Shown piece by piece: positions 1-64,000 of a stretch of DNA of 64,000 nucleotides. The DNA comes from Luteimonas wenzhouensis (lineage in GTDB: Bacteria; Pseudomonadota; Gammaproteobacteria; Xanthomonadales; Xanthomonadaceae). Each line of letters opens with the position of its first letter. Positions within the stretch are counted from its first letter, which is position 1. The stretch is taken from contig NZ_VOHE01000003.1 of assembly GCF_007859305.1 (NCBI RefSeq), positions 434,001-498,000 of the forward strand, written 5' to 3'. Below the pieces are notes generated by a model. It saw only the letters and a list, made by a program, of their open reading frames with translations, did not search any database and was not told where the DNA came from. The translations under genes were made by a program, and so were the position numbers.

Positions 1-71
1 TTGCGCCGTCCGGCGCCGTCCCCGCGCTCGGCAGGGGCGTCGGGCTTCTTGCGGCCGAACAGTCGGATCAT
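1..71 (-). CDS. ftsY: Start of a probable FtsY (SRP receptor), cut by the window edge
   Basis: Only 23 codons are visible, read leftwards from an ATG at 71. The peptide begins MIRLFGRKKPDAPAERGDG, the short basic start followed by an acidic, proline-rich stretch that is usual at the N-terminus of FtsY, the membrane receptor that docks signal recognition particle with the translocon. No NG GTPase domain can be seen, so the call rests on this short N-terminus and on the rsmD gene found 27 kb to the right, which is normally a divergent neighbour of ftsY in gammaproteobacteria. Any other protein with a basic N-terminus is possible. Confidence 0.5.
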   Translation of the reverse strand, partial: MIRLFGRKKPDAPAERGDGAGRR

Positions 72-146
72 CGGACCAGTGGACACCGGGGGGAGGTGGG
101 GGCCGGACATGCTACCACCGGGCCGCGGCGCGCCGGCCGCGCGGGT

Positions 147-905
147 TCAGCGCACGAGGGCCCGGTAATCGCGTGGCGCCATGCCCACGGTGGCCTTGAA
201 CTGGCGGGCGAACGCGCTCTGGTCCGAGAAGCCGCAGGCCTGGCCGATCTCGGCGATCCGGGTGTCGGTGTGCAGCAGGCGCATCGCCTCCTCGATCCGC
301 AGCTTGGTGAGCAGCTGCTGCGGGGTGAGCTGGAACACCCGCTTGAACAGGCGTTCGAGCTGCGCCACCGACACCTCGGCGATGTCGGCCAGGGTCTGCA
401 CCCGCAGCGGCGTGTTGTAGTTCGCCTGCATGTGGTCGACCGCGCGCTGCAGGCGGGCGAACGAGGAATGCTGGCGGTCCGGGGCGTCGAGGTCGCGGGA
501 GATGCCCACCAGGCCGGTGACCCGTTCGCCGTCGCGCAGCGGACGCTTGAAGGTGAGGCACCAGCCCGCGGTGCGGTTCGCGTACAGGTGCAGCTCGAGC
601 TGGTTCTCGATCGTCTCGCCCGCCAGTACCCGCCGGTCCTGGACCATGTAGCTGCCGCCGAGCCGGCTGGGGAACACCTGGTCGGCGGTCTTGCCGACCA
701 GGTCCTCGCGGTGGCGGGCGCCGAGCCGGCGCACCAGGGTCAGGTTGACGTGGGTGTAGCGGCCTTCGCGGTCCTTGATGAAGAACACCACGTCGGGCAG
801 TGCGTCGAAGATCGCCTGCAGCTCCGAGGGCGGAAGCGGCGTCTCCACCAACGCATCCGCGTTTGTGCTGCGTTGCGTCACGCGCTTTTGCGAATGAACG
901 GCCAT
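147..905 (-). CDS. PAS-domain AraC-family transcriptional regulator (LhpR-like)
   Basis: A 252-residue regulator. The N-terminal half is a PAS fold (from about ELQAIFDALPDVVFFIKDREG to GISRDL), a possible ligand-sensing module. The C-terminal third is a two-helix-turn-helix AraC domain, with LADIAEVSVAQLERLFKRVF as the first helix pair and IAEIGQACGFSDQSAFARQFK as the second. The ATG at 905 is chosen because AGGAG lies just before it; the frame is open back to 974 without a comparable ribosome site. It is divergent from the hydroxyproline epimerase gene, the usual arrangement for a local activator, and AraC-type LhpR controls hydroxyproline catabolism in Pseudomonas. Effector and targets are inferred from position only. 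Confidence 0.85.
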   Translation of the reverse strand: MAVHSQKRVTQRSTNADALVETPLPPSELQAIFDALPDVVFFIKDREGRYTHVNLTLVRRLGARHREDLVGKTADQVFPSRLGGSYMVQDRRVLAGETIENQLELHLYANRTAGWCLTFKRPLRDGERVTGLVGISRDLDAPDRQHSSFARLQRAVDHMQANYNTPLRVQTLADIAEVSVAQLERLFKRVFQLTPQQLLTKLRIEEAMRLLHTDTRIAEIGQACGFSDQSAFARQFKATVGMAPRDYRALVR

Positions 906-949
906 GGCTCCTGCAAAACGGCGATGAGGGGGAATCGCCGCCTTCCGCA

Positions 950-972
950 TTATGCATATTTCAACATCAGAC
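950..972 (+). promoter_or_regulatory. AT-rich putative operator in the AraC/epimerase divergent promoter
   Basis: The short divergent region between the regulator start (905) and the epimerase start (1023) holds an AT-rich island in very GC-rich DNA. Within it TGC-AT-ATTTCAACATC at about 953-969 resembles the TGC-GG-ATTTC(A/C)ACA(C/T)C block found upstream of both large TonB receptor genes (14279 and 18514). This may be a shared regulator site or simply a similar -10 region. Confidence 0.35.
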
Positions 973-1022
973 ACGGAGAGGTCGTGCTAGCGGGGCCCGC
1001 AGCGGCTGCCCGAGAATGGGGC

Positions 1023-1967
1023 ATGGACAGGATCTCCGTCATCGACTCCCACACCGCCGGCGAACCGACCCGGGTCGTGCTGTCCGGATTCCCGGACCTG
1101 GGCGCAGGCAGCCTGGCCGAGCGGCGTGCCCGGTTCCGCGCCGGGTTCGACCACTGGCGCAGCGCCATCGCCTGCGAGCCGCGCGGCTCGGACACCATGG
1201 TCGGCGCCCTGCTGCAGGAGCCGGTCGACCCGGACTGCTGCGCGGGCGTGATCTTCTTCAACAACGTCGGCTTCCTCGGCATGTGCGGCCACGGCACCAT
1301 CGGCCTGACCCGCACGCTCGCCCACCTGGGCCGCATCGGCCCGGGCCGGCACCGGATCGAGACGCCGGTGGGCGTGGTCGGGGTCGAGTTGCATGGCGAC
1401 GGACGGGTCACGATCGACAACGTCGAAAGCTACCGCGCGGCCGCCGCGGTCGAAGTGGAGGTGCCCGGTTACGGCAAGGTCGTGGGCGACGTGGCCTGGG
1501 GCGGCAACTGGTTTTTCATCACCGAACATTCGCCCGCGCCGCTGGACTTCGGATACCGCGAGGAGCTGAGCCGGTACACGGTCGCGGTGCTGCGCGCGCT
1601 CCATGCGGCGGGGATCACCGGTGACGACGGTGGCGCGATCGACCACGTCGAGATCAGCCGCGAGGCGCCCGACGGCAGCGGCCAGTCGCGCAACTTCGTG
1701 ATGTGCCCCGGCGGGGCCTACGACCGCTCGCCCTGTGGCACCGGCACCAGCGCCAAGCTCGCCTGCCTGGCCGCGGACGGCAAGTTGGGCGAGGGCGAGA
1801 CCTGGGTGCAGCAGGGCATTCTCGGCAGCGTGTTCGAGGGCACCTACCGGGCCGGCGGGCGCGGGGTGCTGCCGCGCATCACCGGCCGGGCGTGGATCAC
1901 CGGCCGTGCCGAAATCCTCATCGAGGCGGACGATCCGTTCGCCTGGGGCATCCGCGGGACGCTGTGA
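1023..1967 (+). CDS. lhpA: 4-hydroxyproline 2-epimerase (proline racemase family)
   Basis: A 314-residue cytoplasmic enzyme that inverts C2 of trans-4-hydroxy-L-proline to give cis-4-hydroxy-D-proline, the first step of the bacterial hydroxyproline pathway. Both catalytic cysteines are visible: Cys88 in MCGHGTIG and Cys238 in DRSPCGTGTSAKLA. Having Cys at both positions marks an epimerase/racemase rather than a trans-3-hydroxyproline dehydratase, which carries Thr at the second. Specificity for 4-hydroxyproline over proline is inferred from the complete downstream pathway. The ATG at 1023 gives a family-typical N-terminus (MDRISVIDSHTAGEPTRVV), although an in-frame GTG at 984 has a better ribosome site (GGAGAG). 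First gene of the operon. Confidence 0.93.
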   Translation: MDRISVIDSHTAGEPTRVVLSGFPDLGAGSLAERRARFRAGFDHWRSAIACEPRGSDTMVGALLQEPVDPDCCAGVIFFNNVGFLGMCGHGTIGLTRTLAHLGRIGPGRHRIETPVGVVGVELHGDGRVTIDNVESYRAAAAVEVEVPGYGKVVGDVAWGGNWFFITEHSPAPLDFGYREELSRYTVAVLRALHAAGITGDDGGAIDHVEISREAPDGSGQSRNFVMCPGGAYDRSPCGTGTSAKLACLAADGKLGEGETWVQQGILGSVFEGTYRAGGRGVLPRITGRAWITGRAEILIEADDPFAWGIRGTL

Positions 1968-1972
1968 CCGGA

Positions 1973-3079
1973 ATGGGCGGCTACGACCTCATCGTCATCG
2001 GCGCCGGGATCATCGGCGCCAGCTGCGCCGAGCGGGCGCTGGCCGACGGCCGCCGGGTGGCGATCGTCGAGGCCGGCATCGCCGGGGGCGGGGTCACGGC
2101 CGCGTCGATGGGGCACCTGGTGGCGATGGACGACGACCCGGCGGAACTGGCCCTGAGCCGCTATTCGATGCGGCTGTGGGACGCGTTCGAAGGCCTGGAA
2201 CAGTCCGAATACCGCCGCTGCGGGACGCTGTGGGTGGCGGCGGACGACCGCGAGATGGCCGCGGTCCCGGCCAAGATCGCGCGCCTGCAGGCCGCGGGCG
2301 TGCACGCCGAGGCCGTGGACGCCGCCCGGCTGCGCGAACTCGAGCCGATGCTTGCCCCGGGGCTGGCCGGCGGCATGCTGGTGCCCGGCGAAGGCGTGCT
2401 GTACCCGCCGCGCGCAGTGGACTGGCTGATGGCGCGCTGCCGCGCCGCGGGCGCGGCGGTACTGCGCCGGCGCGCGCTGCGGCTGGTCGATGGTGGGGTG
2501 GAGCTTGACGACGGCAGCGTGTTGCGCGGCCAGGTGCTGGTGGCGGCCGGCCATGCCAGCGCACAGCTGCTGCCGGAACTGCCAATGCACGTGCGTCGCG
2601 GCCACCTGGTGGTCACCGACCGCCATCCGGGACTGGTCCGCCACCAGGTGCTGGAGCTGGGCTACGCCGACAGCGCGCACGGCGACGACGACACCAGCGT
2701 CGCCTTCAACGTGCAGCCGCGCGCGACCGGGCAGCTGCTGATCGGCTCCTCGCGCGAACGCGACGCCAGCGGCCCGGAGGTCAACCCGCCGGTGCTCGCG
2801 CGCATGCTCGAGCGGGCCTTCCGCTACCTGCCGGCGCTGCGTGCGCTGCAGGCGACCCGGGTGTGGACCGGCCTGCGCCCGTGCACCGGCGACGGGCGTC
2901 CCTATGTCGGCGCGGTGCCCGGCCGCGCGGGCTGCTGGGTGGCCACCGGGCACGAGGGCCTGGGCGTGACCACGGCGCTGGGCACGGCGCGGCTGCTGCT
3001 CGACCTGCTGGCCGGGCGCGCGCCCGGCATCGACCCCTCTCCCTACGATCCGGCGCGGGTGGCGGCATGGGCGCGGTGA
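1973..3079 (+). CDS. D-hydroxyproline dehydrogenase, FAD-binding oxidoreductase subunit (DAO family)
   Basis: A 368-residue flavoprotein of the DadA/D-amino-acid oxidase (DAO) family. It begins with a Rossmann FAD-binding motif, YDLIVIGAGIIGASCAERAL, and ends with the family's second FAD-contact region (TGHEGLGVTTALGTARLL). In the hydroxyproline pathway such a subunit oxidises cis-4-hydroxy-D-proline to the cyclic imine pyrroline-4-hydroxy-2-carboxylate. It sits 5 bp after the epimerase and overlaps the next gene by 13 bp. With the following [2Fe-2S] and FAD/NAD-type proteins it matches the heteromeric cis-4-hydroxy-D-proline dehydrogenases, which resemble the HcnABC hydrogen cyanide synthase set. 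A GTG at 1964, overlapping the epimerase stop, is an alternative start. Confidence 0.88.
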   Translation: MGGYDLIVIGAGIIGASCAERALADGRRVAIVEAGIAGGGVTAASMGHLVAMDDDPAELALSRYSMRLWDAFEGLEQSEYRRCGTLWVAADDREMAAVPAKIARLQAAGVHAEAVDAARLRELEPMLAPGLAGGMLVPGEGVLYPPRAVDWLMARCRAAGAAVLRRRALRLVDGGVELDDGSVLRGQVLVAAGHASAQLLPELPMHVRRGHLVVTDRHPGLVRHQVLELGYADSAHGDDDTSVAFNVQPRATGQLLIGSSRERDASGPEVNPPVLARMLERAFRYLPALRALQATRVWTGLRPCTGDGRPYVGAVPGRAGCWVATGHEGLGVTTALGTARLLLDLLAGRAPGIDPSPYDPARVAAWAR

Positions 3080-3321
3080 CCGGCATCGTCCACCTGCGCG
3101 TGGACGGGCGCCAGGTCGCGGTCGTGGCCGGCAGCAGCGTGGCCGCGGCGATCGCGCATGCCGGCGCCACCGCACGCGAGTCGGTCACCGGCCAGCGCCG
3201 CACCGCGCTGTGCGGCATGGGCGTGTGTTTCGAATGCAGGGCCACCGTCGACGGTCGCGCGCAGCAGCGCACCTGCCTGCTGCCGGTCGCCGAGGGCATG
3301 GAGGTGCGGACCCGTGGCTGA
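3067..3321 (+). CDS. [2Fe-2S]-binding subunit of D-hydroxyproline dehydrogenase (HcnA-like)
   Basis: An 84-residue ferredoxin-like protein. Cysteines are arranged as CGMGVCFECRA with a further Cys in RTCLLP near the end, the plant-type [2Fe-2S] pattern of HcnA and sarcosine or opine oxidase small subunits. It probably passes electrons between the two flavoprotein subunits encoded on either side. The start overlaps the preceding gene by 13 bp and the stop lies inside the start of the next, so translation of the three subunits appears coupled. GTG at 3076 is an alternative start. Confidence 0.87.
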   Translation: MGAVTGIVHLRVDGRQVAVVAGSSVAAAIAHAGATARESVTGQRRTALCGMGVCFECRATVDGRAQQRTCLLPVAEGMEVRTRG

Positions 3322-4615
3322 GCGCATGCACCGCTGCGACGTGGCCATCGTCGGCGCCGGTCCGGCGGGGCTGTCGGCCGCGCGCGCGGCCGCTTCCCAC
3401 GGTGCGCGGGTGCTGGTCGTGGACCCACAGGCCGCGCCGGGCGGGCAGGTCTGGCGCCAGGACGTGCGCCACGGGGCGCCCGGTCCGGCGCGCGCGCTGC
3501 GCGCCCAGCTGGCGCGGGCGGGCGTGGGCCTGCTGCTGCAGTCGGAGGTAGTCGGGCATTCCGGCAGCCGGCTGTTCCTGCGCAGCGGGCACGAAGCCGC
3601 CAGCATCGACTACGGCACCCTGGTGCTGGCCACCGGCGCGCGCGAACTGCTGCTGCCATTCCCCGGCTGGACGTTGCCGGGCGTGACCGGCGCCGGCGGC
3701 GCGCAGGCGCTGGCCAAGCAGGGCTGGCCGCTGCGCGACAAGCGCGTGGTGGTCGCGGGGAGCGGCCCGCTGCTGCTGGCCGCCGCGGCCACCCTCAGGC
3801 GCCATGGCGCGCGGGTGGTCGGCATCCACGAGCAGGCGTCGCGCCAGGCGGTGGCCGGGTTCGCGGCCGGCCTGTGGCGCTGGCCCGGCAAGCTGCTCCA
3901 GGCGGCGCGCCTGCGCGCTGCGCTGTGGGACGTCCCCTACCGCACCGGCAGCCACGTGTTGCGCGCGCTGGGCGGGCACGCCCTGCGCGCGGTCGAACTG
4001 AGCCTGGAGGGGCGGGTGGTGACCGTCGACTGCGACCACCTTGCCTGCGGCTTCGGCCTGGTGCCGAACATCGAGCTGGCGCACATGCTCGGCTGCGCAC
4101 TGCAGGCCGATGGCGCCCACGCGCACGTGCGTGTCGACCAGTGGCAGTGCACCAGCGTGCCGAACGTGTTCGCCGCCGGCGAGGCCTGCGGCATCGGCGG
4201 CGTGGACTGCGCCCTGGTGGAGGGCGAGATCGCCGGCCATGCCGCCACCGGCCATGGCAACGCGGCCGGCCGGCTGCAGGCCAGGCGCCGGCGCGCGCGC
4301 GGTTTCGCTGCGCGGCTGCGGCGCCACTTCGCGCTCGATCCGGCGCTGCATGCGCTGGCCGGGCCCGACACCATCGTCTGCCGCTGCGAGGACGTCCCGA
4401 TGTCCGCGCTCGCGGCCTACGCGCCCGGCCGCGAGGCCAGGCTGATGACCCGCTGCGGCATGGGCCCCTGCCAGGGCCGTATCTGCGGCAGCGCGCTCGC
4501 CGAGCTGGGGGGCGTGGCCAGGAGTGGCTTCCGCCCCCCGATCTTTCCCGTTCCGCTGGAGGTGCTGGCCGGTTTCGGCGACGCCCATCCAGCGGGTCAA
4601 TCCCAGGAGTTGTGA
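3314..4615 (+). CDS. FAD/NAD(P)-binding subunit of D-hydroxyproline dehydrogenase with C-terminal BFD [2Fe-2S] domain (HcnB-like)
   Basis: A 433-residue pyridine-nucleotide-disulfide-type oxidoreductase. The N-terminal FAD motif is VAIVGAGPAGLSAARAAASHG and a second Rossmann segment is VVVAGSGPLLLAAAATL. A C-terminal bacterioferritin-associated-ferredoxin-like (BFD) domain carries CRCEDV and RCGMGPCQGRICG. This three-part layout is that of HcnB and the alpha subunit of heteromeric D-hydroxyproline or proline dehydrogenases. GTG 3314 is chosen because GGAGG lies about ten bases upstream; ATG 3326 is the alternative. It overlaps the [2Fe-2S] gene by 8 bp. The physiological electron acceptor cannot be read from sequence. 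Confidence 0.87.
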   Translation: MAERMHRCDVAIVGAGPAGLSAARAAASHGARVLVVDPQAAPGGQVWRQDVRHGAPGPARALRAQLARAGVGLLLQSEVVGHSGSRLFLRSGHEAASIDYGTLVLATGARELLLPFPGWTLPGVTGAGGAQALAKQGWPLRDKRVVVAGSGPLLLAAAATLRRHGARVVGIHEQASRQAVAGFAAGLWRWPGKLLQAARLRAALWDVPYRTGSHVLRALGGHALRAVELSLEGRVVTVDCDHLACGFGLVPNIELAHMLGCALQADGAHAHVRVDQWQCTSVPNVFAAGEACGIGGVDCALVEGEIAGHAATGHGNAAGRLQARRRRARGFAARLRRHFALDPALHALAGPDTIVCRCEDVPMSALAAYAPGREARLMTRCGMGPCQGRICGSALAELGGVARSGFRPPIFPVPLEVLAGFGDAHPAGQSQEL

Positions 4616-4616
4616 A

Positions 4617-5516
4617 ATGAGCAAGAGCATGTGGCAGGGTGTGATCCCCGCGATTACCACCCCCTTCACCGAGGACGGCCAGGTCGACCACGCCTTCCTC
4701 GCCAAGCATGCGCAGTGGCAGGTGGAGGCGGGCTGCATCGGCATGGTCCCGCTGGGTTCGCTGGGCGAGAGCGCGACCCTGTCCTTCGACGAGAAGGTGG
4801 CCGTGGTGCGCACGCTGGTGAAGGCGCTGGGCGACGTCCCGGTGATCCCTGGCATCGGCTCGCTGTCGACCGGCGAGGCGGTGAAGCTGGCGCAGGCCTG
4901 CGAGGCCGAGGGCGCGCGCGGGCTGATGATCCTGCCGGCGTACGCCTATTCCTCGGACTGGCACGAGGCCCGCGCGCATTTCGCGGCAGTGGCCCGCGCC
5001 ACCCGGCTGCCGATCCTGCTGTACAACAACCCGATCGCCTACAAGACCGACTTCAGCGCCGCGCAGATCGTGGAGCTCGCCAACGAGTTCCCGCAGATCG
5101 AGGCGGTCAAGGAGTCCTCGGGCGACATCCGCCGCCTGGCCGGCATCCAGGAACTGTCCGGCGATCGCCTGGTGCTGATGACCGGCATCGACGACGCCAT
5201 CGTCGAAGGCCTGGCGATGGGCGTCACCGGCTGGATCGCGGGCCAGGTCAACGCCTTCCCGCGCGAGTCGGTGGTGCTGTTCGAGCGCGCCCGCGACGGC
5301 GGCTACGCCGCGGTCAAGGAACTGTACGACTGGTTCCTGCCGACCCTGCGCCTGGACACGATTCCCAAGTTTGTGCAGGCGATCAAGCTGACCCAGCAGA
5401 TGGTGGGCTGGGGCAGCGAGCGGGTGCGCGCGCCGCGCCTGGTGCTGGAAGGCGCCGAGCGCGAGCACGCGGTGCGCGTGATCGAGCAGGCGATCAAGAC
5501 CCGCCCGGAGCTGTGA
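4617..5516 (+). CDS. lhpC: Delta1-pyrroline-4-hydroxy-2-carboxylate deaminase (DHDPS/NAL family)
   Basis: A 299-residue class I aldolase-fold protein of the dihydrodipicolinate synthase family. Schiff-base Lys165 is in EAVKESSGD, the conserved tyrosine is Tyr136 in PILLYNNP, and the phosphate/carboxylate-loop equivalent is GSLGES. In this pathway the enzyme deaminates and dehydrates pyrroline-4-hydroxy-2-carboxylate to alpha-ketoglutarate semialdehyde. The role is assigned from its place between the dehydrogenase subunits and the semialdehyde dehydrogenase, because family members share motifs but not substrates. AGGAG lies eight bases before the ATG, and the gene starts 1 bp after the previous stop. 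Confidence 0.9.
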   Translation: MSKSMWQGVIPAITTPFTEDGQVDHAFLAKHAQWQVEAGCIGMVPLGSLGESATLSFDEKVAVVRTLVKALGDVPVIPGIGSLSTGEAVKLAQACEAEGARGLMILPAYAYSSDWHEARAHFAAVARATRLPILLYNNPIAYKTDFSAAQIVELANEFPQIEAVKESSGDIRRLAGIQELSGDRLVLMTGIDDAIVEGLAMGVTGWIAGQVNAFPRESVVLFERARDGGYAAVKELYDWFLPTLRLDTIPKFVQAIKLTQQMVGWGSERVRAPRLVLEGAEREHAVRVIEQAIKTRPEL

Positions 5517-5518
5517 CG

Positions 5519-7114
5519 GTGGCCGGACTGCAGCAGGTACTGGTGGGCGGGGCGTGGCGCGATCCGGTCGAACCGGCTGGCGAACTGCGCGCGCACGACC
5601 CGGCCACCGGCGAAGCGATCGGTCCGGCCTATCCGGTCAGCGGCCGCCGTGAGGTCGGGGAGGCCGTGGCGGCCGCGATGGCGGTGGCGGAGGAATTCTC
5701 CGCCGCCGACCCCGAACGGATCGCCGCCTTCCTCGACGGCTATGCCGCCGGGATCGAGGTCGAGGCCGAGGCGCTGGTGGCGCTGGCGCATGCCGAAACC
5801 GGGCTGCCGGCCTCGCCGCGCCTGCGCGAGGTGGAGCTGCCGCGCACCACCGGCCAGCTGCGCCAGGCCGCGCGCGCGGTGCGCGAGTGGAGCTGGGCGC
5901 ATCCGGTGGTCGACACCGCCACCGGGCTGCGGGCGGCGTTCGGCCCGCTCGGCAAGCCGGTCACGGTGTTCGGCCCGAACAACTTCCCGTTCGCATTCAA
6001 CGCGATCGCGGGCAGCGATTTCGCCTCGGCGATCGCCGCACGCAACCCGGTGATCGCCAAGGTGCACCCGCTGCACCCGGGCACCAGCGAGAAGCTGGGC
6101 CGCATCGCCCATGCCGCGCTGCTCGCCGCCGGCCTGCCCGCCGCCGCGATCCAGCTGCTGTACCGGGTCGATCCGGCGTGCAGCGGCCTGCTGGTGGGGC
6201 ATGCGGGCATCGGCGGGGTCGGCTTCACCGGCGGGCGTGCCGGCGGGCTGGCGCTCAAGGCCCAGGCCGATGCCGCGGGCGTGCCGTTCTACGCGGAGAT
6301 GTCCAGCATCAACCCGGTGTTCCTGCTCGACGGCGCGCTGGCTGAACGCGGCGACGCGCTGGCGCAGGAGTTCTTCGCGTCCTGCACCATGGGCAGCGGG
6401 CAGTTCTGCACCAACCCCGGCGTGATCGTGCTGCCGCGCGGCGACGCCGGCGACGCCTTCCTCGCCGCGGCGGCGGCGCGCTTCGACGCCGCCCCGGCGC
6501 AGGTGCTGTTCTCGGCCGACGGCAAGCGCCACCTGGCCCAAGCGGTCGACGCGCTGCTGGCCGCGGGCGCGTCCCGCGTCGCCGGCGGCGAGGATCCGGA
6601 CCGCGCGGGCTACTGGGTGCAACCCAAGTTGCTGCAGGTCGACGGCGCGGCGTTCCTGGCCAACCCGGCCGCGCTGCAGACCGAGGCATTCGGACCAGTG
6701 AGCCTGGTCGTGCGCAGCGACGGCGCGGCGCAGTCGCAGGCCATCGCCCGCGCGTTCGAGGGCAACCTCACCGCGACCCTCTACCTGGCCGGCGACGGCA
6801 GCGACGACGCCGCGGCCGCGGCGCTGGTCCCGCTGCTGCGCACGCGGGTGGGGCGGCTGATCGCGAACCGGATGCCGACCGGCGTGGCGGTCAGCCCGGC
6901 GATGAACCACGGCGGCCCGTACCCGGCGACCAGCCATCCGGGCTTCACCTCGGTGGGCATGCCCGGCGCGATCCGGCGCTTCGCCGGCCTGCACAGCTAC
7001 GACAACGTGCCCGACCGGCTGCTGCCGCCGCTGCTGCGCGACGCCAACCCGACCGGCGCCTGGCGCCTGGTCGACGGCCAGTGGAGCCGCGAGGCCATCG
7101 GGGCGCAGGGGTGA
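5519..7114 (+). CDS. Alpha-ketoglutarate semialdehyde dehydrogenase (aldehyde dehydrogenase superfamily)
   Basis: A 531-residue NAD(P)-dependent aldehyde dehydrogenase that oxidises 2-oxoglutarate semialdehyde to 2-oxoglutarate, delivering hydroxyproline carbon to the TCA cycle. General-base Glu260 is in FYAEMSSINPVF and nucleophile Cys297 in GSGQFCTNPG. The FGPNNFPFAFN segment binds cofactor. The size of about 530 residues and these motifs fit the hydroxyproline/sugar-acid KGSADH type rather than short succinate-semialdehyde enzymes. The GTG start at 5519 has GGAG eight bases upstream; GTG 5513, overlapping the previous stop, is equally open. Last dedicated enzyme of the pathway. Confidence 0.9.
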   Translation: MAGLQQVLVGGAWRDPVEPAGELRAHDPATGEAIGPAYPVSGRREVGEAVAAAMAVAEEFSAADPERIAAFLDGYAAGIEVEAEALVALAHAETGLPASPRLREVELPRTTGQLRQAARAVREWSWAHPVVDTATGLRAAFGPLGKPVTVFGPNNFPFAFNAIAGSDFASAIAARNPVIAKVHPLHPGTSEKLGRIAHAALLAAGLPAAAIQLLYRVDPACSGLLVGHAGIGGVGFTGGRAGGLALKAQADAAGVPFYAEMSSINPVFLLDGALAERGDALAQEFFASCTMGSGQFCTNPGVIVLPRGDAGDAFLAAAAARFDAAPAQVLFSADGKRHLAQAVDALLAAGASRVAGGEDPDRAGYWVQPKLLQVDGAAFLANPAALQTEAFGPVSLVVRSDGAAQSQAIARAFEGNLTATLYLAGDGSDDAAAAALVPLLRTRVGRLIANRMPTGVAVSPAMNHGGPYPATSHPGFTSVGMPGAIRRFAGLHSYDNVPDRLLPPLLRDANPTGAWRLVDGQWSREAIGAQG

Positions 7115-8313
7115 GCGCGCAGATCGGCCACCTCGACCGGGAGTCCGCGCTGGCGGGTCTGCGTCCGTGGGCGCAGCCCGCGCCGCCGATTTCCGGCGAC
7201 GAGTACCAGGCGCGCATCGAGCGCGCGCGGGCGCTGATGCGCGCGCAGGGCGTGGACGCGCTGCTGGTCGGCGCCGGCGCGTCGCTGCGCTACTTCGCCG
7301 GCGTGCCCTGGGGCGCCAGCGAGCGCCTGGTGGCGATGTTGCTGACGGCCAGCGGTGATCCGCTGCTGGTGTGCCCGGCGTTCGAGGAAGGCTCGCTCGA
7401 CGCGGTGCTGCGGGTGCCGGCCGGCAAGCGGCTGTGGGAGGAGCACGAGGACCCCCATGCCCTGGTCGCGCAGGCGATGGCGGAGCGGGGTGCGCGCAGC
7501 CTGGCGCTGGACCCGGCCGCGGCCTTCGCCGTGCACACCGGCCTGCGCGCGCACCTGGACGCGTCCGCGATCGTGGATGCGGCCGCCATCATCGACGGCT
7601 GCCGCGCGCGCAAGTCCCCGGCGGAGCTGGCGCTGATGCAGCAGGCCTGCGACATGACCCTCCAGGTCCAACGCCTGGCGGCCGGCATCGCCCGCGAAGG
7701 TATCGGCACCGACGAGCTGGTGCGCTTCATCGACCAGGCGCACCGCGCGCTCGGCGCCGACGACGGGTCGACCTTCTGCATCGTCCAGTTCGGCCACGCC
7801 ACCGCGTACCCGCACGGCATCCCCGGCGTGCAGCACCTGCGCGAGGGCGACCTGGTGCTGATCGACACCGGCTGCACGGTCCAGGGCTACCACTCCGACA
7901 TCACCCGCACCTGGGTGTTCGGCAGGGCCAGCGACGCACAGAAGCGGATCTGGGACCTCGAACACGCGGCGCAGGCCGCCGCGTTCGCCGCGGTGCGCCC
8001 GGGCGTGGCCTGCGAGGACGTCGATGCCGCCGCGCGGCGCGTGCTCGAGGCCGCGGGCCTCGGCCCGGACTACCGCCTGCCCGGCCTGCCGCACCGCACC
8101 GGCCACGGCTGCGGCCTGGCGATCCACGAGGCGCCCTACCTGGTGCGCGGCAACCGCAGCGCGCTGGAGCCGGGCATGTGCGCCAGCAACGAACCGATGA
8201 TCGTGGTCCCGGGCCGGTTCGGCGTGCGCCTGGAAGACCACTTCCACGTCACCGAGGAGGGCGCGCGCTGGTTCACCCCTCCGTCGCCGGCGATCGACCG
8301 GCCGTTCGCATGA
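7111..8313 (+). CDS. M24-family Xaa-Pro aminopeptidase/dipeptidase
   Basis: A 400-residue pita-bread-fold metallopeptidase with a creatinase N-domain (about 1-150) and the M24 catalytic domain. Dinuclear metal ligands are visible: Asp in LIDTGC, Asp in HSDITRTW, His in HRTGHGCGLAIHE, Glu in SNEPMIV and Glu in VRLEDHFH. Such enzymes cleave the bond involving proline or hydroxyproline in di- and oligopeptides. There is no signal peptide, so it probably acts in the cytoplasm and feeds imino acids to the upstream pathway. The GTG start overlaps the previous stop as GTGA, tying it to the hydroxyproline operon. Confidence 0.88.
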   Translation: MSAQIGHLDRESALAGLRPWAQPAPPISGDEYQARIERARALMRAQGVDALLVGAGASLRYFAGVPWGASERLVAMLLTASGDPLLVCPAFEEGSLDAVLRVPAGKRLWEEHEDPHALVAQAMAERGARSLALDPAAAFAVHTGLRAHLDASAIVDAAAIIDGCRARKSPAELALMQQACDMTLQVQRLAAGIAREGIGTDELVRFIDQAHRALGADDGSTFCIVQFGHATAYPHGIPGVQHLREGDLVLIDTGCTVQGYHSDITRTWVFGRASDAQKRIWDLEHAAQAAAFAAVRPGVACEDVDAAARRVLEAAGLGPDYRLPGLPHRTGHGCGLAIHEAPYLVRGNRSALEPGMCASNEPMIVVPGRFGVRLEDHFHVTEEGARWFTPPSPAIDRPFA

Positions 8314-8380
8314 CCCCCGCCGACATGGACGTGGCCCCGATCCAACCTTCCATCCGCTGCTGCACCCAACCAGGTGATCC

Positions 8381-9949
8381 ATGTCGCAACAAGGCAAGTT
8401 CCGCAAGACCCTCAGCCTGACCGACCTGACCTTCATCGGCCTGGGCTCGATCTTCGGCTCCGGCTGGCTGTTCGCCGCGAGCCACGTGGCCTCGATGGCC
8501 GGGCCTGCGGGCATCGTGTCCTGGATCTTCGGCGGCATCGCCGTGTTCCTGCTCGGGCTGGTGTACTGCGAGCTGGGCGCGGCGCTGCCGCGCGCCGGCG
8601 GCGTGGTCCGCTATCCCGAGTACTCGCACGGGCCGCTGCTGGGCTCGCTGATGGGCTTCATCACCCTGATCGCGTTCTCCAGCCTGATCGCGATCGAGGC
8701 CGTGGCCAGCCGCCAGTACGCGGCGGCGTGGTTCCCGTCGCTGACCCAGGCCGACGGCACCAGCCCGACCCTGCTGGGGTGGATCGTGCAGTTCGGGCTG
8801 CTGGTGCTGTACTTCCTGCTCAACTACTTCAGCATCAAGAGCTTCGCGATCTCCAACAACATCGTCAGCATCTTCAAGTTCATGGTGCCGCTGCTGGTGA
8901 TCGTGCTGCTGCTGTCGCACTTCGACGCGGACAACATGCAGGTCCACGGCTTCGCCCCCAGCGGCATGGCCGGCATCCAGGCGGCAATCTCCACCGGCGG
9001 CATCATCTTCGCCTACCTCGGGCTGACCCCGATCGTGTCGGTGGCCAGCGAGGTCAGGGATCCGCAGCGCACGATTCCCTTCGCGCTGATCCTGTCGATC
9101 GTGCTGTCGACCGTGATCTACGTGCTGCTGCAGCTGTCGTTCCTGGGCAGCATCCCCGGCGAGCAGCTGGCCAACGGCTGGGCCGGCATCGACAAGCTGT
9201 ACAGCCTGCCGTACCGCGACATCGCGGTGGTCCTCGGGCTGGGCTGGCTGGCGTGGCTGGTGGTCGCCGACGCGGTGGTCTCGCCCAGCGGCACCGGCAA
9301 CATCTACATGAGCGCCACGCCGCGGGTGATCTACGGCTGGGCGCGCGGCCTGGGCATCAAGTCGCTGACCAGGGTGGACGCGAAGTCCGGGATCCCGCGG
9401 CCCGCGCTGTGGCTGAGCTTCGCGCTGTCGGTGTTCTGGACCCTGCCCTTCCCGTCGTGGGAGAAGCTGATCGGCGTGGTCTCGGCGGCGCTGATGCTCA
9501 GCTACGCCGCCGCGCCGGTGGCGGTGGCGGCGCTGCGACGCAGCGCGCCGGGCATGTCGCGGCCGTTCAGGGTGCGCGCGCTGGCGGTACTGGGCCCGCT
9601 GTCGTTCATCGTCGCCGCGCTGATCGTGTACTGGTCGCGCTGGGAGACGCTGTCCTGGCTGCTCGGCCTGCAGGTGGTGATGTTCGCCGGCTACGTGCTG
9701 TACCGGCTGCCCTCGCGCGAGGGCAGGGCGCAGCTGCGGCGCCAGGTGCAGTGTTCGGCGTGGCTGATCGCGTTCTACCTGATGGTCATGCTGGTGTCGT
9801 ACCTGGGCTCGTTCGGCGGCATCGGCGCGATTGCCCATCCGTGGGACACGCTGGCGGTCGCGGCGATTGCCTACGCCGTGTATGAATGGGCCGCGCGCGC
9901 CGGATTGCGCCGCGAGGAACTCGAGCTGGAGGAAGACGACGGCGCCTGA
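8381..9949 (+). CDS. APC-family amino acid permease
   Basis: A 522-residue inner-membrane transporter of the amino acid-polyamine-organocation superfamily. It has the first-helix signature [16 protein letters not shown] and about twelve hydrophobic segments spread along the chain. AGGTGA precedes the ATG. A 67-bp gap separates it from the prolidase. Its place between hydroxyproline-pathway genes and secreted proline-specific peptidases suggests import of proline, hydroxyproline or small amino acids, but APC substrate specificity cannot be read from sequence. Confidence 0.87.
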
Positions 9950-9989
9950 GGGCACAACCGCGGCGCGTGGCCGCAAGGGAGGAGGCGAG

Positions 9990-12305
9990 ATGGGAAAGAC
10001 CCTGGTCCTGGTGCTGCTGGCGCTGTGCACGGGCGGGCTGGCGGCGGCGCCGGTGCTGGCCGGCGATCCGCCCCCGGGCGGGCTGCGCGCACAGTGGATC
10101 GGGCTGACCCGCGACGTCGCCTGGCCGGCCACGTGGCAGGACGCCGGCCGCTTCCACTACCGCAAGACGGTCGAGGGCGGGTTCGCCTTCTTCGGCTATG
10201 AGCTCGATGGCGGACGCAAGGCGCCGGCCTTCGATCATGTCGCGATCGCGCGGGCGCTGGCCGCGGCCGGCGGCGGCGAACACGCGCCCACGCAGCTGCC
10301 GTTCGAGCAGTTCCGGTTCGAGGACGACGGCGCGGCGATCGCGTTCTCCACGGACGAGGCGCGCTGGCGCTGCACGCTGGCGCCGGCGGCCTGTGCCAGG
10401 GTGCCGCCACGGCCGGGACGGCCACGCGCCTTCGGCGTGGTGCGCGACCTGGCGGTGCCGGCCGACAACCAGCCGCGGCGCTCGCCCGACGGCCGCCACG
10501 AGGCGCTGGTGGAGGACGGGCGGGTGCTGGTGCGGCGCGTGGACGATGGCCGCACCGTGTTCCATGCCGCGGCCGCCGACGACGGCCGGTTCGACGATCC
10601 GGAGACCATCGTCTGGTCCCCGGATTCGCGCTGGCTCGCGCTCTACCGGGTGCGCCCGGGCGACCGCCGCGAGGTGGTGCGCGTCGAGGCCGCGCCGCGC
10701 GACCAGCGCCAGCCGCGGGTGCACGTGCAGCTCTACCCCAAGCCCGGCGACGCGGTGGACATCGAGTCGCCGGTGCTGGTCGACCTGGGCTCGGGCCGGC
10801 GCCACGAGATCGACGCGGCCCTGTTCGCCAACCCCTACCGGCTGTCGCCGATCCAGTGGCGGCGCGACAGCGGCAGCTTCGCCTTCGAGGTGGTGCACCG
10901 CGGACACCAGCGCGTGGACCTGTTGGCGGTGGACGTGCCCGCGCCCGGCGCCGCGGCGCAGGCGCGGATCGTGGTGGCCGAGCCCAGCGACACCTTCGTC
11001 GATACCTGGCGCGGTTTCCGCCACGACGTCGCTGGACTCGGCGAGCAGATCATCTGGCTGTCCGAGCGCGACGGCTGGCGCCACCTCTACCTGTTCGACG
11101 GCCGCAGCGGGCAGCTCCGCCACCCGATCACCCGGGGCGAGTGGGTGGTGCGCGAGGTGCTGCACGTGGACGAGGACCGCCGCGAGATCTGGTTCACCGC
11201 CAGCGGCGTGGACCCCGGGCGCGATCCTTATTTCCGGCAGCTGTTCCGGGTCGGGTTCGACGGACGCGGCCTGGTGCGCCTGACCGACGCCGACGCCGAC
11301 CACGATGTGTCGGTCGCGCCCGACGGCCGCCACTTCGTGGTGGTGTATTCGCGCGTGGACATGCCGCCGGTGATGGAGCTGCGGCGCGCCGACGGCGCGC
11401 TGGTGGCCCGGGTCGAGCGCGCCGACATCTCGCGCCTGCTGGCCGCCGGCTGGAAGGCGCCCGAGGTGTTCGTGGCCAAGGGCCGCGACGGGGCCACCGA
11501 CATCTGGGGCCTGGTGGTGCGGCCCCGCGACTACGACCCCGCGCGGCGCTACCCGGTAATCGAGAACATCTACGCCGGCCCGCACGATTCCTTCGTGCCC
11601 AAGACCTTCTGGCCGTTCGGCTACCACAGCGGCGGCGACAAGGTGGTGGGCATGCAGGAACTGGCCGACCACGGCTTCATCGTCGTGCAGATCGACGGCA
11701 TGGGCACCGCCAACCGGTCCAAGGCCTTCCACGACGTGGCCTGGAAGAACCTGGGCGATTCCGGTTTCCCGGACCGCATCGCCTGGCACCGGGCACTGGC
11801 CGCGCGCGACCGGTCCTACGACATCTCGCGCGTCGGCATCTACGGCGCGTCGGCGGGCGGGCAGAGCACGCTCGGCGCGCTGCTGTTCCACCCGGAGTTC
11901 TACCGCGTCGGCGTGGCCTGGAACGGCTGCTACGACAACCGCATGGACAAGATCAGCTGGAACGAGCAGTGGATGGGCCTGCCCGAAGGCGAGGGCGACC
12001 ACTACTCGCGCGCCTCCGGCGTGGACAACGCGCACCTGCTGCAGGGCGAGCTGCTGCTGATCGTCGGCGAGCAGGACAGCAACGTCGACCCCGCCTCGAC
12101 CATGCAGGTGGTCGACGCCCTGGTCCGCGCCGGCAAGGATTTCGACCTGCTCGTGTTCCCCGGCGGCGAGCACACCGTGGGCCGCTCGACCGGCCCGATC
12201 GACTATGCCCACCGCCGCCAGGCGGACTTCTTCATCCGCCACCTGCAGGGCGTCCAACCGCCCCGCCGCAACCGCGCCGACGCGCACCCACCGACCATCC
12301 GATGA
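9990..12305 (+). CDS. Exported S9-family prolyl oligopeptidase / DPP4-like peptidase
   Basis: A 771-residue protein with a cleavable signal peptide (hydrophobic residues 4-20, [10 protein letters not shown]). An N-terminal eight-bladed-propeller region resembles DPP4_N (for example [14 protein letters not shown]), followed by a C-terminal alpha/beta hydrolase. The triad is Ser621 in [10 protein letters not shown], Asp near 696 in VGEQDSNVD, and His728 in GGEHTVG. S9B enzymes release Xaa-Pro dipeptides from peptide N-termini, in the periplasm or outside. GGAGG precedes the ATG. The stop overlaps a possible ATG of the following peptidase gene, implying co-expression. Proline specificity is inferred from the fold and the neighbourhood. 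Confidence 0.9.
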
Positions 12306-12325
12306 TGACCGCAGGAGATCTCCCG

Positions 12326-14125
12326 ATGCGCCCATTCCGCCGTACCCGCACGCACCTCTCCACCCTCGCGCTCTCGCTGTCGCTCGCGCTGGGCGCGGCG
12401 GTCCTCCCGGCCGCCGCCCAGGCCGCCCCGGACGCGGGCCAGCTGCCGCCGCCGGCCAATGCTGCCGAGGCAAGGCTGCGCGAGCTCTACGAGGCGGAGT
12501 GGCTCTGGCGGCAGCAGGAGTTCGCCCGCGAGCGCATCGACGGCCGCTGGCAGGCCGCCGACCGGCTGCCCTCGGTGACCGCGGGCAGCTGGGCGCGCCG
12601 CGCCGCCTACTGGAAGCAGGTGCTTGACGCGCTCGACGCGATCCCGGTCGACCAGCTCGGCCCCGAGGAGCGGATCAACGCCGCCGTGTTCCGGGCCTCG
12701 GTCGAGGCGAACCTCAACGGCGCCACCTGGCGCACCTACGAGGCGCCGTTCAACAGCGACACGTTCTTCTGGGGCGGGCTCAACCCGCGCCAGCCCTACC
12801 AGAGCGAGGCCGACTGGCGCCGCTTCATCGGCCGCCTGCGCGACGTGGGCCGCTACTTCGACGAGCACATCGCCAATATGGAGGCCGGCCTGGCGCGCGG
12901 CTGGAGCGTGCCGCGTTCCTCGGTGGAGGGTCGCGACAAGACCATCGAGCCGTACACGCTGACCTCCGACGACAACCCGTTCCTGGCCACCTTCGCCAAC
13001 ATGCCGGTGACGATCAAGGAGCCGCTGCGCTCGCAGCTGCAGGCCGAGGGCCGCAAGGTGGTGCTCGAGCACGTGGTGCCGGCGTACTCGAAGCTGCTGT
13101 CGTTCATGCGCGAGGAGTACCTGCCGCGCACCCGCACCACCACCGCCGCGGCCGACCTCCCGAACGGGCGCGAGTTCTACAGGACCCAGATCAAGGAGTA
13201 CGTCACCCGCGACATGACCGCGAAGGAGATCCACGAGCTCGGCCTGGCCGAGGTCGAGCGCATCTCCCGCGAAATGCGCGAGGTGATGAAGCGCGCCGGC
13301 TTCGAGGGCAGCTTCGAGGAGTTCCTGCAGTTCCTGCGCACCGATCCACAGTTCTACGCGAAGACCCCGAACGAGCTGCTGTACTACACCGCCTGGATCG
13401 CGAAGAAGGTCGATGGCGAACTCAAGCATGTGATCGGCACCCTGCCGCGGTACCGCTTCACCATCCTGCCGGTGCCCGACGACATCGCGCCGATCTACAC
13501 CTCGGGGCGCGGCGGGCTCGACTCGTGCCTGTTCAACACCTACGACCTGCCACAGCGCCCGCTGTACAACCTGCCGGCGCTGGTGGTGCACGAATGCGCG
13601 CCAGGCCACAGCTTCCAGGCCGCGCTGGCGCTGGAAGCCCCGGCGCGGCCGGACTTCCGCCAGCAGACCTACTTCTCCGGCTACGGCGAAGGCTGGGGCC
13701 TGTACACCGAGTGGCTCGGTACCCTGATGGGGATCTACCAGACCCCGTACGACGACTTCGGCCGCCTGACCTTCGAGATGTGGCGCGCGGCGCGCCTGGT
13801 GATCGACACCGGCCTGCACGAGTACGGCTGGACGCGGCAGCAGGCGATCGACTATCTCTCGGCGCACACGGCGCTGGCGCCGCTGGACATCGTCAACGAG
13901 ATCGACCGCTACATCGCGTGGCCGGGCCAGGCGCTGGCCTACTACATCGGCTACAAGACCATCCGCGACCTGCGCAGCGAGGCCGAGCAGGCGCTTGGCG
14001 AGGCCTTCGATCAGCGTCCGTTCCACGACACCATCCTCAACCTCGGCTCGGTGCCGCTGCCGGTGCTGGAAGAGGAAGTGCGCGCGTTCATTTCGAGGCA
14101 GAAGGCGGCAGCGACCACCGACTGA
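12326..14125 (+). CDS. Secreted DUF885-family putative metallopeptidase
   Basis: A 599-residue exported protein. The signal peptide is [23 protein letters not shown]. The body is a helical DUF885 domain with its hallmark HExxPGH motif, here HECAPGH at residues 422-428, followed by [12 protein letters not shown], which supplies a further Glu ligand. DUF885 proteins are treated as gluzincin-like zinc peptidases; their substrates are poorly known. The ATG at 12326 is chosen for the AGGAG eight bases before it, rather than the ATG at 12302 inside the previous stop. It forms a pair with the DPP4-like gene and precedes the TonB receptor promoter. Confidence 0.85.
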
Positions 14126-14495
14126 GGCTGACGCGGCAAGGGGCGCGGCGCCGCAGCGTGTCCGCGTCCGGAAACACGTGCCGCCGCGGTGCGCCGCGGC
14201 GGTGGTCGGTGTACTCGCAGCACCAGCGTATGGCGCCTGTGAAAGCTGTCTGCTGGATATCGCGCTGCACCATTATTGTGCGGATTTCAACACCCGATCC
14301 CGTCATTCGACCCAAGACCTGCGTGGCTGCTGGCATCGCGGTCGGAATCATGGAAGGGTCACTGCGGGATCTGCGGGGGAAGGTGCGCAGATGGACATCG
14401 ACGTCCCGCGTCTGGATCGCCCGGCCCTTTCGACGGCCGTCGATGGCGGCGCCTCCGATGGTATGTCCGGTCTTGAATTGCTCTGGAGAATCAAC
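14126..14495 (+). promoter_or_regulatory. Long promoter/leader of the first TonB receptor with an inverted-repeat operator
   Basis: No gene is seen in these 370 bases. At 14267-14281 lies GCACCA-TTA-TTGTGC, an inverted repeat with one mismatch, followed at once by GGATTTCAACACC and then CGTCATTCGACCCAAGACC. The same blocks in the same order occur before the second receptor (18502 onward). The distance from the repeat's end to the receptor start codon is also nearly equal (214 against 210 bases). An in-frame ATG at 14391 with a fair ribosome site would add 35 residues ahead of the signal peptide and is judged less likely. Confidence 0.6.
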
Positions 14496-17483
14496 ATGAA
14501 CGACGCAACCCGTATCGTGCTTCCAACCTCCGCTTGCGGCCGCGCGGGATCGCTCGCGTATCGCCTGCGCCCGCTGGCGCTCGGCATCGCGGCCGCGGTC
14601 GTGTCCATCGGAATGGGCATCCCGCAGGCCATGGCGCAGGACGTGCAGTCGACCGGAGACGAGAGCGTCGAGGCCAGGACGCTGGACAACGTGGTCGTGA
14701 CCGGGTCGCGCATCCGCCGCCAGGAGGGCGTGGAAGGGCCGACGCCGTTGACGGTGCTCGACGCCGAGCAGATCCGCGCCTCCGGCCATACCGAGATCGC
14801 CGACGTCGTCAACCAGTTGCCCAGCCTGGCCTACACGCAGACCGACCAGACCAGCAACCTGGCGGGCAACCCCGGCATCAATGCGCTGGACCTGCGCGGC
14901 ATGGGGACCCAGCGCACCCTGGTGCTGGTGGACGGACGACGGCAGGTGCCGTCCATCCCGGGCACGTCCGCGGTCGACCTCAGCGTGCTCCCCTCGAGCC
15001 TGATCGAGCGTGTCGAGATCATCACCGGCGGCGCTTCGGCGCTGTACGGCGCCGATGCGGTCAGCGGCGTGGCCAACTTCATCCTGAAGAAGGATTTCGA
15101 CGGGCTGGACGCCAGCATCCGCTACGGGAATTCAAGCCGCGGCGACATGGCCAGCTACAGCGGCGACGTCCTGTTCGGAACCAACTTCGCCGACTATCGC
15201 GGCAACTTCACCGTCTTCGGCTTCGTCGAAAAGCAGTCCGATACGGTGTCGGGACAGGACCGTCCGTGGACCGCGGGCGGCTATCCGTTCTACACGCGCG
15301 CAAACCCGGACCAGAGATACGGGATCTCCGACGGGAACCACAACATCTACAACTCCCCCGATGCGCAGGTGATCCTGGGGGGAGTGCACTACGCGGTCGG
15401 CGCCGACGGCAGCCTGCGTGCGCCGAACCTGGGGCCGGGTGGCTATGTCAACGCCAGCCCGCCAAACATGGCTGATCCTGCCGCCGCGCTCAACGCGCTG
15501 GTGACCGATGGTGGCGAGTACGGCGGACGCTACGACTCCTGGTACCTGATGGTGCCGTCCGATCGCATGGCGGCCCGCGCGTCGCTGGACTTCGAGTTCA
15601 GCCCGGCACTGAGGCTGTTTGCCAGCATCGGCTATTCGGGCACCGATTCGCAGTCGGCAGCCCGCGCGCTCAGCGCCTACGGAACCGAGATGGTGCCGGC
15701 CGACAGTCCGTTCATCACCGCGGAGATGATCGCCGCCAACGGCGGACCGATCGCCGGGGGAGTCAACTTCGCCCGCCACTTCGACCTGGAGGCAGGCACC
15801 GCGCACAGCGAGTACCGGCGCAGGCTGCTCCAGGGCGTGGTCGGGCTGCAGGGCGACTTCGAGTTCCTGTCGCGCCCCTGGAACTATTCCGGCTACTACT
15901 CCCACGGGCGCACGCGCCAGCGCGTTCGCGCTGTCGACAGCATCGCCCACGACCGCTACCTGCTGGGGCTCGATTCGACCACCGACGCCAGCGGCAGCCC
16001 GGTGTGCCGGAGCACGCTGTCCGATCCCGGCAACGGCTGCGTCCCGATCAATCCGTTCCGGCGACTGGGCGCGCAGGAGCTCGCATACCTGCAGTACACC
16101 TCGGACTGGTCCAGCACGACCATGACCCAGCAGGTCCTCTCGGCCTATGCCTCCGGCGGCGTGTTCGACATGCCCGGCGGCGAGGCCAAGGTCGTGGTCG
16201 GCGGCGAGTACCGCAAGGAGCGCAACGATATCGGCGCCATTCCCCAGTACGATCCGGGCAGTCCGCTGTACGACCCCAGCATCGGCGCGGTCCAGCTGCC
16301 GCTGGTCGGCGACTACAGCGTGAAGGAAGCCTTCGGTGAACTGTACCTGCCGCTGCTGAGCGACCTGCCCTTCGCCAGCCGACTGGCGCTGGACGTCGCC
16401 GGGCGCGTGTCCGACTACAGCACCGCCGGCCGCACCAACACCAGCAAGTTCGGGCTGGAGTGGGCGCCGATCGACGACCTCACGTTCCGGGGCACCTACG
16501 GCAAGGCCGTGCGTGCGCCGAACATCGGCGAGATGTTCACCGCCCGCAGCGTCGGCGGACTGTGGATCAACGATCCGTGCAACAGCTGGAACCTGGAGTA
16601 CCGCAGCGACCGGACCGAATACACCGCCGCCAACTGCGCGGTCCTCGCCCCGTCCGACGTCGACACCTTCTGGCTCTGGCGCGACATCATCAGCACCGGC
16701 AACCTCGACCTGGAGCCGGAGACCGCCAAGACGTTGACCGCCGGGTTCGTGCTCACTCCGCGGTTCCTGCGGAGCCTCACCGTGACGGCCGACTACTACC
16801 GCATCGACCTGCGTGGGGCGATCGACTCCTTCCCGGCGCAGACCATCATCAACAAGTGCGTGGACGCGCCGACCCTGGATAACATCTTCTGTCCGCTGGT
16901 GACGCGCGACGCCGATGGCAACCTGTTCGAGATCGTCACGCAGAAGCTGAACCTAGCCCAGTACGTCACCCGCGGCATCGACATCGGCGTGCACTACCGC
17001 CACGACCTGACCGGCAGGTGGGGCGACAAGGCCGGATCGGTCTCCTTCGACACGAACTATGGCCGCCTGCTCAACCGCGACTACACCCTGGACCCGGATG
17101 CGCCCGACGAGGTCATCCAGTTTGCCGGCACCTTCGGCTCGCCGCAGTGGAAGGGCGTGTCCCGCCTGAGCTGGTCCAACGACAGGGGCGGCGCGACGTG
17201 GACGCTGCGCCACTTCTCGAAGATGCGCAACAGCAGCCAGATCACGGAAGAGGACTACGAGAAGGTCTGGTCCGGCACCATGTTCTACAGCAACGTCTCG
17301 GGCTGGTTCCGGATCGGTCGCGGCGTGGACGTCTTCGCCGGGTTGAACAACGTCTTCGACCGCGCGCCGCCGCGCATCCCCGGCGCCGAGGCCGGCGGTG
17401 CGAACTTCGAGCTGAGCTACCAGGCGGGCGTCTACGACGTCATCGGGCGGACGTACCACGCTGGCGTGAGGATCTCGATGTGA
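14496..17483 (+). CDS. TonB-dependent outer-membrane receptor (large, 995 aa)
   Basis: A 995-residue receptor. After a long signal region (hydrophobic stretch ALGIAAAVVSIGMGIPQAMAQ) comes a TonB-box-like TLDNVVVTGSRIRR. The plug domain contains ELGVNQ-type blocks such as ADVVNQLPSL and ITGGASALYGADAVSGVANF, followed by a 22-strand-type barrel rich in alternating aromatic residues. The last residue is Met instead of the usual Phe/Trp, close to an ISM ending. Substrate is unknown; the setting between peptidases suggests peptides or glycopeptides. TGGAGA precedes the ATG. The stop overlaps the next gene by one base (TGATG), so the two are translationally coupled. Confidence 0.92.
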   Translation: MNDATRIVLPTSACGRAGSLAYRLRPLALGIAAAVVSIGMGIPQAMAQDVQSTGDESVEARTLDNVVVTGSRIRRQEGVEGPTPLTVLDAEQIRASGHTEIADVVNQLPSLAYTQTDQTSNLAGNPGINALDLRGMGTQRTLVLVDGRRQVPSIPGTSAVDLSVLPSSLIERVEIITGGASALYGADAVSGVANFILKKDFDGLDASIRYGNSSRGDMASYSGDVLFGTNFADYRGNFTVFGFVEKQSDTVSGQDRPWTAGGYPFYTRANPDQRYGISDGNHNIYNSPDAQVILGGVHYAVGADGSLRAPNLGPGGYVNASPPNMADPAAALNALVTDGGEYGGRYDSWYLMVPSDRMAARASLDFEFSPALRLFASIGYSGTDSQSAARALSAYGTEMVPADSPFITAEMIAANGGPIAGGVNFARHFDLEAGTAHSEYRRRLLQGVVGLQGDFEFLSRPWNYSGYYSHGRTRQRVRAVDSIAHDRYLLGLDSTTDASGSPVCRSTLSDPGNGCVPINPFRRLGAQELAYLQYTSDWSSTTMTQQVLSAYASGGVFDMPGGEAKVVVGGEYRKERNDIGAIPQYDPGSPLYDPSIGAVQLPLVGDYSVKEAFGELYLPLLSDLPFASRLALDVAGRVSDYSTAGRTNTSKFGLEWAPIDDLTFRGTYGKAVRAPNIGEMFTARSVGGLWINDPCNSWNLEYRSDRTEYTAANCAVLAPSDVDTFWLWRDIISTGNLDLEPETAKTLTAGFVLTPRFLRSLTVTADYYRIDLRGAIDSFPAQTIINKCVDAPTLDNIFCPLVTRDADGNLFEIVTQKLNLAQYVTRGIDIGVHYRHDLTGRWGDKAGSVSFDTNYGRLLNRDYTLDPDAPDEVIQFAGTFGSPQWKGVSRLSWSNDRGGATWTLRHFSKMRNSSQITEEDYEKVWSGTMFYSNVSGWFRIGRGVDVFAGLNNVFDRAPPRIPGAEAGGANFELSYQAGVYDVIGRTYHAGVRISM

Positions 17484-18361
17484 TGCCGTCGCCGCTGGTG
17501 GCGGCGCTGCTGCTGTCCAGCGTCGCGCTGGCCGCGACGGGGGCGCCGCCAGAGCGCGCGCGGGTGGGGCCGCCGCCGGCGTCCCTGGGGCTGGACCCGT
17601 TCTATGCCAAGCATCTCGATGCCGGTGGCATCCCGGTGGTGTCCTCGGCCCGCGTCGAGGACGCCACCCTGCAGGTCGCGCGCGAACTGATCGACGGCAT
17701 GCTGGCCGAACGCCCGGACCTGCGCCGGTCGATGGTCGCTGACGGCGTGCGCGTGGGCGTGATGGCCATCGACGAGTCCACCACCGACCTGCCCGAACAG
17801 CGCCACTGGAAGAAGCCGGCGCCCGACGATCCGCGGCTGACGCCCTGCGAACGCAAGCACTACGACCGGATCGCCGCGATGAGCGATCGCGAATACTGGG
17901 ACAGCCGGGCCCGCGGCATGGGCGGGCGCTACACGACGGGGGCGGAGGAGAACCTGCGCGGCGTTCCCGATACCCGGTATTTCGGCGAGAACATCCTCGT
18001 CCACGAGCTGGCGCATGCGGTCCTCTATGCCGTCCAGCGGGCCGATCCTGCGCTGTACCGGCGGGTGGAGGAGGCCTACGCGAACGCCATGGACGCGGGG
18101 CTGTGGCGCGGGGACTACGCGGCCGTGACCGTGCAGGAGTACTGGGCCGAGGGCACGCAGTTCTGGTTCAACTCGAACAAGCTGTCCAGGGGCGAGGACC
18201 GAGAAGTGCTGTCGGCCGACGACCTGCAGGCCTACGACCCTGCGCTGTACGCAGTGCTGGGCGAGGTGTACAGCCATCGGCAACGCCTGGATGCGGACGT
18301 CTACTACCGGCATCCGGCGCGGTCGCGGATCGCAGCGCGGGCCGCGGGAAGCGACTGCTGA
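17483..18361 (+). CDS. Secreted HExxH putative zinc metallopeptidase of unknown family
   Basis: A 292-residue exported protein with a signal peptide at residues 1-18 (LVAALLLSSVALAATG). The centre holds ILVHELAHAVLYA, an HExxH zinc motif at residues 174-178, with EYWAEGTQFWF about 45 residues later offering Glu219 or Glu223 as third ligand, a gluzincin-like layout. A conserved-looking GAEENLRG-VPDTRYFGEN block precedes the motif. I do not recognise a named family with confidence. Start codon and upstream receptor stop share one base, and a second receptor follows, so it probably acts on the material these receptors import. The peptidase role is inferred from the motif. Confidence 0.7.
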   Translation: MPSPLVAALLLSSVALAATGAPPERARVGPPPASLGLDPFYAKHLDAGGIPVVSSARVEDATLQVARELIDGMLAERPDLRRSMVADGVRVGVMAIDESTTDLPEQRHWKKPAPDDPRLTPCERKHYDRIAAMSDREYWDSRARGMGGRYTTGAEENLRGVPDTRYFGENILVHELAHAVLYAVQRADPALYRRVEEAYANAMDAGLWRGDYAAVTVQEYWAEGTQFWFNSNKLSRGEDREVLSADDLQAYDPALYAVLGEVYSHRQRLDADVYYRHPARSRIAARAAGSDC

Positions 18362-18726
18362 CATCGGGCTTGCCGGCCACCCGGCGCCACCCAGGTGACG
18401 AGCCGCCGCGGCACCCATGCCGCGGTGGCCGTTTTCGCGCGCAGAACATGCGGGTCCGGCGGCCACGCGCGGGCGAAACCCCTCCCGCGCGCTATCGCAC
18501 TGCACAACAATTGTGCGGATTTCCACATCCAATTCCGTCAATCAACACAAGACCCGGCGGGGGCTGGCGACGAGACTGGAATCACGGAAGTAACACACAG
18601 CTGCGCATCAAGCAGTGGCAATGGACTGCGGATGCGATCCGGTAGGGACGCACGCGGGTCGATCGTCTACGTGCGATTTCCTGCATCGGCAGGGGGTCGC
18701 CAAGCCACCAGAATCGGGGAAGCGCC
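18362..18726 (+). promoter_or_regulatory. Promoter/leader of the second TonB receptor with a perfect inverted repeat
   Basis: No gene is seen in these 365 bases. At 18502-18516 GCACAA-CAA-TTGTGC is a perfect 6+6 inverted repeat. It is followed by GGATTTCCACATCC, CCGTCAATCAACACAAGACC and GGAATCACGGAAG, all matching the corresponding blocks upstream of the first receptor. The distance to the receptor ATG (18727) is 210 bases. The rest is GC-rich with no clear small open frame. It probably binds the same regulator as the 14267 site. Confidence 0.6.
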
Positions 18727-21699
18727 ATGACCGTAGCCACCTCTTCCATCCAGCGCCCTGGCACAGCCAGGCCGCAGCACCCTCAACTGCCGCCCGTCCG
18801 CCGCCTCGCCGCGTCGCTGGCCCTGGCCATGCTCGGCGGTGCGTTCGCCGCGGCCCCGGCCGTCGCCCAGGAGCAGGGCGAGGACGCCTCCGCCTCCGCC
18901 CAGACCGCGGTCAGCCTGGACACGGTGACGGTCACCGGCTCGCGCCTGATGCGCAAGGACCTGAGCGCGCCCAGCCCGACCACGGTCGTCTCGCGCGAGG
19001 AGATCGCCCATTCGGGCAGCGCGACCATCGAGACCGTGCTCAACGAGTTCCCGCAGCTGGCCGCGGGCAACACCTCCAACGTCAACAACGGCGGCGGCTC
19101 CGGCGTGCTGACCGCGAACCTGCGCGGCCTCGGCGCGACCCGCACGCTCACCCTGGTCAACGGCCGCCGCTTCACGCCCGCGAATTCCGACGGCGTGGTC
19201 GACCTGGCCAGCATCCCCGACGCGCTGGTCGAGAACGTCGAGATCATCACCGGCGGCGCGTCGGCCGTGTACGGCTCGGATGCGATCGCCGGCGCGGTCA
19301 ACTTCATCCTGCGCAAGGACTTCGAGGGCCTCGAGGCGACCTATACCCGCGGCGAGACCGCCGAAGGCGACGGTACCTACGACAAGTTCGACCTGACCAT
19401 CGGCGGCAACTTCGCCGACGGCCGGGGCAACGCGGTGCTGTCGATCAGCCGCACCGACCGCGAACCGGTCCTGCAGGCGGACCGCGAGTTCTCGCGGGTG
19501 CCGCTCGACACCGTCGGCGGCCGGCTGGTCCCGGGCGGCTCGGGTTCGATCCCGGGCACCCGCATCGGCCTGAGCGGCCCGCAGCTCGAGTCGCTGGTCG
19601 GGGTCGACCTCTCGCCGTCCGGCGCGTGCACCGCGATCAACGGCATCCGCTTCGGCGAGGGCGGCGTGCCGCTGCCGTACTGCGCGCCCGAGGACGCGTA
19701 CAACTACGCCGACCTGAACTACCTGCAGCGCCCGCTCGAGCGCACCCAGGTCAGCGCCCTGGCGCACTTCCGCGTCAGCGACTCGGTCGAGGCCTACGGC
19801 GAGGCCTACTACTCCAACAGCCGCAACCAGTACCAGCAGGCGCCGGACTCCTTCACCCCGCTCACGCCCGGCGCCGGTTCTTCGACCCTGCTGGTGCCCA
19901 ACTACGCCAACAACCCGGTGCTGCTGCCGGCAGTGCGTGAGTTCTTCGCCAACAACGCCCACATCTTCGACCCGGACGGCGACGGCACCGCGGCGATCGT
20001 GGGCGCCGGCCGCCGCGCCGACGAGCTCGGCCCGCGCTACTACACCTACGAACGCTCCAGCTACAACCTGGTCGGCGGCCTGCGCGGCGAGTTCGAGGCC
20101 GGCGGCGGGCACTGGTGGCGCTGGGACGCCTTCGTCCAGGAGCAGCGCAACCGCACCGACACGGTCAACAACAACCAGATCAACCAGGCGCGCCTGGCCC
20201 AGGCGCTCGATGCGGTGGTGGTCGACGGCAACCTGGTCTGCGCCAACACCGCCAGCGGCTGCGTGCCGGCCAGCATCTTCGGCCTGGGCTCGATCAACGC
20301 CGACGCGGCCGCGTTCCTGACCCCAGAGCGCGCCAGCCGCGACATCTTCGACCGCACCATCGTCGGCGCGAGCATGAGCGGCACGATGTTCGACCTGCCC
20401 GCCGGCTCGGTCTCGCTGGCATTCGGCGCCGAGTACCGCAAGGACGAGTATGCGTTCCAGCCCAGCGCGATGGACGTGTCCGGCGACTACGGCGCGGTGT
20501 CGCAGACGCCGATGTCAGGCGAGTACAGCGTGCGCGAGGTGTTCGCCGAGTTCCGGGTGCCGCTGCTGGCCGGCGCGCGCTTCGCCCACGACCTCGCGAT
20601 CGAGGGCGCGGCGCGCTACTCCGACTACTCCACTATCGGCGGCGTCAACACCTGGAAGCTGGGCGCCGAATGGGCACCGACCGACTGGATGCGCCTGCGC
20701 AGCGCGTACAACGTGGCGATCCGCGCGCCCAACATCAACGAACTCTACTCGCCGCAGGCGCGCGGCTTCACCGCCGGCGTCGATCCGTGCACCGTGGCGG
20801 CCAATCCGACCCCGGCGCAGCGCGAGCTCTGCATCCAGCAGGGCGTGCCCGCGGCCGACATCGACACCTTCACCCAGGCATCGGTCGGCTTCGAGCGGAC
20901 CACGGGCGGCAATCCCAACCTCGACGAGGAAACCTCCAAGACCTTCACCTTCGGCGCGGTGTTCTCGATCCCCGCGATCGAGGGCCTGAACTTCGCGGTC
21001 GACTACTTCCAGGTCGAGGTCGAGGACGCGATCACCAGCATCAGCGCCAACCAGATGCTGAGCGACTGCTTCAGCCGCCTGGATCCGGATTCGCCGAGCT
21101 GCCAGGCCATCGTGCGCCTGCCCAACGGCCAGATCGACGACGTCCGCTCGACCCTGCAGAACATCGGCCTGCTCAAGGCGAGCGGGCTCGACTTCCAGGC
21201 CGACTACCGCTTCCCGGTCTCGTGGGGCCTGGGCGGGAACGAGGGCCAGGTGTCGCTGACCCTGCTCACGAGCTGGCTGTTCGAGCGCTCGATGCAGGTG
21301 ATCGCCGACCAGGGCGAGGTCGATTGCGCCGGCTTCATGGGCGGCGGCTGCGGCGGCGGCACCGGCAACATCCTGATCCCGGACCTGAAGGTGAACTTCT
21401 CGGCCGGCTACCGCAGCGGCCCGCTGTCGGCCCGGCTGCAGGCCAGGATGATCAACGACTTCCGGCTGCGGGAGGGCATCACCGCCGCGGTCCAGGAGTC
21501 GCCGCGGACGTGGTACTTCGACGCCAACGCCAGCTACGACGTGACCGGGAAGCTGCAGCTGTTCGGCGGCGTCGACAACCTGTTCGACCGCGATCCGCCG
21601 CTGCTGGGCACCGCCCTGGCGGGCGACGCCAACACCGACGTCGGCGTCTACGACGTGCTCGGACGGCGCTACTTCGTGGGTGTGCGCCTGAAGTTCTGA
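18727..21699 (+). CDS. TonB-dependent outer-membrane receptor (large, 990 aa)
   Basis: A 990-residue receptor with signal region LAASLALAMLGGAFAAAPAVAQ, TonB box region SLDTVTVTGSRL, plug blocks IETVLNEFPQLAAG and IITGGASAVYGSDAIAGAVNF, and a barrel ending in the canonical VRLKF with terminal Phe. Its plug is clearly similar to that of the receptor at 14496, and their promoters are duplicates, so the pair are probably paralogues with different barrels and ligands. GGGGAAG precedes the ATG. A strong hairpin follows the stop. Confidence 0.92.
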   Translation: MTVATSSIQRPGTARPQHPQLPPVRRLAASLALAMLGGAFAAAPAVAQEQGEDASASAQTAVSLDTVTVTGSRLMRKDLSAPSPTTVVSREEIAHSGSATIETVLNEFPQLAAGNTSNVNNGGGSGVLTANLRGLGATRTLTLVNGRRFTPANSDGVVDLASIPDALVENVEIITGGASAVYGSDAIAGAVNFILRKDFEGLEATYTRGETAEGDGTYDKFDLTIGGNFADGRGNAVLSISRTDREPVLQADREFSRVPLDTVGGRLVPGGSGSIPGTRIGLSGPQLESLVGVDLSPSGACTAINGIRFGEGGVPLPYCAPEDAYNYADLNYLQRPLERTQVSALAHFRVSDSVEAYGEAYYSNSRNQYQQAPDSFTPLTPGAGSSTLLVPNYANNPVLLPAVREFFANNAHIFDPDGDGTAAIVGAGRRADELGPRYYTYERSSYNLVGGLRGEFEAGGGHWWRWDAFVQEQRNRTDTVNNNQINQARLAQALDAVVVDGNLVCANTASGCVPASIFGLGSINADAAAFLTPERASRDIFDRTIVGASMSGTMFDLPAGSVSLAFGAEYRKDEYAFQPSAMDVSGDYGAVSQTPMSGEYSVREVFAEFRVPLLAGARFAHDLAIEGAARYSDYSTIGGVNTWKLGAEWAPTDWMRLRSAYNVAIRAPNINELYSPQARGFTAGVDPCTVAANPTPAQRELCIQQGVPAADIDTFTQASVGFERTTGGNPNLDEETSKTFTFGAVFSIPAIEGLNFAVDYFQVEVEDAITSISANQMLSDCFSRLDPDSPSCQAIVRLPNGQIDDVRSTLQNIGLLKASGLDFQADYRFPVSWGLGGNEGQVSLTLLTSWLFERSMQVIADQGEVDCAGFMGGGCGGGTGNILIPDLKVNFSAGYRSGPLSARLQARMINDFRLREGITAAVQESPRTWYFDANASYDVTGKLQLFGGVDNLFDRDPPLLGTALAGDANTDVGVYDVLGRRYFVGVRLKF

Positions 21700-21708
21700 C
21701 CGGGTCGG

Positions 21709-21728
21709 GGGGGCCGCGCGCGGCCCCC
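21709..21728 (+). terminator. Hairpin terminator after the second receptor
   Basis: A perfect 20-bp palindrome, GGGGGCCGCG then CGCGGCCCCC, begins ten bases after the receptor stop and is followed by a pyrimidine-rich stretch (TCCCTTCGTTTCC). This is typical of intrinsic-like terminators in GC-rich Xanthomonadaceae. Confidence 0.7.
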
Positions 21729-21817
21729 TCCCTTCGTTTCCACGCGAACCGCCGCCGCCTCCTCCCCGAACTCCCCGGCGGCGGCGGTTCCATTTCCCAT
21801 CGCCATCGGAGGTCGAC

Positions 21818-23431
<1,614 letters not shown>

Positions 23432-23434
23432 GCC

Positions 23435-25852
23435 ATGCAGACAGGTTCCCGTTCGCTTGCGCCGACCCGGGCCCCCGATAATCGCCGGGATCCGGCGGGC
23501 GCCCCGCCGGCCGATGCCGGCCGCCGCCGCTTCCTCGCCTGGAGCGCGGCGGCGCTGGCGCTGGGCTGGAGCGGGTTCGCCGGCCGCGTGCTGGCCTTCG
23601 CCCCGGGGCGGGTGGCGCCACCGGCGCCCGGCAGCGTCAGGCTGCTGCCCTCGCTGTTCTCCGAGTCGGTGGCGGCCACCCGTCGCTACCTGATGCGGCT
23701 CGACCCGGGTCGCCTGCTCCACAACTTCCACCAGCAGGCCGGGCTGCCCCCGCAGGGGGAGGCGTACGGCGGCTGGGAAGGCGACACCATCGCCGGCCAC
23801 ACCCTCGGCCACTACCTGAGCGCACTGGCGCTGATGCACGAGGGCAGCGGCGACGCCGAGTGCCGCGAGCGCGTGGACGCGATCGTCGCCGAGCTCGCGC
23901 GCTGCCAGGAGGCCGGCGGCGACGGCTACGTCGCCGGCTTCACCCGCAAGCGGGCCGACGGCGTGGTCGAAGGCGGCCGCGCGGTGTTCGACGAGATCGA
24001 GCAGGGCCGGATCGAGGCGCTGCCGTTCCGGCTCAACGGCAGCTGGGCGCCGTTCTATACCTGGCACAAGCTGTTCGCCGGCCTGCTCGACGCGCACCGC
24101 TGCTGCGGCAACGATCTCGCGCTGGAGGTCGCGGTGCGGCTGGCCGGGTACGTCGAGCGCAAGCTCGCGCCGCTGGACCACGCGCAGATGCAGCAGGTGC
24201 TCGAATGCGAGTTCGGCGGCATGCCCGAAAGCCTGGCCGAGCTGTCGCAGCGCACCGGCGACGCGCGCTGGCTGGCGCTGGCGCGGCGCTTCCGCCACGA
24301 CCGCGTGCTGGACCCGCTGGTGGCCGGGGAGGACCGCCTCAACCGGCTGCACGCCAACACCCAGATCCCCAAGCTGCTGGGCGCGGCGCGCGGCTTCGAG
24401 GCCGACGGCGACCGCGGCGACGCGGCCGCGGCGCTGTTCTTCTGGGAACGCGTGGTCCACCACCACAGCTACGCGATCGGCGGCAACTCCGACCGCGAGT
24501 ACTTCCAGGAGCCCGGCACGCTGCCGCGCTACATCACCGAGCAGACCTGCGAGCACTGCAACACGCTCAACATGATGCGGCTCAGCCGGATCCTGCACGG
24601 CTGGAACGGCGAGGCGCGCTACTTCGACTTCTACGAGCGCGCGCTCTACAACCACGTGCTGTCGCAGCAGCATCCCGAGGGCGGGCGCTACACCTACATG
24701 ACGCCGCTGCTCACCGGCGAGGCGCGCAGCTATTCCGACCCGGAAGGACAGTTCTGGTGCTGCGTGGGCACCGGGATGGAAAGCCACGCGCAGTACACCG
24801 ACGGCATCTACGGTTTCCGCGACGGCGAGCTGCTGGTCAACCTCTACATCCCCTCGACCTGCGACGATTCCGCGCGCGGCGTGTCGCTGCGGATGGAGTC
24901 GGGACTGCCCGACGACGGGACCGTGCGCATCACGCTCGGGCCGCTGCGTGAGGGCGCCCTGCCGGCGCTGCGGCTGCGGGTGCCGGAATGGGCCGGCGAC
25001 TGCCGGATCCGGGTCAACGGGCGCGAGGTGAAGCCCGAGATGCGCGATGGCTACGCGCGGATCCGCCGCGCCTGGCGCGAGGGCGACCGGATCGAGGTCG
25101 GGTTCGCGATGCCGCTGCGGCTCGAGCCGTGCGGGGACCACTCCACGCTGGTGTCGCTGCGCCGCGGCCCGTGCGTGATCGCGGCCGACCTGGGCCCGGC
25201 CGACGCGCCGTGGGACGGGATCGAGCCCTGGCTTCCCGACGGCATCGAGACCGCGTTCGGCGAGCCCGAGGGCGGGCGCTGGCGCGTGGCCCTGCCCACC
25301 CACCCGCAGGGGCTGGAGTTCGTCGCCTTCCACGCCCTGCACGACCGGCGGCAGGCGGTGTACTTCCATCGCTTCGACGCCGCGCAGCGCCAGCGTCACG
25401 AGGCCCGGCAGGCCGAGCGCCGGTCCCGGGAACAGGCCCTGCGCGAACGCAGCCTGGACCACATCGAGCTCGGCGACGGCGACAGCGAACAGGCCCACGC
25501 GCTGGCGGTCACCGGTGATTCGTATGCGGCCAGCTACCGCCGGGTGAGCGGCCGCGACGTCCGCGACGGCGGGACGCTGGAGTTCACCCTGCGCGGCGAT
25601 CGTCCGGCGGCGGCGCTGCGCCTGCGCTACTGGGGCGAGGAGCACCGTCGCCGCTTCGCGATCGAGGTCAATGGGCGCGCGGTCGCCCACGAGGTGCTCG
25701 ACGGCGGCCGCGGCCACGAGTTCGTGATGGTCGACTATCCGCTGCCGGCGAACCTGCGCGCCCCTTCGCCTTCGGGGTGGCGGGTGCGTATCGTGCCCGA
25801 TGCCGGCTACTCCGCCGGCCCGGTGTTCGGCGCCTGGCTGCTGGCGGGCTGA
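23435..25852 (+). CDS. GH127/GH146-type (DUF1680) putative beta-L-arabinofuranosidase, Tat-exported
   Basis: An 805-residue exported glycosidase. The N-terminus has a twin-arginine-type signal (RRRFLAWSAAALALGWSG). An (alpha/alpha)6 barrel carries the family blocks GHTLGHYLSA and GGNSDREYF. The zinc-site signature is intact: Glu373 and Cys375 in EHCNTLNM, and Cys442-Cys443 in FWCCVGTGMESHA, one of which is the nucleophile in characterised members. EHCNT-NM and WCCVGTGM look most like the GH146 branch. These enzymes remove beta-linked L-arabinofuranose, including arabinose on hydroxyproline of plant extensins. The exact substrate is inferred. It lies 3 bp after the amidohydrolase, probably one operon. 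Confidence 0.85.
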   Translation: MQTGSRSLAPTRAPDNRRDPAGAPPADAGRRRFLAWSAAALALGWSGFAGRVLAFAPGRVAPPAPGSVRLLPSLFSESVAATRRYLMRLDPGRLLHNFHQQAGLPPQGEAYGGWEGDTIAGHTLGHYLSALALMHEGSGDAECRERVDAIVAELARCQEAGGDGYVAGFTRKRADGVVEGGRAVFDEIEQGRIEALPFRLNGSWAPFYTWHKLFAGLLDAHRCCGNDLALEVAVRLAGYVERKLAPLDHAQMQQVLECEFGGMPESLAELSQRTGDARWLALARRFRHDRVLDPLVAGEDRLNRLHANTQIPKLLGAARGFEADGDRGDAAAALFFWERVVHHHSYAIGGNSDREYFQEPGTLPRYITEQTCEHCNTLNMMRLSRILHGWNGEARYFDFYERALYNHVLSQQHPEGGRYTYMTPLLTGEARSYSDPEGQFWCCVGTGMESHAQYTDGIYGFRDGELLVNLYIPSTCDDSARGVSLRMESGLPDDGTVRITLGPLREGALPALRLRVPEWAGDCRIRVNGREVKPEMRDGYARIRRAWREGDRIEVGFAMPLRLEPCGDHSTLVSLRRGPCVIAADLGPADAPWDGIEPWLPDGIETAFGEPEGGRWRVALPTHPQGLEFVAFHALHDRRQAVYFHRFDAAQRQRHEARQAERRSREQALRERSLDHIELGDGDSEQAHALAVTGDSYAASYRRVSGRDVRDGGTLEFTLRGDRPAAALRLRYWGEEHRRRFAIEVNGRAVAHEVLDGGRGHEFVMVDYPLPANLRAPSPSGWRVRIVPDAGYSAGPVFGAWLLAG

Positions 25853-25867
25853 CCACGGCGAAGCCGA

Positions 25868-25890
25868 CGCCTCCCGCGACGCGGGAGGCG
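25868..25890. terminator. Bidirectional hairpin terminator between convergent genes
   Basis: CGCCTCCCGC and GCGGGAGGCG form a perfect 10-bp stem with a three-base loop between the convergent glycosidase and Ldh2-family genes. No long T tract is present on either side. Confidence 0.7.
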
Positions 25891-25903
25891 GTGCGGGGCG
25901 CGG

Positions 25904-28186
<2,283 letters not shown>

Positions 28187-28223
28187 TTTCGTCGTTCCAC
28201 ATCTCTAGAACGGGAGTACCACC

Positions 28224-28709
28224 ATGAAACTGATGAAGACCCTGGCGCTGGCCGCGTGCCTGGTGCTGCCGCTCGCGGCCTGCAAGAAGGAGGAGGCGGT
28301 CGTGGCCGAGAAGGCGCCGGTGCCGGTCCCCACCACCGACGACAAGGCCGCCTGGCAGGCCTACCTGAGCGACCAGGTGCCGCGCCACATGGAAGGCATC
28401 ACCGCCCAGCCCTACGTGTACCGGGTGCCGGCGAACCCGAACCCGGACGATCCGGAGGAATACAACCGGCTGCTCGACAAGGCCAAGCTCGACGTCGCGC
28501 GTGGCATCGTCAAGGGCAACATCCTGGCCTACGCCGGCCTGGATCCGACCAAGACCGCCGACCTGGTGGTGGCCGCGTTCGAGCAGGTCCCGCCCGACAC
28601 CATGAAGGGCGTGCGCGTGGTCTACATCGGCGACGCGGCCAACAACGGGCGGGTCAAGGCGGCGGTCGAACCGGCGGGCGTCGACTACGTGTTCGTCGAG
28701 GCCAAGTAA
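28224..28709 (+). CDS. Small lipoprotein of unknown function
   Basis: A 161-residue protein with a lipoprotein signal, LALAACLVLPLAACKKEE, whose lipobox cysteine is residue 20. The mature part is charged and proline-containing (VPVPTTDDKAAWQAY) with no domain I recognise. A GGGAG ribosome site precedes the ATG. It lies between coaD and the ferredoxin gene and is followed by two strong hairpins, so it is probably the end of its transcript. Confidence 0.75.
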   Translation: MKLMKTLALAACLVLPLAACKKEEAVVAEKAPVPVPTTDDKAAWQAYLSDQVPRHMEGITAQPYVYRVPANPNPDDPEEYNRLLDKAKLDVARGIVKGNILAYAGLDPTKTADLVVAAFEQVPPDTMKGVRVVYIGDAANNGRVKAAVEPAGVDYVFVEAK

Positions 28710-28716
28710 GTCCCCG

Positions 28717-28740
28717 GTCGCGCCCGCCGGCGGGCGCGAC
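28717..28740 (+). terminator. Terminator hairpin after the lipoprotein gene
   Basis: GTCGCGCCCGCC is followed directly by its exact reverse complement GGCGGGCGCGAC, then CCCTTTACC. The stem begins about eight bases past the stop codon. Confidence 0.7.
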
Positions 28741-28760
28741 CCCTTTACCGTGATCGAAGG

Positions 28761-28780
28761 GGGGGCCGTGCACGGCCCCC
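28761..28780 (+). repeat. Second GC palindrome in the lipoprotein-ferredoxin gap
   Basis: GGGGGCCGTG then CACGGCCCCC is a perfect 20-bp palindrome lying 20 bases after the first hairpin. It closely resembles the terminator at 21709 (GGGGGCCG-core-CGGCCCCC), suggesting a common hairpin type in this genome. Confidence 0.6.
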
Positions 28781-28829
28781 GTCCCGGGGAGGCAGGACCG
28801 GTCGGGCCCGGGCTGCGCCCTCCGGCTGA

Positions 28830-30910
<2,081 letters not shown>

Positions 30911-30921
30911 GGGCCGCGGCC

Positions 30922-31824
30922 GTGAAGCTGTGGTCGATCGAGGGTAACTCGCAGAAGCTCGACGGCGGCTCGATGTTCGGCAACGCGCCGCGCGCGCTGT
31001 GGACGCGCTGGGCCACGCCCGACGACGCCAACCGCATCCAGCTGGCCACGCGGGGCCTGCTGGCCGCACCGCTCAACGGCAAGGTGGTGCTGTTCGAGAC
31101 CGGGATCGGCGCGTTCTTCGATCCGCGCATGCGCGAGCGCTACGGCGTTGCCGAGCCGCACCACGTGCTGCTCGATTCCCTGCGCGCGGCCGGGTTCGAA
31201 CACGGCGACGTCGACGTGGTGGTGCTCAGCCACCTGCATTTCGACCATGCCGGCGGCCTGCTGGCCCCCTGGGCGGCCGGCCGTGCGCCCGAACTGTTGT
31301 TCCCGAACGCCACCTTCGTCGTCGGTCGGCGCCACTGGGAGCGCGCCTGCCACCCGCATCCGCGCGACCGCGCCAGCTTCATCCCGGAACTGCCGGCGCT
31401 GCTCGAGGCCAGCGGCCGGCTCGAGCTCGTCGACGGCGACCATGCGCCGTCGCTGGGCGGGGCGGTGCGGTTCCACTGGAGCGACGGCCACACGCCGGGC
31501 ATGATGCTGGCCGAGATCCGCGGTCCGGACCTGCGCGACGGCGAGCCCCACGGCGGCGTGGTGTTCTGCGCCGACCTGGTGCCCGGCGTGCCCTGGATCC
31601 ACGTGCCGATCACCATGGGCTACGACCGCAGCCCGGAACTGCTGGTCGACGAGAAGCAGGCCTTCCTCCAGGACAAGCTGAGGCGCAACGTGCACCTGTT
31701 CCTGACCCACGACCCGGACACCGCGCTGGTGCAGCTGGGCCGCGACGAGACCGGGCGCTTCGTCGCCGCCCACGCCTTCGGGCGGCTGGCCGCGCGGCCG
31801 CTGGGCGGGGAGGGCGCCGGATGA
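30922..31824 (+). CDS. Metallo-beta-lactamase-fold hydrolase
   Basis: A 300-residue cytoplasmic protein with the MBL metal motif [11 protein letters not shown], later [17 protein letters not shown] and a C-terminal THDPDTALV histidine. GTG 30922 starts the typical [19 protein letters not shown] sequence. The family includes lactonases and glyoxalase-like hydrolases with undetermined substrates. It overlaps the MAPEG gene by 4 bp. Confidence 0.88.
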
Positions 31825-32222
31825 CGCCGCGCATCACCCTGTTCATCGCCTCGCTGCACGTGCTGCTGTACCTGGTGCTGTCGCTGCGCGTGGTGCGGCG
31901 CCGGCAGCAGGCCCGCATCGGCGTGGGCAGCGGGGGCGACCAGGCCATGGCCCTGCGCATGCGCGTGCATGGCAACTTCGCCGAGTACGTGCCGCTGGCG
32001 CTGGTGATGCTGGCGCTGCTGGAACTGTGCGGGCTGCCGGCTCCGCTGCTGTGGACGTGCGGCCTGGTGCTGCTGGCCGGGCGTGTGCTGCACGCGATCG
32101 GCCTGGGCGGTTCGGCGGGCTATTCCTTCGGCCGCTTCGGCGGCGCGATGCTCACTTTCCTGGCCCTGCTGGCGATGGCGCTGGCCGGCCTGTGGCGGTT
32201 CGCCGTCCAGTTCCTGGCCTGA
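31821..32222 (+). CDS. MAPEG-family membrane protein (YecN-like)
   Basis: A 133-residue inner-membrane protein with four hydrophobic segments and the family motif [15 protein letters not shown], followed by GRVLHAIG. The family includes eicosanoid and glutathione-related enzymes in eukaryotes; bacterial YecN-type members have unknown substrates. It overlaps the hydrolase gene by 4 bp (ATGA). Confidence 0.9.
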
Positions 32223-32237
32223 ACCCCCGGCCCGCAC

Positions 32238-32618
32238 TCAGCCCGGACGCTGTCGACGCTGGCGCGGCGGCGCCTGAGCTTCCACCACGGTCAGGATCGC
32301 CTGCCGGAACTGCTCGTTGCAGGCCCGGAAGCCCTCGAGCAGCCGCCGCTCCACCGGATCATCGACGAACTCGGCGTCGGCGGCCGGAATGCCGTCGCTG
32401 GGCGCGTACGGCGTCCCGCGGCCGGTGGCGAGCCATTCGTAGGACACGCCGGTGGCCATGGCCAGTTCGCCCAGGCGTTCGGTGGACGGATAGACCCGGC
32501 CCTTGGCGCTCTCCCAGTTGGCCACGGCGCTGCGGCTGACGCCGAGTGCGGTGGCCAGATCGGCTTGGGACATCCCGACCCTGACCCGGGCGGTGCGGAT
32601 GCGCGTACTGATCTTCAT
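32238..32618 (-). CDS. XRE-family HTH transcriptional regulator
   Basis: A 126-residue DNA-binding protein with an N-terminal lambda-repressor-like helix-turn-helix, MSQADLATALGVSRSAVANWES, followed by STERLGELAMATGVSYEWLATGRG, the form seen in phage-type and stand-alone XRE repressors. The C-terminal half has no known domain. GGAG precedes the ATG. Two copies of a 15-bp dyad lie in its promoter (32687 and 32769), consistent with autoregulation. No phage genes are nearby. Confidence 0.88.
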   Translation of the reverse strand: MKISTRIRTARVRVGMSQADLATALGVSRSAVANWESAKGRVYPSTERLGELAMATGVSYEWLATGRGTPYAPSDGIPAADAEFVDDPVERRLLEGFRACNEQFRQAILTVVEAQAPPRQRRQRPG

Positions 32619-32686
32619 TGTGTCTCCTGCGGCCGGTGCGCCGTCGCCAGGCCACTGTCGGGCGGCGCGGACAGTGATCCTGACGT

Positions 32687-32783
32687 GTCAGCAATACTGG
32701 CATCGCTTGTCCAGCTTCGTTGTCAAAATTACGCAAGCTTTTGTTGCATTGGGACATATTTTGAACACGTCAGCAATACTGAC
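32687..32783. promoter_or_regulatory. Paired dyad operators upstream of the XRE regulator
   Basis: GTCAG-CAATA-CTGGC at 32687-32701 and GTCAG-CAATA-CTGAC at 32769-32783 are near-identical 15-bp dyads, the second perfect (GTCAG/CTGAC). They flank an AT-rich stretch, unusual in this window, that probably holds the promoter. The centres are 82 bp apart. No gene is seen between 32619 and 33121. Confidence 0.6.
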
Positions 32784-32918
32784 TGGTTCCGGGGGGGCCG
32801 ACCCATTGCGTGTCCAGCGGACATGGGCGAGGGTAAGCCCCGTGTGGTCGCGTCGGCTCCAGGGACCGGGGTCATAGGAGCAGTCTCGCAGGGAAACGCT
32901 GGAAGCAAGCGCAGGTTT

Positions 32919-33023
32919 GGTTGGGTCGGCGGCTTGCCGTCGACCCAACCGGACCGGTCCCTTCCCCGTTCGCCCCGCCCGCTTCCCGCACACTTCCCGC
33001 CCACTTCCCGCCCACTTCCCGCT
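32919..33023. repeat. Strong hairpin followed by 11-bp phased C-rich repeats (possible G-quadruplex on the minus strand)
   Basis: GGTTGGGTCG (32919-32928) pairs with CGACCCAACC (32941-32950), and the intervening bases extend the stem to about 14 pairs with a four-base loop. From 32982 CTTCCCGC recurs exactly every 11 bases (32982, 32993, 33004, 33015). The minus strand reads GGGAAGTGGGCGGGAAGTGGGC and so on, a canonical four-run G-quadruplex motif. It lies about 100-200 bases before the GH9 gene. Confidence 0.6.
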
Positions 33024-33121
33024 CAGGGCCCTCGTCACTTCCCCGCCCGGTCCGGCACCGCCTTGCAGGCGGCGCAGGATGCGGCCAGCATCCGGGGCTG
33101 TTCCGCAGCGAGGCCCGCTCC

Positions 33122-34873
33122 GTGTTCCGAATCCTCCGAGGAATCCTCCCCGGCGTCGTCCTGTCCGCGGCGCTGCCTGCCCTGGCCGCGTCCGGCCACG
33201 GAGGCGCGCCGTCGACCGACGCCCCGGCCATCTTCGTCAACCAGCTCGGCTTCCTGCCCGAAGCGACCAAGGCCGCGGTGGTCGAGGGTGCCGCCGCGGG
33301 CACGCGCTTCGAGGTGGTGCGCGAGACCGACGGGAGCGTGGTACTGGAGGGGGAGCTGCCGGCGCCGGCGACCTGGCCCGCGTCCGGGCGTCCAGCCGCG
33401 GCCGTGGACCTGGGCGCGCTGCGCGCGCCGGGCCGCTACCGGCTGCGGGTGCAGGGCCGCGAATCGGATCCGTTCCCGGTCGCCGCCGGGGTGTACGACG
33501 CGCTCGCCGATGCCGCGCTCAAGGGCTACTACTTCAGCCGCTCGGGGACCGCGCTGGCCCCCGCGCACGCGGGCCGCCATGCCCGGGCCGCGGGGCATCC
33601 GGACACCGAGGTCGAGGTCCATCCCTCCGCGGCGTCCGCCACCCGCCCGGCCGGAAGCGTGATCTCGGCCCCGGGCGGCTGGTACGACGCCGGCGACTAC
33701 AACAAGTACGTGGTGAACTCGGGGATCACCACGCACACGCTGCTGGCCGCCTGGGAGGATTTCCCGGAATGGTTCCGCGACCGCGAACTCGGCATCCCCG
33801 AGAGCGGAAACGGGGTCCCGGACCTGCTCGACGAGGCGTGGTGGAACCTGCGCTGGATGCTGGCGATGCAGGATCCGCACGACGGCGGGGTCTACCACAA
33901 GCTCACCAACCTGCGCTTCGACCCGATCGTGATGCCGGACCAGGCGCACGAGCGCCGCTACGTGGTGCAGAAGAGTACGGCGGCGGCGCTCGACCTCGCC
34001 GCGGTGATGGCGCAGGCCGCGCGCGTGTACGGGCCGTTCGACGCGCAGTTCCCGGGGCTCGCGGCGCGCATGCGCGCGGCGGCGGAACGGGCGTGGGAAT
34101 GGGCGCAGGCGCATCCGGATGTCCTCTATCGCCAGCCGGCCGACGTCTTCACCGGCGCCTACGGCGATGCGAAGCTCGACGACGAGTTCGCCTGGGCCGC
34201 GGCCGAGCTGTTCGTGCTGACCGGCGAGGCGCGCTACCTGCAGGCCTTCGAGCGCCATGCCGCGCCGCCTGGCGTGCCGTCGTGGGCGGACGTGGGCGCG
34301 CTGGCCTGGACCACGCTGGCGCGTCATCGCGCGCGCCTGCCCGACGATGCCTGGCGCACGCGCGTGGTCGAAGCGGTGACCGGGCTGGCAGGGGCGCTGG
34401 TCGCGCGCGCCCAGGCGTCGCCCTGGCGCCTGGCGATGCAGTCCGAGGATTTCGTCTGGGGCAGCAGCGCGCAGGCGCTCAACCAGGGATTCGTGATGGT
34501 CCAGGGCTACCGTCTCACCGGCGACCGCGCGCTGCTCGACGCCGCCCAGTCGCAGCTGGACTACGTGCTCGGGCGCAACCCGCTGGGCGTGTCGTTCGTC
34601 ACCGGCCACGGCCTGCGCACCCCGCGCAACATCCACCACCGGCCGTCGCAGGCCGACGGGATCGACGACCCGGTGCCGGGACTGCTGTCGGGCGGGCCCA
34701 ACCCGCGCCAGCAGGACCTGCGCGACTGCGAGGGCGTGGCGTATCCCTCGTCGCTGCCGGCGCTGTCGTGGATCGACCACGAATGCAGCTACGCCAGCAA
34801 CGAGGTCGCGATCAACTGGAACGCGCCGCTGGTGTACATGGCCGCGGCGATCCCGGCGTTGACCGCGCGCTAG
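33122..34873 (+). CDS. Secreted GH9 glycoside hydrolase (endoglucanase-like)
   Basis: A 583-residue exported enzyme of glycoside hydrolase family 9. After a signal peptide (ILRGILPGVVLSAALPALAASG) comes an N-terminal Ig-like CelD_N domain (IFVNQLGFLPEATKAAVV), then the (alpha/alpha)6 catalytic domain. Catalytic residues are present: Asp189 and Asp192 in GGWYDAGDYNKYV, and Glu561 in NEVAINWNAPLVYM; the substrate-binding HHRPS is also there. GH9 enzymes cut cellulose or related beta-glucans; glucosaminidase members also exist. The GTG at 33122 is chosen because the signal peptide begins there, although the frame stays open upstream and the ribosome site is weak. Confidence 0.87.
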   Translation: MFRILRGILPGVVLSAALPALAASGHGGAPSTDAPAIFVNQLGFLPEATKAAVVEGAAAGTRFEVVRETDGSVVLEGELPAPATWPASGRPAAAVDLGALRAPGRYRLRVQGRESDPFPVAAGVYDALADAALKGYYFSRSGTALAPAHAGRHARAAGHPDTEVEVHPSAASATRPAGSVISAPGGWYDAGDYNKYVVNSGITTHTLLAAWEDFPEWFRDRELGIPESGNGVPDLLDEAWWNLRWMLAMQDPHDGGVYHKLTNLRFDPIVMPDQAHERRYVVQKSTAAALDLAAVMAQAARVYGPFDAQFPGLAARMRAAAERAWEWAQAHPDVLYRQPADVFTGAYGDAKLDDEFAWAAAELFVLTGEARYLQAFERHAAPPGVPSWADVGALAWTTLARHRARLPDDAWRTRVVEAVTGLAGALVARAQASPWRLAMQSEDFVWGSSAQALNQGFVMVQGYRLTGDRALLDAAQSQLDYVLGRNPLGVSFVTGHGLRTPRNIHHRPSQADGIDDPVPGLLSGGPNPRQQDLRDCEGVAYPSSLPALSWIDHECSYASNEVAINWNAPLVYMAAAIPALTAR

Positions 34874-34901
34874 CGGCGCGGTCGGGCGCGCGGCCCGCGG
34901 G

Positions 34902-35534
34902 TCAGCCGATCCGGGTCCCGAAGATCCGGTCGCCGGCATCGCCCAAGCCGGGCAGGATGTATCCGTGTGCGTCCAGGCACTCGTCGATCGCGGCGGTGTA
35001 GACCTCGACGTCCGGGTGCGCGGCCTCCAGCCGGCGCAGGCCCTCGGGCGCGGCGACCAGGAAGATGCCCTTGATCCGCCGCGCGCCGGCGCGCTTGAGC
35101 ATGTCGATGGTCGCGACCAGGGTGCCGGCGGTGGCGAGCATCGGGTCGAGGATCAGCGCGTCGCGTTCGTCCAGCCGTCCGGTCAGGCGTTCGAAGTAGG
35201 GCACCGGCTGCAGCGTCTGTTCGTCGCGCTGCAGGCCGACCACGCTGACCTTCGCCGCCGGGATCAGCGCCAGCACGCCGGGCAGCATGCCCAGGCCCGC
35301 GCGCAGGATGGGCACCAGGGTGATCTTGGCGCCGGCGATGCGGCGCACCTGCACCGGGCCGGCCCAGCCGGTGGTGGTGGCGGTTTCGGTCTCGAGGTCG
35401 GCGGTGGCCTCGTAGGCGAGCAGGGTGCCCAGCTCGGTCACCAGTTCGCGGAACGACTTGGTGCTCAGCGAGGCATCGCGCAGCAGGCCGAGCTTGTGCT
35501 GGACGAGGGGATGGCGGACTTCGATCGCGGTCAT
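34902..35534 (-). CDS. upp: Uracil phosphoribosyltransferase
   Basis: A 210-residue pyrimidine-salvage enzyme converting uracil and PRPP to UMP. The N-terminus [17 protein letters not shown], the [13 protein letters not shown] block, the PRPP-binding [12 protein letters not shown] and the C-terminal [15 protein letters not shown] are all standard. The ATG at 35534 aligns with known starts; in-frame codons up to 35549 are unlikely. It converges on the GH9 gene with a 28-bp gap. Confidence 0.96.
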
Positions 35535-35606
35535 GTCGGTGGCACGCACGTGGGCGCTCGAAGTGTGACCGATCCATGATGGCCCGGGAAGGCGGCGGCG
35601 GGCGCG

Positions 35607-35624
35607 CTGTCACGCAGCTGAAAC
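35607..35624 (+). promoter_or_regulatory. Pho-box-like direct repeat before the TonB receptor
   Basis: CTGTCAC-GCAG-CTGAAAC is two seven-base direct repeats spaced 11 bp, close to the PhoB box (CTGTCAT-AAAT-CTGTCAC) apart from one base in the second repeat and the GC-rich spacer. It ends 50 bases before the receptor start at 35675. Confidence 0.5.
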
Positions 35625-35674
35625 CGGGCGGACATAGCGTGCGCATCGTTTCCCGCTTCCCCGGTCCCGCCGCC

Positions 35675-38233
35675 ATGTCGCGCCGCCACCCGCTCCACCT
35701 CGCCATCGCCCTCGTGCTGGCATCCTGCGCCTCCGCCGGCTTCGCCCGGGACGCGGCTCCCCCGATGCCCGGCCCGTCCCCCGTCGACCTCGACACGATG
35801 GTGGTGCGCGCGCAGTACGAGTCCCAGCTCCGGGCGGTGGATGCCAAGCGTTCGAGCGACGCGATCCAGGACGGCGTGTCGGCCGACTCGATGGGCCAGT
35901 ACCCGGACCAGAACGTCGGCGAATCCCTCTCGCGCCTGCCGGGCATCAGCGTCACCCGCGACCAGGGCGAGGGCCGCTACGTCGTCATCCGCGGCCTGGA
36001 CGCGGCCCTGAATTCGGTCACCGTCGACGGCATCGGCATGGGCACGCCGGAGGACGGCAGCCGGGCCGCGCCGCTGGACGTGATCCCCTCCGAATCCACC
36101 GAGCGCCTCACCGTGGTCAAGGCAGCCACCCCGGACATGCCGGGGGATTCGCTGGGCGGAACGATCATGGTCGAGTCGGCATCGGCCTTCGACCGCGACG
36201 GCCGCAGCATGCGGCTCAAGGCCGAGGCCAGCCACCAGAACCTCAGCGGGGAGACCAGCCCCAAGGCGGCGTTCAACTTCAGCGACGTCTATGGCGGGAC
36301 CGTCGGCGTCGTCTTCGGCGTCAGCTGGCAGGACCGCGACTACGAATCGGACAACGTCGAGATCGAATACGACGATCAGTTCGAGGACGTCGCCGGCGGC
36401 CGCCTGCTGCCGCTGGAGATGCAGCAGCGCAAGTACACCATCAACCGCGAGCGCACCGGGCTGAACCTCAACCTGGACTGGCGCCCGGACAGCGACAGCC
36501 AGTACTACCTGCGCACGCTGTTCACGGACTTCACCGACGCCGAGACCCGCCAGCGCAACATCATCCCGCTGGGCGAGGGCGACATCGCCGGCTACGACGG
36601 CCACAGCTGGCAGGTGGAGAACATCGCGGCCGACGACTTCAGCCGCCGCCTGCGCTACCGCACCAAGGAAGAGCACACCTTCACCGCCAGCGCCGGCGGC
36701 ATGAACCGCGTCGGCCGCGCGCGGTTCGACTACCAGCTGGGCTACACCAGGGTGCGCGAGCGCGTGGACGACGAAGTCGAGATGCGCTTCGAGTACCTGG
36801 GCGGGGAGGACATGGCGATCCGCCTCGGCCCGGGCGCGATCCCGTCCTTCGACGTGATCGACCCCGCCGGCGACGACGGCTGGCTGCGCAACGCCGGTTA
36901 TGGCCTCGACCGCCTGGTCGTGGCGCCCAAGCAGGTGGACGACGAGGCGCTGAGCGCGAAGTTCGACTTCACCTGGACCGGCGAGGCGGCGACCTGGAAG
37001 GCCGGCCTGCTCGGGCGCTGGCGCGACCGCGATGTGAACGTGGACGAGGCCGAGTTCCGCCGCGGGCCGGAGATCGACCCGTCCGACTGGACCGCGGCGG
37101 CGCCGTCGTTCCGTCACGGCCTCTTCGGTGAGGGCCTGTCCTCGTCCGCCATGCGCGACTGGCTGCGCGGCAACCGCGACGCCTTCAGCGCGCGCCCCCA
37201 GGACGTGGCCGAAAACACCATGATCTCCCTGGTCGAGGACTACACCGCGGCCGAGGACGTGCTCGCCAGCTACCTGATGGCAACGGTGGACGTGGGCCAG
37301 CTGCGCGTGATCGCAGGTGCGCGGGTGGAGCGGACGCAGTTCGAGGCCAACGGCTGGCGCGTGGACCTGGACGAGGACGGCGTGCTCGCCACGACCCGGT
37401 CGTCGGCCTCGAGTTCCTACACCAGCGTCCTGCCGGGCCTGCACCTGCGCTACGACACCGACGGCGACTGGGTGCTGCGCGGCGCGGTCACCAAGACCAT
37501 CGCGCGTCCCAGCTTCGGCGACATCTCGCCGCGGGTGAGCATCAACCGCGACGACGAGGAAGTGGAGCTGGGCAATCCGCAGCTCGATCCCTACGAGTCG
37601 ATCAACGTCGACCTCTCGTTCGAGCGCTACATCGGCGAGTCGGGCATCTTCTCCGCCGGCGTCTTCCACAAGTCGATCGACGGCTACATCGTCGAGACCT
37701 GGACTGACAGCGACGCCCAGTTCCCTGGTTACGAAGTCACCCGCCCCATCAACGGCGAGGACGCGAAGGTGTTCGGCGTCGAGCTGAACTGGCAGCAGAA
37801 GCTCGACTTCCTTCCGGGGTTCTGGGGCGGCCTGCTGGTCAGCCTGAGCGGCACCTGGCTCGATACCGAGTTCGTCGCCGGAACCGAGGACCGCGCCGGT
37901 GAGACCTTCGTGCTGCCGCTCTCGTCCGAGCGCCTGTACAGTGCGCACCTGGGATGGGAGAACGACCGCCTCAGCGCGCGTCTGGCCGCCGTCTACCGCA
38001 GCGAATACCTGGACGAGATCGGCGACGACAGCCGCTACGACCTCTGGGTCGCGCCCAACACCCAGCTCGATTTCAGCTTGGACTACAGCATGGGCGAGCG
38101 CTGGAGCCTGTACTTCGAGGCCTCCAACCTGCTCGACGAACCGCTGGAGCTCTACCAGGGTTCGCCGGCCACCACGCTGCAGAACGAACTGTACGGCCGC
38201 AGCTACGCGGTCGGCCTGAAGCTGCGTTTCTGA
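35675..38233 (+). CDS. TonB-dependent receptor upstream of the propeller phytase
   Basis: An 852-residue outer-membrane receptor. The signal peptide is LHLAIALVLASCASAGFA, the TonB-box-like region VDLDTMVVRAQ, and the plug contains YPDQNVGESLSRLPGISVTRDQGEGRYVVIRGL, the hallmark of the carbohydrate-type Xanthomonas/Caulobacter receptor class. It ends in GLKLRF with terminal Phe. ATG 35675 begins just before the signal peptide, though the ribosome site is weak. A phytase-type gene follows, and such receptors are often linked to beta-propeller phytases, so phytate or its breakdown products are the likely ligands. Its plug resembles that of the receptor at 61508. Confidence 0.9.
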   Translation: MSRRHPLHLAIALVLASCASAGFARDAAPPMPGPSPVDLDTMVVRAQYESQLRAVDAKRSSDAIQDGVSADSMGQYPDQNVGESLSRLPGISVTRDQGEGRYVVIRGLDAALNSVTVDGIGMGTPEDGSRAAPLDVIPSESTERLTVVKAATPDMPGDSLGGTIMVESASAFDRDGRSMRLKAEASHQNLSGETSPKAAFNFSDVYGGTVGVVFGVSWQDRDYESDNVEIEYDDQFEDVAGGRLLPLEMQQRKYTINRERTGLNLNLDWRPDSDSQYYLRTLFTDFTDAETRQRNIIPLGEGDIAGYDGHSWQVENIAADDFSRRLRYRTKEEHTFTASAGGMNRVGRARFDYQLGYTRVRERVDDEVEMRFEYLGGEDMAIRLGPGAIPSFDVIDPAGDDGWLRNAGYGLDRLVVAPKQVDDEALSAKFDFTWTGEAATWKAGLLGRWRDRDVNVDEAEFRRGPEIDPSDWTAAAPSFRHGLFGEGLSSSAMRDWLRGNRDAFSARPQDVAENTMISLVEDYTAAEDVLASYLMATVDVGQLRVIAGARVERTQFEANGWRVDLDEDGVLATTRSSASSSYTSVLPGLHLRYDTDGDWVLRGAVTKTIARPSFGDISPRVSINRDDEEVELGNPQLDPYESINVDLSFERYIGESGIFSAGVFHKSIDGYIVETWTDSDAQFPGYEVTRPINGEDAKVFGVELNWQQKLDFLPGFWGGLLVSLSGTWLDTEFVAGTEDRAGETFVLPLSSERLYSAHLGWENDRLSARLAAVYRSEYLDEIGDDSRYDLWVAPNTQLDFSLDYSMGERWSLYFEASNLLDEPLELYQGSPATTLQNELYGRSYAVGLKLRF

Positions 38234-38258
38234 CCCGCGCCGCGCACGCCCGCTGACG

Positions 38259-38276
38259 CTGTCAGCGGGCTGTCAG
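38259..38276 (+). promoter_or_regulatory. Pho-box-like direct repeat before the propeller phytase
   Basis: CTGTCAG-CGGG-CTGTCAG is an exact seven-base direct repeat with 11-bp period, as in PhoB boxes. It lies 26 bases after the receptor stop and 64 bases before the phytase ATG. The bases GCTGAC-GCT-GTCAGC at 38252-38266 can also pair as a short hairpin, so part of the site could act as a receptor terminator. Confidence 0.55.
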
Positions 38277-38340
38277 AGCGGTTTGGCTAAGGTCCCGTCC
38301 ATGCCGGCGCCATGCCGGACGCATCCACGGGAGAAACATC

Positions 38341-39480
38341 ATGGGTTCCAGATTCGCAGGTTCGTTCGCGTGTCCGCTGTCGCTGCTTGCGCTTGCGCTG
38401 GCCGCCTGCACGGGGGCGCAGGACACGGCCGGCGCGGCTTCGCCGGACGCGCAGGCGGACGCCGCGCCGACCGCGCAGGCGCGCGACGTCCCGGTCATCG
38501 CCGAAGCGTTCCAGAGCGCGATGACGCCGGACGACAACATCGATTCAGTCGCCTCGTGGACCGCGCCCGACGGCGCGGTCTGGGTGATCGCCACGGCCAA
38601 GTCGACCGACCGACTGGTGGTGTACGACGGACACACCGGGCAGACGCTGCGCACCGTCGGCAGCCTCGGCACGGGCGAGGGCGAGTTCGACCGGCCCAAC
38701 GGCGTGGCGGTCGCCGACGACCTGGCGTTCGTGGTCGAGCGCGACAACCACCGCGTGCAGGTGCTGCGGCTGCCGGAGTTCGAGCACGTGGCGAGCTTCG
38801 CCGCCGACGACCTGGTCAAGCCCTACGGCCTGTGGGTGACCCCGGTCGGCGAGGGCTACGAGCTCTACGTGACCGACGCCTACATGGCCGGCGAGGACGC
38901 CGACGGCGAGGACATCCTGCCGCCGCTGGCCGAGCTCGACCGGCGCGTGAAGCGCTATTCGCTCACGCCCGACGGCGCGGGCTACCGGGCGCAGCTGGTG
39001 TCGAGCTTCGGCGACACGAGCGAGCTCGGCGCGCTGCGCGTGGTCGAGTCGATCTGGGGCGATCCGGCGCACGGCCGGCTGCTGATCGCCGAGGAGGACG
39101 AGACCTATGCCAACGAGCTCAAGGTCTACGACCTGGACGGCCGCTTCGCCGGGCGCACCATCGGCGGCGACGTGTTCCATGCGCAGTCGGAGGGCATCAT
39201 GCTCAAGGAGTGCGGCGACGGCGCGGGCTGGTGGATCACCACCGAGCAGGGCAAGGGCCGCACCGTGTTCCACCTGTTCGACCGCGCCACGCTCGACCAT
39301 GCCGGCGCGGTGACCGGACAGATGGTGGCCAATACCGACGGCATCTGGCTGCACCAGGCGGCGACTTCGAAGTTCCCGCAGGGCGCGCTGTACGCGGTGC
39401 ACGACGACCAGGGCCTGGTCGCGTTCGACTGGCGCGACATTGCCGGTGCGCTGTCTCTGCCCGCCTGCGCGGTGGACTGA
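38341..39480 (+). CDS. Beta-propeller phytase-family lipoprotein
   Basis: A 379-residue lipoprotein (LALALAAC, lipid Cys at 23). The body reads as a propeller: DDNIDSVASW near residue 62 for the calcium and phosphate site, then WVIATAKSTDRLVVYDGHTG, RLLIAEEDETYANELKVYDLDGRF, HAQSEGIML and NTDGIWL blocks that follow the order of beta-propeller phytases (DDPAIW, IGTDK, AEGL, TDGI). The first block is diverged, so activity is likely but not certain; an NHL-type propeller is the alternative. Phytases of this family remove phosphate from calcium-phytate at the cell surface. GGGAGA precedes the ATG; the next gene starts 1 bp after the stop. Confidence 0.78.
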   Translation: MGSRFAGSFACPLSLLALALAACTGAQDTAGAASPDAQADAAPTAQARDVPVIAEAFQSAMTPDDNIDSVASWTAPDGAVWVIATAKSTDRLVVYDGHTGQTLRTVGSLGTGEGEFDRPNGVAVADDLAFVVERDNHRVQVLRLPEFEHVASFAADDLVKPYGLWVTPVGEGYELYVTDAYMAGEDADGEDILPPLAELDRRVKRYSLTPDGAGYRAQLVSSFGDTSELGALRVVESIWGDPAHGRLLIAEEDETYANELKVYDLDGRFAGRTIGGDVFHAQSEGIMLKECGDGAGWWITTEQGKGRTVFHLFDRATLDHAGAVTGQMVANTDGIWLHQAATSKFPQGALYAVHDDQGLVAFDWRDIAGALSLPACAVD

Positions 39481-39481
39481 G

Positions 39482-40870
39482 ATGGCGAGCCGGATTCCGC
39501 TGGTTCTCGCTGCCGCGCTGCTGCTCTCGCCGTGGCCTGCGGCGCTGGCCGAGGCGCCGCAGGCGGCGCGCCAGGTCGAGCCCAACACCCTGGTCCCCGA
39601 GGGCGTGGTGCGCTACGCGCCGACGGGTTTTCCCGACCGCATCGTCGCCACGCCGCTGCAGGATGCGGCGACCGGGTTCTCGGTCAGCTGGCGCACCGGC
39701 GTGGCGGTCGAGTCGCCGGTGCTGGAGATCGCGGTGGCGAAGGAGTCGCCCGACCAGTGGGACGGCGACGTGCCGCCGCGGCGGGTGGTCGCCGCGACGC
39801 GCGCGCTTGCCGCGGGCAACGGCAGCGCGCACCACCACCGCGCTGTGGTCGACGGCCTGCAGCCGGGCACGCTGTACGCGTGGCGGGTGCAGGGCGATCG
39901 CACCTGGAGCCCGTGGCGGCAGCTGCGCACCGCCGCGCCGGCCGGGACGCCGCTGGAGTTCCTCTACATCGGCGACACCCAGAACAAGAACGCCAGCCTG
40001 GTGACGCGGGTGATGCACGAGGCCGTGCGCCATGCGCCGCGGGCGAACCTGGCGCTGTTCGCCGGCGATCTGGTCAGCGAGGCGGTGGACGACGACGAGT
40101 GGGGCGAGTGGTTCGACGCCACCGGCCCGCTGGCGACGATGGCGTTCGCGCCCGCGCCGGGCAACCATGAGTTCTTCGAGGAATTCGAGGACACCCCGCA
40201 GGAGCGGCGCGTGCTCGGCGAGCAGTGGAAGCATCACTTCGCGTTTCCCGGCAACGGTGCGACTGGCGTGAAGGACACGACCTACTGGTTCGACTACCAG
40301 GGCATCCGCTTCGCGGTGATCGACGGCACGTCCGCGCTCGATCTCGACGCCGGGCCGGCGCAGACGCGCTGGCTGGACGAAGTGCTGTCGGGCAACCCGC
40401 ACCGCTGGAGCATCGTGCTGATCCATCAGCCGTTCTACTCGCCGCGCGCCAATCGCGAGAACCGGGAACTGCGCGAGACCCTGCTGCCGGTGATCGAGCG
40501 ACACAGGGTCGATCTGGTGCTGCAAGGCCACGACCACGTCTACGGCCGCCGCGGCGGGGAACGGGGCGCGCCACCGGTCTACACCGTGTCCGTGGCCGGA
40601 CCCAAGCAATACCGCCTGTCCGACGACGCCCGCCACACCATGTCGCCCGTGGGAGAGGATACGCAGCTGTTCCAGGTGCTGCGGCTGGACGGCGACCGCC
40701 TGAGCTACGAGGCGCGCACGGCGACCGGCAGGCTGTACGATGCCTTCGCGCTGATCGACGGGGGCGATGGCGGCAAGCGCCTGGAGGAGCGGGATCAAGA
40801 CCGCATCGGGGAGCGCATGTGCAGCCGTCCGCACGCACCGGGCGGGCGTGCCGATCGCTGCTGGGAGTGA
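39482..40870 (+). CDS. Exported purple-acid-phosphatase-like metallophosphoesterase
   Basis: A 462-residue exported phosphatase with signal peptide LVLAAALLLSPWPAALA. A fibronectin-III-like domain (GFSVSWRTG to LYAWRVQ) is followed by a calcineurin-type catalytic domain with all metal motifs: GDTQ, FAGDLV, GNHEFF, LIHQPFY and QGHDHVYGRR. This is the layout of purple acid phosphatases, several of which hydrolyse phytate or phosphomonoesters. It is one base after the phytase-type gene and three bases before the pyrophosphatase, so the three appear co-transcribed. Confidence 0.88.
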   Translation: MASRIPLVLAAALLLSPWPAALAEAPQAARQVEPNTLVPEGVVRYAPTGFPDRIVATPLQDAATGFSVSWRTGVAVESPVLEIAVAKESPDQWDGDVPPRRVVAATRALAAGNGSAHHHRAVVDGLQPGTLYAWRVQGDRTWSPWRQLRTAAPAGTPLEFLYIGDTQNKNASLVTRVMHEAVRHAPRANLALFAGDLVSEAVDDDEWGEWFDATGPLATMAFAPAPGNHEFFEEFEDTPQERRVLGEQWKHHFAFPGNGATGVKDTTYWFDYQGIRFAVIDGTSALDLDAGPAQTRWLDEVLSGNPHRWSIVLIHQPFYSPRANRENRELRETLLPVIERHRVDLVLQGHDHVYGRRGGERGAPPVYTVSVAGPKQYRLSDDARHTMSPVGEDTQLFQVLRLDGDRLSYEARTATGRLYDAFALIDGGDGGKRLEERDQDRIGERMCSRPHAPGGRADRCWE

Positions 40871-40873
40871 GGA

Positions 40874-41491
40874 ATGAAGAGGATTGCCGGACATTCTGCG
40901 CTGTTGCTGCTGTTGGCCTGCTTCGCGCAGGCCGCCGTCGCCGCCGAATCCATCCGGCATCCCTTCCGCGCGAGCCAGCCGCCGGCCGCGCCGGACGAGG
41001 TGCTGCTGGCGGTAGAGATCCCCGCCGGCAGCTTCACCAAGTACGAGATCGACGAGCAGGACGGACTGGTCTACGTCGATCGCTTCCAGTCGATGCCGGT
41101 GGCGTATCCGGCCAACTACGGTTCGATGCCGCGCACCCTGGCCGGCGACAACGATCCGCTGGACGCGCTGGTGCTCACGCGCGCGCCGCTGCATCCGGGC
41201 GTGCTGGTCCGCTTCCGCCCGATCGGCGTGCTGCGCATGACCGACGACGGCGAGGCCGACGAGAAGATCATCGGCGTGCCCACCGACAAGGTGGATCCGG
41301 CCTACGCCGGCATCCGCGACATCGGCGACCTGCCGGAGATCGAGCGGCAGCGCATCGAGGCCTTCTTCCGCGTCTACAAGGACCTGCCGGCGGGACGCAA
41401 CCCGGTGGCGCTGGATGGTTTCGGCGACGCCGCGGAGGCGAAGACGGTGATCCGCGAGGCGCTGCGACGCTACGAGGCGCGGGAGCGCTGA
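40874..41491 (+). CDS. ppa: Inorganic pyrophosphatase (family I) with a signal peptide
   Basis: A 205-residue family I soluble pyrophosphatase. The metal-binding core GDNDPLDALVLTRAPL, the EIPAGSFTKYEID strand and YVDRF-type block are conserved. Unusually it starts with a clear secretion signal, MKRIAGHSALLLLLACFAQAAVAAES, so the enzyme should act in the periplasm instead of the cytoplasm. That suits an operon of extracytoplasmic phosphate-releasing enzymes. A GGGAGTGAGGA ribosome site precedes the ATG. Confidence 0.92.
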   Translation: MKRIAGHSALLLLLACFAQAAVAAESIRHPFRASQPPAAPDEVLLAVEIPAGSFTKYEIDEQDGLVYVDRFQSMPVAYPANYGSMPRTLAGDNDPLDALVLTRAPLHPGVLVRFRPIGVLRMTDDGEADEKIIGVPTDKVDPAYAGIRDIGDLPEIERQRIEAFFRVYKDLPAGRNPVALDGFGDAAEAKTVIREALRRYEARER

Positions 41492-41537
41492 GGCCGTCCT
41501 TCGAGCGTCGAGTGGGCGGACCGGCAGCGGGACGGGG

Positions 41538-42881
41538 TCAGCCCGGCTCCCACTCGAAGCGCACCAGCGCGCCGCCGAGGGCGGACGTGCCCAGCGTCAT
41601 CCGGCCGCCGGTGGCCTCGGCAAGCTCGCGAGCGATCGACAGGCCCAGGCCCGTTCGCGGACCGGATTCGTCGAGGCGCCTTTCGCTCTCCGCGATGTCG
41701 CCGCTCCTCTCAGCGGCGAAGCCGGGGCCGTCGTCTTCCACGCCGAGCACCGTCCACTGCGGTCCGGCCGCGCCGGAAACGCGCACCTGCCGGCGCGCGT
41801 GCCGGGCGGCGTTTTCCAGCACTGCGCCGAGGATCTCGGACAGGTCTTCTGGCTGCAGCGCCAGACGCAGGCCGGCGGGAACGTCCACGGTGAACGCAAG
41901 CTGCCCGCCCTTGTCGGTATGTTCGATCACGTTGACCAGCCGTTCGACCACCGTGCGTACGTCCGCATTGCCGCCGCGCGCGCTGCGTATGGTCGCGGCG
42001 CGCGCGTGCGCGAGCTCGGCGTCGATGGTGCGACGGATCGCGGCGATCGCGCGATCGAGCCCTTCCGCCGCCTGTTCGGCGCCGAGCTCCCGGGCGTGGC
42101 GACTCTGCGCGGCGATTGCCGACAGCGGCGTTTTCAGCCCGTGGGCGAGGTTCGCGGCGCGCCGTCGCGCGAGCGCCAGGTCGCGCTCGCGTGCGTCGGC
42201 AAGCGCGTTGATCGCGTCGGTCAGCGGCTGTACCTCGCGCAGCGAGGCGTCCGGCAGGCGCGCCCGCGCGCTCTCGCGCAGGGTATTCAGGTCGCCGCGG
42301 ATGCGGCGCAGCGGATGCAGCCCGAGCCTGACCTGCAGCCACGCCGCCGCCGAGAGCACCAGCCACAGCGCGAGCAGGAACAGCGCCAGTTCGCGCCCGA
42401 ACTCCGTGCGCGCGTCGGTCAGCGGCGCGCGGTCCTGCGCCAGCTGCACCAGCACCCTCGGCCCGCCCGCATCCGGGACGACCGCGCGTTCGAGGATGGA
42501 AACCCGTCCGCCGTAGGGGCCGTCGGCGTGGCGCAGCACCCAGTCGCGGGTCGGCGCCGCACGCGGCGCGGCGAGGTCGGCGTCCCACAGCGAGCGCGAG
42601 CGCACCGCGCCGGCCGGTCCGGACACCTGCCAGTAGTAGCCGCCGGCGGGCGTCTGCAGCCGGGGATCCATGGGCGTCGGGTCGATCACCGGCGCACCGT
42701 CGGGGGCCAGCGACAGCGCCGCGACCAGGCGCAGGCCGTCGCGGGTCAGTTCGGCTTCGAGCCTGCGCTCGAGATGGCGTTCGAACAGCAGGGTCATGAA
42801 CAGCCAGGCCACGCCCAGCGCCAGCAGGATCGCCGTCGCCGCGCCGGCCAGGAGGCGCCAGTGCAGCGAGCGCGCGATCAC
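41538..42881 (-). CDS. Sensor histidine kinase
   Basis: A 447-residue inner-membrane kinase. Two transmembrane helices (about residues 10-32 and 164-184) bracket a periplasmic sensor of roughly 130 residues. A HAMP-like linker and HisKA domain follow, with His247 in NLAHGLKTPLSA, then an ATPase domain with N box ENAARHA, DDGPGF and TGLGLSIARELAE. The layout is that of PhoQ/QseC-type kinases. The start overlaps the regulator stop (ATGA), forming a PepSY-regulator-kinase operon. The signal is unknown. Confidence 0.92.
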   Translation of the reverse strand: MIARSLHWRLLAGAATAILLALGVAWLFMTLLFERHLERRLEAELTRDGLRLVAALSLAPDGAPVIDPTPMDPRLQTPAGGYYWQVSGPAGAVRSRSLWDADLAAPRAAPTRDWVLRHADGPYGGRVSILERAVVPDAGGPRVLVQLAQDRAPLTDARTEFGRELALFLLALWLVLSAAAWLQVRLGLHPLRRIRGDLNTLRESARARLPDASLREVQPLTDAINALADARERDLALARRRAANLAHGLKTPLSAIAAQSRHARELGAEQAAEGLDRAIAAIRRTIDAELAHARAATIRSARGGNADVRTVVERLVNVIEHTDKGGQLAFTVDVPAGLRLALQPEDLSEILGAVLENAARHARRQVRVSGAAGPQWTVLGVEDDGPGFAAERSGDIAESERRLDESGPRTGLGLSIARELAEATGGRMTLGTSALGGALVRFEWEPG

Positions 42882-43540
42882 GCGGGTTCGCCCGGCAGGT
42901 AGCCGAAGCCGCGCCGGGTCAGGATGACGTCGGCGCCGTACTTGCGCCGCAGCCTGGCGATGATCGCCTCGATGGCGTTGGTGTCCCCCGAGTCGGCGAC
43001 GCCGTACAGGTGCTCGGCCAGCTCGCCGGCGGAGACGGCACGGCCCGACGCATGCGCGAGGTGGTCGAGCAGCCGGTATTCGAGCGGCGACAGCCGGGCC
43101 GGCGCGCCGTCGAAGGTCGCGCTCATGCGTGCGGTGTCGAGCCGCAGCCTGCCCAGCGCGACGATGCTGTTCGTGTGTCCCGCGCCGCGGCGCACCAGCC
43201 CGCGCACGCGGGCGACCAGCTCGCCCATCTGGAAGGGCTTTCCCATGTAGTCGTCGGCGCCCGCCTCGATGCCTTCGACCTTCTCGGTCCAGTCGCCGCG
43301 CGCGGACAGCACGATGACCGGAAAGGCGCGTCCGGCCGAACGCCAGCGGCGCAAGACCGACAGCCCGTCAAGCCGGGGCAGGCCGAGATCGAGGACGGCG
43401 GCGTCGTAATCCTCCGTGTCGCCCAGGAACCAGGCGGTTTCGCCGTCGCCGGCGACGTCGACGGCAAAACCGGAGGCTCCCAGGGCACGCCGCAGGTCGG
43501 CCTGGATGTCGGAATCGTCCTCGACGACGAGGCAGCGCAT
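42878..43540 (-). CDS. OmpR/PhoP-type response regulator
   Basis: A 220-residue regulator. The receiver domain has acidic VVEDDSD, phospho-acceptor Asp51 in AAVLDLGLPRLDG and Lys in GKPFQMGEL. The C-terminal winged helix (LSPLEYRLLDHLA to VILTRRGFGYLPG) is of the PmrA/QseB/PhoP group, proteins that bind paired direct repeats about 11 bp apart. It is tightly joined to the kinase gene and overlaps the PepSY gene by one base. Repeats of this kind occur in its own promoter. Confidence 0.93.
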   Translation of the reverse strand: MRCLVVEDDSDIQADLRRALGASGFAVDVAGDGETAWFLGDTEDYDAAVLDLGLPRLDGLSVLRRWRSAGRAFPVIVLSARGDWTEKVEGIEAGADDYMGKPFQMGELVARVRGLVRRGAGHTNSIVALGRLRLDTARMSATFDGAPARLSPLEYRLLDHLAHASGRAVSAGELAEHLYGVADSGDTNAIEAIIARLRRKYGADVILTRRGFGYLPGEPA

Positions 43541-43881
43541 CAGTCGTCCTCGATCTTGCGGATATCGCCGGTCCGGGCGTTGAGGTCGATCTCGAGCACG
43601 CGGCCGGTCGGGGTCAACACCTTGACCTCGTATTCCCAGCCGTGTTTCTTGCTGTGGTCGAGCTCCACTTCGATGACGTCGCCGGGGACGCGCCGCTGCA
43701 CGATCTGCAGGATGTGGTTGAGGGGCAGGATTTCACCGCGCTGCAGCAGCCTGCGCGCCTCGATATGATCGTTCCCGTCGCTCTTGCCGGCCAGGGCCGA
43801 CGGAGCGACGAACAGGGCCGAAAGCGCGATGCCCAGCGCGAGCGGGAGGAGGGAGCTGCTGGGGGAGGGACTGGTATTCAT
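43540..43881 (-). CDS. Exported PepSY-domain protein
   Basis: A 113-residue periplasmic protein with signal peptide LLPLALGIALSALFVAPSALA. A single PepSY domain follows (ARRLLQRGEILPLNHIL, VPGDVIEVELDHSKKHGWEYEVKVLTPTGRVLEIDLNARTG). PepSY proteins are often the first gene of PhoP/QseB-type two-component operons in Xanthomonadaceae and may modulate the sensor. It heads this operon, divergent from the receptor-like gene at 43990. Confidence 0.85.
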   Translation of the reverse strand: MNTSPSPSSSLLPLALGIALSALFVAPSALAGKSDGNDHIEARRLLQRGEILPLNHILQIVQRRVPGDVIEVELDHSKKHGWEYEVKVLTPTGRVLEIDLNARTGDIRKIEDD

Positions 43882-43905
43882 GGTGGCGATGATGATGAGA
43901 CGGGT

Positions 43906-43945
43906 CTGACACCCGGCTGACGGCCGGAATGATCCGGCTGTCAGC
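43906..43945. promoter_or_regulatory. Phased CTGNCA repeats and a 13-bp inverted repeat in a divergent promoter
   Basis: CTGACA (43906), CTGACG (43917) and CTGTCA (43938) lie 11 and 21 bp apart, on the same face of the helix, as expected for an OmpR/PhoB-type regulator. Overlapping them, GCTGACGGCCGGA (43916-43928) and TCCGGCTGTCAGC (43933-43945) form an inverted repeat with a single G-T pair and a four-base loop. The site lies between the PepSY and receptor-like starts. Confidence 0.55.
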
Positions 43946-43989
43946 GGCGGCCGTCCAGACTGGCGCGGCCTCGGCTCCTGTATACCACC

Positions 43990-46044
43990 ATGCGAATCCC
44001 CATTTCTGCGTGCGCCGCGCTCTTCCTGGCGCTACCGCTGTCCATGCGGCCGGTGCCCGGGGCGGCGCAGGAGCGCGAGCCGGCGGCCGAAGCGCGGGGC
44101 GTCGCCGTGTTCGAGGCTTCGGACTTTTCGGCGGCGGCGCCCGCCAACGCCTACGACATGGTGACGCGCCTGCCCGGCTTCACCATCGTCGATGCCGATG
44201 CGGACGTGCGCGGCTATGCGGGGGCGCGCGGCAACGTGCTGATCGACGGCGCCCAACCGGCCAGCAAGCGGGAGAGCGTCGACGGGCTGCTTAGGCGGAT
44301 TCCGGCCGCGGCAGTCGAGCGTATCGAACTGGTCCGCGGCGGCGCGCGGGGCATCGACATGGGTGGGTACGCGGTGATCGCGAACGTGGTCCGCCGGCGC
44401 GAAGCCGCGGCCGAGATGGCGCTGCAGGCCGGCGTCGCGGTCGCCGCGGACGGCTGGTCCGGATCGCTGGGACAGTTCGAATACGGTCGCCGCCGCGGCG
44501 ACGAGGCGCTGGAGTTCGCCGTGTCGGTGGAACCGGAGCTGGACGAGGACACCGGCCGCGGCCGCATCCTCGCCTTCGCGCCCGATGGCGCCCTGGTCGA
44601 GGCGCTGGATACCGACACCCGCAGGGTCGACAGGGAATTCACCTCGAATGTCAGCTGGAGGCGGACATTGTCCGGCGGCAGCTTCAGCCTGAATGCCGCG
44701 CTGCGCGGCGAAAGTGTCGACGAAGCGATGGAGCGGCTGACGCAAGGCGCTGGCACACCGGTCGAGACCGCATACGACACCGAGGACATGAAGGAACTGG
44801 AGGTCGGCGGGCGCTTCGTGCGTCCGCTTGGCGACCGCTCGACGCTTGAATTGATGGCCAGCCAGCGGCTGGACAGGCTGGACGCCCTGTCGCTGTCCCG
44901 TGAAGAGGACGAGGAGGAGCGTTTCGAGGAAAAGACCGAAACCGGAGAAACCCTGCTGCGCGTGGACGTCGGTCGCGCGCATTCGGACCAGCTGCGTCTC
45001 TCCGTGGCGCTGGAGGGAGCGTTCAACTTCCTCGAAAGCCAGGCGCGCCTGAGCGAGAACGGTGAGCGGATCGAACTGCCCGGCTCCGACGTGCGCATCG
45101 AGGAGCGACGCATGGAAGCGGCATCCGCGGCGGTCTGGCGGCCGCATGCGGACTGGTCCATCGAGGGCGGCATGCGGGTGGAGACCTCGGCGCTGCGGCA
45201 GAGCGGCGATACGCCGATGGAGCGGGATTTCGTCTATCTCAAGCCGCGCCTGGCGGCCTACTGGGAACGCGACGACAGGGATAGTTTCCACTTGGGTCTG
45301 TCGCGTGAGGTGGGGCAGCTGGATTTCGAGGATTTCGTCGCCTCGGCCGCGCTCGACACGGGCGCGGTCAGCGCCGGCAACGCGGAGCTGGAGCCGGACA
45401 AGACCTGGCGTCTCGTCGCGGGGTGGGAGCGGCGCTTCCGGGACGACGGCGCCCTGGGCATGACCTGGACGCACGAGCGTATCGCCGACGTCGTCGACCG
45501 CGTGCTGGTGGCGTCCGGGGACGACGTGTTCGATGCGCCGGGCAACATCGGTGAAGGCAGGCGCGATACGTTCGAGATCGAGTTCTCGGCCTCGCTGGAC
45601 GGAATCGGCATGGCCGGCTTCCGGTTCTCGTCCGTGGTGCTGTGGCGATCGAGCTCGGTGACGGACCCGGCCACCGGCGACAGGCGCGGGATCTCGGGGG
45701 AGCCGCCCGTGGAGGGCCGGATCAGGCTGATGCAGACGGTTCCCGCATACCGCATCGCCTGGGGCCTCGGCGTCGACCTTGCGGAACGTGAGACCAAGTA
45801 CCGCTACGACGAGGTCAAGATCGAACGCGAAGCGCTGTCGTGGAACCTGTTCGCCGAAAGGCGCATCGGCGCTGGCTGGCGTCTGCGCGCCGAGGCGATG
45901 GATCTGTTCGGACGCCGTTTCTCGGAGAGCCGGAGCAAGTACGATGGACCCCGGTCTCAGGTGCCGCTGGACGAGCGCAAGTACCGGATGCACCGCACGC
46001 CGGGCCAGCTACTGGTCACCGTTCGCCGTAATACGGGCGATTAG
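43990..46044 (+). CDS. Short TonB-dependent-receptor-like outer-membrane protein
   Basis: A 684-residue exported protein with signal peptide ISACAALFLALPLSMRPVPGAAQ. A plug-like domain follows (NAYDMVTRLPGFTIVDADADVRGYAGARGNVLIDG, IPAAAVERIELVRGG) and a barrel of amphipathic strands. It is short for a receptor, lacks an obvious TonB box and ends in RRNTGD without the terminal aromatic residue. It is divergent from the PepSY/regulator/kinase operon and shares a repeat-rich promoter with it, so it is probably controlled by that system. Its last 29 bases overlap the end of the opposite PhoD gene. Confidence 0.8.
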   Translation: MRIPISACAALFLALPLSMRPVPGAAQEREPAAEARGVAVFEASDFSAAAPANAYDMVTRLPGFTIVDADADVRGYAGARGNVLIDGAQPASKRESVDGLLRRIPAAAVERIELVRGGARGIDMGGYAVIANVVRRREAAAEMALQAGVAVAADGWSGSLGQFEYGRRRGDEALEFAVSVEPELDEDTGRGRILAFAPDGALVEALDTDTRRVDREFTSNVSWRRTLSGGSFSLNAALRGESVDEAMERLTQGAGTPVETAYDTEDMKELEVGGRFVRPLGDRSTLELMASQRLDRLDALSLSREEDEEERFEEKTETGETLLRVDVGRAHSDQLRLSVALEGAFNFLESQARLSENGERIELPGSDVRIEERRMEAASAAVWRPHADWSIEGGMRVETSALRQSGDTPMERDFVYLKPRLAAYWERDDRDSFHLGLSREVGQLDFEDFVASAALDTGAVSAGNAELEPDKTWRLVAGWERRFRDDGALGMTWTHERIADVVDRVLVASGDDVFDAPGNIGEGRRDTFEIEFSASLDGIGMAGFRFSSVVLWRSSSVTDPATGDRRGISGEPPVEGRIRLMQTVPAYRIAWGLGVDLAERETKYRYDEVKIEREALSWNLFAERRIGAGWRLRAEAMDLFGRRFSESRSKYDGPRSQVPLDERKYRMHRTPGQLLVTVRRNTGD

Positions 46045-47476
46045 GCCAGCCTTCCGGAGGGTCGAAGCCGTAATAGCCGCGGCCTTTCCTGAACCGCTCG
46101 AGCCGTTCAAGCTCCACCGGATCGGACTTGCGGTCCCAGGTGCGCACGCCGTTCCTCAGGTCGTCAGGGGTCAGCACGAGGGGCTCCCAGACCGCCTCGC
46201 CCATGTCGTCGTGCAGGGTATAGGTCAGCGTCGGCGTGTCGCCGGTCAGGTCGAAGCGGAGCAGGCCGACGTTGACGGTGCGCGTCCACACGTCGCGCAC
46301 GCGCACCTCGGGCACCTGGCGGGTGTGCTTGGCCGCCGGCACCTGCGCCAGCGGCGACGAGCAGAAGTCGTAGATGTCGTAGCCGCCGCGCTCGGACCAG
46401 GGGATGCAGTTCAGCTCGCCCATGTGCGAATCGCCCGAGATGCAGACCACGCCGCCGATGCCCTCGTCGCGGATGAAGTCGAAGATCTCGTTGCGCTCGG
46501 TCATGTAGACCGCCCAGGAGTCGCCGCCCGCCTCGTTCTCGGCCGACGACCAGCCACCGCCGATCGCCAGCACCTTGAACGGAGCGGCGCTGCGCTTGAG
46601 CTCGCGCTTGAGCCAAGCCTTCTGCTTCGCGCCGAGCATGGTCTTGGCGGCAGTGTCGGGCTTGTCGGTCGGATCGCGGTGGTAGCGGCCGTCGAGCACG
46701 AAGAAGTCGACGCCGCCGTAGTGCTGCTTGAAATAGACGCCGGGGTTGTCCCGCTCGCCGTAGGATGGGTTCGCCCAGAAGCGCTTGAAGATGCGCAGCG
46801 ATTCGCGCTTGAACGGGCTGCGGCCGTCAGAGTCGTTGTAGCCGAAGTCGTGGTCGTCCCAGGTGGCCAGGTGCGGCACCGAGCGCAGCAGCGGCTCCAG
46901 GCTCGGCACCACCCGGCCGCGGCCGTAGAGGTCGGTGATCGCGGCGGGCTGGTCGCTGTCGGCGTAGATGTTGTCGCCGAGCCAGAAGAACAGGTCCGGT
47001 TCCAGCGCGCGCACGGTGTTCCAGATCCGCTGGTGCGGGTCGTACTGGATGCGGCAGCAGGAGCCGAAGGCGACCCGGAACGCGGCCCTGCCCGCCGGCG
47101 CGGTGCGCGCCCGGTACGGCAGGAACTGGAAGCGGTCCTCGACGCCGTCGTACCTGAGGCGGTACCAGTATTCGGTGTCCGGCTGCAGGCCCTCGGCGCG
47201 CAGCACCAGGCAGCAGTCGTCCTCGGCCGAGGCGACGGCCGTCGCGGTCTGCACCACGTGCCGGAACTCGCGGTCGGTGGCGACTTCGAGTTCGACGCCG
47301 AAGGCGCCGCTGGCGCGCACCCAGACCGACAGCTGCCGCGGCCCGGGCGCGCCGAGCATCGGGCCCTGCAGCGCGCGCGGGTAGCCGAGCGCGCCGGCGA
47401 TCGCCCTGGGCAGCGCCGCGAACAGGCCGACCAGGCCGGTGGCGGCGAGGAAGCCGCGTCGGTGCAGTGTCGTCAT
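46016..47476 (-). CDS. PhoD-like alkaline phosphatase, Tat-exported
   Basis: A 486-residue phosphatase with a twin-arginine-type signal (LHRRGFLAATGLVGLFAALPRAIAGA). A Fn3-like PhoD_N domain is followed by the catalytic domain: AFGSCCRIQYDP, FFWLGDNIYADSD, ATWDDHDFGYND, and VCISGDSHMGEL. PhoD enzymes use calcium and iron to hydrolyse phosphomono- and diesters outside the cytoplasm. The ATG overlaps the inositol monophosphatase stop by 4 bp, making it the last gene of the iol operon, a notable link between phosphate release and inositol breakdown. Confidence 0.9.
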   Translation of the reverse strand: MTTLHRRGFLAATGLVGLFAALPRAIAGALGYPRALQGPMLGAPGPRQLSVWVRASGAFGVELEVATDREFRHVVQTATAVASAEDDCCLVLRAEGLQPDTEYWYRLRYDGVEDRFQFLPYRARTAPAGRAAFRVAFGSCCRIQYDPHQRIWNTVRALEPDLFFWLGDNIYADSDQPAAITDLYGRGRVVPSLEPLLRSVPHLATWDDHDFGYNDSDGRSPFKRESLRIFKRFWANPSYGERDNPGVYFKQHYGGVDFFVLDGRYHRDPTDKPDTAAKTMLGAKQKAWLKRELKRSAAPFKVLAIGGGWSSAENEAGGDSWAVYMTERNEIFDFIRDEGIGGVVCISGDSHMGELNCIPWSERGGYDIYDFCSSPLAQVPAAKHTRQVPEVRVRDVWTRTVNVGLLRFDLTGDTPTLTYTLHDDMGEAVWEPLVLTPDDLRNGVRTWDRKSDPVELERLERFRKGRGYYGFDPPEGWPNRPYYGER

Positions 47477-48291
47477 GCGATGGATGCCTCCTCGCGTAGG
47501 GCCTGATCGAGCGTCGCGACCAGCGCGGCGTGGATCGCGCCGTTGCTGACGCAGACGTTGCCGCCGCCGATGTCCAGCGCATCGCCGGCGACGGAGGTGG
47601 CGACGCCGCCGGCCTCGCGCACCAGGATCACGCCGGGCGCCATGTCCCAGGCGCTGAGCGCGCGCTCCCAGTAGGCGTCCCAGCGGCCCGCGGCGACCCA
47701 GGCCATGTCCACCGCGCAGGCGCCGGTCCGGCGGATGCCGGCCGTGCCGGCGCTGAGCAGCGCCATCTCCCGCGCGAACACGGGATGGTCGGGCTTGCCG
47801 GCGAAGGGGATGCCGCAGGCGAGCACGCTGGCGATCAGTTCGCCGCGCGCGGAGACGCGGATCCGGCGGCCGTTGAGCCAGGCGCCCTTGCCGCGCTCGG
47901 CGACGAACAGTTCGTCGAGCACAGGAAGATAGGTCACGCCGGCGACCACCTCGCCCTCGCGCTCCAGCGCGACGTTGACGCCCCACAGCGGGCAGCCGAA
48001 CAGGAAATTGGTGGTGCCGTCGAGCGGGTCGACGATCCAGCGCTGCGCCTGGTCACTGCCGCCGGCGACGCCGCCTTCCTCGCCGAGGAAGGCGTAGGAC
48101 GGCCGTGCCTTCGCCAGCAGCCCGCGCACGGTGTCCTCGGCCTCGCGGTCCGCGATCGAGACCAGGTCGGCGGGACCCGACTTGGTCTGCACCATGAGCT
48201 CGGAGAGCTGCGCGTGGCGCCGCAGCAGTCCGCTTCCCGCCGCCTGCGCGGCCTCGATCATCGCCTTCAGTTCGCCGGATGCATCGATCAC
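47473..48291 (-). CDS. Inositol monophosphatase family protein
   Basis: A 272-residue magnesium-dependent phosphatase of the IMPase/SuhB family. Metal motifs are intact: GEEGG, IVDPLDGTTNF and ALSAWDMAPGV. It probably converts inositol monophosphate to inositol in the cytoplasm. The GTG start at 48291 has GAGGG upstream, and lies 2 bp after the transporter stop. Location in an inositol operon directly after an organophosphate transporter makes inositol phosphate the natural substrate, though members also hydrolyse other small phosphates. Confidence 0.9.
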   Translation of the reverse strand: MIDASGELKAMIEAAQAAGSGLLRRHAQLSELMVQTKSGPADLVSIADREAEDTVRGLLAKARPSYAFLGEEGGVAGGSDQAQRWIVDPLDGTTNFLFGCPLWGVNVALEREGEVVAGVTYLPVLDELFVAERGKGAWLNGRRIRVSARGELIASVLACGIPFAGKPDHPVFAREMALLSAGTAGIRRTGACAVDMAWVAAGRWDAYWERALSAWDMAPGVILVREAGGVATSVAGDALDIGGGNVCVSNGAIHAALVATLDQALREEASIA

Positions 48292-48293
48292 GT

Positions 48294-49640
48294 TCAGTCC
48301 CTCAGTCTGGTGCGCCACAGGCTGGCGGCGAGCAGCATCGACAGCACCGACGCGCCGATCCAGAAGGTGATGACCGGGCCGAAGTCGTAGCTGCGCACGC
48401 CGTCGACGACGGTCATGCCCTGCTGGATCAGTCTGCCCGAGACGTATTCCTGGATGCCGGCGCCGATGTAGCTGAAGATCCCGATCACGCCCATCGCGGC
48501 GCCGGCCACGCGCTTGGGCGCGATGTCGACCGCGAACAGGCCGCCGAGCGAGGTGACCAGGCCGGTGAGTCCGAGGCCGAACAGCAGCATTCCGGCGATC
48601 AGCACCGGCATCGTGTTCGGCCCGTAGAAGAACAGCAGCAGGCCGCCGATCTCGAGGATCGCGAACAGCAGGTTGGCCGGCGGGCGCCGGGCCTTGAACA
48701 CCAGGTCCGAGACGAAGCCGAACGCGACCGCGCCGGCGATCCCGGCCAGCGTGCTGATCATCAGCACGGTCCCGGCCATCGGCAGCGACAGCCCGCGCTC
48801 CTGCTGCAGGTACAGGATGCCCCAGGAATTGATCGCGTAGCGGGTCACGTAGATCGCCGCCGCCGACAGGCACAGCACCCAGATCGCGGGGATCTTCAGG
48901 ATCGACAGCTGCAGCCCCAGCACCGACTTGATGCCCGGTTTCGGCTTCTCGTCGTAGTGGTCGTTCTTCCAGTCGGCGACCGTGGGCAGGCCGAGCGTGC
49001 GCGGGCGGTCCTGCAGCCACAGGTAGCAGCCGATCGCGGTGGCGATGCCGATCAATCCCGGGCCCCAGTAGCCCCAGCGCCAGCCCAGCCACGCCACCGC
49101 GCTGCCGACCACGAGGAAGGTCAGGCCTTCGCCGATCGAGTGCGCGGTGCTCCATACGCCGTAGACGCGGCCGCGCTCGCGGTTGGAGAACCAGGCGGTC
49201 ATCGCCACCACGCCGCCCGGCGCGCCGAAGCTCTGCACCCAGCCGTTGAGTCCCCACAGCAGCACCGCGCCCCACAGCGCCGTGGTGAAGCCCATCGCCA
49301 GGTTGCACAGCGCCGTGGCCAGGAAGGCGAAGGCGAGGAAGCGCTTCACGTTGGCGTGGTCGGCGAGGAAGCCGTTGGTCAGCTTGCCGAGCGCGTAGGT
49401 GTAGAACAGCGCCGAACCGATCATGCCCAGCTCGACCGGGGTGAACACGCCCTGGTCGATCAGCGGCTTCTTGACCACGCCCAGGGCGAGGCGGCAGGTG
49501 TAGATCAGGCCGTAGCCCAGGGTGATCGCGGTCATCACCCGGAAGCGGTGGCGGCGGAACAGCGCGTCGATGGTCGCCGGGTCTTCGATCCGGGGCTTGT
49601 CCTCGCCGGTCGCGAAGAACTTGAGCAGGCGTGAGGCCAT
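48294..49640 (-). CDS. MFS organophosphate:phosphate antiporter-type transporter (GlpT/UhpT-like)
   Basis: A 448-residue inner-membrane transporter of the major facilitator superfamily with twelve predicted helices. It matches the OPA group (GlpT, UhpT, UhpC): LGYGLIYTCRLALGVVKKPLID, GKLTNGFLADHANVKRFLA, and RYAINSWGILYLQQERG. These proteins exchange phosphate esters for inorganic phosphate. It follows mmsA in the iol operon after an 86-bp gap and precedes inositol monophosphatase. No conventional inositol symporter or ABC system is seen in the window, so this may import inositol or inositol phosphate. RBS AGGGAA precedes the ATG. Confidence 0.87.
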   Translation of the reverse strand: MASRLLKFFATGEDKPRIEDPATIDALFRRHRFRVMTAITLGYGLIYTCRLALGVVKKPLIDQGVFTPVELGMIGSALFYTYALGKLTNGFLADHANVKRFLAFAFLATALCNLAMGFTTALWGAVLLWGLNGWVQSFGAPGGVVAMTAWFSNRERGRVYGVWSTAHSIGEGLTFLVVGSAVAWLGWRWGYWGPGLIGIATAIGCYLWLQDRPRTLGLPTVADWKNDHYDEKPKPGIKSVLGLQLSILKIPAIWVLCLSAAAIYVTRYAINSWGILYLQQERGLSLPMAGTVLMISTLAGIAGAVAFGFVSDLVFKARRPPANLLFAILEIGGLLLFFYGPNTMPVLIAGMLLFGLGLTGLVTSLGGLFAVDIAPKRVAGAAMGVIGIFSYIGAGIQEYVSGRLIQQGMTVVDGVRSYDFGPVITFWIGASVLSMLLAASLWRTRLRD

Positions 49641-49666
49641 GAAACGTTCCCTCCCCAGGGCGTCCC

Positions 49667-49688
49667 GGCCCGCCTCGTGGGGCGGGCC
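49667..49688 (-). terminator. Hairpin between mmsA and the transporter gene
   Basis: GGCCCGCC and GGCGGGCC form an 8-bp stem with a six-base loop in the 86-bp gap inside the iol operon. It may be a partial terminator or an mRNA-stability element lowering expression of the transporter, phosphatase and PhoD genes. Confidence 0.45.
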
Positions 49689-49726
49689 TCGTTGTCGGCC
49701 GGCGCCGGCGTCGCGGCGCCGGATGG

Positions 49727-51232
49727 TTACTGCATGGTCGGGATCACGAACGCGCTGCCGGCGGACGCGCCGCCCTTCGGCCAGCGCTGGGTGACGACCT
49801 TGGTGCGCGTGTAGAAGCGCACGCCGTCCATGCCGTACTGGTTGAGGTCGGCGAAGCCCGAGCGCTTCCAGCCGCCGAAGCTGTGGTAGGCCACCGGTAC
49901 CGGGATCGGCACGTTGATCCCGACCATGCCCACCTCGACCCGCTGCGCGAATTCGCGCGCGGCTTCGCCGCTGCGGGTGAAGATCGCGACACCGTTGCCG
50001 TACTGGTGCGCACTCGGCAGCGCCAGCGCCTGCTCGAAGCTGTCCGCGCGCACGATCTGCAGCACCGGGCCGAAGATCTCCTCGCGCCAGGCCGACATGT
50101 CGCTGGTCACGCGGTCGAACAGGGTTGGGCCGAGGAAGAAGCCGTCCTCGTGCCCCGGCAGCGAGAGGCCGCGGCCGTCGACGACCAGCTCCGCGCCTTC
50201 GTCGACGCCGGTCCGGATCCACTGTTCGATCCTGGCCTTGTGCGCGGCGGTGACGACCGGGCCGTAGTGCGCGTCGGGATCGGTGGACACGCCCACGCGC
50301 AGGTCGCCGATCGCCGTAACCAGCTTCTCGCGCAGCGCATCGGCCGTGGCTTCGCCGACCGGCACCACCACCGGCAGCGCCATGCAGCGCTCGCCGGCCG
50401 AACCGTAGGCGGCGCCGATGATGTCGGCCACGGCCTGGTCGAGGTCGGCGTCGGGCAGCACGATGCCGTGGTTCTTGGCGCCGCCCATGCACTGCACGCG
50501 CTTGCCGTGCTGCGCGCCGAGCGCGTACACCGTCTGCGCGATGTCGGAGGAGCCGACGAAGCTGACCGCCTTGATCTCCGGGTGGCGCACGATCGCCTCG
50601 ACGATCTCCCTGTCGCCCTGCACGACGTTGAGCACGCCCGGCGGCAGGCCGGCCTCGATCATCAGCTCGGCCAGCCGCAGCGGCACCGAGGGATCGCGCT
50701 CGGAGGGCTTGAGGATGAAGGCGTTGCCGCTGGCGATGGCCGGGCCGAACATCCACATCGGGATCATCGCCGGGAAGTTGAACGGGGTGATCCCGGCGAC
50801 CACGCCCAGCGGCTGCCGCAGCGAGTACACGTCGATGCCGGGGCCCGCGCCCTCGGTGTACTCCCCCTTGAGCAGGTGCGGGATGCCGCAGGCGAACTCG
50901 ATCACCTCCAGCCCGCGCTGGAGGTCGCCGCGCGCGTCTGAGATCACCTTGCCGTGCTCGGAGGCGAGCAGCCGGGCCAGCTCATCCATATGCGCCTCCA
51001 GCAGGCGCTTGAACTCGAACATCACCCGTGCCCGCCGCTGCGGGTTGACCTTCGCCCACGCCGGCTGCGCGGCAGCGGCGCTGGCCACGGCGCGCTCCAG
51101 CTCGCCGGCGCTGGCGAGCGACACCCTGGCCTGGACCCGGCCGGTGTTGGGATCGAAGACGTCGCCGTGGCGGCCGGAGGCGCCGGCGACGACCTGTCCG
51201 TCGATGAAATGTTCGATGCTGCGCATGCTCAT
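49727..51232 (-). CDS. mmsA: Methylmalonate-semialdehyde/malonate-semialdehyde dehydrogenase (CoA-acylating)
   Basis: A 501-residue CoA-dependent aldehyde dehydrogenase (IolA/MmsA). It converts malonate semialdehyde to acetyl-CoA and CO2, the final step of inositol catabolism. The nucleophile is Cys283 in AGERCMALP, and PFNFPAMIPMWMFGPA plus GGAKNHGIVLPD are diagnostic of the CoA-acylating subgroup. The ATG overlaps the iolB stop by 4 bp. Confidence 0.94.
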   Translation of the reverse strand: MSMRSIEHFIDGQVVAGASGRHGDVFDPNTGRVQARVSLASAGELERAVASAAAAQPAWAKVNPQRRARVMFEFKRLLEAHMDELARLLASEHGKVISDARGDLQRGLEVIEFACGIPHLLKGEYTEGAGPGIDVYSLRQPLGVVAGITPFNFPAMIPMWMFGPAIASGNAFILKPSERDPSVPLRLAELMIEAGLPPGVLNVVQGDREIVEAIVRHPEIKAVSFVGSSDIAQTVYALGAQHGKRVQCMGGAKNHGIVLPDADLDQAVADIIGAAYGSAGERCMALPVVVPVGEATADALREKLVTAIGDLRVGVSTDPDAHYGPVVTAAHKARIEQWIRTGVDEGAELVVDGRGLSLPGHEDGFFLGPTLFDRVTSDMSAWREEIFGPVLQIVRADSFEQALALPSAHQYGNGVAIFTRSGEAAREFAQRVEVGMVGINVPIPVPVAYHSFGGWKRSGFADLNQYGMDGVRFYTRTKVVTQRWPKGGASAGSAFVIPTMQ

Positions 51233-52047
51233 GCTTCCGGTGGGGGCGGGGCGACGATCCAGGCGTGGTCGGGATCGTTGCGGAACAGCCAGCGACGTTC
51301 GGGGCCGGCCATCACGTTGAGGTAGTAGAGGTCGTAGCCGTGCGCGGCGCCGACCGGGTGGTAGCCGCGCGGCACCAGCACCACGTCGCCGTCGCCGACG
51401 CTGAAGCTCTCGTCGAGCGAGCGGTCGTCGCTGTAGACGCGCTGGAAGGCGAAGCCCTGCGGCGGGTCGATGCGGTGGTAGTAGGTTTCCTCGAGCACGG
51501 TTTCCTCGCCGGGCACGGCGGTGTCGTGCTTGTGCGGCGGGTAGCTCGACCAGTGCCCGGCCGGCGTGATCACCTCGACCACCAGCAGGCCTTCCGCCGG
51601 CTCGGTCTCGGGCAGGATGTTGCGCACGTGGCGGGTGTTGGTGCCGCTGCCGCGGGTCTCGTGCGACATCCGCGTCTCGTCGATCAGGCGCGGCGTGCCG
51701 GCGCCGGTGCCGGGCGCGGTGCAGACCGCGAGCTCGACCTCGCCGCGCGCGGTCACGCCGTAGCGCATCCCGGCGGGCACGTAGACCGCGCCGGGCGCGC
51801 GATCCTCGAACGGCGAAGCGCGCCCGCCGATGGCGTCGTAGCGATGCTCGCCGGCGGTCACGTCGGCGCTGCCGCTGACCAGCACCAGGCAGGCTTCGCG
51901 CCCGTCCTCGCCGCCTTCGTAGCGCTGTCCGTCGGCGAGCCGCACCAGCCTGAACCCGACGTGCGACCAGCCGGCGCTGTCCGGAGTGATGTCGATGCAG
52001 GTGCCGTCGGCGGCCGGGTCCTGCGGGCGGATGCGCAGCCGGGACAT
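51229..52047 (-). CDS. iolB: 5-deoxy-glucuronate isomerase
   Basis: A 272-residue double cupin enzyme isomerising 5-deoxy-glucuronate to 2-deoxy-5-keto-gluconate. Metal-binding YPPHKHDT with LEETYYHRI and the GYHPVGAAHGYDLYYLNVMAGPERRW C-terminus are typical. Stop and start codons overlap with mmsA (4 bp) and with iolE (1 base), so translation is coupled. Confidence 0.94.
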   Translation of the reverse strand: MSRLRIRPQDPAADGTCIDITPDSAGWSHVGFRLVRLADGQRYEGGEDGREACLVLVSGSADVTAGEHRYDAIGGRASPFEDRAPGAVYVPAGMRYGVTARGEVELAVCTAPGTGAGTPRLIDETRMSHETRGSGTNTRHVRNILPETEPAEGLLVVEVITPAGHWSSYPPHKHDTAVPGEETVLEETYYHRIDPPQGFAFQRVYSDDRSLDESFSVGDGDVVLVPRGYHPVGAAHGYDLYYLNVMAGPERRWLFRNDPDHAWIVAPPPPEA

Positions 52048-52937
52048 CAGACCAGCCCCGCCTTTGCCGCCTCGGCCTTCAGCGTGCGCAGTCCGAGTTC
52101 GGCGTAGGGTTTCGGTGCGGCGATGGCCGGGTCCTGCTCGGCCTCGATCACGATCCAGCCCGAATAGCCGATGTCGACCAGCGCGCGCATCACCTCGCCG
52201 TAGTCGATGCCGCCGTCGCCGGGCACGGTGAACATGCCGCCGAGCACGCCGTCGAGGAAGCTGGCGCCGCCGTCGCGCAGCCGGACGAAGGTGTCGGCGC
52301 GGAAATCCTTGCAGTGCACGTGGGCGATGCGCGCCGGGTGTTGGCGGATCACGCCGAGATAGTCGACGCCGCCGAGCGCGGCGTGGCCGGTGTCGAGGGT
52401 GAAGCCGACCGAGGCGCCGGTGTGGCGGATGAAGGCGTCCACGTCGTCGGCGCGCTCGACCACGGTGCCCAGGTGGTGGTGGTAGGCGAACTTCAGGCCC
52501 TGGCCGGCGACGTAGTCGGCGACGGCGGTCATGCGTTCGCCGAAGCGCGGCCAGTCGCCGTCGGCCAGCCGCGGTGCGGCAGTGAGCGGGACGCTGCGGT
52601 CGCCGTGCACGGCGTTGCTGGTCTCGGCGAACACGAACACCGCGCTGCCCATCGCCTTGAGCAGCTGCAGGTGCGGCTGCAACGCGGCGATCTCGGCCTC
52701 GGCATCCTGCACCAGCAGCGAGCCGCTGTACCAGCCGCCGATCAGGCCGAGGCCATAGCCGTCGAGCAGCGGCTTGAGCACCGCGGCGTCGCGCGGGAAC
52801 CTGCCGCCGAGTTCGACGCCTTCGAAGCCGACGTCGCGAATGTCGGCCAGGATGCTCTCCAGCGGCGTGTCGCCGCCGAGCTCGGGCATGTCGTCGTTGG
52901 CCCAGGCGATGGGGCTGACGCCGAAGCGGATGCTCAT
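52047..52937 (-). CDS. iolE: Inosose dehydratase (IolE-like TIM barrel)
   Basis: A 296-residue xylose-isomerase-like TIM barrel. It dehydrates 2-keto-myo-inositol to 3D-(3,5/4)-trihydroxycyclohexane-1,2-dione. IolE blocks include FGVSPIAWANDDMPELGGDTPLE-type N-terminus, GFEGVELGGRFP, KFAYHHHLGTVVE, GFTLDTGHAALGG, HVHCKDFR and PGDGGIDY. It overlaps iolD by 4 bp and iolB by one base. Confidence 0.93.
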   Translation of the reverse strand: MSIRFGVSPIAWANDDMPELGGDTPLESILADIRDVGFEGVELGGRFPRDAAVLKPLLDGYGLGLIGGWYSGSLLVQDAEAEIAALQPHLQLLKAMGSAVFVFAETSNAVHGDRSVPLTAAPRLADGDWPRFGERMTAVADYVAGQGLKFAYHHHLGTVVERADDVDAFIRHTGASVGFTLDTGHAALGGVDYLGVIRQHPARIAHVHCKDFRADTFVRLRDGGASFLDGVLGGMFTVPGDGGIDYGEVMRALVDIGYSGWIVIEAEQDPAIAAPKPYAELGLRTLKAEAAKAGLV

Positions 52938-54784
52938 GACAGGTCCCTCTTCATGCGGATGCGTCGTTCGTAGTCGCGTCGCGCGGCGGCAACCTGCGGG
53001 CGTTCGGACACCTCGGGCACCGCCACGTCCCACCACCAGCCGCCGGCCTCGGTGGTCTTCAGCGGATCGGTGTCGATCACCACCACGCTGCTGCGGTCGG
53101 CGGCGCGGGCGCGCGCCAGCGCGGCGCGCAGCTCGCCCAGCGTGGACGCCTTCTCGGCCAGCGCGCCGAGGCTGCGCGCGTGCGCGACGAAGTCGATCTC
53201 GGGCAGGATCTCGTGGCGCGCGTCGGCCAGCAGGTTGTTGAAGCCGGGGCTGCCGGTGGCCTGCTGCAGGCGGTTGATGCAGCCGAAGCCGCGGTTGTCG
53301 AGCAGCACCACGACCAGTTTCAGGCCGAGCATCACCGAGGTGGCGAGCTCGGAGTTCATCATCAGGTAGCTGCCGTCGCCGACCATCACCACCACCTCGC
53401 GCTCCGGCGCAGCCAGCTTCACGCCCAGGCCGCCGGCGATCTCGTAGCCCATGCACGAGTAGCCGTACTCGAGGTGGTAGCCGTCGCTGCGCGTGGTGCG
53501 CCACAGCTTGTGCAGTTCGCCCGGCAGGCCGCCGGCGGCGCAGACCACGATCGCGTCGTCGTCGAACGAGGACTGGACCGCGCCGATCACCTGGGCGTCG
53601 CTGGGCAGGACGGTGTCGTCGTCGCCGGCGGTGGCGTCCGCGACCGCGGCGTTCCACTGCGCCACCGCCTCGTGATCCACGCCCTGCGCGCAGCGCCAGC
53701 CGGCGAGCGCGCCGTCGAGGGCCTCGATCACCGAGCGCGCATCGCCAACCACGGGCGCGGCGCCGTGCTTGTGCGCGTCGAAGGCCTGCACGTTGACCTG
53801 GAACAGCCGCGCCTGCGGGAACAGGCTGCGCGAGCCGGTGGTGAAGTCCTGCAGGCGGGTGCCGATGCCGATCACCAGGTCGGCGGCGCTGGCGGCCGCG
53901 TTGGCGGCGGAGGAGCCGGTCACGCCGATGGCGCCGAGCGCGTTCGCATGGTTCCAGGGCAGGGCGCCCTTGCCGGCCTGGGTCTCCGCCACCGGCAGGC
54001 CGGTGCGCTGCGCGAACGCCGCGAGCGCGGTTTCGGCGCCGCTGTACAGCACGCCGCCGCCGGCGACCAGCAGCGGACGCTTCGCGCCGCGCAGCGCCTC
54101 GGCGAGCGCGGCGAGCTCGCGCGGATCCGCGGGCTGCCGGCGCGGATGCCAGACGCGGCGCGAGAAGAAGTCCGCCGGCCAGTCGAAGGCCTCGGCCTGC
54201 ACGTCCTGGCAGAACGCCAGGGTGACCGGCCCGCAGGTGGCCGGGTCGAGCATCGTCGCCAGCGCCCTGGGCAGCGAGTCCAGCAGCTGCTCGGGACGCA
54301 CGATGCGGTCGAACCAGCGCGAGACGGGGCGGAAGCAGTCGTTGGCCGAGACCGTGGCGTCGGCGAAGTCCTCGACCTGCTGCAGCACCGGGTCCGGCCG
54401 GCGGCTGGCGTAGACGTCGCCAGGGAGCAGCAGCAACGGCAGGCGGTTGACGTGGGCGAGCGCCGCGGCGGTGACCATGTTGGTCGCGCCGGGGCCGATG
54501 GACGTGGTGCACACCATTGCCCGCCTGCGCCGCATCTGCTTGGCGTAGGCGACGGCGGCATGGGCCATGCCCTGCTCGTTGTGCGCGCGGAAGGTCGGCA
54601 GCGCGTCGCCGGCCGCGTGCAGCGCCTCGCCGAGCGCGGCGACGTTGCCGTGCCCGAAGATCGCCCAGGCGCCGGCGAAGTAGGGCACCTGCTCGCTGTG
54701 GATGACCACGTGCTGGGCCGCCAGCCAGCGCACGGTGGCCTGGGCGGCGGTGAGTCGGACGGTGCGGCCGGGGTTCGTGTCCAT
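52934..54784 (-). CDS. iolD: 3D-(3,5/4)-trihydroxycyclohexane-1,2-dione hydrolase
   Basis: A 616-residue thiamine-diphosphate enzyme that opens the inositol ring to 5-deoxy-glucuronate. It has the three TPP-family domains: N-terminal VRLTAAQATVRWLAAQHV with IFGHGNVAALGEAL, a central region, and the C-terminal diphosphate site VVMVGDGSYLMMNSEL. The ATG at 54784 is one base after the iolC stop. Confidence 0.95.
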   Translation of the reverse strand: MDTNPGRTVRLTAAQATVRWLAAQHVVIHSEQVPYFAGAWAIFGHGNVAALGEALHAAGDALPTFRAHNEQGMAHAAVAYAKQMRRRRAMVCTTSIGPGATNMVTAAALAHVNRLPLLLLPGDVYASRRPDPVLQQVEDFADATVSANDCFRPVSRWFDRIVRPEQLLDSLPRALATMLDPATCGPVTLAFCQDVQAEAFDWPADFFSRRVWHPRRQPADPRELAALAEALRGAKRPLLVAGGGVLYSGAETALAAFAQRTGLPVAETQAGKGALPWNHANALGAIGVTGSSAANAAASAADLVIGIGTRLQDFTTGSRSLFPQARLFQVNVQAFDAHKHGAAPVVGDARSVIEALDGALAGWRCAQGVDHEAVAQWNAAVADATAGDDDTVLPSDAQVIGAVQSSFDDDAIVVCAAGGLPGELHKLWRTTRSDGYHLEYGYSCMGYEIAGGLGVKLAAPEREVVVMVGDGSYLMMNSELATSVMLGLKLVVVLLDNRGFGCINRLQQATGSPGFNNLLADARHEILPEIDFVAHARSLGALAEKASTLGELRAALARARAADRSSVVVIDTDPLKTTEAGGWWWDVAVPEVSERPQVAAARRDYERRIRMKRDLS

Positions 54785-54785
54785 G

Positions 54786-56723
54786 TCAGGCAGTCTCGCG
54801 GATCGCCTGCGTTTGCGCCCGCCGCTTCGCATCGCGCCAGGCCTCGACCAGGACCGAGAAGCGCCGCGCGAGGTCGTCGATCGCCGCATCGTCGTCGATC
54901 GCGCCGCGCAGCCACTGCTCGGCGGTATCGGCGAAGATGGTGCGGCCCACCGCGAAGCCCTTGACGATCGGCGACTGCGCGGCGGCGGCGAACGAGGCCA
55001 CCAGCTCGTCCGGCGGCGCCGACATGCCAAGCAGCACCACGCCGCGGCAGTGCGGGTCGTGTTCGAGGATGGCGGCCTCGATGTTGCGCCAGGTGGCGGC
55101 GCGGCCGTCGGGCTCGAGCTTCCACCAGTCCGGGCGCATGCCGAGCTGGTACAGGCGCCGGATCGCGCGCGCCGCGGTGTCCTCGTCCACGGCGCCGCCG
55201 CGCGAGGCGATGATCTCGACCAGCAGCTCGTGCCGGGTCTTGCGCGCGGCGTCCTGCAGGCGCAGCAGCTGGCGCTCCTGGCGCTCGCGCAGCTCCGGCG
55301 GGTCGTCGGGATGGTAGAGCGCCAGGCACTTGACCACGTGGCTGGCCGGCCAGGTGAGCAGTTCGGTCGCCACGTCCGGCGAGGACTCGAATTCGAGCGG
55401 GCGCGAGCCCGGCAGCTCGATTGGGCGCCCGATCCAGTACGGATACGCGGCCGCGGTCTCCAGTGCGCGCATCCCGAAGCGGCCGTCGAGCAGGACCCCG
55501 AAGCCGGGGTCGCCGCCGGCCACGCGGTCCACCGCGCGCACCGCCAGCGACTTGAACGCGGCGATCCGCTCGGGCGCCGCGCCGGTGCGTTCGCACAGCG
55601 CCTCGAACTGGCTGCGGTGGTCCATCGCCAGGACGGTCAGGGACGGGTATGCACCGACCCGGGTGCTGGCCCAGTGCAGGTGCTCGAGCGCCCGGTCCTC
55701 GCGCAGCCGGTACGGCCGCTCGCCGCCGTGCAGGAACGCCTGCAGCTCTTCCCAGGTGGGCATCGCCGGCGAGCAGCCGTGGCGCGAGACCACGATGGCG
55801 CCACAGGCGTTGGCCCACTCGCAGCACTGCGCCAGCGGCGCCTCGCGCAGCCAGCCGCGCAGGAAGCCGGCCATGAACGCATCGCCCGCGCCGAGCACGT
55901 TGAACACTTCCACCGCGAAGCCGCGGCCGACCACGCCCTCGTCGAGGCTGTCGGGAATCTCGCCGGGGAACGCCGAACAACCCTGCGCGCCGCGCTTGCA
56001 CACGAGCAGGGCGGGGCTGCGCTCGCGGATCGCGCGCAGCGCGGCGATGGTGTCGGTGCTGCCGCCGAGGATGTGTACCTCCTCTTCGGTGCCGACGATC
56101 AGGTCGCACAGCGGCAGCACCTGCTGCAGGCGGGCGGTGACGCCGGCGTCGGCCACGAAGCGGTTCTCGCCCGCGTCCTTCCCGGTCAGGCCCCACAGCA
56201 CCGGGCGGTAGTCGATGTCGAACACCACCTTGCCGCCGGCCGCGCGCGCCAGCTCGCAGGCCCTGAGCGAGGCGGCGAACACGCCCGGCTGCGACAGGTG
56301 GGTGCCGTTGATCAGCACCGCGCGCGCGGAGGCGACCAGGGCCGGGTCGACGTCGTCGGCGACCAGCGCCATGTCGGCGCAGTTCTCGCGGTAGAACAAC
56401 AGCGGGAAGGTGTCCGGGTCGCGGATGCCGAGGAAGGCCAGCGCGGTCAGCCGCTCCGGGTCCGGGACCACGCCGCGGGTGTCCACGCCCTCGCGGACCA
56501 GCTGCTCGCGAATGAAGCGGCCGAAATGGTCCTCGCCGACGCGGGTCAGCAGGCCCGTGCGCAGGCCCAGGCGCGAGGCGCCGACCGCGGTATTGGTGGG
56601 GCTGCCGCCGATGTACTTGGCGAACGACAGCATGTCCTCCAGCCGGCCGCCGGTCTGCTCGCCATACAGGTCCACGCAGGACCGCCCGATCGCGATCAGA
56701 TCCAGCCTCTCCGCCTTCGCCAT
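54786..56723 (-). CDS. iolC: Bifunctional 5-dehydro-2-deoxygluconokinase / DKGP aldolase (IolC-DUF2090 fusion)
   Basis: A 645-residue fusion. Residues 1-325 form a PfkB/ribokinase-type sugar kinase (IAIGRSCVDLYGEQ, GGSPTNTAVGASRLG, and the catalytic NVLGAGDAFMAGFL). Residues about 335-635 are the DUF2090 aldolase-like domain (LAMDHRSQFEAL, WWKLEP, VLLGMSAP, VKGFAVGRTIF). The kinase makes 2-deoxy-5-keto-gluconate 6-phosphate and the second domain is thought to cleave it, which explains the absence of a separate iolJ. GAGGAG lies upstream of ATG 56723. First gene of the iol operon. Confidence 0.94.
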   Translation of the reverse strand: MAKAERLDLIAIGRSCVDLYGEQTGGRLEDMLSFAKYIGGSPTNTAVGASRLGLRTGLLTRVGEDHFGRFIREQLVREGVDTRGVVPDPERLTALAFLGIRDPDTFPLLFYRENCADMALVADDVDPALVASARAVLINGTHLSQPGVFAASLRACELARAAGGKVVFDIDYRPVLWGLTGKDAGENRFVADAGVTARLQQVLPLCDLIVGTEEEVHILGGSTDTIAALRAIRERSPALLVCKRGAQGCSAFPGEIPDSLDEGVVGRGFAVEVFNVLGAGDAFMAGFLRGWLREAPLAQCCEWANACGAIVVSRHGCSPAMPTWEELQAFLHGGERPYRLREDRALEHLHWASTRVGAYPSLTVLAMDHRSQFEALCERTGAAPERIAAFKSLAVRAVDRVAGGDPGFGVLLDGRFGMRALETAAAYPYWIGRPIELPGSRPLEFESSPDVATELLTWPASHVVKCLALYHPDDPPELRERQERQLLRLQDAARKTRHELLVEIIASRGGAVDEDTAARAIRRLYQLGMRPDWWKLEPDGRAATWRNIEAAILEHDPHCRGVVLLGMSAPPDELVASFAAAAQSPIVKGFAVGRTIFADTAEQWLRGAIDDDAAIDDLARRFSVLVEAWRDAKRRAQTQAIRETA

Positions 56724-56759
56724 CACCGACGCTCCTCTGGCCGGGTGGTACGCCCCGGT

Positions 56760-56790
56760 TTTGTAAAATCTATTCTATTTTTATTGAATG
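56760..56790 (-). promoter_or_regulatory. AT-rich iol promoter with an RpiR-type repeat
   Basis: Upstream of iolC a run of AT-rich DNA contains ATTCTATT at 56772 and TTATTGAA just after. The same ATTCTATTG word occurs twice in the RpiR/iolG divergent region. It is likely the iolC promoter and an operator for the nearby RpiR regulator. The remainder of 56791-56943 shows no gene. Confidence 0.5.
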
Positions 56791-56943
56791 AGCAAGATCT
56801 GTTTCATTCTCTTTCTACCGGGGAAGGCGCCTGCCGGCTGCGGCGTCGTCCAAGCATGGATCGATCCGTTCGAATGCCGCAGCCCTCCCGGCCCGCGCCC
56901 ATTCCGGCCCGGAACCGGCCCCTGCCGTCTAAACGGCGGGCCC

Positions 56944-57837
56944 TTACTTCCTGCCCGGCCGCCGCTTCGTCCCCAGCGCCGAGGCGTTGCGGGTGGCGGT
57001 GGCGGTGGAGAAGGCGTAGGAGATCACCAGCGCCTGCGCCAGACACATGGAGGCCGACAGCGAGCGGAACTTGCGGATCTCCGCCTCCCTGACCTGCAGC
57101 ACCAGGGTCGCCGGCTTGGCCACCGGGCTGACCGGGCTGTCGCTGATCGACAGCACCTTGCAGTGGTTGTCCACCGCGGCATCGATCAGGTGCACCGCCT
57201 CCTCGGCGTAGGGCTGGTAGCTGACCACCAGCAGCAGGTCGTCGCGGGTGATGCCGTGGATCTGCTGCCGGGTCATGCCGCCGACGCTGTCGATGAACAC
57301 GGTCTTCTTGTCCACCTGGTGCAGCGAGTAGGCCAGGTAGGCCGCCACCGGGAAGGAGCGCCGGAAGCCGGCGACGAACACGGTGTTGGCCTGGGCGATC
57401 AGCTTCACCGCCTCGGTCAGCTGCTTCCTGTCGATCGCGTCGCCCAGGTGCTTGAGCGCCAGCACGTTGCCCTCGACGAACTCCGACAGCACCTGGGCCG
57501 GGTCGCCCACGCCCTTGCCGTCGACGGCCTTGCTGAACTCGCGGATGCGCTCGCCGTAGCCGAGCGAGGCGTTGGCCGAGAGCAGGCCGTCGCGCAGCAC
57601 CCGCTGCATCTGGGTGGCGCCGTCGAAACCGAACGACTTGGCGAAGCGCACGATCGCCGAGGGTTGTACCTCGCAGCGCCCCGACAGTACCGACAGGGTC
57701 TCCAGCGCCACCGTGTTGGGCTCGTCCAGCACGTAGCGCGCGATCTGCTTGAGCCGCTTGCTCAGGCCGTCGTAGCGGGCCAGGATCGCCTCGCGCAGTT
57801 CCTCGGCGCTGGCCGGCGGGGGGGTCGGTTCGGACAT
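56944..57837 (-). CDS. RpiR-family transcriptional regulator of inositol genes
   Basis: A 297-residue regulator with an N-terminal RpiR helix-turn-helix (KRLKQIARYVLDEPNTVALETLSVLSGRCEVQPSAIVRFAKSFGF) and a C-terminal SIS sugar-phosphate isomerase domain (ANTVFVAGFRRSFPVAAYLAY, DDLLLVVSYQPYAEEAVHLI). SIS domains sense phosphosugars, and IolR regulators of this type respond to 2-deoxy-5-keto-gluconate 6-phosphate. It sits between iolC and iolG1 and is divergent from the latter. ATG 57837 is used because the codons before it run into operator-like DNA. Confidence 0.92.
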   Translation of the reverse strand: MSEPTPPPASAEELREAILARYDGLSKRLKQIARYVLDEPNTVALETLSVLSGRCEVQPSAIVRFAKSFGFDGATQMQRVLRDGLLSANASLGYGERIREFSKAVDGKGVGDPAQVLSEFVEGNVLALKHLGDAIDRKQLTEAVKLIAQANTVFVAGFRRSFPVAAYLAYSLHQVDKKTVFIDSVGGMTRQQIHGITRDDLLLVVSYQPYAEEAVHLIDAAVDNHCKVLSISDSPVSPVAKPATLVLQVREAEIRKFRSLSASMCLAQALVISYAFSTATATRNASALGTKRRPGRK

Positions 57838-57912
57838 CGTCGCTGCCTCTGGGTCGTTGCGTCGCCGGTCGCGGCAGTGTCCTGCAAAAAGATGGAGCGC
57901 GGCCAGATTTCC

Positions 57913-57958
57913 GGGAATTCTATTGATTTTCAATATGGAAATTATATTCTATTGAAAA
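57913..57958. promoter_or_regulatory. AT-rich divergent rpiR/iolG operator region
   Basis: ATTCTATTGA occurs at 57917-57926 and 57946-57955. ATTGA-TTT-TCAAT (57922-57934) is a perfect dyad, and GGAA-N6-TTCT (57937-57950) nearly matches the GGAA-N6-TTCC site described for rhizobial IolR. These are the most AT-rich bases in the window and probably hold both promoters and the regulator's sites. Confidence 0.6.
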
Positions 57959-57977
57959 CCGGGTGCGGGAGAGTCGC

Positions 57978-58976
57978 GTGACGCGGATCGACGTGGTGCT
58001 CATCGGCGCCGGCCGCATGGGCCAGGTGCACGGAGCCAATGCCGCCCGCACCCCGGGCCTGCGCCTGCGCTACGTGGTCGACCCGCGGCCCGAGGCGGCC
58101 CGGGCCATGGCCGCAGCCACCGGCGCCGATCCGGCAAGCCTGGAGCAGGCGCTGACCGACCCGGACGTGGGCGGCGTGCTTGTGTGCAGCTCGACCGACC
58201 AGCACCTGGACAACGCGCTGCAGGCGGTCGCGGCCGGCAAGGCGGTGTTCTGCGAGAAGCCGATCGACCTGGACCTGGGCAAGGTGCTGGCCGCGCAGCC
58301 GCGCTTCGAAGGGGCGCGCTTCCTGCTCGGCTTCAACCGCCGCCACGATCCGCATTTCCGCGCGCTCAAGCGCCGCGTCGACGCGGGCGCGGTCGGGGCG
58401 CTGGAAAGCCTGCACATCGTCAACCACGACCCGGCCGCGCCGCCGCCGCACTTCATCCCCACCAGCGGCGGGCTGTTCAAGGACTTCACCATCCACGACC
58501 TCGACATGGCGCGCTGGCTGCTGGGCGAGGAACCGGCCGAAGTGTTCGCGACCGCGAGCTGCCTGGTCGATCCAGAGATCGGCCGGCTGGGTGACGTCGA
58601 TACCGCGCGCACCGTGCTGCGCACCGCGAGCGGGCGGCTGTGCGTGATCTCCAACACCCGCCGCAGCGGCTACGGCTACGACCAGCGCATCGAGGCCTTC
58701 GGCTCGGCGGGCATGATCGCGGCGGGCAACGTCTCGCGCGATACCGTGCAGGTCCTCGGCGAGTCCGGCGCGACCGCGGCGCCGATAGCCCGGGACTTCC
58801 CCGAGCGCTACGCCGAGTCCTACCGCGCGCAGATTGCGCACTTCGCCGAGGTCGCGCACGGGCGCGCGACCCCGGCTTCCGGTTACGCCGACGGCGTCGC
58901 CGCGCTCGCGCTGGCCGAGGCCTGCCAGCGCTCGATGCGCGAAGGCCGCACCATTTCCTTGCAGGAGACACGCTGA
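57978..58976 (+). CDS. iolG: Inositol 2-dehydrogenase (IolG family), first copy
   Basis: A 332-residue Gfo/Idh/MocA-family NAD-dependent dehydrogenase that oxidises myo-inositol to 2-keto-myo-inositol. It has the Rossmann motif VVLIGAGRMGQVHGAN, the catalytic-lysine region FCEKPIDLDL, and FKDFTIHDLDMARWLL containing the Asp/His pair. The GTG start at 57978 has GGGAGAG before it; GTG 57963 is an alternative. The stop overlaps the next iolG start (TGATG). Confidence 0.92.
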   Translation: MTRIDVVLIGAGRMGQVHGANAARTPGLRLRYVVDPRPEAARAMAAATGADPASLEQALTDPDVGGVLVCSSTDQHLDNALQAVAAGKAVFCEKPIDLDLGKVLAAQPRFEGARFLLGFNRRHDPHFRALKRRVDAGAVGALESLHIVNHDPAAPPPHFIPTSGGLFKDFTIHDLDMARWLLGEEPAEVFATASCLVDPEIGRLGDVDTARTVLRTASGRLCVISNTRRSGYGYDQRIEAFGSAGMIAAGNVSRDTVQVLGESGATAAPIARDFPERYAESYRAQIAHFAEVAHGRATPASGYADGVAALALAEACQRSMREGRTISLQETR

Positions 58977-59953
58977 TGCACAAGGTGGCACTGATCGGAG
59001 CCGGCCGCATCGGCCGCATCCACGCCCGCAATGCGGCGCTGCACCCGCGGCTGACGCTGGCCGCGATCGTCGACCCGGTGGAGGCCTCCGCGGCTTCGCT
59101 GGCGGGCGAGTGGAGCGCGCCGGTGGCCACGCTGGAGCAGGTGCTGGCCGACCCGGCGATCGCCGGCGTGATCGTCGCCAGCTCCACCGACACCCACCTG
59201 GACTACAGCGTGCGCGCGATCGCCGCCGGCAAGGCGGTGTTCTGCGAGAAGCCGATCGACCAGGACCTGCAGCGCGCGCGCTCGGCCGCCCACGCGCTGC
59301 AGGACGCGCGCCTGCTGCTCGCGTTCAACCGGCGCTTCGATCCCAACTTCCAGGCGCTCAAGGCGCGGCTGGACGACGGCGTGATCGGTGCGATCGAATC
59401 GCTGCAGATCACCTCGAACGACCCGGCGCCGCCGCCGCCGTCCTACGTCGCCGTCTCCGGCGGCCTGTTCAAGGACATGGCGATCCACGACTTCGACATG
59501 GCGCGCTGGCTGCTGGGCGAGGAGCCGGTCGAGGTGTGGGCGACCGGAAGCTGCCTGGTCGATCCGGAAATCGGGCGGCTGGGCGACGTCGACACCGCGC
59601 GCACCGTGCTGCGCACCGCCTCGGGCCGGCTCTGCGTGATCTCCAACAGCCGGCGCAGCGGCTACGGCTACGACCAGCGCATCGAGGCCTACGCCTCGCG
59701 CGGCATGGTGCGCGCGGACAACGTGCTCGAAAGCACGGTGCAGGTGCTCACCGAGGACGGCGCCGGCGGCGACCGGCTGCAGAACTTCTTCCTCGACCGC
59801 TATGCCGAGGCCTACCGGCGCGAGATGGACCACTTCGCCGACATCCTCGACGGCGCCGCGCCGCTGGTCGGCTATGCCGACGGCGTGGCCGCGCTGGCGC
59901 TGGCGGAAGCGGCGACGCTGTCGGCGAAGACCGGCGAGGTGGTGAGGCCCTGA
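58976..59953 (+). CDS. iolG: Inositol 2-dehydrogenase (IolG family), second copy
   Basis: A 325-residue paralogue of the preceding gene, with VALIGAGRIGRIHARN, FCEKPIDQDL and FKDMAIHDFDMARWLL. A middle block, CLVDPEIGRLGDVDTARTVL through RRSGYGYDQRIEA, is nearly identical in both proteins, while the N- and C-terminal parts differ more. Two dehydrogenases often serve different inositol stereoisomers such as scyllo- or chiro-inositol; which copy does what cannot be told. It overlaps the first copy by one base. Confidence 0.9.
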   Translation: MHKVALIGAGRIGRIHARNAALHPRLTLAAIVDPVEASAASLAGEWSAPVATLEQVLADPAIAGVIVASSTDTHLDYSVRAIAAGKAVFCEKPIDQDLQRARSAAHALQDARLLLAFNRRFDPNFQALKARLDDGVIGAIESLQITSNDPAPPPPSYVAVSGGLFKDMAIHDFDMARWLLGEEPVEVWATGSCLVDPEIGRLGDVDTARTVLRTASGRLCVISNSRRSGYGYDQRIEAYASRGMVRADNVLESTVQVLTEDGAGGDRLQNFFLDRYAEAYRREMDHFADILDGAAPLVGYADGVAALALAEAATLSAKTGEVVRP

Positions 59954-59963
59954 GGACGTCACT

Positions 59964-60116
59964 GTCATCCCGAGCGCAGCGAGGGATCTGCTTCCACGCC
60001 TCCTGCACCGTCCACAAGCAGTTGCTTGCCTGTGGGAGCGACCTTGGTCGCGAATGCCTTTCGCGCGCAAGCGCGCTCCCACGGTCCACTCCTTCCTTCG
60101 CCGTCCCCGGGATGAC
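59964..60116. repeat. Nested REP-like palindromic repeats between convergent genes
   Basis: An outer pair GTCATCCCG (59964-59972) and CGGGATGAC (60108-60116) encloses an inner palindrome, TGTGGGAGCG (60031-60040) with CGCTCCCAC (60074-60082). The words GTCATCCCGAGCGC and GTGGGAGCGACCTTGGTCGCGA are typical intergenic repeats of Xanthomonas, Stenotrophomonas and Lysobacter. The 59954-60152 interval has no gene. The element separates iolG from the convergent phytase gene. Confidence 0.7.
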
Positions 60117-60152
60117 GGCCTGTCGGCCGTTCCCGCGCGCCGCCGGCGCCGG

Positions 60153-61430
60153 TCAGCTGTCGGCGGCGGCCAGCTTCGATTCCACCAGCGCCTCGAAGTC
60201 CGGGAGCCGGCACGGTGCGTCGCAGCCCGGGATCGACAGGTATTCGAAGTAGGGTGCGTTGTCGTCGCCCAGCGGCTGCAGTTCGCGCACCTGGTCCATC
60301 GTCTGCGCGCGGTAGAAGGCGCGCACGCTGCGCCCGCCGTCGTCGTCGGCGAACAGCGCGAAGCCGAGCGCGCCGCCCGGCGGCGGATCGTCGCGCGGGT
60401 AGCCCGGCACCTGCCAGTGCAGGTCGAGCAGGCCGCCGAGGTCGGCGATGTTGGTGTCGTGCCCGACGAGCACGGTCACGCGCGCGCCGTCGAGGAGCGA
60501 GGCCACCATCCGCTTCGCCAGCGGCGCGGCCGCATGCGCGGCGACGTATGGCGCGCGGCCCTCGTACAGGAACTTGATGCGGTGGAATTCGAGCAGTTCG
60601 CCGATCTCGTCGCGGGACAGTCGACCCCAGGCGACCTGGTCCATCGGGAAGCCCTCCAGGTACTCGAGCAGGAAGGTCTGGCTGACCGTGGACGCGGTGC
60701 CCAGCAGTTCGCCCACCTTGGGGCGTCCCGCATCGCTGCTCTTGAACTGCTCGGGCAGCGCGTCGAGGCCGCAGCCGGAGGCGGCAGCCGCCGTTTTGCA
60801 GAATGTCGCCGAGCAGCAGCCCAGCGCGCGCTCGAGCAGCGCGAATCGGGCCGCGTTCTCCGCCACCAGCGCCTGCTCGCCGCCTTCGGGCAGCATGGCG
60901 CGCGCCTCGGCCATGGCGCGTGCCGGATCCATGCGCGTCGCACCGGCATCGAGCGGGTGGAACTCGACGTCGTCGGCGGCGCTGGCCGGGAAGGCGATCG
61001 GGACCTCGCATCCCGGGAACATGCCTTCCAGCAGCGCGCGCGCGGTGTCCTGGGTGCGCGGCTTCGCGCTGGCGGCGAGCGCCAGGTCGCCCTGCCAGGG
61101 ACAGCCGGCTTCGGGCAGCAGGCCTTCCTCGACCCAATGGCCGCGGTCCCAGGCGCCGAGCAGCGCCACGGCCTTGTATCCGTGTGGCGTCAGTTCGCCG
61201 AAATCCACCGGCCATTCAGGCCAGGGCCGGTCGTGCGTGCCTTCCGGCGAGACGGTCGCCTTGGTCGGCGGGCGCACGCCGTGGCGCATCAGCATGACCA
61301 CGCGCTCGATGCGCGGCGGCGCCGCGCCGGTCGATGCGTCCTCGTCCGCCGAGGACGCGCTGCAGCCCGCCAGCGACAGCGCGGGGCCGAGGATCAGGGT
61401 CGCCAGCAAGGCGATACGAAAAGGGGACAT
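60153..61430 (-). CDS. Histidine-acid phosphatase / phytase lipoprotein
   Basis: A 425-residue exported enzyme of the histidine acid phosphatase family (AppA/Agp branch). The lipoprotein-type signal is ALLATLILGPALSLAGC (Cys23). The phosphoenzyme motif RHGVRPPTK has catalytic His50, and the proton donor pair His324-Asp325 is in LVGHDTNIADLGG, as in E. coli AppA. Further features are WPVDFGELTPHG and ASAKPRTQDTARA. Phytase action is inferred from these motifs and the linked inositol genes; glucose-1-phosphatase is an alternative. It lies downstream of the TonB receptor at 61508 on the same strand. Confidence 0.87.
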   Translation of the reverse strand: MSPFRIALLATLILGPALSLAGCSASSADEDASTGAAPPRIERVVMLMRHGVRPPTKATVSPEGTHDRPWPEWPVDFGELTPHGYKAVALLGAWDRGHWVEEGLLPEAGCPWQGDLALAASAKPRTQDTARALLEGMFPGCEVPIAFPASAADDVEFHPLDAGATRMDPARAMAEARAMLPEGGEQALVAENAARFALLERALGCCSATFCKTAAAASGCGLDALPEQFKSSDAGRPKVGELLGTASTVSQTFLLEYLEGFPMDQVAWGRLSRDEIGELLEFHRIKFLYEGRAPYVAAHAAAPLAKRMVASLLDGARVTVLVGHDTNIADLGGLLDLHWQVPGYPRDDPPPGGALGFALFADDDGGRSVRAFYRAQTMDQVRELQPLGDDNAPYFEYLSIPGCDAPCRLPDFEALVESKLAAADS

Positions 61431-61446
61431 CGCGGTCTCCGTAATG

Positions 61447-61475
61447 GACCACGGCGGCACGCGGCCGCCGTGGTC
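61447..61475 (-). terminator. Hairpin between the last TonB receptor and the phytase
   Basis: GACCACGGCGGC and GCCGCCGTGGTC form a perfect 12-bp stem with a five-base loop in the 77-bp gap. With no T tract it may be a partial terminator or an mRNA stabiliser. ACGGAG, the phytase ribosome site, lies just downstream on the minus strand. Confidence 0.55.
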
Positions 61476-61507
61476 GAATGACGCGCCGCCCAGGGCGCGG
61501 AAAGGGA

Positions 61508-64000
61508 CTAGAAGCTCAGCTGGATGCCGGTACGCACCGACCAGCCGTAGCGCTCTTCTTCCGAGAGGTGGCTGCGACGGCCGTAGTACTGGCGGAAGGC
61601 GGCATCGTTGAGGTTGCTGCCTTCCAGGAACACGGTGGCGAACTTGCCGATGGCGTAGCTCATGCGCGCATCCCACTGGCCGAAGCGATCGGTGTACAGG
61701 TCGCTGTCGGCGGAATCGCCGACCTCGGCCAGCGACGCGGACCGGTAGCTGTAGGCGACGCGGGCCGAGAAGCCGCCCTTCTCGTAGCTGAGGTTGGCCG
61801 AGGCGACGCGGTCGGACTGGGTGGCCAGCGGCACGCCTTCCGGCCGCCCGGGCACGCCGTTGGCCTCGGAGTCGACGAAGGTCATGCTCGCGCCCGCGCT
61901 GAACCCGTCCCATGGCGCGGGCAGGAAGCTCAACTCGAACTGCGCGTTGAACTCGATGCCCGAGACCGACGCGTCGACGGCGTTGGTCGGCGTGCTGACC
62001 ACCGCTTCCGGCAGCACCCGTCCGGCGAACGTGCCGTCGATGACCGTTTCCCGCGTCCAGAAGATCGGGTTGCTGATCTTCTTGTAGAACGCGGCCGCCG
62101 ACACGATGCCGCGGTTGCCGACGTAGTACTCGAGCGCCACGTCGAGGTTGGTCGAGCGCAGCGGATCGACGTCCGGGTTGCCCTTGGTGACCGCGTAGCG
62201 TCCGTTGCCGGCGTCCTCGATCATCACGTAGGGGGCGATGTCCTCGTAGTTCGGCCGGCCGATCGCGCGCGTGGCGGCGGCCCGGAGGCTGATGTTGTCG
62301 CCGATCTCGTAGCGGAAGTTCAGACCCGGGAACAGGTCGGTGTAGCTCTGGCTGCCGAAGGAATCGAAGCCCTGGTCGAGGGTGGAATCCTCGGTCACGG
62401 ACTTGGCGGCGTAGGTGCTGCTGGTGTGTTCGATGCGCACGCCGGGAAGCACGGTCGCGTCGCCGAAACGCAGGCTGGCCATGGCGTAGGCCGCGGTGAT
62501 GCGCTCGCTGATCCGGTAGTCCGAGGCGAGGCTGTCGGACAGCGTGGAATCGGCACGGTAGCTGAAGTGGCCGGGGTTGGCGTTGAAGTAGGCGTCGGCG
62601 AGCGCGTGGTCGGCGCCCGGGCCGAACACGTCGCCGGTGAAGACCGGCCCGTAGGAGCCCGCCAGGGCCTGGTCGAGCGTCAGGGTGCCGGAGCCGCTCT
62701 GGCGCCAGGTGGCGCGATCCTCGTCGTTGTCCTTGTCGCGGTCGATGATCTTGGCGCCGAGCTTGAACCAGGAACCGGAATCGCCGTCGATGGGGAACTG
62801 GTAGTCGGCGCGGGCCTGGAACAGGTCCTCGTTGGCGCGACGGCTGCCGTAGCGGACCTGGTAGCCGCGGAAGTTGGCCGCGTCGTAGGCGGCCGCGGCG
62901 GGCTCGACCCGGAACGGATCGCGTCCCAGGTCGTAGCTCCCGCCGATGTTCGACGATGTCCGGAACGTCCACTCGTCGCGGCGCGGATCGCGCTTGCGCG
63001 CCTTGGAGAACGTGGTCTCGACGTTGAGGATGCGGTCGTTGAACTCGCCGAACTTGAATTCGCCGCCGACCAAGGCCGACGAGGTGCTGGTGTCCTCGCG
63101 GCGCATGCGCACCCGGCGTTCGGCGCGTCCGCCGTCGGTGAAGCTGCCGGTCGACCCGGTCTGGCTCGCGTAGTCGTCCTCGTCGTCGGGCAGGGTGACC
63201 CCGAAGTGCTGCCGGGTCTCGTCGTCCTTGTACACCGAGTGCATCAGGCGCAGGAACATCTTGCTGCGGTCGCTGGGCTTCCAGTCGAAGTTCGCGACCG
63301 CGCCCTGCCGCGTGCGATGCGGCTGGTAATGGCGGATGGCGAACTCCTCCGGCAGTTCCTGCCCGTTGATGTCCATCCAGTCCTCGGAGCCGGCGAACTG
63401 CTGCGAGCCGATCTTGCGGCTGGAATGGTTGATCGCCAGCACCGCGCCGAACTGCTTGTCCGCGCCGAACAGGCCGCCGACCGTCGCGTCGAACTCGTAG
63501 GGGTTCTCGCCGTTCATGTCGTAGTAGCCGTAGGCCGCCCGCGCCGTGGCGAAGTTGCGGCCGCGGTCGAACGCGCTCAGCGTCTCGATGTTCACCTGTC
63601 CGGCGATCGCGTTGGCGTCCAGGTCGGGCGTCAGGGTCTTGACCAAGGTGACCGAGCCGATCAGCGCCGAGGGAATGTCGTCGAGCTTGACCTGCCGCCC
63701 GTCGGGTTCGGGGGCGGCGGCGGTCTGGCCGTTGAGGGTGACGTTGAGCAATTCCGGCGCGACGCCGCGCACCGTGAGGTAGCGGCCTTCGCCCTGGTCG
63801 TTGCTGACCGAAACGCCGGGCAGCCGGCGCACGGCTTCGGCCACGTTCTGGTCGGGCAGCCGGCCGACGTCGTCGGCACGGATCGAATCGACCTGGTTGT
63901 CGGCCAACCGCTTGTCGTCGATCGCCAGGCGGTCCGCCGCGCGGCGGCCGGTGACCACGATGCCGTCGAGTTCGACGGGGCTGGATTGCGGGGAAGTGCC
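61508..64000 (-). CDS. TonB-dependent receptor upstream of the phytase (5' end outside window)
   Basis: At least 830 residues are visible and the frame runs off the window edge, so the signal peptide is missing. A TonB-box-like VELDGIVVTGRRAAD lies near residue 9 of the visible part. The plug has RLPDQNVAEAVRRLPGVSVSNDQGEGRYLTVRGV, the same carbohydrate-type class as the receptor at 35675. The barrel ends RTGIQLSF with terminal Phe. Directly upstream of a histidine-acid phytase and next to inositol genes, so inositol phosphates are plausible ligands. Confidence 0.9.
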   Translation of the reverse strand, partial: GTSPQSSPVELDGIVVTGRRAADRLAIDDKRLADNQVDSIRADDVGRLPDQNVAEAVRRLPGVSVSNDQGEGRYLTVRGVAPELLNVTLNGQTAAAPEPDGRQVKLDDIPSALIGSVTLVKTLTPDLDANAIAGQVNIETLSAFDRGRNFATARAAYGYYDMNGENPYEFDATVGGLFGADKQFGAVLAINHSSRKIGSQQFAGSEDWMDINGQELPEEFAIRHYQPHRTRQGAVANFDWKPSDRSKMFLRLMHSVYKDDETRQHFGVTLPDDEDDYASQTGSTGSFTDGGRAERRVRMRREDTSTSSALVGGEFKFGEFNDRILNVETTFSKARKRDPRRDEWTFRTSSNIGGSYDLGRDPFRVEPAAAAYDAANFRGYQVRYGSRRANEDLFQARADYQFPIDGDSGSWFKLGAKIIDRDKDNDEDRATWRQSGSGTLTLDQALAGSYGPVFTGDVFGPGADHALADAYFNANPGHFSYRADSTLSDSLASDYRISERITAAYAMASLRFGDATVLPGVRIEHTSSTYAAKSVTEDSTLDQGFDSFGSQSYTDLFPGLNFRYEIGDNISLRAAATRAIGRPNYEDIAPYVMIEDAGNGRYAVTKGNPDVDPLRSTNLDVALEYYVGNRGIVSAAAFYKKISNPIFWTRETVIDGTFAGRVLPEAVVSTPTNAVDASVSGIEFNAQFELSFLPAPWDGFSAGASMTFVDSEANGVPGRPEGVPLATQSDRVASANLSYEKGGFSARVAYSYRSASLAEVGDSADSDLYTDRFGQWDARMSYAIGKFATVFLEGSNLNDAAFRQYYGRRSHLSEEERYGWSVRTGIQLSF

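Follow-up and report, generated by a model that had tools for sequence, protein, structure and literature searches.

Family I inorganic pyrophosphatases are textbook housekeeping enzymes, and in bacteria they are usually cytoplasmic, a location that is not a defining feature of the family. The window analyzed here, a 64,000-nt stretch of the Luteimonas wenzhouensis genome, encodes one with an apparent export signal as the last of three closely packed genes (Table 1), which raises the question of what such an enzyme would do outside the inner membrane. A sequence-only reading of the window had described three open reading frames separated by 1 bp (genes 1 and 2) and 3 bp (genes 2 and 3), and we recovered the same coordinates and gaps.

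Table 1 Features of the locus, in window coordinates
Feature	Position	Strand	Basis or placement
PhoB-type box and -10-like block, TGTCAC-N5-TGAAAC-N5-GGACATA, 11-bp repeat period	35608-35636	+	Before receptor gene
TonB-dependent receptor, TIGR01782 type, 852 aa	35675-38233	+	TIGR01782, 657.9 bits
Hairpin, 10-bp stem	38248-38270	+	Between receptor and gene 1, overlaps second box
PhoB-type box CTGTCAGCGGGCTGTCAG, 11-bp period	38259-38276	+	Exact CTGTCA-N5-CTGTCA, 64 bp before gene 1
Gene 1 (propeller lipoprotein, 379 aa)	38341-39480	+	ORF
Gene 2 (metallophosphatase, purple-acid-phosphatase fold, 462 aa from ATG)	39482-40870	+	ORF
Gene 3 (family I inorganic pyrophosphatase, predicted exported, 205 aa)	40874-41491	+	ORF, Pfam

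The identity of gene 3 as a family I pyrophosphatase, already proposed from sequence, was borne out by a whole-domain match to the Pyrophosphatase profile PF00719 (173.1 bits against a cut-off of 23.5, E = 4.5e-51), which covers profile positions 2-153 of 153 and residues 46-201 of the protein. Gene 3 also matches the Escherichia coli enzyme 1faj with 137 bits. We took the 14 catalytic positions of the family to be those of the E. coli numbering and mapped them via the 1faj alignment; 12 are invariant and the other two at least 90% conserved across 34 rows comprising the window and 33 of 80 relatives (a subset below 88% identity, with L041 left out).

Residues 1 to about 23 or 24 of gene 3 are predicted to form a type I signal peptide according to a crude, home-made test that asks for a hydrophobic core, a basic N-terminus and a small-x-small site. 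A survey of orthologues, suggested in the sequence-only reading, gave a sharp separation: the test was passed by 79 of the 80 relatives (the best 80 of 240, with start codons assigned by our own rule) versus one of 49 ordinary pyrophosphatases (1/32 and 0/17). For these controls any start codon was allowed, and the single one that passed, L104, did so from an upstream start; "cytosolic" is here a default label, the test having been run on all 49 candidates that carry it. Export of the gene 3 product is strongly supported by these predictions. A slightly lipobox-like cysteine (Cys16, in LLAC) led us to consider gene 3 as a lipoprotein, a candidate that was rejected: the cysteine is not conserved among relatives, and the strict lipobox pattern is absent from the window protein and from all 79 relatives that have a hydrophobic core. 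Initiation downstream of the signal, raised at the outset as a possible refutation, would make the product a second cytoplasmic pyrophosphatase. Between the signal and the enzyme domain, codon 43 (GTG) is the only start available; it does sit just before that domain, three residues ahead of the Pfam match. Downstream initiation is nevertheless unlikely, since the relatives keep a signal peptide at this place despite diverged sequence. Gene 3 also lies among genes for enzymes with export signals, and the 25 family genomes that have it all possess another pyrophosphatase; we regard a second cytoplasmic enzyme as very improbable.

In a phylogenetic tree, a branch with 100/100 support separates 35 exported rows (the window, 28 relatives from the exported set of 80, five rows from further genomes and a Klebsiella record) from 48 of the 49 cytosolic-type rows; L178, which has an internal stop, and the remaining exported rows from further genomes were left out. 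The exported group reaches Pseudomonas and Klebsiella, and gene 3 shares about 45% identity with the ordinary pyrophosphatase of its own genome. Among 149 genomes of the family, 25 encode the exported enzyme, all with at least 249 bits, the next best match scoring 169 bits, and every one of the 25 has a second pyrophosphatase match. The exported family I pyrophosphatase of the sequence-only reading is thereby supported as an enzyme distinct from the ordinary one, and it appears to belong to a dedicated line rather than being a mis-targeted copy of the housekeeping enzyme, which the genome also has. The line occurs in four families of Gammaproteobacteria, beside phosphate-starvation genes.

The three-enzyme operon proposed earlier stands as an operon and is too small as drawn: the unit comprises at least four genes, of which the TonB-dependent receptor gene is the first, and it carries PhoB-type boxes. 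Among the best 80 of 240 loci, genes 1-2-3 lie on one strand within the fetched stretch in 62 of the 74 non-Pseudomonas loci, and the receptor joins them on that strand in 50 of the 74; in many relatives the receptor gene abuts or overlaps gene 1. The two-component genes on the opposite strand (41538-43540, minus) were rejected as members, with relatives in only four of the same 80 loci (L006, L007, L021 and L067). A mobile origin was also rejected, as a search of a phage collection returned no match and the plasmid matches (132 records) were all less than 60% identical.

Gene 2 shares features with the plant purple acid phosphatases 1kbp and 6gja: it combines an N-terminal domain (Pur_ac_phosph_N) with a metallophosphatase domain (Metallophos, PF00149), and its metal-binding motifs GD, GD, GNHE, H and GHDH are invariant in 28 rows (the window and 27 of 66 relatives, a subset below 88% identity with L041 left out). 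Unlike them, it has GDLVS in place of GDxxY in 28 of 28 rows, so that neither an iron-tyrosine bond nor a purple color is expected; the description "purple-acid-phosphatase-like" stands for the fold and fails for the tyrosine that makes these enzymes purple. The gene 2 protein passes the type I signal-peptide test, as do 63 of 66 relatives among the best 80 of 240 loci. Together with the lipobox of gene 1, which ends at Cys23 (invariant in 31 rows, i.e., the window and 30 of 66 relatives below 88% identity; strict pattern in 47 of the 66 relatives, among the best 80 of 240 loci), this agrees with the earlier claim that all three proteins bear export signals.

Gene 1 is a diverged relative of the beta-propeller phytases. 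Its match to Phytase PF02333 is confined to residues 236-349 (24.8 bits, cut-off 21; an NHL match is found too) and falls below the cut-off in a whole-genome search (19.3 bits), and the predicted model has the six-bladed propeller of phytase type, closest to 1poo (Z 34.6, rmsd 2.6, 292 aligned) and followed by an NHL domain at Z 32.3. Counterparts of the phytase TEG, EED, DIEG and TDG acids, whose active-site roles we presume, are present along with PYG. The label "phytase-type" was apt for fold and ancestry, with the protein itself having diverged. The gene for a clear two-domain beta-propeller phytase lies some 25 kb further downstream, a little beyond the window. A separate receptor and a histidine-type phosphatase are also found elsewhere in the genome. 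These features bear on whether the locus could be an operon for phytate or other inositol polyphosphates, with the pyrophosphatase acting on inositol pyrophosphates or their products. The propeller fold would fit such a role, as would the wheat purple acid phytase that Foldseek ranks first for gene 2; against it stand the two-domain phytase, receptor and histidine-type phosphatase encoded elsewhere, and the serine that replaces the second aspartate of the phytase DDPAIW motif in gene 1 (DSVASW, with D-S-P-A-S/A-W in five other aligned rows). Family I pyrophosphatases are known for their specificity to inorganic pyrophosphate, and no observation in this analysis points to pyrophosphorylated inositol as a substrate, contrary to the suggestion of the sequence-only reading. 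We judge a phytate operon improbable.

How tightly the exported pyrophosphatase belongs to this unit can be gauged from the 149 family genomes, of which 32 encode gene 2, 25 the exported enzyme and 21 both (Fisher p = 6e-14, a value that is overstated since the rows are related and the counts not independent). The two genes are at most 1.4 kb apart in all 21 genomes and at most 150 bp apart in 18. Four of the 25 genomes lack gene 2 and 11 genomes have gene 2 without the exported enzyme, making the latter an accessory part. This linkage, and nearest folds of gene 2 among plant purple acid phosphatases and phytases, would suit an enzyme that only clears pyrophosphate made in the periplasm by the operon phosphatases or other nucleotide-splitting enzymes, pulling their reactions forward with no scavenging from the environment. 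The loci beyond the family argue against it. At six Pseudomonas loci, neither gene 1 nor gene 2 was found, and all six have near the exported pyrophosphatase a porin gene of the Porin_O_P type (PF07396), assigned jointly to the OprO/OprP type and not to either one, a link that points to pyrophosphate from outside. In Klebsiella, the annotated genes next to the exported enzyme have no link to phosphate and include neither gene 1 nor gene 2. Clearing alone is therefore rather unlikely, if less so than a phytate operon.

Because PhoB-type boxes precede both the receptor gene and gene 1, the four-gene unit is probably induced by phosphate starvation. We take the PhoB box to consist of two 7-bp repeats with an 11-bp period, a layout that both boxes fit. 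The block before the receptor gene, whose second half reads TGMAA by eye, recurs in 44 of the 52 relatives whose receptor gene runs in the same direction, most commonly 67 nt before the assigned start (25 of the 44), the distance seen in the window too. In the window its pattern, which was built from the very upstream sequences in which it was afterwards found, has no other match even with two mismatches allowed, and none in 100 shuffles. A plain CTGTCA score is weakly raised before the receptor (at least 9 in 13/51 versus 277/3200 random stretches), and a stricter TGTCA pair test gave 1/51 versus 2/3060 in the control. Before gene 1, the exact CTGTCA-N5-CTGTCA is the single occurrence in the 3.44-Mb genome, and a counterpart scoring at least 10 of 12 is present in 12 of 15 relatives in which gene 1 comes first (L067, whose locus begins 34 bp before the gene, was left out); 7 of the 15 best boxes score on the minus strand, and none was seen in the 52 loci where gene 1 follows the receptor. 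Permuted hexamers and other spacings served as controls in place of the backward-read pattern, which is uninformative because CTGTC is common to both. The pstS genes of this genome also have such boxes upstream, with scores of 9 or 10 of 12. A strong hairpin overlaps the second box and could account for part of its repeat; the fold of 38234-38340 has a z of -2.70, equaled by 3 of 200 shuffles, and the hairpin may be an attenuator, or a terminator that lacks a T run. In the six Pseudomonas loci, a box-like block CTGCAATATATCTCTAAC, which begins with T in one of them, lies 73-80 nt before the exported enzyme; it was chosen by visual inspection of these six closely related loci, and 50 of 1200 random stretches from them reach the same scores (10-11 of 14).

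We consider it likely, from gene content and upstream motifs, that the locus is a phosphate-starvation operon for periplasmic phosphate harvest in which the exported enzyme would split pyrophosphate. PhoB, active when phosphate is scarce, would bind the boxes before the receptor gene and gene 1, and the receptor may import a phosphorus-containing compound across the outer membrane. The propeller lipoprotein and the purple-acid-phosphatase-type enzyme, to judge by their folds and conserved residues, would free phosphate from organic phosphates. The pyrophosphatase, secreted via its predicted signal peptide, would split pyrophosphate, whether scavenged or released by these two enzymes, and each molecule would yield two phosphates for uptake by the Pst transporter. 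The exported enzyme would thereby probably let the cell harvest phosphate from pyrophosphate outside the inner membrane. More tentatively, and with slightly less than even confidence, we suggest that Gammaproteobacteria have a dedicated periplasmic pathway of pyrophosphate use. In Pseudomonas the exported line would be paired with porins of the OprO/OprP type, and in Xanthomonadaceae with two phosphatases and a receptor under PhoB control. If so, pyrophosphate could supply phosphorus with no need for a carrier that takes it across the inner membrane, which would explain environmental pyrophosphate use and what a pyrophosphate porin feeds, and would caution against taking every "inorganic diphosphatase" annotation as cytoplasmic.

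A search limited to an open-licence library turned up no account of a bacterial family I pyrophosphatase that is exported or periplasmic. Among excerpted sources, PMC6064784 lists an allergen from mites as a "secreted inorganic pyrophosphatase", and PMC12260270 takes the presence of a ppa gene in Crocosphaera to indicate that pyrophosphate is used. Gene 3 resembles the E. coli Ppa type in fold family (PF00719) and catalytic residues, and differs from it in its predicted signal peptide and a conserved mature start (HPF, QP). The OprO/OprP porins are described, in an excerpt of PMC9769906, as serving phosphate or pyrophosphate uptake, with P. aeruginosa OprO being pyrophosphate-specific and OprP and OprO rising 82- and 87-fold under phosphate limitation; such porins lie outside the window operon, where the TonB-dependent receptor takes the outer-membrane place. 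As far as the excerpt of PMC8115612 goes, the operon is similar to Fjoh_1367/Fjoh_1368 of Flavobacterium johnsoniae, a beta-propeller phytase with a neighboring TonB-dependent transporter, in its low-phosphate setting and in having a phytase-related gene beside such a transporter, whereas its gene 1 has diverged and it adds a purple-acid-phosphatase-type enzyme and a putatively exported pyrophosphatase.

A sequence-only reading had assigned three phosphate-release enzymes with export signals to one operon; the ORF positions, with gaps of 1 and 3 bp, bear this out, and so do the signals themselves: gene 1 starts with a lipobox, and genes 2 and 3 each start with a type I signal peptide. Pfam places Phytase/NHL domains in gene 1, Metallophos and purple-acid-phosphatase N-terminal domains in gene 2 and a Pyrophosphatase domain in gene 3, and the lipobox cysteine of gene 1 (Cys23) is invariant across 31 aligned rows.

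Genes and PhoB-type boxes of the operon and associated loci (window coordinates unless another record is named)
Feature	Position	Strand	Remark
Block before receptor	35608-35636		TGTCAY-N5-TGMAAS-N5-SGAMATA, pattern match
TonB-dependent receptor	35675-38233	+	first gene of the unit
Box before gene 1	38259-38276		CTGTCAGCGGGCTGTCAG; two 7-bp repeats, 11-bp period
Gene 1, propeller-fold lipoprotein	38341-39480	+
Gene 2, exported metallophosphatase	39482-40870	+
Gene 3, family I inorganic pyrophosphatase	40874-41491	+	exported type
Histidine kinase and response regulator	41538-43540	-	convergent with the operon
Histidine-phosphatase gene	60153-61430	-	lipoprotein-like start; second phosphate-release locus
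TonB-dependent receptor	61508 to beyond window end	-	second phosphate-release locus
Two-domain true beta-propeller phytase	5301-7370 of fetched locus L086	+	divergent gene just outside the window; second phosphate-release locus
Second gene 1 paralogue of the same genome	G000:C12:629418-630485		50% identical

Comparative evidence supports the predicted export of the gene 3 pyrophosphatase. A search of genome contigs detected 240 relatives, the closest being that of Luteimonas marina (81% identical), and among the best 80 of these, 79 pass a crude Sec-signal test with start codons assigned by a simple rule; the single failing relative (L067) has, by eye, a signal-peptide-like start. The test is passed by 1 of 32 cytosolic-type pyrophosphatases, and then by 0 of 17 more, with any start codon permitted. 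Signal regions of the relatives are divergent, as is usual for signal peptides, yet the whole proteins are 64-78% identical to that of the window; its Cys16 is not conserved among them. Fourteen catalytic positions of the Escherichia coli enzyme were transferred through an alignment with 1faj; 12 are invariant in 34 rows and two are kept in at least 90%. The enzyme should be active. The same genome encodes a second, ordinary pyrophosphatase, 45% identical to gene 3.

The exported enzymes form a separate lineage. In an unrooted maximum-likelihood tree of 83 rows, built from the mature part only and including one long branch (locus L160), a 100/100 branch divides 35 exported from 48 cytosolic-type rows. 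The exported side takes in Pseudomonas, a single genome from another family, and four genomes of one family, probably Enterobacteriaceae, since a Klebsiella pneumoniae record clusters with them; all six of these outer rows pass the signal test. The Klebsiella record (L179, CP125156.1; 5.37 Mb, filed as a plasmid though chromosome-sized) encodes a pyrophosphatase of the exported type whose start is signal-like. The operon in its Stenotrophomonas-type form also lies on a contig given as Bacillus subtilis (L070, JAHREJ010000009.1), which is therefore probably contamination or mislabelled. The exported type (at least 249 bits; next-best score 169 bits) was found in 25 of 149 family genomes, all 25 with a match to a second pyrophosphatase, and in three of six sampled genomes of the genus. 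Only four of 369 genomes in a class sample reach the 249-bit level, all from the window's own family, and a phylum sample (n = 398) contains seven own-family genomes at 241 bits or more and five others at 196-217 bits. In a search of an open-licence library, none of the texts consulted described a family I pyrophosphatase exported by bacteria; PMC6064784 lists a mite allergen under the name secreted inorganic pyrophosphatase.

The unit is larger than three genes and includes the receptor. Among 74 non-Pseudomonas loci (the best 80 of 240 less six), scored within the fetched stretch, gene 1 is present in 68, gene 2 in 66 and a same-direction window-type receptor in 52; genes 1-2-3 occur together in 62 and all four in 50. 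Frequent 1- or 4-bp overlaps among receptor, gene 1 and gene 2 in relatives point to translational coupling; in the window, 107 bp separate receptor and gene 1. Of the 149 family genomes, 32 contain gene 2, 25 the exported pyrophosphatase and 21 both, in every case no more than 1.4 kb apart (Fisher p 6e-14, a value inflated by the relatedness of the genomes). Gene 2 occurs without the exported enzyme in 11, and several genomes, including G384, G430, G483 and G505, have adjoining genes 1 and 2 without it. Gene 1 relatives occur in 117 of the 149 at E 1e-60, in two copies in several. Judging from these counts, gene 1 is the general, gene 2 the rarer and the exported pyrophosphatase an accessory part. 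The kinase/regulator pair also adjoins the operon in four Luteimonas-like loci (L006, L007, L021 and L067).

The family labels first proposed for genes 1 and 2 hold in part. Phytases are the nearest structures to the gene 1 model (mean AlphaFold pLDDT 89), with 1poo at Z 34.6 (rmsd 2.6, 292 aligned) and NHL domains next (Z 32.3), and Foldseek likewise puts a phytase narrowly ahead. A profile alignment against the true phytase of the same genome spans 275 columns (E 2.7e-5, probability 74), and in a MAFFT alignment gene 1 has counterparts of PYG as well as of four acidic motifs, but the second Asp of DDPAIW is replaced by Ser. Gene 1 is a diverged phytase relative of uncertain phytase activity. 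For gene 2 (model pLDDT 73.7), described as purple-acid-phosphatase-like, Foldseek returns wheat purple acid phytase, followed by lupin and kidney bean purple acid phosphatases, and none of the metal motifs varies across 28 rows; the GDxxY tyrosine, however, is Ser in all 28. A second phosphate-release locus with histidine-phosphatase, receptor and phytase genes lies 19-25 kb downstream of the operon.

The box before gene 1 pairs two 7-bp repeats at a period of 11 bp, as PhoB boxes do, and an exact CTGTCA-N5-CTGTCA occurs only once, whether the window or the whole 3.44 Mb genome is scanned. Of the 15 relatives whose unit opens with gene 1, 12 score at least 10 of 12, versus 29 of 3200 random same-locus stretches. 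CTGTCA ranks top of 180 same-composition hexamers for such regions, the runner-up (11) being its shifted form, and a period of 11 recovers 12 of 15 loci, whereas every other period from 6 to 21 recovers at most five. The minus strand carries seven of the 15 best boxes. Against the box reading, the window's box before gene 1 overlaps a hairpin, and no box precedes gene 1 in the 52 loci where it follows the receptor (best scores 6-8), the latter being expected if the promoter sits upstream of the receptor. There, the receptor block occurs in 44 of 52 relatives, 54-166 nt ahead of the assigned start, a count that is partly circular because the pattern was drawn from the same sequences; this applies less to its position, most commonly 67 nt as in the window (25/44), and to its single occurrence, with no further copy elsewhere in 148 loci searched. 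Looser and plainer box tests ahead of the receptor were weak or negative. Boxes of the same kind scoring 9 or 10 precede the pstS genes of the window's genome. From these patterns we infer PhoB control of the operon.

Each of the six Pseudomonas loci that encode the exported enzyme also has a Porin_O_P-type gene (Pfam on three loci, tblastn on all six) at most about 2.5 kb downstream on the opposite strand. The block CTGCAATATATCTCTAAC, which begins with T in L076, stands 73-80 nt upstream of the enzyme in all six and is PhoB-box-like (10-11 of 14), but carries little weight, as the six are close relatives and scores as high are reached by 50 of 1200 random stretches. For Pseudomonas aeruginosa, PMC9769906 describes OprO as a pyrophosphate-specific porin and reports 82-fold (OprP) and 87-fold (OprO) increases under phosphate limitation. 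The porin neighbour is an independent hint that the exported enzyme serves pyrophosphate from outside.

The sequence shows the order and families of the genes, their conserved residues and export signals, the boxes and the linkage. In the mechanism proposed from these, PhoB would switch on the unit, the receptor would import a phosphorus compound, genes 1 and 2 would release phosphate, and gene 3 would split pyrophosphate, either arriving from outside or made by its neighbours, in the periplasm, the phosphate then entering through Pst. In Flavobacterium, a phytase induced by low phosphate and adjoining a TonB-dependent transporter has already been described (PMC8115612).
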